DNA of 34,821 nt from Acidithiobacillus sp. Its GTDB lineage: Bacteria > Pseudomonadota > Gammaproteobacteria > Acidithiobacillales > Acidithiobacillaceae. The notes beneath the pieces were generated by a model. It was not told the origin of the DNA, did not search any database, and was given only the letters and a program-made list of their open reading frames with translations. Positions within the stretch are counted from its first letter, which is position 1. Every line of letters starts with the position of its first letter. This document shows positions 1 through 34,821 of the stretch, piece by piece. The DNA lies in assembly GCF_027322205.1 (NCBI RefSeq), contig NZ_DAHVHY010000017.1, forward strand, positions 1 through 34,821. The letters run 5' to 3'. A program made the position numbers and the translations under genes.

Positions 1-333
1 GGTAAATTCTTTATGGATGCGCGTGCTGCTCTACCGGAAACACCGGTATTGCTGGGTTGCGCGCGTCCGTCCGGCGTGCATCGCTCCATCACCGACACCT
101 ATGCGGTCATGGCGGGACTGAACGGCGTGGCCTTCCCCTCTGATGGCATGCTGGCGCTTGCCAAACATTTGGAACGGGATGTTTTTGTGACACCTTCCTG
201 CTGCTCCATGATTGTTGGTGAAGAAGTCCTGGCACTCGGTGATGAGACGACTACCATGCCCTTGGATTATGTTCCCGTCGCGCCGAAGCGTCGTACACAA
301 CTGCGGGATATCCCGATTGTATTTACGGCTTGA
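1..333 (+). CDS. lipS1: LipS1-type radical SAM lipoyl synthase component (C-terminal part, cut by window edge)
   Basis: Only the last 110 residues are present; the frame is open from base 1 and ends at TGA 331-333. The visible part reads as the C-terminal region of a biotin-synthase-like radical SAM protein: a GCARP turn, a GVAFPSDG segment and a SCCSM double-cysteine motif near residue 67. A paired cysteine here fits LipS1, which with LipS2 inserts the two sulfurs into protein-bound octanoyl groups. The assignment rests mainly on the next three genes (sLpl(AB), lipT-like, lipS2), the set known from sHdr-type sulfur-oxidiser loci. The radical SAM CxxxCxxC motif lies outside the window. Another biotin-synthase-like protein is possible but less likely in this context. 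Confidence 0.75.
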   Translation, partial: GKFFMDARAALPETPVLLGCARPSGVHRSITDTYAVMAGLNGVAFPSDGMLALAKHLERDVFVTPSCCSMIVGEEVLALGDETTTMPLDYVPVAPKRRTQLRDIPIVFTA

Positions 334-369
334 GACGACAGTGCTTTCTCTGGGCTTGATGTTTTCCCG

Positions 370-1452
370 GTGGCTCGCGTTATGACAGCACACGCCTCTG
401 ATGACTGGCTTGTGGTTGATACTGGTCTGCGCCCTGCCGACGAAAATATGGCTTTAGACAAAGCGTTGCTCCTGGCGATGTTGGAAAGCCGGACTCCCAA
501 CATTTTTCGTTTCCTGCGTTTTGAAGAATCCGCGCTGGTCGGTTATCACCAATCACCAGAGCAGGAACTCAACCTGGAGTTTTGCCGTGAACAGGGGATC
601 GCCGTGCAGCGTCGTCTCACCGGCGGCGGCGCACTGATTTTTGATCCCACCCAGATAGGCTGGGAGTTGGTGTGTCGGCGGGACGCACTGCCCCAGGGTG
701 ATATGGCGTCACTGGCACGGAAGATCTGTGAAGCGGCAGCGGCCGGCTTGTCACTTTTGGGGGTGCGCGCGCAGTTTCGTCCGCGCAATGACATTGAAGT
801 GGAAGGGCGAAAGATTTCCGGCACCGGAGGGATTATGGATGGAGACGTGTTGCTGTTTCAGGGCACGGTGCTCGTCGATCTGGATATCCCGCGCATGCTG
901 CGCGTACTGCGCGTGCCATTGGAGAAACTGGACGCCCATGCAGTTTCTTCGGTGGCGGAACGGGTGACCAGCTTGAAAGCCCTGTTGGGTAAGGCGCCGG
1001 AGTTGATGGCAGTGCAGAAAGCCTTGCTGGATGGTTTCCGCGCGCAGTTGGGGCTGTCTTTCGTCGAAGGGGACGTGCCGGATACCATAACCGCGCTATT
1101 GCCGGAGGCATTGGCGGGAGTGCGTGATGCGGAGTGGCTCGGTATCAACCGCCGCGCGCGTGACGCTATGCCGTTGCGTAAAGCGACGTTGCGCGCCCCC
1201 GGTGGCACGCTGCAAGCGGAAATGCTCTGGGATAGCTATGGGAACCGAGTGCGGCAAGTCCGCTTTAGCGGTGACTATTTTATCCAGCCGCGGCGCGCTA
1301 TCGTCGATCTGGAGGCGGCGCTGCGTAATGTCCATCTGAATGACGTGGATGGCATCATTGCGGGATTGTTCGAGAAGCAGGCTGTCGATGGCTTCGGCTT
1401 ACAGCCGGAGCATTTCGCGACGGTATTGCGGATGGCGGCAAAAGACGCGTGA
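370..1452 (+). CDS. sHdr-associated lipoate:protein ligase sLpl(AB)
   Basis: This 360-residue protein has the BPL/LplA catalytic fold: RRLTGGG at residues 81-87, a FDP turn just after it, and the GRKISGTGG loop with the catalytic-type Lys at about 148. The C-terminal third (about 240-345) looks like the LplB accessory domain, so A and B parts are fused, as in sLpl(AB). The enzyme activates lipoate or octanoate with ATP and transfers it to lysine of lipoate-binding proteins of the sulfur-oxidising heterodisulfide reductase system. Two starts are possible: GTG 370 or the in-frame ATG 382; neither has a strong Shine-Dalgarno site. The 3' end overlaps the next gene by 4 bases (GTGA), so they are translationally coupled. 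Substrate specificity is inferred from family and context. Confidence 0.85.
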   Translation: MARVMTAHASDDWLVVDTGLRPADENMALDKALLLAMLESRTPNIFRFLRFEESALVGYHQSPEQELNLEFCREQGIAVQRRLTGGGALIFDPTQIGWELVCRRDALPQGDMASLARKICEAAAAGLSLLGVRAQFRPRNDIEVEGRKISGTGGIMDGDVLLFQGTVLVDLDIPRMLRVLRVPLEKLDAHAVSSVAERVTSLKALLGKAPELMAVQKALLDGFRAQLGLSFVEGDVPDTITALLPEALAGVRDAEWLGINRRARDAMPLRKATLRAPGGTLQAEMLWDSYGNRVRQVRFSGDYFIQPRRAIVDLEAALRNVHLNDVDGIIAGLFEKQAVDGFGLQPEHFATVLRMAAKDA

Positions 1453-2510
1453 ATCCTTTGGCCATAGATGTACTGGTGATTGGTGTTGGTCCGGCCGGCG
1501 CGGCGGCAGCGCGTGCCGCTGCGGGCAAAGGCCTTACGGTGATCTGCGTTGATCGCCGTGCGGAGGTCGGTGTCCCGGTGCAATGCGCCGAGTTTGTCCC
1601 CATGCCGCTCCTGCGTACCGTGCATGAAACGGATTCGCGGGTGCAGGACATAGAAGGGATGTTGACGGTACTGCCGTCCGGGCTACAGCATCACAGCGTC
1701 TTCCCCGGCATGATGATTGACCGGGCACGTTTTGATCAGGGCCTGGTAAAACTGGCGCAGGCGGCGGGCGCGCAGGTGGAAATGCGTTGCCAATTCCTCG
1801 CCTGGGATGGCGCAGTGGCCCGCTTGCGGCGCGGTACAGATGAAGAGTTCACGGTGCGTCCCCGCTTGCTGGTTGGCGCCGATGGGCCGCACAGCCTGGT
1901 GGCGGAGGCGGTGGGCTTGCCGCATCAACAGGTCGTTTATACCCGTCAATATACGGTGCCGCTGCTGCGCCCCTATGCGGATACGGATATTTTCCTCTCG
2001 GATGCCTTTCCTGGCGGCTATGGCTGGTTGTTCCCCCGCGGGCCGGTGGCTAATCTCGGACTGGGGGCGGATCGGCGTTTTGAGGACAATCTTAAATTGC
2101 CGCTGGAGCAGTTGCATCGGCAGATGGTGGAGCGCGGCATCGTCGGCGAATCAGTCCTCGGGCGTACCGGCGGCGCGATCCCCGTAGGCGGTATTCGGCC
2201 CATGGTGCATGGCAACGTGGTGCTTGCCGGAGATGCGGCCGGGCTGACCCACCCCATTACCGGGGCGGGCATCCCCGCGGCGGTAATCAGTGGTGAGGGC
2301 GGAGGATCGGCAGCCGCTGATTACCTGGCGGGTGATGAGGACGCATTAGAGAGCTACGCAGAAGATATGCAGGATCAGTTTGGTCCGGCCCTGGCGCGGG
2401 CTGTGCAGCGTAGAAAATCTTTGGAGGCCGTCTGGCGTCAGCCTGCGGCCCGGGAAGACAGGGTGATGCGATCCGGTTGGATTGCCTTTGATGAATACTT
2501 TGCCGCTTAA
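1449..2510 (+). CDS. lipT: FAD-dependent oxidoreductase of the geranylgeranyl-reductase family (LipT-like)
   Basis: The 353-residue protein starts with a classic Rossmann FAD-binding motif, GVGPAGAAAA near residues 12-21, followed by an acidic/basic strand end (VDRR). A second flavin motif, AGDAAGLTHPITGAGI, lies near residues 257-272. This is the geranylgeranyl reductase / digeranylgeranylglycerophospholipid reductase family, but the gene sits between sLpl(AB) and lipS2 with GTGA overlap upstream. That position matches LipT, the flavoprotein proposed to supply electrons to the LipS1/LipS2 radical SAM enzymes. A role in lipid or chlorophyll-type reduction is therefore unlikely here. Start GTG 1449 is set by the overlap with the preceding stop. 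The electron-donor role is family knowledge, not visible in the sequence. Confidence 0.78.
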   Translation: MNPLAIDVLVIGVGPAGAAAARAAAGKGLTVICVDRRAEVGVPVQCAEFVPMPLLRTVHETDSRVQDIEGMLTVLPSGLQHHSVFPGMMIDRARFDQGLVKLAQAAGAQVEMRCQFLAWDGAVARLRRGTDEEFTVRPRLLVGADGPHSLVAEAVGLPHQQVVYTRQYTVPLLRPYADTDIFLSDAFPGGYGWLFPRGPVANLGLGADRRFEDNLKLPLEQLHRQMVERGIVGESVLGRTGGAIPVGGIRPMVHGNVVLAGDAAGLTHPITGAGIPAAVISGEGGGSAAADYLAGDEDALESYAEDMQDQFGPALARAVQRRKSLEAVWRQPAAREDRVMRSGWIAFDEYFAA

Positions 2511-2534
2511 GGCGGAATGACAGGAGGAACTTCC

Positions 2535-3671
2535 ATGAGTGCGGTAGCGCAAGAAAATTCTCAGACCTTGAACTTTTATCGCCCGGATTATTTCGTCAAA
2601 ACGCCGACGATGCGGTCGCCGGAATATGTGCAGTTAAGCACCGCGGCGGCGATTACGTTGGGTCTGGTGCCCGGGGTGATGCACCGTACCTCCTGTACCA
2701 ATTGCCTGAACCTGTTGATGACTTATCCGGAAGGTTGTCGTGCCAACTGCACCTACTGTGGTCTGGCCCGGCATCGTGAAGAGAGTCGTGATTATGCGGA
2801 TCGCAACTTCATCCGGGTGGACTGGCCGACGGTGCGCGTGGATGAAATGCTCGAACGTATCGCCCAGAACAGTGACAAGGGCCAGTTCCAGCGCATGTGC
2901 ATCAGTATGATCACCCATCCCGATTCTGACCATGATACGCAAGTCATGCTGAAGCGCTGGATGGAAGTGGCGCCCCATATTCCCGTCTCCATTCTTTCCA
3001 ACCCGACCACCATGGAGAAGCAGGATCTCATCGACCTCAAGGCGATGGGTGCCGACATTTTTACCGTCGCACTGGACGCTGTAACCCCGGAAATCTTTGA
3101 GCGCACCCGTGGCAAGACCGTGCAAAGCCCTCATTCCTGGGATAAGTACTGGCAGACCATCGAATGGGCGGCGGAAATTTACGGACCGGAGAAATTCGGC
3201 GCGCACCTGATCTGCGGCATGGGCGAGACGGAACAGGAAATCCTCGCCGTCTGTCAGCAGATGAAGGACATGGGTGGGCATAACCACATGTTCGCCTTCT
3301 TCCCCGAGAAGGGTTCCATGATGGAGGATTGGGATGCCGTGCCGCAGGATCACTGGCGCCGGGTGCAGTTGGGCCGCTTCCTGATCGATTATGCCGGTGG
3401 CCGTTACGAAGATATGGGCTTTGACGCCCATGGCCGGGTCGAAGACTTCGGATACCCGCAGGCCGAGTTGGAAGACATTATCAATTCCGGCAAGCCCTTC
3501 CAGACCTCCGGTTGCCCTGGGAAGGATGATGAAGAAGTCAGCGCCTGTAACCGGCCTTATGGGGATTCCTCGCCTTCGGACATTCGCTCCTTTCCTTTCG
3601 TGCTGAACAAGGAAGATGTGGAGATCGTGCGGCGCCAGATGCGCTTGCAGGATTTGCAGTTTTTGGGCTAG
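2535..3671 (+). CDS. lipS2: LipS2-type radical SAM lipoyl synthase component
   Basis: The radical SAM signature CRANCTYC (CxxxCxxC) is present near residue 72, preceded by another pair, TSCTNC. A C-terminal group (SGCPGKDDEE...ACNRP) is consistent with an auxiliary cluster or sulfur-donor site. The protein has 378 residues from ATG 2535. This start is preferred over ATG 2517 because a perfect AGGAGG lies at 2522-2527, 7 bases upstream. LipS2 works with LipS1 to insert sulfur into protein-bound octanoyl chains, a replacement for LipA. It is the last gene of the lip group; a strong terminator follows at 3720-3739. The biotin-synthase label often given to such proteins does not fit the neighbourhood. 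Confidence 0.85.
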   Translation: MSAVAQENSQTLNFYRPDYFVKTPTMRSPEYVQLSTAAAITLGLVPGVMHRTSCTNCLNLLMTYPEGCRANCTYCGLARHREESRDYADRNFIRVDWPTVRVDEMLERIAQNSDKGQFQRMCISMITHPDSDHDTQVMLKRWMEVAPHIPVSILSNPTTMEKQDLIDLKAMGADIFTVALDAVTPEIFERTRGKTVQSPHSWDKYWQTIEWAAEIYGPEKFGAHLICGMGETEQEILAVCQQMKDMGGHNHMFAFFPEKGSMMEDWDAVPQDHWRRVQLGRFLIDYAGGRYEDMGFDAHGRVEDFGYPQAELEDIINSGKPFQTSGCPGKDDEEVSACNRPYGDSSPSDIRSFPFVLNKEDVEIVRRQMRLQDLQFLG

Positions 3672-3719
3672 CGTTAAAATTTCGCGCTGAATGGGGGCGC
3701 ATCATGTAATGTGCATATA

Positions 3720-3739
3720 GGGGCTTCGGCCCCTTTTTT
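3720..3739 (+). terminator. Rho-independent terminator of the lip operon
   Basis: A 5-bp GC stem GGGGC/GCCCC closes a stable TTCG tetraloop and is followed by six T. It lies 48 bases after the lipS2 stop and separates the GC-rich lip operon from the AT-rich region before the FadL-type gene. Confidence 0.9.
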
Positions 3740-3918
3740 GTTGGAGTGTTATATTTTTTCTTATGGGTTTTTATAATATTTATTGTTGCTAATAAACCAA
3801 TATTTTATGGGTTGATAAAAGGATTAAAAAATTGATAGAACTAAGGGCTTGCAACGTTGTTCCGGTTCCGACACAATCACCGTGTCATTAGCGACACAAC
3901 TGGGGACGGAGAATTCAA
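3740..3918 (+). promoter_or_regulatory. AT-rich leader/promoter region of the FadL-type gene
   Basis: This 179-bp gap is strikingly AT-rich at 3745-3845 compared with its neighbours. It holds two TTGATA copies 20 bases apart (3812-3817 and 3832-3837); the first could be a -35 with GATAGA (3834-3839) as a weak -10. Downstream are a CAACGTTG palindrome (3852-3859), an inverted repeat GACAC/GTGTC (3870-3874 and 3882-3886) and a further GACAC copy (3893-3897). These look like regulator sites, but which regulator is unknown. CGGAGA at 3907-3912 serves as ribosome binding site for ATG 3919. Confidence 0.4.
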
Positions 3919-5253
3919 ATGAAAAAATCACGGATTTTAGGAATTGCGGTTGGCGCGACGTTGGCGATGGGCCTGTCGGCCAGTGCATTTGCAACAGATG
4001 GTTATCAGTTGATTGGTATTGGGCAGTATGCCATGGGCATGGCGGGTGCCGTTGTTGCGGCTCCCGATGATCCTCTGTCTGCGGCCATGAGCAACCCGGC
4101 CGGGTTGGCGTTGTTGACTCCGCAGGCGGCGTTCTCGGCGGAGATTTTTAATCCAACCCGTAAAACTAATTTTGGTTCCGGCGAGATTGGTAGTCACAGT
4201 AATGTCTACGGTGTGCCGGCCATTGGTTGGGTGGCACCGGCATTTGGTGACGGTATCGTTTTTGGTGGTGGTGTTTATGGTACCTCTGGCCTGGGGGTGA
4301 ATTATGTTCAGCCTAACGTAAATGGTCCTGCATTCGATATGCGTGCCACTCCACCCGCACAGGGGTTTGCACCGGGTACGATCAATGCGTATAGCAGCAT
4401 TACATTTATGCAAATGGCCCCTTCTCTTGCGATGAAAGTGAATAGCCATTTGGCAGTGGGCGCGTCTTTGAATATTGCTGCGGAGCAGGGGTCTTTTCTT
4501 CAGTCGTTTACGCCAAATAACAATGCCTTTTTTGCAAGGCAGTCGAACGCGTATTATGTTGGCGGAGGTTTGAACCTGGCTTCGCCATCATGGGCCTATG
4601 GTGTAGGTGTGACTTTGGGTGCTCTGTACAAGGTGAACGATATGGTGACGCTGGGTGCTACTTACAAGTCACCTGTAATATTCACGCCAATGACATGGCA
4701 AGAATCTGGCGAGGTTGGTCCCGGAAATGTGCAAGGGGGAGCTGGACAATATAGTGGGCATTTGAATTACCCACAGCAGATTGCTTTGGGCTTGGCCATC
4801 CGGCCTATTCCTCAGTGGTTAATTAGCGTGGAAGGGCAGTGGATAAACTGGCACGCTACCATGAATAACTTTACCATCTACGGACCTTGGAATGGGCAGT
4901 CGAGTGTTGCCTTACCTATGCATTGGAGTAACCAGTGGGTAGCTAATATTGGTACTCAATATGATCTTACCAACTGGCTACAGGTGCGGGCAGGTTATAC
5001 CTATGGTACTAATCCGATCAGTAGTGGCAATATAGCGAATAACCTGATTTTCCCAGCGGTGGTAACGAATGCAGTTACGTTTGGTGCTACGCAGAAGCTG
5101 GGTATGGGATGGAAGCTCACGGAGGCGTATATGCATGCTTTTGCTAATACAGTCAACGGACCTGTCGGCTCCTCACCCTTCTTTGGGGCAGCCCCGGCCA
5201 GCGCCACCCTCGCCGAAAATTCCTACGGCCTTCAGGTCGGTTACGACTTCTAA
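3919..5253 (+). CDS. FadL/TodX (OmpP1) family outer-membrane channel
   Basis: The 444-residue protein has a clear signal peptide (basic MKKSR start, hydrophobic core, cleavage after about residue 25, ASAFA). The mature protein begins with a family-typical hatch region: a DGYQLIGIGQYAMGMAGA-like Gly-rich stretch and DDPLSAAMSNPAGLALL. The rest is alternating beta-barrel sequence that ends in aromatic YDF. FadL/TodX channels carry hydrophobic compounds across the outer membrane; the substrate here is unknown. In a sulfur oxidiser, a link to hydrophobic sulfur compounds is speculation. Codon and base use are AT-richer than in the flanking genes. The gene is monocistronic, between two terminators. 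Confidence 0.85.
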   Translation: MKKSRILGIAVGATLAMGLSASAFATDGYQLIGIGQYAMGMAGAVVAAPDDPLSAAMSNPAGLALLTPQAAFSAEIFNPTRKTNFGSGEIGSHSNVYGVPAIGWVAPAFGDGIVFGGGVYGTSGLGVNYVQPNVNGPAFDMRATPPAQGFAPGTINAYSSITFMQMAPSLAMKVNSHLAVGASLNIAAEQGSFLQSFTPNNNAFFARQSNAYYVGGGLNLASPSWAYGVGVTLGALYKVNDMVTLGATYKSPVIFTPMTWQESGEVGPGNVQGGAGQYSGHLNYPQQIALGLAIRPIPQWLISVEGQWINWHATMNNFTIYGPWNGQSSVALPMHWSNQWVANIGTQYDLTNWLQVRAGYTYGTNPISSGNIANNLIFPAVVTNAVTFGATQKLGMGWKLTEAYMHAFANTVNGPVGSSPFFGAAPASATLAENSYGLQVGYDF

Positions 5254-5276
5254 AAAATCCCTCCTCAGGGTATGCG

Positions 5277-5302
5277 GGAGACGGGCAACCGTCTCCTTTT
5301 TT
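5277..5302 (+). terminator. Rho-independent terminator after the FadL-type gene
   Basis: A perfect 8-bp stem GGAGACGG/CCGTCTCC with a GCAA tetraloop is followed by six T. It starts 24 bases after the stop codon. Confidence 0.92.
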
Positions 5303-5369
5303 GTGGGCGTCTTGCATGGGGAGGGGGTTTTGGGGGAATATATAGCCGACCGTATTGCTAGGGATTGTC

Positions 5370-5780
5370 ATGAAGTCGATACCGATTACCGATGTGAGCA
5401 GCCTGAAAAATGAGCTGAAAAAGTACAAGATGGGGAAGAAGCTGGAGATTCCCCGGTTCAATCAACTGGCGCGCATGGCTTACATGGGGCGACTGGTGAT
5501 GACGCCGCTGGACCCGGAAGACTCCTCTTGCAAGTCTTTTTTGGTGCATATTCAGGAGCCGCAAGGACTGGCGGCGCATTTCATCGAGCTGGACGAGGAC
5601 CTGCAGGATACCATTCTGATCCTCGACAGTGAGCAGTCCATGGCCATGGCAGGGATCATGCAGGCGGGCGTGGAAGAGCGGATGCGCTGGCACCAGGCCC
5701 TCAATGAGCGCGACTTTTATTTTTCGGCTTTTTATCGGCCGAAGGATAAAGAGACGCAAGCGGAGACCACGGAGAGCTGA
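5370..5780 (+). CDS. conserved-looking protein of unknown function
   Basis: This 136-residue soluble protein has no signal peptide or membrane segment and I do not recognise a family. The N-terminus is Lys-rich (KNELKKYKMGKK), followed by mixed alpha/beta sequence and an acidic, Met-rich helix around the EQSMAMAGIM segment. ATG 5370 is preferred over TTG 5355 because AGGGA at 5360-5364 is a usable ribosome binding site 5 bases upstream. It is 42 bases ahead of a divergent lipoate-ligase-like gene and probably shares its transcript, so a helper role in lipoate transfer is possible but unproven. Confidence 0.7.
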   Translation: MKSIPITDVSSLKNELKKYKMGKKLEIPRFNQLARMAYMGRLVMTPLDPEDSSCKSFLVHIQEPQGLAAHFIELDEDLQDTILILDSEQSMAMAGIMQAGVEERMRWHQALNERDFYFSAFYRPKDKETQAETTES

Positions 5781-5822
5781 TGAGCGCGGGTTGATCGCTT
5801 CGGTCGGTTGCATTTGCAGGTG

Positions 5823-6830
5823 ATGCGAATCCGCTTGATCCATCTGGGGACTCTGGCTCCGGAGGCGCTGCACCGCGCCTATGTCGGCTTGGCGGAGGCG
5901 CAGGGTGAGCAGGATGTGCCCATTCTGCTGTTGGCGCAGTCTGGCGCCCATCTGAGTCTGGGAGCCGCGCAGGGGCTGGCTGCGGAGCTGGATCGATCGG
6001 CTTGCGAGCGGCTGAGGATTCCGGTGGTGCAACGAGCCTTGGGTGGTGGTCTGGTCTGGGTAGATCCTGGTCAACTGAATTATTTCTTTATCTTTCCCGC
6101 TGCTGCAGGAATATGTCGCGCGCCTGAGTTGTTCGCTCTGATTGCCCCTTGGGTGATTGCTGTGCATGCGTATTTCGGCCTGAAAGTGGAGCCAAGGGAA
6201 GGGCATGATTTCTGGTATCAAGGGCGCAAGATCGGCGGTACCGGGGCCGCGACCATCAGGCACAGTCTGGTGCTGGGCGGCAGCTTCATCCTGGAGGCGC
6301 AGTGGGCGTCCTTTGTGGACTGCGTGGCAGCGCCTTCGGCGGGTTTTCGCACATGGCTGTTAGAGGCGTTGCAGGAAGGGCTGTGTAGCTGGTCGCAGTT
6401 GCTGGACAGGGTAGTGGAGCCAGGTGTGGTGCTGGCAGCCTGTCCGATGTTGCTGCAGGCTGCAGGCTATGACCTGACCCTCCCGACAGAGCCTACGGAG
6501 GCAGAACGGTATGCGATGGGTCAGGCGGAGCTGGACGACATGGACTGGGATCAGCCGCTCCGTCGTCGGGTGCGCGCCGGTATCAAACTCAAAGCGGGAG
6601 CTTTTCTGACGGAGCGGCACTGGCCGGAGGGCGACTGGTTGCGGGTGTGGACGGAGAATGGTGCCTTTCGGCGTGTCGCGGGTTCGGCCTGGTCGGTGGG
6701 GCAGGGGACCCGGTTAATAGGTCTGCAGCCTGATTCTGTTCAGCTTGGTGAACAGTTGCGAGAAATTGTCGGCAAAGAGGCTTCGCTCTGGGGTGAACGA
6801 CTGTTAGAAACGGCGGTCTGGGCGGATTGA
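5823..6830 (+). CDS. second, divergent lipoate-protein-ligase-fold (BPL/LPL) protein
   Basis: The 335-residue protein carries recognisable LplA-like elements: QRALGGGLVWVDPG near residues 70-83, where ligases have RRxSGGG, and GRKIGGTGA with the Lys at about 136. The first Arg of the RR pair is replaced by Gln, and the region after GGG differs from sLpl(AB). The C-terminal part (about 190-335) is long and not obviously LplB. It could be a lipoate or octanoate ligase, or an amidotransferase moving lipoyl groups between carriers. Starts are uncertain: TTG 5808, GTG 5820 and ATG 5823 are in frame and none has a clear ribosome binding site; ATG was chosen. It lies 2 kb after the lip operon and between two unknown genes. 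Confidence 0.75.
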   Translation: MRIRLIHLGTLAPEALHRAYVGLAEAQGEQDVPILLLAQSGAHLSLGAAQGLAAELDRSACERLRIPVVQRALGGGLVWVDPGQLNYFFIFPAAAGICRAPELFALIAPWVIAVHAYFGLKVEPREGHDFWYQGRKIGGTGAATIRHSLVLGGSFILEAQWASFVDCVAAPSAGFRTWLLEALQEGLCSWSQLLDRVVEPGVVLAACPMLLQAAGYDLTLPTEPTEAERYAMGQAELDDMDWDQPLRRRVRAGIKLKAGAFLTERHWPEGDWLRVWTENGAFRRVAGSAWSVGQGTRLIGLQPDSVQLGEQLREIVGKEASLWGERLLETAVWAD

Positions 6831-6888
6831 GCCCGTCGGTGCTGGCGGCTTGTTCCCAATCAATAGCAATGTAATTGGAGGTGGCCTG

Positions 6889-7266
6889 GTGCCCAGTATC
6901 AGCGATCGGATGCGCAAGCGTTTTATTCTCATGGCGAGTGATCCGGAACTACGCACGGCGGTTGTGATGACGACGCCCGAAGGCTGGGAGATGACGGCGG
7001 CGACGGACTTGGACGACCTCGGCGATTGGCAGGAAGTCCTGCTGCATCGTTTTATGCTGCTCAATCTGGATGATCCGGAGATTGAGGATCCTATTGAGCT
7101 GATTGACACCTTGCGGCGGGAATTTCAGTTGAATATTGCGATATTTTGTCTGGGCGGGAGCCAGGAGCGGCGGGATGCAGCGCGTTCGGCACGAGCGGAT
7201 CGTTTTTTTGACCGGGATGCAGGTTTGCTGCGTTTGCCGGAATTTTTTGCCCAGTTTGGCTGGTAG
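6889..7266 (+). CDS. small protein of unknown function
   Basis: This 125-residue acidic soluble protein has no recognised family, signal or membrane segment. The sequence suggests an alpha/beta fold: an N-terminal helix (SDRMRKRFILMAS), a strand pair around AVVMTTPEGWEMTAA, an acidic stretch DDLGDWQ and a C-terminal RxDRFFDRD segment. GTG 6889 is chosen because GGAGGT at 6877-6882 lies 6 bases upstream; the upstream ATG 6850 has no such site. It follows the second lipoate-ligase-like gene by 58 bases, so the two are likely co-transcribed. A partner role is inference only. Confidence 0.65.
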   Translation: MPSISDRMRKRFILMASDPELRTAVVMTTPEGWEMTAATDLDDLGDWQEVLLHRFMLLNLDDPEIEDPIELIDTLRREFQLNIAIFCLGGSQERRDAARSARADRFFDRDAGLLRLPEFFAQFGW

Positions 7267-7323
7267 ATGCCGGAGTACCGCTCATCGGCCGGAGAGCTGA
7301 TGAGCGCGGTCAGCTACGCAGTG

Positions 7324-7647
7324 TCAGCCGACTTTGGCGTGGGCCTCGGTGTCCAGCAGCAGATTGTGGCTTTCGCTCTGGCCGTCGGCGCTGACGGTGA
7401 GAGTGGCGATACGGATGCCGGCGTCCTTGAAGGTGATTTCGTAGGAGAAAATGCCGGGCAATTCGAGGCTGGCTTCTTTCAGGGTCTTGCCTTCGCAGGC
7501 GACGCTGATCTTGGCGCTGCCTTTGCCTTCCAGCATGGCCTGAATCCGGAAAGGATGGCCGGCGACACGGCGATAGACTTGCGGGTCGCGGTTGGCGTTG
7601 TATTGCAGGTTGTTGAGTTTGATCATTTTGATCAGATTCGTGCTCAT
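7324..7647 (-). CDS. small beta-rich protein of unknown function
   Basis: The 107-residue product has no signal peptide. After residue 40 the pattern is alternating hydrophobic beta strands (SAKISVACEG, GIFSYEITFKD, IRIATLTVSADG) of the kind seen in Ig-like or E-set domains; the SoxZ-like fold was considered, but no family motif is visible. Start ATG 7647 has AAGGGG about 7 bases upstream on the minus strand. It is transcribed divergently from the CbbQ/CbbO-type operon and converges with the plus-strand unknown gene ending at 7266. No function can be stated. Confidence 0.65.
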   Translation of the reverse strand: MSTNLIKMIKLNNLQYNANRDPQVYRRVAGHPFRIQAMLEGKGSAKISVACEGKTLKEASLELPGIFSYEITFKDAGIRIATLTVSADGQSESHNLLLDTEAHAKVG

Positions 7648-7773
7648 GATAGCCCCTTCTTAATCGCACTATAAAATGAATTGTACACGCATTCAGCTAA
7701 AACGCTCTTATCCTAGACGAAAATCGCCCGGAGTGATAGCGGGGCGCGACCGTGAAGCCCATCAGGAGTGATG
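7648..7773. promoter_or_regulatory. divergent intergenic region, promoters expected on both strands
   Basis: The minus-strand gene at 7647 and the plus-strand operon at 7774 diverge from these 126 bases. A TATAGT-like -10 lies on the minus strand at about 7669-7674, and AGGAG at 7764-7768 is the ribosome binding site for ATG 7774. No convincing -35 was found for either direction. Confidence 0.4.
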
Positions 7774-8178
7774 ATGACCGAGTCAAACGAGTTAATTGGT
7801 GCATTAGATGCAGCGCAGGAGCGTATAGAAGTGCTGGCGCGGCAGCAGGTTGACGGGATGGCGTTGCCGGAACTGGTGGCGGCAGGTGTGGAAGAAGCGG
7901 CAGCCATGGTGCGTATCATGCTGGTTGCAGAGCACAAGCCCTATGTCAGTGATGCGGATTTGCTGGAGTTGTGGAAAACGCTGGTGAAGGGTTCACCCCA
8001 CTGGAATACCCTTCGCGACAATTGCCGTGAACTGGTTTACTACCAGAACTGTCTGAATGCAGAGCGTGCTGATGCACTGCCCGCAGAGCCGGAGCGCATG
8101 GTGATTCATACCCTGCGCCATATCTATCTATACCTGCGTAGTCATGTCGAGCAAAATCATGGGGACAAATATGAGTGA
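7774..8178 (+). CDS. helical protein of unknown function, first gene of the CbbQ/CbbO-type operon
   Basis: The 134-residue protein is predicted mostly alpha-helical and soluble; I recognise no family. Features are an amphipathic N-terminal helix ([20 protein letters not shown]), an acidic Ala-rich helix and a Tyr/His-rich C-terminus ([18 protein letters not shown]). ATG 7774 is chosen over GTG 7768 and ATG 7771 because AGGAG (7764-7768) is 5 bases away. It overlaps the CbbQ-like gene by 8 bases, so it is almost certainly co-translated with it. It may be a substrate adaptor or target subunit for the AAA+/VWA pair, which is inference from position. Confidence 0.75.
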
Positions 8179-9001
8179 GACGAAAATGGCAGAGAGCAAC
8201 GGCTTGCGTTTGCCCTTCGAGGAGCCGTTTTATCAGCCGGTGGCGAATGAGGTAAGGGTGTTCATGGCGGCCTGGGATCGGCGTCTGCCGGTCATGCTCA
8301 AGGGGCCGACAGGTTGCGGCAAAACCCGCTTTCTGGAGCACATGGCGTGGCGCTTGAAGCGGCCGCTGGTGACCGTCGCCTGCCACGAAGACCTCACCAG
8401 TTCAGACCTGGTCGGGCGCTTTCTGATCGAGGGCGACGAAACGGTCTGGCAGGACGGCCCGTTGACCAAAGCGGTGCGGGAGGGGGCAATCTGCTATCTG
8501 GATGAGATTGTTGAAGCGCGTACCGATACGACGGTCGTCATCCATCCGCTGACCGATCATCGCCGTCATCTGCCCATTGAGAAGCTCGGCGTGGAGATTA
8601 TTGCGCACCCCGATTTTATGCTGGTGATTTCCTACAATCCGGGCTACCAGACGGTGCTGAAGGATCTCAAGCCTTCGACCAAGCAGCGTTTTGTGGGGAT
8701 GAATTTCAACTATCCGCCCGCCGATGTGGAAACCCGGATTGTGATGAAAGAGGCGGGCATGGATGAGAGCCGGGCCAGGGCGCTGGTGGCGGCGGCGGGT
8801 AAGGCGCGGAACCTCAAGGATCAGGGATTGCAGGAAGTGACCTCTACCCGCGCCCTGATCTATGCGGGTGCGCTGATGGTGGCGGGTCTGGACGCGCTGG
8901 AGGCCTGTACCGTGGCGATCATCCATCCGCAGACGGATGATCCGGAGTTGGCTGAGGCGCTGCTGGAGATTTTTCGGACCTTTTTCCCGGAGCAGGGCTA
9001 A
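8171..9001 (+). CDS. CbbQ/NorQ-type MoxR AAA+ ATPase
   Basis: The 276-residue protein has all AAA+ elements: Walker A GPTGCGKT at 45-52, Walker B ICYLDEI at 107-113, sensor-1-like SYNPGY and a sensor-2/arginine region (STKQRF). Length and motifs fit CbbQ/NorQ. CbbQ forms hexamers that work with CbbO to remodel inhibited Rubisco; NorQ acts with NorD on nitric oxide reductase. ATG 8171 is preferred over ATG 8144 because GGGGAC lies just upstream. No cbbL, cbbS, cbbM or norCB is in the window, so the client is unknown. The cbbO-like partner follows after 9 bases. Confidence 0.88.
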
Positions 9002-9010
9002 GGAGCGCCC

Positions 9011-11506
9011 ATGTCGGCGGCGATGGAGGATATCCTCGACCATCTGGCGGCCGTCAGTTTTGTGGCGGGGCGGGATGCGCGAGCGGCTTTGCCAGCGGTC
9101 ACTCCGTTGGGGGAGGCGGGAACCTTACGTTATTTGGAGACTGGACGGGATTTGTTTTTCTATGACCGGGAAGCAGGCAAAGCGTTTTTCCATGCCACCT
9201 CCGATCTGATAATGACCTTTGAGGGTCTGGATCCCTGGCTGGATCAGGCACGGGTGTTTCTCAGCCAACGCGGCACCTTCCGGGCGGCGGTGGGCTTCTT
9301 CGAGCAGGCCAGTGCGGTACGCCGGGGTTGGGGCGCAGAGGGGGAAGCGTTGTGGTTTGCCTTGGGTGCGGCCTGGATCGACCGGCATGTGGACAGTGCG
9401 GCATCCTATTTCCGGGTACCTGCAGCGATTCTGTTTGGTGATGCAGGAGTTGAGGGGCTGCGGGCGCTGCTGACACCGGCTGAAGTTCTCGCCAAGGGGC
9501 GTCTGGGGCTGGGGACGTATCTGGACGGTGCCATCAAGGTGCGCGGCATCTGCGGCCTGGAGGGCGTGGCGGAATGGACGCGGCGTGGCGGCGATGTGCT
9601 GGCGGCGGGCAGGGTGCGTGGTGAGGCCTGGTTCCGACTGGAGAGTGATGAGGCGCGCAGCTTTTTGCTGGAGGTTTTGCCCGGCTTTCGTATGGGAACC
9701 CACAAGCGGCTTTTCGGACTCCTGCTTCAGGCCTGGACCGGGCTGCATCTGCCCTTGGAAGAGGGGGACTGGAGCCTGGAGGGTGGGCGCAGTTTTGTCG
9801 AGACCGACGGGCGCAGTCTCTTTGTGCCGGCGGTGATGCCCGACCGGGAAGAGGCTTTGCTGGCCTTCTACCATACCGGTGCGCATCTGGTCTTTGACAG
9901 CTATGAGCAAGATGCCATCCATACCCTTTTTGCCGAGATCGGTGTGCAGCATCCGCCTCTGGATCCCGACCAGCGGATCACCTGGCGGCCGCTGTTCGCC
10001 CAGTTTGGCGACGATATGATTCGTTTTCAGCTGATTTTTGATCTCTGTGAAGATCTGCGTGTGGATAGCGCGCTGGAGCGGGAGATGCCCGGTTATCTGG
10101 CGCGGGTGCTGCGGGCATCCCGTCAGCGCAGGCGGCCGGAAGGGGTTGCCGGGCACTATTATCAGGCGGCTGTGAATATGCTGGAAGATGGCATGGCCGG
10201 AAGATTGCCCGGGGATCTTGCCATGTTGATGACGGCACAAACCGGCATTGTTGACGCCTTCCGGGCAGCGCTCACTCTCTATGCAACGACGGATTTGCCG
10301 CCGATCTCCTTGTCTGAGCGCGCCCGCGCCTATCTGCCCGGCCATTCGCCCAATGCGGCACGACCGGTGTATCCGCGGCAGAAGCGCGGTACGGATGTTC
10401 CGGAGATGGATGGCGGCGGTGAACTGGGTGCTGCCGGCCATGAGGAAAAACCGCGAGAGGCCCCGCAACAGGCCGAAGGCAATGATCCGGATATGGATAT
10501 TCCTCCTGAGGATATTCAGGGGACCGGCGGGCGGGTCGGGGTCGGTATTCCCATGCCCGCCAAGGTCATGGGCAGTGGTCGCGGGGTACAAGGGCCTAAA
10601 GGTGGCTGGCCTTATCGCGAATGGGACTACCGTCAGCAGAGCTATAAAGAGGGCTGGGCGCGGGTGCATGAGCGTCCGCTGCGCGAACACGATGAGGCCA
10701 AGGCTATTGCCATTGCTGCCGAATATGACGGCACGTTAAGGCGTTTGAAGCGGGCCTTGCAGGCACAGAAGCCGACGCGGATGGCGCCGCGCCGTCGCCA
10801 GTACGAGGGTGACGAGCCCGATTTGGAGGCCGCAGTGCAGTTTGTGGTGGAGCGGCGCGCGGGACATTCGCCTAAAGCCGGTATCTACCTGCAACGGCGA
10901 CCGCAACAGCGAGATACTTCGGTACTGCTGCTCGCCGATCTGTCTACCTCCATTATGGCGGAGGCCGGAGATTCCGGCGTGCGGGTGGTGGATCGCTTGC
11001 GTTCGGCAATGCTGCTCTTTGGTGAGGCACTGGTGGAAGTAGGCGATCCTTTTGCCCTTTACGGATTCGCCAGCAAGTATCACGACGAGGTGTTGCTTTA
11101 CCCCATCAAGCGATTCACCGACAAATTTGATGCGCGGGCGCGGGCCTTGCTCGGCGGCCTGTCCGGGCGGCTGGCGACGCGCATGGGCGCCGCCATTCGT
11201 CATAGCTCGCGACTGATGCTGCGGAGTCCGGCGCAGCGGCGTTTGCTGTTGATCCTGTCGGACGGTCGTCCGGCAGATTATGACGATGCCGGTGATTCCC
11301 GCTATCTGCAGGAAGATACGCGCATGGCGGTGAAGGAGGCGCAGGACTTGGGTATCCACGCCTTTTGCATCAGTCTCGACCCGTGCGGCGGTGAATATCT
11401 GCCGCTGGTTTTTGGCCCCGGACATTATCTCGTGCTGCCCCATCTCGATAGCCTGCCGACGCGCCTGCCCGAGATTTACCTGCGCCTGCGCGGTCACAGC
11501 GCATGA
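9011..11506 (+). CDS. CbbO/NorD-type VWA-domain protein
   Basis: The 831-residue protein ends in a von Willebrand factor A domain: a MIDAS motif DLSTS at about 643-647 and a downstream LSDGRPADYDD strand-loop. The long N-terminal part (to about 450) is helical and includes an acidic FDSYEQDAIHTLFAEIG segment and an FDLCEDLRVD segment typical of CbbO/NorD adaptors. A Pro/Glu/Gly-rich, probably disordered linker occupies about 460-540. In CbbQO, the VWA domain binds the client and the ATPase hexamer. GGAG precedes ATG 9011 by 5 bases. The size is closer to CbbO than to the smaller NorD. No Rubisco gene is nearby. Confidence 0.88.
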   Translation: MSAAMEDILDHLAAVSFVAGRDARAALPAVTPLGEAGTLRYLETGRDLFFYDREAGKAFFHATSDLIMTFEGLDPWLDQARVFLSQRGTFRAAVGFFEQASAVRRGWGAEGEALWFALGAAWIDRHVDSAASYFRVPAAILFGDAGVEGLRALLTPAEVLAKGRLGLGTYLDGAIKVRGICGLEGVAEWTRRGGDVLAAGRVRGEAWFRLESDEARSFLLEVLPGFRMGTHKRLFGLLLQAWTGLHLPLEEGDWSLEGGRSFVETDGRSLFVPAVMPDREEALLAFYHTGAHLVFDSYEQDAIHTLFAEIGVQHPPLDPDQRITWRPLFAQFGDDMIRFQLIFDLCEDLRVDSALEREMPGYLARVLRASRQRRRPEGVAGHYYQAAVNMLEDGMAGRLPGDLAMLMTAQTGIVDAFRAALTLYATTDLPPISLSERARAYLPGHSPNAARPVYPRQKRGTDVPEMDGGGELGAAGHEEKPREAPQQAEGNDPDMDIPPEDIQGTGGRVGVGIPMPAKVMGSGRGVQGPKGGWPYREWDYRQQSYKEGWARVHERPLREHDEAKAIAIAAEYDGTLRRLKRALQAQKPTRMAPRRRQYEGDEPDLEAAVQFVVERRAGHSPKAGIYLQRRPQQRDTSVLLLADLSTSIMAEAGDSGVRVVDRLRSAMLLFGEALVEVGDPFALYGFASKYHDEVLLYPIKRFTDKFDARARALLGGLSGRLATRMGAAIRHSSRLMLRSPAQRRLLLILSDGRPADYDDAGDSRYLQEDTRMAVKEAQDLGIHAFCISLDPCGGEYLPLVFGPGHYLVLPHLDSLPTRLPEIYLRLRGHSA

Positions 11507-12717
11507 CGGGCGAGGTACAGGTGGTCGTTGGCAGAATGAGTGAGCGGGAGATGCTGCGTCAGCAGATTACCGCGACCCGTCCCGCGATTTTTGTCGGGGC
11601 GGCGCGTTACCGGCGGGCGAGTTATGGGAGTAACCATCCCCTGGCGATTCCGCGGGTGTCCCTGACCCTGGACCTCATCAATAGCTACGGGGCCATGGCG
11701 CCGGAAGAATACCGGCAGGGCCGCCCGGCCAGCCATCGGGAGCTCTTTGGCTTTCATACCAAAGATTACATACAGGCCTTTGAGCGCGCCCAGTTTCGCG
11801 GTGGTGTGCAGGACGGCGATCGCCAGCGTTATCAGCTGGGGACGTTGGAGAATCCCTATTTCCCCGGTTTTTTCGACACCCCCTCCCTAGCTACCGGTTC
11901 CAGCGTGCTCGCGGCGGAAGCCGTGCTGGAAGGCGCAACTGCCTTCAGCCCCGCAGGCGGAATGCACCATGCTGCACCGGGTCAGGCCCGTGGCTTCTGC
12001 TACCTCAACGATCCGGTGCTCGCCATTCAGCGCCTGCGCCGCGCCGGGTTGCGGGTGTTGTACTGGGACATGGATGCCCACCACGGTGATGGGGTGGAGG
12101 CGGCCTTTGTGGAGGACCCGGACACGCTGACGGTCTCCCTGCACATGGATACGGACTACGCTTACCCCTCTCAGGGCGGGAAGCTCAGCGATTGGCCGGG
12201 CTTGGCGGTTAATCTGCCTTTGCCCAAAGAAGTGAATGACAGTGAGTATGCTCTGGCTTTTGCGGTGTTGTGGCCTCGCGTTTTGCAGCACTTCGATCCA
12301 GATGTCGTCGTTTTGCAGGCGGGCACCGATATCCTCGCCCCCGACCCCTTGAGCAAGTTCCGGATCTCCAACGGCCTGTTCTGGCAGGTCGTACGCCAGA
12401 TTGTCGCGGAAAGTCCGCGTCTGCTGGTGCTGGGCGGGGGTGGTTATCATCCCGTTGCCCTGGCGCGCTGCTGGACGGGGCTTTGGGCTATTTTGAGCGG
12501 ACGTTCGTTACCCGCGGAATTGCCTGCGGCCGGGCGGGTGCTGCTCAAGGCCGTCGAATGGGAGCTGGACGATGAGGATGTGCCGGACTATGGTCAGCAG
12601 TTCCTGTCGCTGGAAGATGCACCCCGATCCGGCCCGGTGCGCGCCGATCTGCATGAGCGCTTGGATTTTTTGCTGCAACATCACCCTCTCTTTGTCAACA
12701 GGAGTAACGCTGCGTGA
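11503..12717 (+). CDS. histone-deacetylase/AcuC-family metal-dependent amidohydrolase
   Basis: The 404-residue protein has the full HDAC-fold active site. Metal ligands are Asp191 and His193 in DMDAHHGDG and Asp276 in QAGTDIL. The charge-relay His pair is in GGMHHA (155-156), and the catalytic Tyr315 is in LGGGGY. Bacterial members deacetylate acetylated lysines (AcuC on acetyl-CoA synthetase), polyamines or other amides; the substrate here is not evident. Start ATG 11503 overlaps the CbbO-like stop (ATGA), so expression is coupled to the AAA+/VWA pair. The 3' end overlaps the next gene by 4 bases. The N-terminal 30 residues are an unaligned extension, and a later start is possible. Confidence 0.88.
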   Translation: MTGEVQVVVGRMSEREMLRQQITATRPAIFVGAARYRRASYGSNHPLAIPRVSLTLDLINSYGAMAPEEYRQGRPASHRELFGFHTKDYIQAFERAQFRGGVQDGDRQRYQLGTLENPYFPGFFDTPSLATGSSVLAAEAVLEGATAFSPAGGMHHAAPGQARGFCYLNDPVLAIQRLRRAGLRVLYWDMDAHHGDGVEAAFVEDPDTLTVSLHMDTDYAYPSQGGKLSDWPGLAVNLPLPKEVNDSEYALAFAVLWPRVLQHFDPDVVVLQAGTDILAPDPLSKFRISNGLFWQVVRQIVAESPRLLVLGGGGYHPVALARCWTGLWAILSGRSLPAELPAAGRVLLKAVEWELDDEDVPDYGQQFLSLEDAPRSGPVRADLHERLDFLLQHHPLFVNRSNAA

Positions 12718-13859
12718 ATGCTGCGGAAAACGGACTGATTCCCGGAGCCGCCAACAGTGCCGGTACCAAGACCTATGTGGCACGCTTCGCCGAGACCCTC
12801 GCGGACGAACACTTCAGTGACTTTTTAAATACCCGCATCAAGCTGTCTTCGCTGGGGGTCGGCACCTTCCCCGGCGGCGTGGACGATGTGACGGATGTCG
12901 CGGTGGCGGCCATTGTGGCGCAGGCCTTGCAATCGGGTATCAATGTCGTCGACACTGGTGCCAACTATCGTTTCGGACGGGCCGGACGGGCGGTAGGGGT
13001 GGGTATTGCCAAGGCCATGGCGGCAGGCATTCGGCGTGAGGAATTCTTTGTCGTCGGCAAGGGCGGCTTTTTGACCTTTGCCAACGGCCGCCCCAGGGAA
13101 CCGCTGGCCTTTTTCCGTGAAGAAGTGGTGGCCAAGGGGTTGGGCAAGGAAGATGACCTCGCCCAGGGCGTCCATTGCCTGAGCCCCGAGTATATCGCCT
13201 GGCAACTGGATGCCCTGCGCGAGCAGACGGGTTTAGAGACGTTGGATGTCTTCCTGATTGATCAGCCGGAAGTGCATATCCCGGTGATTGGCAAGGAACG
13301 CATGTATCAGAAACTGATCGACGTGTTCACCATGCTCGAAGCCGCGGTGCAGGCCAACAAAATTCGCTGCTATGGCATTTCCACCTTTAATGCCTGCCGG
13401 GTAGAGACCGATAATACGCTGTTCCAGTCGCTGACCAGCCTGATCGGATTGGCTGAGAAGGCCGCAGGGCAAGGCAATCGCCACCATCTGCGGGTGGTGC
13501 AACTTCCCTTCAATGCGCTGATGCCGGAGGCCTACACCCGTTTCAGCCAGGTGACCGGGCAGGGCAATATCGGCTCGACCATTCAGGCGGCTTTTCAGCT
13601 CAAGCTGACCATTATGGCGAGTCACCCCCTGGGCAAAGGACTGCTGGCGCGGGAAGAAGTGCCTTCTCTACAGGAAGGGATGCCGGAGCTGGCTGATGCC
13701 GCGCAGCGCGCCATCCAGTTTGTGCGCTCGACGCCGGGTATCGGGGTGACGCTGGTGGGACTTAGCTCGCCCCTGCATCTCGCCGATTTTCTGGCGGTAG
13801 CCAGACAGCTTCCACTCCCCAAAGGGCGCTATCTGGCCATGTTTGAGAAGGAGGAATAG
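12714..13859 (+). CDS. aldo/keto-reductase-fold protein with altered catalytic site
   Basis: The 381-residue TIM-barrel protein follows the aldo/keto reductase pattern: LGVGTFPGG start, the Asp80/Tyr85 pair (VDTGANYRFG) and Lys116 (VVGKGG). The position that is normally the catalytic His in the LIH strand reads LID (Asp183), so one of the four classic residues is changed. A long insertion (about 120-165) separates the Lys strand from this one. GVTLVGLSSP near the end matches the NADPH-binding C-terminal region. Start GTG 12714 overlaps the upstream stop. It ends the operon that begins at 7774. The substrate is unknown; a role in the same modification system as the HDAC-like enzyme is possible. 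Confidence 0.78.
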   Translation: MNAAENGLIPGAANSAGTKTYVARFAETLADEHFSDFLNTRIKLSSLGVGTFPGGVDDVTDVAVAAIVAQALQSGINVVDTGANYRFGRAGRAVGVGIAKAMAAGIRREEFFVVGKGGFLTFANGRPREPLAFFREEVVAKGLGKEDDLAQGVHCLSPEYIAWQLDALREQTGLETLDVFLIDQPEVHIPVIGKERMYQKLIDVFTMLEAAVQANKIRCYGISTFNACRVETDNTLFQSLTSLIGLAEKAAGQGNRHHLRVVQLPFNALMPEAYTRFSQVTGQGNIGSTIQAAFQLKLTIMASHPLGKGLLAREEVPSLQEGMPELADAAQRAIQFVRSTPGIGVTLVGLSSPLHLADFLAVARQLPLPKGRYLAMFEKEE

Positions 13860-13880
13860 TCTGTACTGAACGGTTTCCGT

Positions 13881-14483
13881 CTATTTTTCGATGGAATCCG
13901 CTGACTTCTGATCCGGCCCGCTTTTGGGGGCTTTGGCCATTTCGGCGAGCAGGCGCTCTTGTTCCGCGAACGAGAGGCGGCGCTGTCCAGGCGCAAAACC
14001 CTTTTTGGCGGGGGCATTGGCGGCAGGGTGGCCGGCCCGCTCGCTCTCCTTGGTCTGGGTATAGTCTCGTAACTCGCGCTGCCATTGCGCTGGTTTCTCA
14101 CCGGTGTCTGCGCGTCCCTGGTAGTTGGCGGGAGCGGCTGGCGTCTGTTTGGCGAACCAGCTCGCCTTGCGCAGGGCCTTGTTGTAAGCGCTGATCCACA
14201 GGTCAATGCGGCTGAGGTCCCAGAGCGCAGTGGCGCAGAGCACAATGGTAAGGCCAATGGCCTCCCAGATTAAACCCAGAAAGGCCAGCCCGATAATTGC
14301 GGCGCTGATTAGCGGAAAGACCCAGGCCCAGGCCTGTTCCAGATAGAAACGATGCGCTCCAACGGGAAACAAGCACCAGTATAGATAACCCCATAGAGAT
14401 TTCTTCTGGAGTTTTTGCAAGCGAATTTGTAGACTCTGTACCCCGGCGCCTTGCAGGTCGAGCTTTTCCCAAGCCTTGGGCAT
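13881..14483 (-). CDS. TM2-domain membrane protein
   Basis: The 200-residue protein has a TM2 domain at about 31-97. WGYLYWCLFPVGAHRFYLEQ carries the family G-HRFYL turn, followed by two hydrophobic helices and a polar IDLW-type end. The C-terminal half (about 105-200) is hydrophilic, Lys/Ala/Gln-rich and likely disordered in the cytoplasm. Function of bacterial TM2 proteins is poorly known. GGAGG lies 7 bases before ATG 14483. It converges with the aldo/keto-reductase-like gene (21 bases between stops) and diverges from the LysR gene, which could regulate it. Confidence 0.75.
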   Translation of the reverse strand: MPKAWEKLDLQGAGVQSLQIRLQKLQKKSLWGYLYWCLFPVGAHRFYLEQAWAWVFPLISAAIIGLAFLGLIWEAIGLTIVLCATALWDLSRIDLWISAYNKALRKASWFAKQTPAAPANYQGRADTGEKPAQWQRELRDYTQTKESERAGHPAANAPAKKGFAPGQRRLSFAEQERLLAEMAKAPKSGPDQKSADSIEK

Positions 14484-14568
14484 GGGTTATCCTCCGTTAA
14501 TACTGTATTGAAGCGCTCAGATACTACCCATAAACTGGTGAAAAGTCGCGGGCGACTTAAGGATTTCC
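14484..14568. promoter_or_regulatory. divergent promoter region with two perfect palindromes
   Basis: These 85 bases lie between the TM2 gene and the LysR gene. They hold AATACTGTATT (14499-14509), a perfect odd palindrome, and AAGTCGCGGGCGACTT (14543-14558), a perfect 7+2+7 inverted repeat. The second ends at the base before the ribosome binding site AAGGA (14559-14563), so it could be an operator or a hairpin affecting translation. LysR regulators commonly bind such shared regions. Confidence 0.5.
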
Positions 14569-15495
14569 ATGGCAGATAGGCGTTTACAGGTTTTTCACAC
14601 CGTGGCAAGGCTGCTCAGCTTTACCAAGGCGGCAGATACACTGCATATGACCCAGCCAGCGGTGACCTTCCAGGTCAAGCAACTGGAAGAGCAATTCAAT
14701 ACGCGTTTGTTTGACCGCACTCATAACCGCATCAGCCTCACCGAGGCCGGTATGGTGGTTTATGAGTACTCCGAGCGCATCATCGCGCTGTATAGTGAGA
14801 TGTCCAATCGGGTCGGGGAAATGACGGGTGATCTGCGCGGGCAACTGCTCATCGGGGCCAGTACGACCATTGCCGAATACATGCTGCCTCGGGTCCTGGG
14901 TGACTTCAAAATGAAGTATCCCGATGTGCAGGTGCGCCTGCATGTGGGCAATACGGATAAAATTGTCCACATGATTGAGGATAACAGCATTGATCTGGGT
15001 CTGGTGGAAGGGGTGGTGACCAACAAAAGTCTTGCCACGTTGAAGTGCTGCATGGACTCCATGGTGGTCATTGCTGAGCCGGAACATGCCCTGGGTACCT
15101 ACGAAAGTGTGACCGCGCAGGAGTTGCTGGATTATCCCTTTGTTTCCCGCGAGGAAGGATCAGGCACCCGTGAGGTGACCATGGAGTATTTGCATCAGGT
15201 CGGCGTGGACACCAACGATCTGCATATCACCATGGAATTAGGCAGTCCGGAAGCGGTTAAAGGGGCTGTGGAAGGCGGGCTGGGGGTGGCGATTGTCTCC
15301 GAGGCGACTGTTCTCAAGGAGTTGGCGCTGGGTACTTTGCTGGCGCGCCCCTTGAATCCGCCGCTGGCCCGCCCCTATTCCTTCGTCTATCAGAAGCAGA
15401 AATTTCGTAGTCTGGTGATGGACGAGTTTCTGGAGTTCGCCAAAGATCGCTGTAGCAGGGACATGCTGTCCGTGCCGGTGCGTCGAGGGGGTTAA
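14569..15495 (+). CDS. LysR-family transcriptional regulator
   Basis: The 308-residue protein has a standard N-terminal winged helix-turn-helix (residues 3-62; SFTKAADTLHMTQPAVTFQV) and a C-terminal periplasmic-binding-protein-like sensor domain (about 90-295) with IDLGLVEG and REEGSGTREV motifs. The sensor type resembles CysB/CysL/CbbR-like LysR members, but the ligand cannot be read from sequence. AAGGA sits 5 bases before ATG 14569. It leads a probable operon with the inactive amidotransferase-like gene one base downstream of its stop. Likely targets are its own operon and the divergent TM2 gene. Confidence 0.9.
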   Translation: MADRRLQVFHTVARLLSFTKAADTLHMTQPAVTFQVKQLEEQFNTRLFDRTHNRISLTEAGMVVYEYSERIIALYSEMSNRVGEMTGDLRGQLLIGASTTIAEYMLPRVLGDFKMKYPDVQVRLHVGNTDKIVHMIEDNSIDLGLVEGVVTNKSLATLKCCMDSMVVIAEPEHALGTYESVTAQELLDYPFVSREEGSGTREVTMEYLHQVGVDTNDLHITMELGSPEAVKGAVEGGLGVAIVSEATVLKELALGTLLARPLNPPLARPYSFVYQKQKFRSLVMDEFLEFAKDRCSRDMLSVPVRRGG

Positions 15496-15496
15496 C

Positions 15497-16249
15497 ATGA
15501 AGCATTTTGCCGTCGTGCAGCACAGTTACTCCGAGTTTCTGGGCATCGTGGAGAGTCAACTGGAGAAGCGCGACATCGGTTTCAGTTACTTCCGGGTTTT
15601 TCTCAGTAACGAGCTGCCGGGCAATGCGCTGACTTTTGATGCCTTATTTTTGCTGGGTGGGCCTATGTCTCCCCTGGAGTCGGACAAATATGCCTGGCTG
15701 ACCCAGGAACTCAATACCATCGCTATTTTCCGCAAGGCGAAGCGGCCGGTGGTGGGCTTTGGCTTGGGGGCGTTATTGCTGGCGCAGTATGAAGGGGCCG
15801 AATTGCACCTGGAACCTTATCATAATGCCTACTTCACTACCGCCCACGCCACCGAGGCAGGCCGCAACGACCCGCTGGCGCAGGCAGTGGATGGTGCTCA
15901 GGTGATGGTCTGGTCACCGGGCACCGCCACCCTGCCGGAGGGTGTCGAGCCGTTGGTGACGGATGACGATGGTCGCTGGATCGCCTTCCGCCCGGAGGAA
16001 GGTGTGGTGGGACTGCTGTTCCGGCCGGAAATGAAGCCGGGACTGATTGAAGATATTCTTATGGAAGAAGATCGCGAAACGCCAGAGAATATCGGCGAAC
16101 TCCTGGGGCGGGCGCGGACGCTGTGGCCGGAGATGCAGAAAACTACGGACCGGGTCATCATTGCCTTGGTCCGCGAGTTATCCCTCATGACCGAGAAACG
16201 CAAACCACGGGTATTCTCCCTCAAAGTCGATACCGGGGATGATGTATGA
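15497..16249 (+). CDS. class I glutamine-amidotransferase-fold protein lacking catalytic Cys and His
   Basis: The 250-residue protein has the class I amidotransferase layout of GuaA-like proteins: FLLGGPMSP, then the nucleophile elbow, then a C-terminal RPE motif. The elbow reads GFGLG where active enzymes have G-x-C-x-G, and the final motif reads FRPE instead of FHPE. Both the nucleophile Cys and the catalytic His are therefore missing, while the Glu remains. It is probably a regulatory or binding protein, not a hydrolase. GAGGGGG precedes ATG 15497. It is co-transcribed with the LysR gene upstream and overlaps the next gene by ATGA. Confidence 0.8.
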   Translation: MKHFAVVQHSYSEFLGIVESQLEKRDIGFSYFRVFLSNELPGNALTFDALFLLGGPMSPLESDKYAWLTQELNTIAIFRKAKRPVVGFGLGALLLAQYEGAELHLEPYHNAYFTTAHATEAGRNDPLAQAVDGAQVMVWSPGTATLPEGVEPLVTDDDGRWIAFRPEEGVVGLLFRPEMKPGLIEDILMEEDRETPENIGELLGRARTLWPEMQKTTDRVIIALVRELSLMTEKRKPRVFSLKVDTGDDV

Positions 16250-16602
16250 ACAGCCGGGAGCGTCATTTTCTCCGCGTCATGCGCAAACTCGGGAGCGCGG
16301 AGCAAGAGCAGTTGCTGGCCTTTGCCGATTTTTTGAGAAGCCGGCAACAACCAGAAACGGTGGTGATGCATCAGGCGCCAAAGATTTTACCCGCCAAAGA
16401 GGGTGAGACCGTCGTCGGTGCGATTAAACGCCTGCGGGAAAGCTATGCCATGCTCGATGCCAAGGAGATGCTCAACGACACCTCCAGTCTGATGTCCAGG
16501 CATGTGCTGGGCGGGGAAGCGGCAGAGACGGTCATTGTTGAATTGGAGAGGATGTTCGAACGCTACTATCAGCGTTGTCGCGGCGCGCCGGAAGACACAT
16601 GA
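16246..16602 (+). CDS. small helical protein of unknown function
   Basis: The 118-residue protein looks largely helical and soluble: an N-terminal basic helix (RERHFLRVMRKLG), a central loop and two C-terminal helices rich in Glu/Leu (VIVELERMFERYYQR). No family is recognised. Its start overlaps the stop of the inactive amidotransferase-like gene by 4 bases, so the pair is probably translated together and may form a complex. It is followed by the DedA gene 28 bases downstream. Confidence 0.75.
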   Translation: MNSRERHFLRVMRKLGSAEQEQLLAFADFLRSRQQPETVVMHQAPKILPAKEGETVVGAIKRLRESYAMLDAKEMLNDTSSLMSRHVLGGEAAETVIVELERMFERYYQRCRGAPEDT

Positions 16603-16630
16603 ATTCACGTCGCACCGGGTGATCGCGCCA

Positions 16631-17278
16631 ATGCCGGACATTCATCATCTCGTGCAGATTCTGCTGCACTTTGACCAATACCTGATAGTGTTTCTTCAGC
16701 AATATGGGGCTTGGGTCTATGCCCTGTTGTTCCTGATTCTTTTCGCCGAGACCGGGCTGGTGATTATGCCGGTTTTACCGGGCGACTCCATGTTATTTAT
16801 CTGTGGTACCTTAGCCGGCGCGGGCATCATGAACGCACCCTGGTTGCTGGGTCTGCTGGTGACTGCGGCAGTGCTGGGCGATGCGGTGAATTACTGGGTG
16901 GGGCACCGCTGGGGTGTTCGCCTTTTTGGTGGGCGCCTGCTCAATGTCCGGTACTTGGATACGACCCAGCGCTTCTATGCACGACATGGCGGTAAGACGG
17001 TGATCATCGCCCGTTTTTTGCCCATTATTCGTACCTTCGCACCTTTTGTGGCAGGTATTGCCACTATGCCGTATCGTCGTTTCTTTGGTTTCAATTTGAC
17101 GGGCGCTTTCCTGTGGGTGGGGGGCTTGCTGGGTGCTGGTTATTTCCTCGGGCGCTTTCCCTGGGTTAAAAGTCACCTGAATATGGTGATCGTCGCTATC
17201 ATCGTGATTTCACTGTTTCCCGCCGTGCTGGCTTGGCTGCAACAGCGTTTGCGGCCTTCCGAGCATCCTTTCCGCTAA
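16631..17278 (+). CDS. DedA-family inner-membrane protein
   Basis: The 215-residue membrane protein shows the DedA signature. Glu40 (FAETG) and Asp52 (PGDS) correspond to the essential acidic pair, and Arg128/Arg134 (ARFLPIIRTFAPFVAG) to the essential arginines. There are four or five hydrophobic segments and a GxxxxxxxGxxxxG-type re-entrant region. DedA proteins act in membrane homeostasis, drug and pH tolerance, and lipid-carrier flipping. ATG 16631 is preferred because it begins right before the first family-like segment; a longer frame from 16502 would overlap the previous gene. The ribosome binding site is weak. The last 80 bases overlap the puuD-like gene on the other strand. Confidence 0.88.
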   Translation: MPDIHHLVQILLHFDQYLIVFLQQYGAWVYALLFLILFAETGLVIMPVLPGDSMLFICGTLAGAGIMNAPWLLGLLVTAAVLGDAVNYWVGHRWGVRLFGGRLLNVRYLDTTQRFYARHGGKTVIIARFLPIIRTFAPFVAGIATMPYRRFFGFNLTGAFLWVGGLLGAGYFLGRFPWVKSHLNMVIVAIIVISLFPAVLAWLQQRLRPSEHPFR

Positions 17279-18029
17279 GTCTTTGTCTCGCCGTGTGCTG
17301 TTGCGTGCGCACCAGGCGCCGGGCAGCGCGCTGTACCAGCCAGTTAAACAGGGTCTGCTGATGCGGATCACCGGCGGCTGTATGCTCCGGGTGCCACTGG
17401 ACGGCAAAGACATCTGGATTGTCGGGCATATCCACGGCTTCAATGACGCCATCCTCGGCGATGGCGTTGATGCGTAGTGCGGGGGCCATGTTCGCGATGG
17501 CCTGGTGATGCCAGGAGGATATCTCCAGGGTATCCCGTCCGACGATGCTCCCCAGCAACGTGTCCGGCAAGACGATGACCTCATGCATGATGGGATTATG
17601 CTCGGCGTTGCGATGGCAAATGCGGGTGCCGATGCTTTTGGGCAGGTCCTGGAGAAGGTCGCCGCCAAGGGCGACATTGATAATCTGGAGGCCGCGGCAG
17701 ATGCCGAGCACCGGGATGCGCCGGGCGATGGCCTCCCGCGCCAGGGCAATCTCGGCGGCATCGCGGTCTGGGTGCATGGCATGGGTGCTGTCATCGCATG
17801 GCGCGCCATAAAAATCGGGAGAGATGTCACCACCGCCAGTGAGCACCAGCGCGTCACAGCGCAATAGAATGATACGGGCTTCGGGGCACTGGGGCGGGAA
17901 GAGGATGGGTAACCCGCCCGCCTGACAGACGGCGGCGGCGTACTGCGGGGCGAGGGAAAAGGCTTCGCCGTTGCGCTCGTATGCGCTCAGGGCGATGACG
18001 GGAGGCGCGGAGGGCTGGGGATTATCCAT
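17199..18029 (-). CDS. puuD: gamma-glutamyl-GABA hydrolase / peptidase C26 (PuuD-like)
   Basis: The 276-residue class I amidotransferase-fold hydrolase has an intact triad: Cys111 in GICRG, and His213 with Glu215 in QWHPE. LTGGGDISP (63-71) is typical of the gamma-glutamyl-gamma-aminobutyrate hydrolases, which release GABA in the glutamylated putrescine pathway. The last 35 residues are Arg/Ala/Lys-rich and extend beyond the fold. That tail is encoded by the 80 bases antisense to dedA. The start overlaps the aguB end by 8 bases, so they are coupled. A related C26 specificity (other gamma-glutamyl amides) is possible. Confidence 0.82.
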   Translation of the reverse strand: MDNPQPSAPPVIALSAYERNGEAFSLAPQYAAAVCQAGGLPILFPPQCPEARIILLRCDALVLTGGGDISPDFYGAPCDDSTHAMHPDRDAAEIALAREAIARRIPVLGICRGLQIINVALGGDLLQDLPKSIGTRICHRNAEHNPIMHEVIVLPDTLLGSIVGRDTLEISSWHHQAIANMAPALRINAIAEDGVIEAVDMPDNPDVFAVQWHPEHTAAGDPHQQTLFNWLVQRAARRLVRTQQHTARQRLSGKDARKAANAVAAKPARRETVKSR

Positions 18030-18894
18030 GGCGCGGACTCCCGTCCAGGGTCAGGATAGGCGCATAAAGTTCAGGGCGGCGATCACGGAAGAGGCCCCAC
18101 TCCAGCCGCTGTGCGGCGAGGGCTTGCAGGTCGAGATCGGCGTAGAGGATAGTCTCCTCCTGCTCGGCGTGGACTATCAGCGCGCCAGTAGCATCGCTGA
18201 TGAAAGATCCACCATAGAAGGTGATTTCGCTCTCCCGGCCGATTTCCCGGCCCACCCGGTTGGCAGCCACCACGGGGACCAGATTGGCGGCAGCATGGCC
18301 CTGCATGACCCGGGTCCAGTGTCCGCGGCTGTTGATTTCCGGGGCTTGAGGTTCAGAGCCGATAGCGGTGGGGTAGAACAGGATTTCGGCACCCCGCAGC
18401 GCCATCACCCGCGCCGCTTCCGGGAACCATTGGTCCCAGCAGATGGCGACGCCGAGGCGTCCGTAGCGGCTGTCAAATACACGGAACCCAGTATCGCCGG
18501 GGCTGAAATAAAATTTTTCCTGATAACCGGGGCCGTCCGGGATATGGGCCTTGCGATAGAGCCCCAGATCGCTGCCGTCGGCGTCAAAAACCACCAGACT
18601 ATTGAAGAAGGCGTTATTGGCGCGTTCAAAAAAGCTGACCGGGAGCACGATCTCGCGCTCCCGCGCCAGCTTTTGCATGGCCAGCAGGGCGGGGTGGCTC
18701 TCGCGGGGCTGTGCCAGGTTCAGGAAGTCGGGATTCTGGTCCTTGCAGAAGTACGGTGTGCTGAAGAGTTCCTGGAGGAGAATGATCCGGGCACCGGCGT
18801 CTGCCGCTGAGGTTACGTGCCGCAGTGCTTTGGCGATATTGTCGGTCTCGTTTTCTCCTACGGCCATCTGAATGGCTGCCACTTTTAACCGCAC
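18022..18894 (-). CDS. aguB: N-carbamoylputrescine amidase (nitrilase superfamily)
   Basis: The 290-residue protein has the nitrilase triad: Glu42 (LLQELF), Lys115 (YRKAHIPD) and Cys152 (ICWDQWFPE). The HIPD, YFCKDQ and WDQWFPE segments are typical of AguB, which hydrolyses N-carbamoylputrescine to putrescine, CO2 and ammonia. Length is standard. The start is GTG 18894, with GAGG 7 bases upstream; ATG 18913 is out of frame. The agmatine deiminase (aguA) that makes its substrate is not in the window. It is followed by the PuuD-like gene. Confidence 0.88.
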   Translation of the reverse strand: MRLKVAAIQMAVGENETDNIAKALRHVTSAADAGARIILLQELFSTPYFCKDQNPDFLNLAQPRESHPALLAMQKLAREREIVLPVSFFERANNAFFNSLVVFDADGSDLGLYRKAHIPDGPGYQEKFYFSPGDTGFRVFDSRYGRLGVAICWDQWFPEAARVMALRGAEILFYPTAIGSEPQAPEINSRGHWTRVMQGHAAANLVPVVAANRVGREIGRESEITFYGGSFISDATGALIVHAEQEETILYADLDLQALAAQRLEWGLFRDRRPELYAPILTLDGSPRHG

Positions 18895-18947
18895 CGGTCA
18901 CCTCGTTCGTCATGGCCAATCAAATATCACTCCCGGCCTGTGGGATA

Positions 18948-18975
18948 AGTATAGAGGACCTCTTCATGGAGACAA
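18948..18975 (-). promoter_or_regulatory. candidate sigma-70 promoter of aguB-puuD
   Basis: On the minus strand TTGTCT (18975-18970) and TATACT (18953-18948) are 16 bases apart, about 54 bases upstream of the aguB start. The rest of the 238-bp gap 18895-19132 shows no gene. Confidence 0.45.
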
Positions 18976-19132
18976 TAGGTTAAGTGATCGCCTATCAAGG
19001 AGAAGGGCTGCTTGCATACTGCGACCCTTCGTCCGATCCAAATCTTGGGTACCCGACACGCGGCGCCCAGGCCGAGCGGGCGAGTGCCGTCGCCAAGTCG
19101 AACGTATGATGGAACGGCGGGCTGAGGTGTCC

Positions 19133-19402
19133 TCACTGTCTTCCCCCCACGCCGCACCAGCGGTAGGCCTGAACGGGGGACGCCGGGGCGCTGCTGCAAC
19201 TGCCGCATCCGCCCGAATTACAACGGTTGCCACAGCTTTTATGGGTCCCGACCAGTACCGGCTCTACCGCGCCGCGACACTGCCAGTACGCCAGCATGTC
19301 CTCGACCAGGCCAACAGAGAGCTTTAATTCGGCAGCCATCTGGCTGGCGCTGGCCATGCCCTGTCTCAGTAGTACCTCCCGAACCGCGAATAAGGGTTTC
19401 AT
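19133..19402 (-). CDS. feoC: FeoC-like winged-helix protein with Fe-S type cysteines
   Basis: The 89-residue protein begins with a helix-turn-helix of FeoC type (residues 1-50: LFAVREVLLRQG, ASQMAAELKLS) and continues with a cysteine cluster C-x3-C-x4-C-x2-C (about 57, 61, 66, 69) that could bind an Fe-S cluster. FeoC is a small regulator or stabiliser of FeoB. The start is set by ATGA overlap with the feoB stop; a longer frame running back into feoB would be out of frame with that gene and is not needed. It is the last gene of the feo operon. Confidence 0.82.
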   Translation of the reverse strand: MKPLFAVREVLLRQGMASASQMAAELKLSVGLVEDMLAYWQCRGAVEPVLVGTHKSCGNRCNSGGCGSCSSAPASPVQAYRWCGVGGRQ

Positions 19403-21747
19403 GCCGCCGCCCTCTGGTTCAGAGAGGGCTTCGCTAAGGCGGCCACGCGCTGCCCATAAAGCCGCAGACCAATGACCAGCAAGGCAAAGGCTGCCAGTAC
19501 CCCCACGATCCATGCCCCGGAGGATCCCGGATGTTCGGTGAAGGTGCCCGTCTGGTAAACCACCGCGCCCGCGCCCCAAGCCAGGCTGATACCATACAGC
19601 AGGGAGAAGATCATCCAGCCCCAGCCGACTTCCCGGCGGAGTGCGCCCATGGTGCTGGCGCAGGGCACGTAAAGCAGCACAAAGACCAGGTAAGCAAATG
19701 CCGAGAGGGCGGTGAAGCCGGCCGCAATAGCCTGGAGGGTGGCGCTTTCCGCCCCCGATGCCTGTTGGGTGGAGGCGGTGGATGTGATAGCGGACAGACC
19801 CAAAGGGTCGTCCAGCGTGGTGATAAAGGTGATGGCATTAGTGGGGATTGTCTTGAGCGCATCCCAGAGTTGTCCGGCAAGGTCGGGATCGCGATAGGCT
19901 GCCATCAGGTCGGCCGCATTCTGCCGCTGATAAATACCATTCAGCGTGCCGATCACGATCTCCTTGGCGGCTGCCCCTGCAATCAGCCCGGAAATGGCGG
20001 GCCAGTTCTCCTGATGAATCCCCATGGGCGCAAAAATCGGAACCAGCGCGCGGCTGCCCTGGGCGAGCAGGGAATGGTCAATGTCGGTACTGTGCAGCCC
20101 GTGATCTGTCCAGCCGATACCGGGAAGAATGAAGAGTACCACGCCGATGACTGCAATCACCCGGCCCACCCGGAAGATGAATACCTTCAAGCGCTGCCAG
20201 CTCTGCAGTACCACACTCCGGATGCTGGGCAGGCGGTAGGGCGGCAGTTCCATGACGAAGGGCAGTGCCTCGCCGCGCAAGGCGGTTTTGCCGAGCAGCC
20301 AGGCCGTCAGCAGGGCGACGATAATACCCAGCACATAGAGGGCGAAGACTACCTGTCCGCCATTACTGCGAAAGAACACCACGGCAAAGGCCATATAAAT
20401 GGTCAGGCGTGCGGAGCAGGACATAAAGGGTTGCATCAACACGGTCAGGATACGTCCGCGCGGATCTTCGATGATGCGTGATCCCATGATGGCGGGTACA
20501 TTACAGCCGAAACCGATCACCATGGGAACGAGCGCATTGCCGGGTAGTCCCAGGCGCCGCATCAGACGATCCATGGCATAGGCGGCGCGGGCCATGTAAC
20601 CCGAATCGTCGAGCAAGGCCAGAAAAACGAAAGTCAGGCCAATAGGGGGAATGAAGGAAATTACGAGATTCAGTCCGCCGCCAACGCCCCCGGCAACGAT
20701 AGAGATCAGCCCGGTGGGTAGCCCCGTCTCCAGCAGCACATGACCGACCCCATGGATCAGGAGAGCAGCGGAAGCCTGATCGAAGAAATCCAAAAAGATA
20801 TTACCGCCGCTGAAACTGACGACGAAGACCAGATAGAGCACCAGCAAAAAAACGGGAACACCGAGCCAGTCATTCAGCACCACATGATCCAGCAGGTCGG
20901 TGACCCGCTGGCGTATTCCGGCATGTCCGTTACGACGCAGCGCCGTGGTGGCCATTTCCTGTGCCCAGCCGAAACGCTGATCCATGATCAGATCGGCAGG
21001 GGTTTCAGCGCTGCCATCTTCCACCTCTGCGGTGATTTGCTGCAGAGTATGTTGCACCCCGGAGTTGGTGGGGTCGGCGCTGCCCTCCAGCAGGCGTAAG
21101 GCCTCGAAACGCTGACGCACGGGATTGCTGCCCGGCAGCAGGGTGCTTAGGGTGTCCAGAGCGCATTCTATGAGCGGGCCATAGGCAGGCGGGCTGCCAT
21201 GGGGTGGCTGCTTGAGTGCCTGTGTCAGGCTTTCCAGCAGAGCGCTGCGACCCTTGGCCTTGCGGGCGACCATGGGTATTACCGGCAGACCGAGTGCCGT
21301 TGACAGTCCAGCGGTGAGCACTTCCAGTCCCTGGGCCTCGGCCTCATCGACCATATTCATTACCAGAATCATCGGGCGGCCCGTTTCCAATAATTCTGCG
21401 GTCAGGGCCAGATGCCGCTCCAGATTGGAGGCATCCACGATGTTGATAACCAGATCGACCTGCCCGTCGAGCAGGAAGTTACGGGCCACCGACTGATCCT
21501 CGCCGCCTCCCCCCAGCAGGCTGTAGACACCCGGCAGGTCAACAACCGAGACCTTGCGGCCACCCAAGCTCATGCTGCCGCCGCGCCGTTCGACGGTAAC
21601 GCCTGGCCAGTTGCCCACATGCTGGTGGGCGCCTGTCAGCAGGTTGAACACGGTGGTTTTGCCGCAGTTCGGATTGCCCGCCAAAGCGATAACCGGTAGC
21701 CCGGTGGTGGACGAGATTTTCTGATTTTCTTCGTGGCACGCGCTCAT
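19399..21747 (-). CDS. feoB: ferrous iron transporter FeoB
   Basis: The 782-residue protein joins an N-terminal G domain (G1 GNPNCGKT 24-31, G3 DLPG 70-73, G4 NMVD 131-134) to a multi-helix permease domain. It has the FeoB hallmark segments PMVIGFGCNVPA and CSARLTIY, containing the conserved Cys residues of the Fe(II) path. It is the inner-membrane Fe(II) pump. AGGAG is 7 bases before ATG 21747. It overlaps feoA by ATGA and feoC by ATGA. Length is typical. In an acidophile, where Fe(II) is abundant and soluble, this would be the main iron uptake route. Confidence 0.97.
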   Translation of the reverse strand: MSACHEENQKISSTTGLPVIALAGNPNCGKTTVFNLLTGAHQHVGNWPGVTVERRGGSMSLGGRKVSVVDLPGVYSLLGGGGEDQSVARNFLLDGQVDLVINIVDASNLERHLALTAELLETGRPMILVMNMVDEAEAQGLEVLTAGLSTALGLPVIPMVARKAKGRSALLESLTQALKQPPHGSPPAYGPLIECALDTLSTLLPGSNPVRQRFEALRLLEGSADPTNSGVQHTLQQITAEVEDGSAETPADLIMDQRFGWAQEMATTALRRNGHAGIRQRVTDLLDHVVLNDWLGVPVFLLVLYLVFVVSFSGGNIFLDFFDQASAALLIHGVGHVLLETGLPTGLISIVAGGVGGGLNLVISFIPPIGLTFVFLALLDDSGYMARAAYAMDRLMRRLGLPGNALVPMVIGFGCNVPAIMGSRIIEDPRGRILTVLMQPFMSCSARLTIYMAFAVVFFRSNGGQVVFALYVLGIIVALLTAWLLGKTALRGEALPFVMELPPYRLPSIRSVVLQSWQRLKVFIFRVGRVIAVIGVVLFILPGIGWTDHGLHSTDIDHSLLAQGSRALVPIFAPMGIHQENWPAISGLIAGAAAKEIVIGTLNGIYQRQNAADLMAAYRDPDLAGQLWDALKTIPTNAITFITTLDDPLGLSAITSTASTQQASGAESATLQAIAAGFTALSAFAYLVFVLLYVPCASTMGALRREVGWGWMIFSLLYGISLAWGAGAVVYQTGTFTEHPGSSGAWIVGVLAAFALLVIGLRLYGQRVAALAKPSLNQRAAA

Positions 21748-22046
21748 ACCTGTGCTCCTGTATTCGGGGATTCGGTCCCCAACAACTCGACGGCGATACG
21801 CTGGATCAAACCCCAGCCCAGTGCAATGTGTGCTCCGCCCACCTGCAATATGGCACCCCGCTTACCTGGGCCATGAACTACGCGGATGTCGGTGCCCCGG
21901 CGAATGCCGAACATGCTCATGCGTTGCTGAATGCCTCTGCCGCCAGCGATCTCGCGTACCCTGGCGCTGTCGCCCGGTTTAAGGTTTCCTACGGACAGGA
22001 ATGGATGTACTGGATCGGCTTGCTTATGCATGAGGACTGTTTCCAT
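21744..22046 (-). CDS. feoA: FeoA SH3-like protein
   Basis: The 100-residue protein has the FeoA core: SVGNLKPGDSARVREI, RMSMFGIRRGTDIRV and the closing ALGWGLIQRIAVEL strand. FeoA is a small cytosolic SH3-fold protein that stimulates FeoB. Either ATG 22046 or the in-frame ATG 22031 could start it; the first lies 20 bases after the porin stop. It overlaps feoB by 4 bases. Confidence 0.93.
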   Translation of the reverse strand: METVLMHKQADPVHPFLSVGNLKPGDSARVREIAGGRGIQQRMSMFGIRRGTDIRVVHGPGKRGAILQVGGAHIALGWGLIQRIAVELLGTESPNTGAQV

Positions 22047-22066
22047 GGGATGGTTTTCAATCTGCT

Positions 22067-23323
22067 TCAGGAAAATTCGACGTGTAAACGCAATATGCCG
22101 ACGGTGGTGTCAGGATAATAGCCGTTGGGATGCTGTATGAACTGCAGGTCGGGCTGCAGGCTGACCTGCCTGGTGAGTTTTGCGACGTAGGTGAGTTCGT
22201 AAGACGTTTCGGCGCTGTGGATGGCAGTGGTTTCCACGCCAAGGCGTTCTGCCACAGGACCTGGATGCAGCCAGGCGCGCGCCATGCCGATGGATAAGCT
22301 GTCATCCGGGCGACTGGCGAACGGGTGACCCAGGCGCAGGCCCAGTCCCAGATACCAGGGAACGGGATTGAGGCCCTGTGGCGCACCACCCATCTGGACG
22401 AAGGCACCGAGCTGACGTTCTCCCGGCAGACTCCAGTTCCCTTCGGCGACGGCATAGACGCCAGAAGTCGCAGGAGAGAGCCCATAGTGGTCCGAATGGG
22501 GTTGCTGGTAGTGCCAGACACCTGCTTTGAGGACGTATCGACCATAATTATCGGTGTTACCCTTTGGGACGTCGTTATCCTCTTTGCCCCAGTGCAGACC
22601 TCCTTCCCATAAGGCCATGTAGCCGCGCTCAAAGGCTGAGGTCTGATGCTGAGGATCGCCCTGAAATAGTGCGACCTTGCTACTCAGGTGCTCGCTATGG
22701 GTACCTGCCAGAAGCCCCAAGCCTGAGTAAGGATAGGTGGCGGTACCAGGGACATTGACGGTCATGGTCGGTGTTATGCCAAAGGAGCTGTTGATGAGCT
22801 GCAAGGCGTTGGCCGTGACGTCGAAGTAATAGTTCACATCCATGTAACCGATACGGGTGTTGAGCCAGTCCGTCCAGCGCTGACGGAAGGCGGCATCGTA
22901 AAAGCGGACTGCATCGGGTGCCCAGATGTTACTGGCCGTCTGGATGTCGCCGCTGTAGTTCTGCTGGATGGCACTGTTGTAAATGCCTATCAGGGAGAGG
23001 GTGAATTTGCCGCCTTTCCACAGACCGGCCTTTTCGCTGTCATATTCGACGCCGATCTGCCCGACGATATTACCCTCGCTGCCCTGTTTAGTCCCGTCGG
23101 CAAAATTGGTGAAAACCTCGCTATCCAGGTGTCCGGCCCAGGAGAGGCCATTGGTAATATAGCTATAGACGGGCAGATATTTGGGCGAAATGCCGGAGAT
23201 GTCCGGGATAGATCCATTGCCGGAGGGCGAGGGACTATCCGTTGCCCAGGCACCGGAGACGGATCCGAGGACGCTGGCGCAGAAGAGGAGAGCCACAGTA
23301 GTGGGGCAGGAAAACAAAGTCAT
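22067..23323 (-). CDS. feoP: OprB-type porin at the head of the feo operon (FeoP-like)
   Basis: The 418-residue protein has a signal peptide (cleavage near AWA, about residue 28) and a beta-barrel sequence. The carbohydrate-selective porin (OprB) pattern is seen: YDSEKAGLWKGG, the FYDAAFRQRW segment, GLGLRLGHPF and a C-terminal HVEFS end. It is only 20 bases upstream of feoA and shares its Fur-box promoter, so the likely job is Fe(II) passage through the outer membrane. A porin-led feoPABC operon is known from Acidithiobacillus ferrooxidans. The iron specificity is inferred from context; the family itself is named for sugars. Confidence 0.85.
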   Translation of the reverse strand: MTLFSCPTTVALLFCASVLGSVSGAWATDSPSPSGNGSIPDISGISPKYLPVYSYITNGLSWAGHLDSEVFTNFADGTKQGSEGNIVGQIGVEYDSEKAGLWKGGKFTLSLIGIYNSAIQQNYSGDIQTASNIWAPDAVRFYDAAFRQRWTDWLNTRIGYMDVNYYFDVTANALQLINSSFGITPTMTVNVPGTATYPYSGLGLLAGTHSEHLSSKVALFQGDPQHQTSAFERGYMALWEGGLHWGKEDNDVPKGNTDNYGRYVLKAGVWHYQQPHSDHYGLSPATSGVYAVAEGNWSLPGERQLGAFVQMGGAPQGLNPVPWYLGLGLRLGHPFASRPDDSLSIGMARAWLHPGPVAERLGVETTAIHSAETSYELTYVAKLTRQVSLQPDLQFIQHPNGYYPDTTVGILRLHVEFS

Positions 23324-23340
23324 GGAGCGCCCTTTCGTAA

Positions 23341-23387
23341 TGAATGAGAACCATTCTCACTATTATACGAATGGGCGTACCTGTCAA
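23341..23387 (-). promoter_or_regulatory. Fur-box-like operator and promoter of feoPABC
   Basis: The palindrome TGAGAA-CCA-TTCTCA (23345-23359) matches the hexamer-repeat layout of a Fur box. On the minus strand, TATAAT (23367-23362) precedes it directly, and TTGACA (23387-23382) lies further up. Their spacing is 14 bases, short for sigma-70, so the -10 may instead be TAATAG, giving 16. Fur-Fe(II) binding here would block transcription of feoP onward. Confidence 0.7.
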
Positions 23388-23439
23388 TAGGTTCTGATGT
23401 TCGCTGTTGATCTACATGCTGGGTCCTTACTGAGGGGGC

Positions 23440-24087
23440 TCAGCGAATCTCCTTCAAAACTGCGGGCAAATCCGCCTGGTCCGGGGTACCTTTAATGATT
23501 TTCACGGTGTTATCGCGGCGTGCATAGATTATGGTGGGGACGATTTTTTGCCCGGTGGCCTCAAGAATACTCATATTTGAGTGGAGCGCATTGACGCTGG
23601 CTGCATCCGGCAGGATTTCGGGAATGGCGCCGTCATGACTGGTTACATTGAAGCCCTTTTCGTTCTTTTGCAGAGCGGCCAGCGGATTTTTGGCTTCCAG
23701 TATTGCGGCCGCTTTTCCAAAACTGGAGGGGGCGAGGTATCCCACCGGCACATAGCGAACCGTAAGTTGATCCGGCTGGATGCGTGGTTGCAGTTCATCA
23801 TAGAGGACATGGCAGTAGGGACAGTTAGGATCAAAGATGACGTAGAGGACGTGCGGACCATGTCCCTGAGCGATCCAGTGGGCATGGTCCAGCCGCTGGA
23901 TGAGTGGTGCAGCGTCTCGCACTGCGCCATTTGGGGCAGCCGCCGCCAGAGGAGGTACTAGTAGGAAGAGCAAGAGGGCGAGCAAGCCAGGCAAGTGTGT
24001 CGCCCAAGCCCAGCGCCCGTCTCTGGCCCGCGTCAAGACTTTGCTGGCAGGTGTTTGCTCTCGCCTCTTTGCTGTCGAAGTAGGCAT
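23440..24087 (-). CDS. periplasmic DsbC/DsbG-like thiol:disulfide protein
   Basis: The 215-residue protein has a basic N-terminus and one hydrophobic segment (about 32-52, signal or anchor), then a thioredoxin fold with active site CPYC (Cys89, Cys92) and the cis-Pro loop at Pro183 (IVPT). DsbC/DsbG isomerases have an N-terminal dimerisation domain; this protein is too short to hold a full one, so it may act as a monomeric oxidoreductase. GGAGAC lies about 10 bases before ATG 24087. It is transcribed toward the feo operon but separated by the Fur-box promoter. The partner substrate is unknown. Confidence 0.82.
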   Translation of the reverse strand: MPTSTAKRREQTPASKVLTRARDGRWAWATHLPGLLALLLFLLVPPLAAAAPNGAVRDAAPLIQRLDHAHWIAQGHGPHVLYVIFDPNCPYCHVLYDELQPRIQPDQLTVRYVPVGYLAPSSFGKAAAILEAKNPLAALQKNEKGFNVTSHDGAIPEILPDAASVNALHSNMSILEATGQKIVPTIIYARRDNTVKIIKGTPDQADLPAVLKEIR

Positions 24088-24216
24088 TGGTTTGCGTCTC
24101 CATGAGGATTATTCCCAATCGTTGATAAGCAATTGTCGGGCCAGTAGCTATAAGGGCTGGCGTCATGTCCTGTTAAAACTAGCGATTGGGTCTTGCCTCG
24201 GGCATGGATACGACCT

Positions 24217-24237
24217 ATAGTCCCAAACATGGACTAT
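24217..24237. repeat. perfect 7-bp inverted repeat, operator-like
   Basis: ATAGTCC and GGACTAT flank a 7-base spacer (CAAACAT). Arm length and one-turn spacing fit a dimeric regulator site between two divergent genes. The regulator is unknown. Confidence 0.5.
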
Positions 24238-24371
24238 GGAGCATCGATTTTACTAATGGCTAATATTCGACCTGATTTGGGAGGGGCTATCGTACGGGCG
24301 TCGCCGGTCCGATCCCTTGGGTCGTTGCGGTGCCGCGGTGCTTCCACGTCCAGAGCGCAGCATGCATGACG

Positions 24372-24394
24372 AGCCGAACCTGTTCGGCTTTTTT
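24372..24394 (+). terminator. orphan Rho-independent terminator
   Basis: AGCCGAA/TTCGGCT (7 bp) with a CCTG loop is followed by T residues. No plus-strand gene ends nearby: the closest plus-strand gene upstream is dedA, 7 kb away. It may end a small RNA or a leader transcript. Confidence 0.7.
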
Positions 24395-24430
24395 ATTGTG
24401 GATAGGGGGTAGCCTCGAAGTTTCTCTATC

Positions 24431-24461
24431 TTGACGAGAAATGGCAATGTCTCTGCATAAT
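24431..24461 (+). promoter_or_regulatory. candidate promoter of the NlpC/P60 gene
   Basis: TTGACG (24431-24436) and CATAAT (24456-24461) have a 19-base spacing, longer than ideal. They lie about 57 bases before ATG 24518. Confidence 0.35.
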
Positions 24462-24517
24462 CAGCCAGAAGGCAGATTACGCAGCGGCGATTCCCAGGTG
24501 ATTCGGGAGACGAAGGA

Positions 24518-25648
24518 ATGCAGAAAAAGCATCGCTGGCAGGTTGCTATGGCGGTATTGACGTTTCTGGGCGGGATCGGGGTGTGTCAGGCGGCGCTGCA
24601 CGAGGCAGGCCACAAGGCTTGGTATCGGATCAGTCACCACACCCACGCTCGACCCCATTATAAGAGCACGTCGAAAAGCTCGAAAGCAGCCCAACTACAG
24701 TTTATCCGCAACAAGGGGTTGGTACCCGCCAGGCAGGTGAAAAGGGTGGTTTTTCGCACTGCCCATGGGACAGCGTTGCGTGCCCCCAAAAACGATTATA
24801 GGGCATTGACACCGACGGTGTTGCAGTTGATGCATCTCGCGCCCGTCGAATTTGCCGGAGTGGGTGCTGCACCACAGCGCGTTTCGGCTTACGACTTCAA
24901 GGTGCAATCCTTTCCTGCAGCCGATGCGGAGCAGGTAACGAGCCTCGTTTTTGTCGATCATTCGCTGGCGCTGGCCAGGGCAGGTATGGTGACGGATGAC
25001 ACTCCGGTCGTTCTTCCAGAAAACCTCATAGCAGCGCCAGTTGCGGTAGTTGCCACTTCAGCACCAGAGCAGTCTCATTTACGACTTGCTTTGGAGATGT
25101 TGGCCAGCCACGCCTATTATTGGGCACGCCACCCCTTGCAGGCGTTGGAAACCAGTGGCAATGCCGCTGTCGGGCCACAAGCGGCGGCCGATCTGGCCAG
25201 TGATATCGCGCAAGAAGGGCAGCATGCGGAAACGGACAGCCATTCCGGTTACAATTCCTGGCTATCACCTCGTTCGATGGTGGTTTCCGCACTTAAGTTT
25301 ATTGGTGCTCCCTATCGCTGGGGTGGTATGAGTCCGTCCTCTGGATTCGACTGTAGTGGCTTTGTTAAATACATACTGGCGAAGTTTGATATTCAGGTGC
25401 CGCGCACCTCTTATGCCCAGGCAGCCGAGTTGCGGAAAGTTTCCAGGGTTAACCTGAAACCGGGTGATCTGGTGTTTTTTGACACCATGCACCGGCCTTA
25501 TTCCCATGTCGGGATTTACATTGGCCACCAGCACTTCGTCAGTGCCCAGACTCCGCGCACGGGTGTCCAGGTGGCAAGTCTGGATGACCCCTACTGGGCG
25601 GCACATTTTGACGGAGCGCGTAGTTTGCCGGTATCCAACGCTTCCTGA
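24518..25648 (+). CDS. exported NlpC/P60 cysteine peptidase
   Basis: The 376-residue protein has a signal peptide (QKKHRWQ basic start, hydrophobic core to about residue 25), a long non-conserved middle (30-245), and a C-terminal NlpC/P60 domain (about 255-370). The domain has FDCSGF with Cys279, HVGIYIG with His330, and a third polar residue in GHQHF. These enzymes cut peptide cross-bridges in peptidoglycan. The middle region is unusually His/Lys/Ser-rich near 40-60 and may bind the cell wall. GGGAG at 24505-24509 precedes the start. A bidirectional-type terminator follows. Confidence 0.88.
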   Translation: MQKKHRWQVAMAVLTFLGGIGVCQAALHEAGHKAWYRISHHTHARPHYKSTSKSSKAAQLQFIRNKGLVPARQVKRVVFRTAHGTALRAPKNDYRALTPTVLQLMHLAPVEFAGVGAAPQRVSAYDFKVQSFPAADAEQVTSLVFVDHSLALARAGMVTDDTPVVLPENLIAAPVAVVATSAPEQSHLRLALEMLASHAYYWARHPLQALETSGNAAVGPQAAADLASDIAQEGQHAETDSHSGYNSWLSPRSMVVSALKFIGAPYRWGGMSPSSGFDCSGFVKYILAKFDIQVPRTSYAQAAELRKVSRVNLKPGDLVFFDTMHRPYSHVGIYIGHQHFVSAQTPRTGVQVASLDDPYWAAHFDGARSLPVSNAS

Positions 25649-25678
25649 TGACGAATGAATTTTTGCTCGTCGCTTGCT

Positions 25679-25713
25679 AAAAACCCGCGCTCTGTTGCAG
25701 TCCGCGGGTTTTT
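25679..25713. terminator. bidirectional Rho-independent terminator
   Basis: AAAAACCCGCG pairs with CGCGGGTTTTT in an 11-bp stem around a 13-base loop. It serves the NlpC/P60 gene on the plus strand and, by its A-rich left arm, could serve the minus-strand small genes ending at 25765. Confidence 0.88.
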
Positions 25714-25764
25714 AGTGTGTGCAACGCGATCGGCCCGGATGGATCGTCGCTATGCACATCGCGC

Positions 25765-25986
25765 CTAGGCGTCCTGCTCTATATCATCCGGCGTTTTCCA
25801 CTCGTAGCGATCGGATACCTGGGCCTGGGCAGCCGTGAAGCCTTCTTTCCGGAGCAGTTCGGCCAGCGCCACTGCCCCTGGACCGGCCGCTTTCTGGTTC
25901 TCCAGGATATTGCTGGCGATTTGCGCCGCCTCATGGGTGGTCAGAACAACTTCTACGCTCTGCTCCTGCTCTTCGCGAATTTGCAT
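25765..25986 (-). CDS. very small protein of unknown function
   Basis: The 73-residue acidic protein has a Glu/Gln-rich start (REEQEQSVEVV) and a predicted helix with HEAAQIASNILENQKAAG. The C-terminus is polar, ending DDIEQDA. No family recognised. AAAGGAAG lies just before ATG 25986. It follows the other small gene by 12 bases, so they form one transcript. Confidence 0.7.
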   Translation of the reverse strand: MQIREEQEQSVEVVLTTHEAAQIASNILENQKAAGPGAVALAELLRKEGFTAAQAQVSDRYEWKTPDDIEQDA

Positions 25987-25998
25987 GGATGGCTTCCT

Positions 25999-26193
25999 TT
26001 AGTCAAAAACATGGGGTGGTTGTTTGAAGTGATCATCTGTCCGGTAGTCCTGCTCGGCCAGCAGGTAGACAATATCCAAGGTGTCCTTGGCAAAGTTTTC
26101 GGCATTTTTAACGATGGGTTCGACTATTTTAGCAAGGTCCTTTTTGTCGAAGCGGATGGTGATGCCGTGCTTGTCTTTATGGATGACTTCCAT
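25999..26193 (-). CDS. very small protein of unknown function
   Basis: The 64-residue protein begins with a strand-like MEVIHKDKHGITIRFDKKD and continues as a helix (LAKIVEPIVKNAENFAKDTLDIVYLL). The start ATG 26193 is chosen over a longer frame from 26265 because AAGGAGA lies 6 bases upstream. No family recognised. A two-gene toxin-antitoxin unit was considered but neither product shows a known motif. Confidence 0.7.
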   Translation of the reverse strand: MEVIHKDKHGITIRFDKKDLAKIVEPIVKNAENFAKDTLDIVYLLAEQDYRTDDHFKQPPHVFD

Positions 26194-26289
26194 GCGTGCT
26201 CTCCTTTTTGAAGTCAACAGGCAGCGCGTTCTGTCGAGGAATGATTGCGCTTGTCTATGGTGCATATAGTGTGATCAGCTTTTAGAGGT

Positions 26290-26649
26290 TTAGTTCAGCC
26301 TGAGTGCCTTGTCAAAGGGCGCTGCCGCATGGCCGGGTGCCGGACTCTGGTCCATGCGGGCGAGCAGACGCAAGCCGCCGATGACGCCGGTGATGCGCGC
26401 GCGCACGGCGTCCTTCCAGCTACCCTGGGCCAGGGGCCAGTATTTGCATTGGGTATGCGTCGCGCGCGGGATGTCTGGCGCCGTGCGGCAGTCGAGGGCG
26501 ATGAGGAGATCGGGCCAGGCATGGTCGGGTTCATCCATCCTCGCTTCCAGCCAGTCCGCACCCAAGGCTTCCGCCAAAGTGGCGGCATAGCGGGCCTTTG
26601 CTGGATCAGTTGGATGCCAGAACAGGATGCGCACGCGCCGTTTATACAT
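26290..26649 (-). CDS. LMW-phosphatase/ArsC-like fold protein without the catalytic loop
   Basis: The 119-residue protein has the outline of the low-molecular-weight tyrosine phosphatase / thioredoxin-type arsenate reductase fold: a first strand RILFWHP, a helix, LLIALDC at about 48-54, KYWPLAQGS at about 69-77 and a C-terminal helix. The P-loop that normally reads CxxNxxRS is here HPTDPAKA, so the nucleophile Cys and loop Arg are lacking. It is probably not an active phosphatase. ATG 26649 has AAGGGC nearby on the minus strand. It diverges from the DinG-like helicase. Fold assignment is tentative. Confidence 0.6.
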   Translation of the reverse strand: MYKRRVRILFWHPTDPAKARYAATLAEALGADWLEARMDEPDHAWPDLLIALDCRTAPDIPRATHTQCKYWPLAQGSWKDAVRARITGVIGGLRLLARMDQSPAPGHAAAPFDKALRLN

Positions 26650-26672
26650 GGAATGCCCTTTTTGCCACGAAA

Positions 26673-26702
26673 TTGTGTAAAAATAGCAGGACTGACGATA
26701 AA
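26673..26702 (+). promoter_or_regulatory. candidate promoter of the DinG/YoaA operon
   Basis: TTGTGT (26673-26678) and GATAAA (26697-26702) are 18 bases apart in the 70-bp divergent gap, 18 bases before GTG 26720. Confidence 0.3.
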
Positions 26703-26719
26703 ACGGGAGCGGCAATGGG

Positions 26720-28642
26720 GTGTCGGGAGTGATCGGGGAGGAGGACTGGTCCGTGCAGTTGGGGCGGGCCGGGGCGTTGGCCCAAGTGCTGCCGCAGTTT
26801 CGGGCGCGGACGCAGCAGCAGGCCATGGCCGCGCAGGTGGCCCATACCTTGCACAATGGTGGTGTTGCCCTGATCGAAGCGGGGACAGGGACGGGCAAAA
26901 CTTTCGCTTATCTCCTGCCGGCCATGCTTTCCGGGCGCAAAGTACTGGTCTCTACCGGTAGCAAGGCCTTGCAGGATCAGATTCTGGAAAAGGATATTCC
27001 GCTGCTGTTGCGAGCTACCGGAAAGCCGCTGCGGGTCAGTCGCCTCAAGGGGAGGGCCAATTATCTCTGTCGGCATCGTCTGCAACGTTTCGGTGCCGAG
27101 GGCGTGGCACCCGCTCTGGCGGCACCTTTGGCGCGGGTGGCGGACTGGGCCGGACGGACTCGGGAGGGGGATATTGGCGAGCTGACTTCGGTGCCCGAGG
27201 ATTCGCCGGTCTGGCCCCTGGTGACCTCGACCCGGGACAACTGCCTCGGCAGCGATTGTCCAGAGCATGGGCGTTGCCACGTCATTGAGGCGCGACGGCA
27301 GGCGCAGGAGGCGGATATTCTGGTGGTGAATCATCACCTGCTCTTCTCTGATCTGGCGTTGAAGGCGAACGGCATGGGGGATTTGTTGCCGCGGGTCGAG
27401 GCGATAGTGCTGGATGAGGCGCATCAGGTGCTGGATCTGGCCGGACGTTATTTCGGTCAGCAACTGAGCAGTCATCAGCTCTGGGATTGGGCACGGGACA
27501 GTCGTGCCGAAACCCTGACCGAGGCGGGGGATGATGAATGCTTACTGGCTGCAGCGGCGCAGGTGGAAACCCTCACGACTGCGTGGCGAACTACATTGGG
27601 TCCCGGTGAGGAGCGCGGGTCCTGGACCCTGCATACGGATAACGCGCAAAGTGCTGCCTTTGCCCGTCTGCGTCAGGCCGTGGCGGAGCTGAATCAGGCA
27701 CTGACCGCGGCCGCAGCGCGTGGCAAGGGCCTGGAGCAATGTGCGGCACGCGGCGCAACCCTGCTGGCGACAGTCGATTTTTTTACAACGCACAATGCCC
27801 CGAATATGGTGTTCTGGCAGGAAAAGAAGGCGCGTACGGTGCAGTTCCATGCGACCCCGCTGGATGTCGCAGCACCTTTGCAGCGGCATCTGCTGGAGCC
27901 GGTGGAAAGTGTGATCCTGACCAGCGCGACTTTGCGGGTCGGTGACAGTTTCACCAGCACCGAGCGGGTCCTGGGTTTGACGGGTGCGAGCACCTTTACC
28001 GCTGCATCACCCTTTGATTATGCCCGGCAATCCTTGCTGTATCTGCCACCGGCGATGCCGGAGCCCAATCATCCCACGTATACCCAGGCTTGTCTGGAAG
28101 CCGCTGCACCGGTCATTGAGGCCAGTGGCGGACGAACCTTTTTCCTCTTCACCAGTCACCGGGCCTTGCAGGAGGCTGCGGCATCCTTGTCGCAGCGGCT
28201 GTCCTTCCCTATTCTGGTGCAGGGGAGCATGCCGCGACCCCGTCTTCTGGACCGTTTTCGCAGTCTGGGTAATGCGGTGCTGCTGGGGGCGGCGAGTTTC
28301 TGGGAGGGGGTGGATGTGCAGGGTGAAGCGCTCTCCTGCGTCATTATCGACAAATTGCCTTTTGCCAGTCCCGCGGACCCGATTCTGCGGGCGCGCACGG
28401 AACAGTGCCAGGCGGCGGGCGGCGAGCCTTTCCGGGAATTGCAGATCCCCCAGGCGGTCATTGCCCTGCGCCAGGGTGTTGGGCGGCTGATACGCTCCGA
28501 GACGGATCGCGGCGTGCTCATGCTCTGCGATCCACGCCTGCGCACAAAGGGCTACGGACGGATTTTTCTCGATAGTCTGCCGCCCATGCAGCGTGTTTCC
28601 AGCCTCGATGCGGTCCAAGCCTTCTGGCGGGAAAAAGCCTGA
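26720..28642 (+). CDS. DinG/YoaA-family ATP-dependent DNA helicase
   Basis: The 640-residue XPD-like superfamily 2 helicase has Walker A EAGTGTGKT (53-61), DEAH at 232-235, and four cysteines (117, 175, 180, 186) in the spacing of a 4Fe-4S domain. VNHHLLFSD and the late EGVDVQGE/ GVGRLIRSETDRG motifs VI complete the set. Such enzymes unwind DNA during repair and damage response; YoaA is linked to the replication clamp loader in E. coli. The start is GTG 26720 with GGAGC upstream. The stop overlaps the TsaB start by one base (TGATG). Confidence 0.92.
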   Translation: MSGVIGEEDWSVQLGRAGALAQVLPQFRARTQQQAMAAQVAHTLHNGGVALIEAGTGTGKTFAYLLPAMLSGRKVLVSTGSKALQDQILEKDIPLLLRATGKPLRVSRLKGRANYLCRHRLQRFGAEGVAPALAAPLARVADWAGRTREGDIGELTSVPEDSPVWPLVTSTRDNCLGSDCPEHGRCHVIEARRQAQEADILVVNHHLLFSDLALKANGMGDLLPRVEAIVLDEAHQVLDLAGRYFGQQLSSHQLWDWARDSRAETLTEAGDDECLLAAAAQVETLTTAWRTTLGPGEERGSWTLHTDNAQSAAFARLRQAVAELNQALTAAAARGKGLEQCAARGATLLATVDFFTTHNAPNMVFWQEKKARTVQFHATPLDVAAPLQRHLLEPVESVILTSATLRVGDSFTSTERVLGLTGASTFTAASPFDYARQSLLYLPPAMPEPNHPTYTQACLEAAAPVIEASGGRTFFLFTSHRALQEAAASLSQRLSFPILVQGSMPRPRLLDRFRSLGNAVLLGAASFWEGVDVQGEALSCVIIDKLPFASPADPILRARTEQCQAAGGEPFRELQIPQAVIALRQGVGRLIRSETDRGVLMLCDPRLRTKGYGRIFLDSLPPMQRVSSLDAVQAFWREKA

Positions 28643-29316
28643 TGGACGCGCGCCGTTTCCTGGCCATGGATACCGCCACCGAAGCTTGCTCGGTGGCGGT
28701 CAGTACGTCAGATGGGGTGCTGGAAGAGCTTGTCGTGGCGGCTCATGGCCACAGTCAGTTGTTGTTGCCCATGATTCAGCGGGTGCTGGATCGTGCCGGC
28801 ATGACTCTCGCCGATATAGAGGCAATTGCTTGCGGTGTAGGTCCCGGTGGCTTCACCGGAGTGCGTATTGGCGTCAGTACCGCACAGGCGCTGGCCATGG
28901 CCAGGGGATTGCCCGTCTATCCCGTTTCCAGTTTGCAGGCACTGGCTGCGACGGTGCCGCAGCCGCAGGTGCTGGCGGCGCTTGATGCGCGTCGGGGCGA
29001 AGTTTACGCAGGGGTGTTTTGTCAGGACGCGCAGGGTATCCCTCAGTTGCAAGGTACGGAAAAAGTCTGTGCACCCGATGTCGTAGACTGGCCCTCTGCT
29101 GGTCAGTGGTGGGGGCTGGGTACCGGCTGGCAAGTCTACCATGCCCACTGGCAGGGGACTGGCGTACTCGGTTGGCGTGGTGACAGTTTTCCGCGGGCCG
29201 AGGCCGTATTGCGCCTTGCGCAGACGCGTTGTCAGACAGGAGATCGCGGCATTTCCCCGGCGTTGCTGGAGCCGCACTATATCCGTCCATCCCTGCCGGA
29301 GGCGCAACAAAAATGA
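28642..29316 (+). CDS. tsaB: TsaB, tRNA threonylcarbamoyladenosine synthesis protein
   Basis: The 224-residue ASKHA-fold protein has AMDTATEACSVAV at the start, a GHSQLLLPMI segment and CGVGPGGFTGVRIG (about 64-77), the TsaB hallmark. TsaB forms the TsaBDE complex that makes t6A37 on tRNAs decoding ANN codons. It overlaps the helicase by one base and rimI by 4 bases. A tsaB-rimI pair is a common gene order. Length is standard. Confidence 0.94.
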   Translation: MDARRFLAMDTATEACSVAVSTSDGVLEELVVAAHGHSQLLLPMIQRVLDRAGMTLADIEAIACGVGPGGFTGVRIGVSTAQALAMARGLPVYPVSSLQALAATVPQPQVLAALDARRGEVYAGVFCQDAQGIPQLQGTEKVCAPDVVDWPSAGQWWGLGTGWQVYHAHWQGTGVLGWRGDSFPRAEAVLRLAQTRCQTGDRGISPALLEPHYIRPSLPEAQQK

Positions 29317-29783
29317 ATCTGCGCCCCATGCAGGCCGATGATTTGGATGCCGTGGCGACGCTGGAATCGCACATTTCACCGGGACCCTGGACGCGGGGTA
29401 TTTTCCGCGACTGCATGCAGGCGGGTTATGATGCCTGGATTATGGAGGATGACGCCGGCGTGCTGGTGGCCTTTGGAGTCTTGTCCACGGGTGCGGCCGA
29501 GGCGCATATCCTCAATCTTGGTGTGGTGCCTGCCCTGCGTCGGCGCGGTTTTGGACGGCGCATGCTGCAACATCTTCTCTGCCGGGCCAGGCAACTGGGT
29601 GCGCAAAGGGCCTTTCTCGAAGTACGGGTGTCCAATGCCGGTGCGCAGGATCTGTATCGTTCCCAGGGTTTCCATGAAATCGGGGTGCGTTTGAATTATT
29701 ATCGTAATGAAGAGGGTCGGGAGGATGCGCTGGTTTTGTCCTTGTCGCTTCTGCCGTCCGTAAATCAACTCAGAGAAGGTTAA
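29313..29783 (+). CDS. rimI: RimI-type ribosomal-protein alanine N-acetyltransferase
   Basis: The 156-residue GNAT protein has AHILNLGVVPALRRRGFG (acetyl-CoA binding motif A, R/Q-x-x-G-x-G/A) at about 64-82, and LEVRVSNAGAQDLYRSQGF with the family N-A-L-Y pattern. RimI acetylates the N-terminus of ribosomal protein S18. ATG 29313 is set by the ATGA overlap with tsaB, with GGAGG about 10 bases upstream; an upstream longer frame is not needed. Position next to tsaB supports the call. Confidence 0.92.
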   Translation: MNLRPMQADDLDAVATLESHISPGPWTRGIFRDCMQAGYDAWIMEDDAGVLVAFGVLSTGAAEAHILNLGVVPALRRRGFGRRMLQHLLCRARQLGAQRAFLEVRVSNAGAQDLYRSQGFHEIGVRLNYYRNEEGREDALVLSLSLLPSVNQLREG

Positions 29784-29789
29784 TCTTTT

Positions 29790-31409
29790 ATGTCGTCATC
29801 CCCTGTTGCTGCGGCCTCGGCCGACGCGTTTATTGACGCCATTCGGCGTCGCCGCACCTTTGCCATCATCTCCCATCCCGATGCCGGCAAGACGACGCTT
29901 ACCGAAAAACTCCTGCTCTTCGGGGGCGCGATTCAGTTGGCGGGGACGGTCAAAGCGCGCAAAAGCAGTCGTCACGCCACCAGCGATTGGATGGCCATCG
30001 AAAAGAGTCGCGGCATTTCCGTCGCCAGTTCGGTGATGCAGTTTGAATATGACGAGCATGTCATCAATTTGCTGGACACGCCGGGTCATCAGGACTTCTC
30101 CGAAGATACTTACCGGGTACTGACGGCGGTGGATTCGGCGCTGATGGTGATCGACGGCGGCAATGGCGTTGAGGCGCAGACCATCAAGCTGCTGGAAGTC
30201 TGCCGCCTGCGCGATACCCCCATCATCACCTTCATGAACAAGTTCGACCGTGAAAGCCGCGATCCGACGGAATTGCTGGATGAGGTGGAGTCGGTACTGG
30301 GTATCCGGTGCGCGCCGGTCACTTGGCCCATCGGTATGGGCAAGCGTTTTCGGGGGGTCTACCACCTGCTGCGCGATGAGGTGCTGGTGTTCGCCGCTGG
30401 TGAGGAAACCCGGGAGCAGACGGTGGAGCGGATTGCCGGGATCAATAACCCGGAGTTGGATCGCCGCTTTCCTGAAGAAATGTCTGAGTTGCGGGAACAG
30501 GTGGACTTACTGCGTGGTGCCTCCCACCCCTTCGCGCTGGAGGATTTTCTAGAGGGACAGCAGACGCCAGTGTTTTTCGGCTCGGCCATCAATAACTTCG
30601 GGGTGCGGGAATTGCTGGGAGCTCTTATCGACTGGGCGCCTTCGCCTCGCCCCCGTCCCACCACGGGACGGACAGTGCAGCCCGAAGAAGAGGCCTTCAG
30701 CGGTTTTGTGTTCAAGATTCAGGCCAATATGGACCCCCAGCACCGCGACCGGGTGGCGTTTCTCCGGGTCTGCTCCGGGCACTTTCAGCGCGGCATGAAG
30801 ATTAAACATTTGCGCCTGGGACGGGATATTCAGGTGCATAATCCCATTACTTTCCTCGCCCAGGAGCGGGAGCTGGTGGAGGAAGCCTTCGCTGGTGACA
30901 TCATCGGCCTGCATAATCACGGCAGCATTCAGATTGGCGATAGTTTCAGTCAGGGTGAAGCTCTGCAGTTCACCGGGATTCCCTACTTTGCGCCGGAGTT
31001 GTTCCGCCGGGTGCGCCTGCGTAACCCGCTCAAGGCCAAGCAACTGCAAAAGGGGCTGCAGCAGTTGGCGGAGGAAGGCGCCACCCAGGTCTTCAAACCG
31101 CGGCAAGGTGGGGATATGATCCTGGGTGCGGTCGGCGTACTGCAATTTGATGTGGTAGCGGAACGGCTGAAAACCGAATATGCCGTCGACGCGATTTTCG
31201 AGCCGGTGACGGTACAGGCGGCGCGCTGGATTCAGTGTGATGACCCCAAAATACTTGCCGAATTTACCCGCAGGCATGAAGAACAGCTCGCCGAAGATGC
31301 GGGGAATCGCCTCGCCTATCTGGCGCCTTCCCGCGTTAATCTGGACCTTACTATGGAGCGCTGGCCACAGGTGGTGTTCCATGCTACCCGTGAGCACGCG
31401 GGAACCTGA
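29790..31409 (+). CDS. prfC: peptide chain release factor 3
   Basis: The 539-residue translational GTPase has G1 HPDAGKTT (29-36), G3 DTPGHQD (96-102) and G4 NKFD (150-153), with a RF3-type C-terminal part ([13 protein letters not shown]). RF3 recycles RF1/RF2 from the ribosome after termination. The 527-540 length is typical. The start ATG 29790 follows rimI by 6 bases; GAAGG is about 10 bases upstream. Confidence 0.97.
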
Positions 31410-31430
31410 TCCAAAGCGAAGGAGGAGGCC

Positions 31431-31874
31431 ATGTTTCGATGCGTGATACTTTTGCTGGTCGTCGGCTTGTGGCCCCTCGCGGCGCTGGCGCAGGATCTGG
31501 AATCCCTGCGCAATCAGGCCGAACAGGACCCAGCCGCGCTGGTGCGTTTGCAGCAGGCAGCATCAGCGCGGGATGCCAAGGCCGCCTTCTACCTCGGTAC
31601 CCTCTACTCGCCTCTGATCACCCGCCAGGAAAGTACCGTCGTCAAAGGCTGGCCGGCGACCTTGCACTGGTACCGTCAGGCGGCTCGCCTCGGCTGCGCC
31701 CGTGCGAATTTTGACCTGGGCCTGGCCTATGAGGAAGGCCAGGGTGTCGCCAAAAACCCGCAACGTGCGCGCAAGTATTTCTCACGGATGGCGGCAATAG
31801 CCCGTACTGAGACGGCATCGCCGTCATCGGCGAGTTCTGCGGTTGGGCGGCACACGGGTATTCATGAGGACTAG
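31431..31874 (+). CDS. exported Sel1-repeat protein
   Basis: The 147-residue protein has a signal peptide (cleavage after ALA, about residue 20) and two or three Sel1/TPR-like repeats: AAFYLGTLY, WYRQAARLGCARANFDLGLAYEEGQGV and NPQRARKYF. The C-terminal tail is Ser/Ala-rich and disordered. Sel1 repeats mediate protein contacts, often at the cell envelope. AAGGAGGAGG just before ATG 31431 is a strong ribosome binding site. Partner and function unknown. Confidence 0.85.
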   Translation: MFRCVILLLVVGLWPLAALAQDLESLRNQAEQDPAALVRLQQAASARDAKAAFYLGTLYSPLITRQESTVVKGWPATLHWYRQAARLGCARANFDLGLAYEEGQGVAKNPQRARKYFSRMAAIARTETASPSSASSAVGRHTGIHED

Positions 31875-31881
31875 GGTAAGG

Positions 31882-31902
31882 GCTGATGATATAAAAATCA
31901 GC
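31882..31902. terminator. weak hairpin between convergent genes
   Basis: GCTGAT and ATCAGC form a 6-bp stem with a 9-base AT-rich loop; a short T run (31907-31910) follows on the plus strand after GGCC. It lies between the Sel1 gene and comM, which end facing each other. Confidence 0.4.
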
Positions 31903-31920
31903 GGCCTTTTCTCTAACTGA

Positions 31921-33432
31921 TTACTGCGCCAGTGTCCGCGCCAAGCGCCGATACTGGATGGCTTCCGCCAGATGCTGGGTACTGATCGGATCGCTCCCTT
32001 CCAGATCCGCAATACTGCGGGCGACGCGCAGCACCCGATGGTAACCGCGTGCGGAGAGATGCAGGGTCTCGGTGGCGCGGTTGAGCAGGCGGGTGCCCAC
32101 TGCATCCAGGGCGCAAAACTGCTCCAGCAGTGCGCCCTGAAGTTGCGCGTTGCGCATCTGCTGGCGTTGCCACTGACGCTCAACAGCCTGCGCTATGCGT
32201 TCGCGCCAGTAGGCGGAACTTTCGCCCTGTGCCGCCTCTTGCAAGGCGCTCACCGGCAGGGCGGGCACTTCCATCTGGATGTCGATGCGGTCCAGCAGCG
32301 GGCCGGAGAGCCGACTGCGGTATTGGCTGACCTGCGCCGGGGTACAGCGGCACATCTGCTGCGGATCACCGAGATGGCCGCAGGGACAGGGATTCATCGC
32401 CGCGACCAACTGAAAACGGGCCGGAAAAGTGGCCCGCCGCGCCGCCCTGGCGATATGGATTTCTCCAGACTCCAGCGGCTCCCGCAGTACTTCCAATACC
32501 GCACGGGGGAACTCGGGCATTTCGTCCAGGAAAAGAATACCGTGGTGCGCCAGGCTGATTTCGCCGGGACGCGGGTGCGAACCCCCGCCCACCAGTGCCG
32601 CTGAAGAGGCACTATGGTGGGGGCTACGGAAAGGGCGTCTACCCCAATAGCGAATATCGAAGCCGTTTCCTTGCAGGCTGTGGATGGCGGCTACTTCCAG
32701 CGCCTCGCTGCGGCGCAGAGGGGGCAGCAGGCCAGGCAGACGCGCCGCCAGCATGCTTTTGCCGGTGCCCGGCGGGCCGGACAGGAGCAGGTGATGGCCG
32801 CCCACCGCCGCGACAATCAACGCCCGCTTGGTCGATTCCTGACCGCGTACGTCACGCAGGTCGGGGTAGGGGATGGCGGATACTTGGGCGTCCGCATCGG
32901 AGATGACTTCGGGCAGGCGATCCGTGCCGCGCAGGTGGGCGACGGCCTCTGCCAGATTTGCGCAGGCAAAGACCGGGGTGCTTTGGGCGAAAGCGGCTTC
33001 CTGGGCATTGCCTTGCGGCACCAGAATGGCGCGCCCCGCTTGCCCCGCCGCCAGTGTGCTGGAGAGCGTGCCCGTCACCGGACGCAGGCTACCGTCCAGT
33101 GCCAGTTCGCCAATCATCTCCAGTTTTTCCAGTGCCGCCGCGGGAAGTTGCCCGCTGGCGGCGAGAATGCCGATGGCCATGGGCAGATCGAAGCGGCCAC
33201 CCTCTTTGGGCAGGTCGGCGGGGGCCAGATTGACGACCATCCGCCGCGCCGGAAATTCAAAGCCGCTGTTCTGAATGGCCGAGCGCACCCGGTCCCGGGC
33301 TTCTTTGACCGCCGTTTCGGCAAGACCGACCACCGCGAAAGTGGGTAGGCCGGGACCCAAATCACACTCTACCGTCACACCTGCCGCCTGGACCCCGGTA
33401 AGGGCGCGGCTATGGACCGTCGCCAGCGGCAA
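31921..33432 (-). CDS. comM: ComM/YifB-family Mg-chelatase-like AAA+ ATPase
   Basis: The 503-residue protein has the ComM layout: an N-terminal Lon-S16-like domain (VHSRALTGVQ... NLAPADLPKEGGRFDLP), then a Walker A GPPGTGKS at 219-226, LFLDEMPEFPRAVLE Walker B, and a C-terminal AAA domain with C-x-C-x-H-type zinc-like cysteines (MNPCPCGHLGDPQQMCRC). ComM is a branch-migration helicase for natural transformation. The start is TTG 33432, preceded by AAGGGC; homologues begin with the same VHSRAL segment, so an internal ATG is unlikely. It is 2 bases after the ubiK stop. Confidence 0.94.
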   Translation of the reverse strand: MPLATVHSRALTGVQAAGVTVECDLGPGLPTFAVVGLAETAVKEARDRVRSAIQNSGFEFPARRMVVNLAPADLPKEGGRFDLPMAIGILAASGQLPAAALEKLEMIGELALDGSLRPVTGTLSSTLAAGQAGRAILVPQGNAQEAAFAQSTPVFACANLAEAVAHLRGTDRLPEVISDADAQVSAIPYPDLRDVRGQESTKRALIVAAVGGHHLLLSGPPGTGKSMLAARLPGLLPPLRRSEALEVAAIHSLQGNGFDIRYWGRRPFRSPHHSASSAALVGGGSHPRPGEISLAHHGILFLDEMPEFPRAVLEVLREPLESGEIHIARAARRATFPARFQLVAAMNPCPCGHLGDPQQMCRCTPAQVSQYRSRLSGPLLDRIDIQMEVPALPVSALQEAAQGESSAYWRERIAQAVERQWQRQQMRNAQLQGALLEQFCALDAVGTRLLNRATETLHLSARGYHRVLRVARSIADLEGSDPISTQHLAEAIQYRRLARTLAQ

Positions 33433-33434
33433 GT

Positions 33435-33698
33435 TCAGCCCTTGCTGGCGTTTTCGTCTACAGTGGCCTTGGGCGCCAGGGCGTCGAGGCGTTCTTCCAG
33501 CACCGCAACGCGCGCGGCGAGGCGGGAGAGCAAATCCTGCTGCACATCGAATTCATCACGGGTGACCAGATCCAGACGATCCAGCGCATTGGAAAGCATG
33601 GCGCGCGCCTGCTTGTCCATATCTTCCTTGACGGTCCCTAAGCGGGCGAGGGTGTCGCCAAAGGCGGCAGCGATATCGTCGGCAATACGGTGTTGCAT
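33435..33698 (-). CDS. ubiK: UbiK-type (BMFP) ubiquinone biosynthesis accessory factor
   Basis: The 87-residue protein has a short N-terminal helix (DDIAAAFGDTLARLG) and a long coiled-coil C-terminal part (DLVTRDEFDVQQDLLSRLAARVAVLEERLDAL), the BMFP domain. UbiK with UbiJ organises ubiquinone synthesis enzymes. ATG 33698 is chosen because AAGGAGA lies directly upstream; a longer frame running back into the UbiH gene is a shadow. It is 10 bases after the UbiH-type gene and 2 bases before comM. Confidence 0.9.
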   Translation of the reverse strand: MQHRIADDIAAAFGDTLARLGTVKEDMDKQARAMLSNALDRLDLVTRDEFDVQQDLLSRLAARVAVLEERLDALAPKATVDENASKG

Positions 33699-33708
33699 GT
33701 CAGTCTCC

Positions 33709-34821
33709 TTAAAGGCCCATGGCCTGACGGATGAGAAAACGTTTGACCGGAGTGATCGCCCCCATCCCCAGCATCCCCAAGTCGCGCAGTTGGGCAAGAC
33801 CACGACTGCGGTTGGAAAAGAGGTGGCTGAGAGCACCGCAAGTCAGTACCGTAACGAGATTATCAGGCCTTCGCGCACTTTGATAGCGACGCAGCGCGGC
33901 GGCTTCGCCCCAGTCCTCATGGCATTGACGGGCTACTGCGATGACTTTCATCAGTTGTTCGGCGTCGCGAAAGCCTAAATTCACCCCCAGCCCCGCCAGC
34001 GGATGGGCGCCGTGGGCGGTATCCCCCAGCAACACGCTGCGTTCCCCGACATAACGGCTGCTGTGCAGGCCCGAGAGCGGATAACTGCTGCGTCGTCCAA
34101 TGCGTTGGAAATGTCCCAGTTGTGGCCCGAACGCCTGATACAGTTCGCGGAGAAACCGGGCATCGTCCAAAGCCATCAGGTGACGTGCACGCGTATGTTT
34201 TGCACTCCAGACGATGGAGGCACGGGCTTTACCATCGGTATCATCGTTAAAGGGCAGCACCGCGAGCGGACCGGTGGGGAGGAAGCGCTGGTAGGCGATG
34301 TGGCGATGAGGTTTTTCAATCCAGACCGTAGCGGTAATGGCATCCTGCCCATAATCTTCCCGGAAAACCGGTGCCTGAATGAGCGCGTTGCGCAAGGGGG
34401 ACTGGCGGCCCTCCGCAATGGCCAGCAGCGTGCCGTGGAACTCCATCCCCGAGGCATCGGTAACGTGCATGGCTTTGTTGCCGGCAACGGCGCTGGTGAT
34501 CTCCCGTCCGTAATGAATGTGTAGCCCGGCGCTTTCCAGCGCCGCGTGCAGGGCTTGTTCCAGGCGACGATTCCCGACAATGTGCCCGAGTCGGTCTGCT
34601 CCACCTTCTTCGGCATCCAGATGGATACTGCCCGAGCCTTCCGCATCCCAGACCCGCATGCGTTCCACGGCACTGCCCAGCAGCGCGGGATCAATGCCCA
34701 GGCTGGCCAGAAAACGCCCGGACCCGGTGGCGATTAAGCTGGCGCGATCACAGGGATCCACCGCCGCGCATGCCGCGGCGTTGCGTTTTTCAAATACGGC
34801 AACGCGCAACCCCGCCTGTTG
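33709..34821 (-). CDS. UbiH/VisC-family FAD-dependent ubiquinone hydroxylase (5' end outside window)
   Basis: 370 residues are visible; the frame is open to the last base, reading AGLRVAVFEKR there, which is the end of the FAD Rossmann beta-alpha-beta. The GxGxxG itself is beyond the edge. YPLSG, GDTAHGAHPLAGLGVNLGFRDA (about 270-292 from TTG 34809) is the conserved second FAD motif of the UbiH/UbiI/UbiF/VisC group. Which ring position it hydroxylates cannot be told from the sequence. The TTG at 34809 is not the real start. It is 10 bases upstream of ubiK on the minus strand, supporting a ubiquinone role. Confidence 0.9.
   Translation of the reverse strand, partial: QQAGLRVAVFEKRNAAACAAVDPCDRASLIATGSGRFLASLGIDPALLGSAVERMRVWDAEGSGSIHLDAEEGGADRLGHIVGNRRLEQALHAALESAGLHIHYGREITSAVAGNKAMHVTDASGMEFHGTLLAIAEGRQSPLRNALIQAPVFREDYGQDAITATVWIEKPHRHIAYQRFLPTGPLAVLPFNDDTDGKARASIVWSAKHTRARHLMALDDARFLRELYQAFGPQLGHFQRIGRRSSYPLSGLHSSRYVGERSVLLGDTAHGAHPLAGLGVNLGFRDAEQLMKVIAVARQCHEDWGEAAALRRYQSARRPDNLVTVLTCGALSHLFSNRSRGLAQLRDLGMLGMGAITPVKRFLIRQAMGL

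Follow-up and report, generated by a model that had tools for sequence, protein, structure and literature searches.

The first 3,671 nucleotides of the 34,821-nucleotide stretch of Acidithiobacillus DNA analysed here (hereafter ‘the window’) very probably constitute the lipoate-assembly part of the locus for the sulfur-oxidising heterodisulfide-reductase-like (sHdr) system of an Acidithiobacillus, an assignment that takes in the mechanism proposed for the encoded enzymes. The four genes concerned, lipS1-slpl(AB)-lipT-lipS2, are a further member of a published operon type (Cao et al. 2018, PMC6067878; Tanabe et al. 2023, PMC10332631). Downstream lie two gene families, here designated hypA5355 and hyp6850, that we put forward as candidate sHdr partners.

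In relatives, sLpl(AB) loads LbpA with octanoate or lipoate, LipS2 and then LipS1 insert sulfur at C8 and C6, and LipT is the likely electron donor (PMC10332631). By analogy, we infer that LbpA is the substrate of the lip enzymes in this organism as well: sLpl(AB) would place octanoate or lipoate on the lysine of the ESGKW motif of GcvH-like LbpA proteins, LipS2 followed by LipS1 would insert sulfur at C8 and C6 by radical-SAM chemistry, LipT would probably supply the electrons, and holo-LbpA would then serve the sHdr complex. Ligase specificity, the order of sulfur insertion, and essentiality are taken from published work on relatives; from the present analysis come gene identity and order, Fe-S motifs, the linkage to hdr and lbpA in relatives, the hdrC1, tusA, dsrE2, and rhd genes of the organism's own genome, and its separate BioB and LipA.

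The lip operon

The genome is that of a 2.28-Mb, 90% complete Acidithiobacillus assembly, and base 1 of the window is base 1 of its contig C59. ORFs and family searches bear out the gene set named by the initial annotation: the four genes are collinear, all on the plus strand (Table 1). Two radical SAM enzymes had been claimed; LipS2 carries the expected motif (CRANCTYC), but lipS1 is cut by the contig start and its CxxxCxxC motif falls outside the window. The 110 C-terminal residues that remain score 32 bits against the LipS1 model, and the close relative L007, identical over those residues, carries CKLQCDHC in its LipS1. Across 18 homologues, the three motif cysteines of LipS2 are invariant, as are C60, C63, C128, C333, and C344.

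Table 1. Features of the window discussed in the text, with coordinates, strand, and supporting evidence.
Feature	Position	Strand	Evidence
lipS1, last 110 codons	1..333	+	NCBIfam LipS1 profile positions 207-268; 100% identical to L007 LipS1 C-terminus
slpl(AB), lipoate:protein ligase uniting catalytic A and LplB domains	370..1452	+	PF21948, 157 bits
lipT, FAD oxidoreductase, geranylgeranyl-reductase superfamily	1449..2510	+	TIGR02032, 176.5 bits (cut-off 158.8); PF01494
lipS2, radical SAM lipoyl synthase half	2517..3671	+	NF053743 LipS2, 200 bits versus 34.5 for bioB
Terminator-like hairpin and T-run after lipS2	3719..3734	+	Terminator scan
lipY-like FadL/OmpP1 outer-membrane transporter gene	3919..5253	+	PF03349, 81 bits
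hypA5355, uncharacterised family	5370..5780	+	No Pfam/NCBIfam match; co-occurs with sHdr
lpl2, divergent second LplA-like cofactor transferase	5823..6830	+	PF21948, 83 bits; GRKIGGTG and RxLGGG motifs
hyp6850, CheY-like (pseudo-)receiver protein	6889..7266	+	No Pfam/NCBIfam match; AF2 pLDDT 91.7
Small uncharacterised ORF	7324..7647	-	Similar ORF or its mirror recurs here in relatives (clusters c8/c15); no family match
Uncharacterised ORF	7768..8178	+	Recurs before AAA+ gene or in same interval (cluster c16); no family match
MoxR AAA+ gene with CbbQ_C domain	8144-9001	+	PF07728, PF08406
CbbO/NorD-like VWA gene	9011-11506	+	NorD chain 9qhd, E 3e-39
HDAC-like deacylase gene	11503-12717	+	PF00850, 226 bits; PDB HDLP, E 1e-85
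Aldo/keto reductase gene	12714-13859	+	PF00248, 66 bits
Class-I glutamine amidotransferase, candidate lipX	15497..16249	+	PF00117; NCBIfam glutamine amidotransferase, 85 bits; also in L072

The ligase is a fusion of an LplA catalytic domain with LplB: residues 288-356 match the LplB model (37 bits), and the C-terminus resembles the small LplA subunit (PDB chain 3r07_C). Two GTGA or short junctions had been described. A GTGA overlap joins slpl(AB) to lipT (1449-1452), a 6-nt gap separates lipT from lipS2, and the gap between lipS1 and slpl(AB) measures 36 nt. The start of lipS2 is likely the ATG at 2535, preceded by AGGAGG, rather than the start at 2517. The hairpin that follows lipS2 is suggestive of a terminator of the lip operon; the scan as a whole returned no more terminators than were found in shuffled sequences.

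Almost all of some 65 relatives keep the order of the four genes, including those whose LipS2 identity has fallen to 68-76%, and the order is therefore not due to chance. These relatives span Acidithiobacillus to Sulfuriferula, Burkholderiales, and Acidiferrobacteraceae.

The upstream hdr-lbpA region and the probable assembly gap

The initial annotation expected hdr and lbpA genes just upstream of base 1. Such genes do precede lipS1 in the closest relatives and in a complete Acidithiobacillus genome, but the corresponding region of the window's own genome is unassembled. In the complete genome (L021) and in the near relative L007, the series (hdrC1-hdrB1-)hdrA-hyp-hdrC2-hdrB2-lbpA-dsrE-lbpA directly precedes lipS1, and ESGKW, the lipoyl-lysine motif, is conserved in the LbpA proteins encoded there in L007. 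When the L007 upstream stretch is compared with the window's genome, matches are confined to its initial 127 bases and to the portion belonging to lipS1; the corresponding 5.8 kb are absent, and neither sHdrB2 nor hdrA nor the clustered lbpA genes are found in the assembly.

The missing 5.8 kb most plausibly reflect a gap in the assembly rather than a loss. Contig C44 of the same genome ends in rhd-tusA-dsrE2-hdrC1 followed by the first bases of hdrB1; molybdopterin oxidoreductase genes of the soeABC type and moaA, named from ORF sequences and the published order, also lie at this end. Absence of sHdr from the genome was considered, as a search for CCG-domain HdrB proteins yielded nothing beyond a GlcF-like protein and one large, unrelated ORF, and was rejected on the evidence of C44 and hdrB1. 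Three related genomes contain a second, inverted hdrB1 copy at a distance of tens of kilobases; in that of L021, the two copies are 98% identical and ~37 kb apart, and in G001 they occupy C1:518514-519845 and 556449-558162. The window's genome (G000) retains traces of hdrB1 at C44:37266-37680, the start of the second copy at C44:1-44, and a 3′ end at C16:1-151. Many Acidithiobacillus contigs start at the same spot near the hdrB1 end, which fits an hdrB1 repeat, and the near-identical second copy is plausibly the cause of the break.

The first GcvH match in the window's genome is the ordinary protein of a gcvTHP cluster. An orphan LbpA-like gene (L002:1459-1905, on contig C33 of G000) encodes an ESGKW motif and is 40-42% identical to sHdr LbpAs and 31% identical to GcvH; it adjoins hemerythrin-like and CRP/FNR-like ORFs (neighbours named by eye).

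The downstream module

Published lip clusters include lipY, a putative fatty-acid transporter, and lipX, a putative glutamine amidotransferase (PMC10332631); Table 1 lists a counterpart of the former and a candidate for the latter. Between them lie hypA5355, lpl2, and hyp6850, lpl2 usually sitting between the other two. For hypA5355, a fold search of the PDB with an AF2 model (pLDDT 84.9) returned nothing at E<=0.001. The top PDB fold matches of hyp6850 are receiver domains (3lte, 8phx, and others; TM ~0.7). Its Cys87 is invariant, and the phospho-Asp position is D in 17 of 23 sequences and N in the other 6; with this phospho-acceptor not conserved, the protein, whose CheY-like receiver fold is predicted at high confidence, is not classed as a response regulator. 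The plus-strand ORF at 7267-7674 was set aside as a probable mirror image of the ORF on the opposite strand (7324-7647).

The lpl2 product shares with LplA/LplJ lipoate:protein ligases the PF21948 catalytic domain and the RxLGGG motif, but differs from them in falling below all NCBIfam cut-offs and in having no LplB-domain match. In a tree among the fetched loci, in which branches are long, the lpl2 clade stands apart from sLpl with support of 100/100. Where a GxKI/LxG motif was found, its lysine is present in 25/28 sequences and replaced by arginine in three. All three (L021, L023, and L024) belong to one Acidithiobacillus branch, and the substitution suggests that ligase activity may be lost there.

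The link of these families to sHdr comes from their distribution among 369 genomes of the class. LipS2 was found in 27/369, sHdrB2 in 21/369, hypA5355 in 21/369, and hyp6850 in the identical 21. Nineteen of the 21 sHdrB2-positive genomes have hypA5355, and only two genomes have hypA5355 without sHdrB2, namely the window's own (owing to the assembly gap) and one that is 75% complete. With those two left out, LipS2-positive genomes have hypA5355 in 18/20 cases with sHdrB2 and in 0/5 without it (Fisher 4e-4, a test that ignores phylogeny; within the class sample, the module is spread over 12 families). A second sample, of genomes chosen by lipS2 and with sHdr judged from the locus only, agrees: hypA5355 is present in 17/18 genomes with hdrB2 in the locus (one of the 17 matches, in L061, covers just 26 residues at the edge of a contig) and in 0/6 of those whose upstream sequence extends over 10 kb without any hdr. 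The module lies ~195 kb from lipS2 in G022 and ~750 kb from it in G361; the co-occurrence is therefore not accounted for by linkage alone. That the module follows lipoate synthesis as such was rejected: LipS2-positive, sHdrB2-negative genomes are without the module, and G109 has sHdrB2 and the module, yet no LipS2 match.

The AAA+/VWA pair, the HDAC-like gene, and the aldo/keto reductase (AKR) gene (8144-13859) recur with the module even where the module is far from lipS2. One could read the whole module (5370-13859) as a carbon-fixation accessory set, that is, a CbbQ/CbbO rubisco activase region tracking chemoautotrophy and not sHdr. We consider this unlikely, although it retains some weight: the MoxR AAA+ gene with CbbQ_C and the CbbO/NorD-like VWA gene both fit, and sHdr bacteria are often autotrophs. 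However, some genomes (L120, L128) have hypA5355 and hyp6850 but lack the AAA+/VWA pair, both families are absent from the other 348 genomes of the class sample, presumably including autotrophs without sHdr, and the annotated parts revealed no RuBisCO gene.

We retain hypA5355 and hyp6850 as candidate, undescribed sHdr partners. The chances are about even for a broader proposal, in which hypA5355, usually lpl2, and hyp6850—often with the MoxR AAA+/VWA pair, the HDAC-like deacylase, and the AKR—would be undescribed partners of sHdr and LbpA. They might, for example, sense or repair LbpA lipoylation or control its quality (with a second transferase and an HDAC-type deacylase), or do the same for the sHdr complex; the receiver-like protein with its invariant cysteine would be a possible sulfane-sulfur or redox sensor. 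An sHdr-linked downstream module was not found in the open-access literature searched, which is no proof of its being undescribed.

Dedicated versus general lipoate and biotin synthesis

Several points count against a role of the lip operon in the sHdr system. In the window lipS1 is incomplete, the assembly lacks hdrA, hdrB2, and the clustered lbpA genes, and the LipS scores stay below the curated cut-offs. The genome also has LipA and the orphan LbpA-like gene, so that labour may be divided in more than one way, and sHdrB2 is absent from 5/25 LipS2-positive genomes of the class sample with an informative sHdrB2 result; the lip gene set alone is therefore no proof of an sHdr role. Together with the gcvTHP cluster, those five genomes also favour a general lipoate route, serving additionally or mainly GcvH and 2-oxoacid dehydrogenases, with the adjacency to sHdr incidental. 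We regard such a route as very improbable, since the genome has a canonical LipA elsewhere (424 bits), the lip genes are tightly and conservedly linked to hdr-lbpA, and published sLpl(AB) ligases fail to recognise lipoyl domains of organisms without sHdr (PMC10332631).

As the initial annotation held, the LipS proteins are not true biotin synthases. LipS2 scores far below the BioB cut-off of 225 bits, and the full LipS1 of L007 scores 197 bits against the LipS1 model without any BioB match. A genuine BioB (393 bits), like LipA, is encoded elsewhere in the window's genome, and LipS2 is therefore neither. That these are ordinary biotin-synthase-like and lipoate-scavenging genes without any link to sHdr can be dismissed for practical purposes: LipS2 is weakly BioB-like (34 bits), but a separate true BioB exists, the family models matched best are those of LipS1 and LipS2, hdrC1, tusA, dsrE2, and rhd are present in the genome, and hdr-lbpA lies upstream in relatives.

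The routine names predicted to hide the pathway apply in part: LipT does pass the cut-off of the NCBIfam geranylgeranyl-reductase family, but neither LipS protein reaches that of BioB. Both also miss their own curated NCBIfam cut-offs, LipS1 (NF053742; full protein of L007) with 197 of 230 and LipS2 (NF053743) with 200 of 270, so that automatic naming would miss both. A PDB sequence search with LipS2 returned nothing at E<=0.01.

Relation to known systems and significance

All four genes occur in this order in Thioalkalivibrio K90mix, where, as here, a FadL-type lipY follows (Tanabe et al. 2023, PMC10332631). With the pathway described there, the present locus shares the fused A-B ligase, the LipS1, LipS2, and LipT families, and, in relatives, the sHdr-lbpA linkage. 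It differs in that lipS1 is cut by the contig edge and in that it is followed by another LplA-like gene, a pair of uncharacterised families, and AAA+/VWA, HDAC-like, and AKR genes, for which no description was found. The Group I hdr-lbpA clusters that Cao et al. (2018, PMC6067878) described in Proteobacteria, and the Hdr-like cluster of Acidithiobacillus (PMC6335251), unite hdrC1B1A-hyp-C2B2, lbpA copies, and maturation genes, as seen here in relatives, with soeABC-rhd-tusA-dsrE before hdrC1; distinct from these are the inverted second hdrB1 copy in the three related genomes searched and the extra LbpA-like gene away from the cluster. In Thermococcus kodakarensis, where LipS1/LipS2 accompany Lpl-N/Lpl-C, two radical SAM enzymes also share the lipoyl synthase reaction, but the archaeal ligase is bipartite, whereas the present locus encodes an A-B fusion together with LipT.

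The curated cut-offs for the names LipS1 and LipS2 miss proteobacterial enzymes of this kind. The operon confirms a dedicated maturation route for the lipoate proteins of sHdr in Acidithiobacillus, a genus of key importance in bioleaching and in acid mine drainage. If the downstream module is real, the sHdr system would gain at least two further near-constant protein partners, a prediction that is testable by gene deletion.
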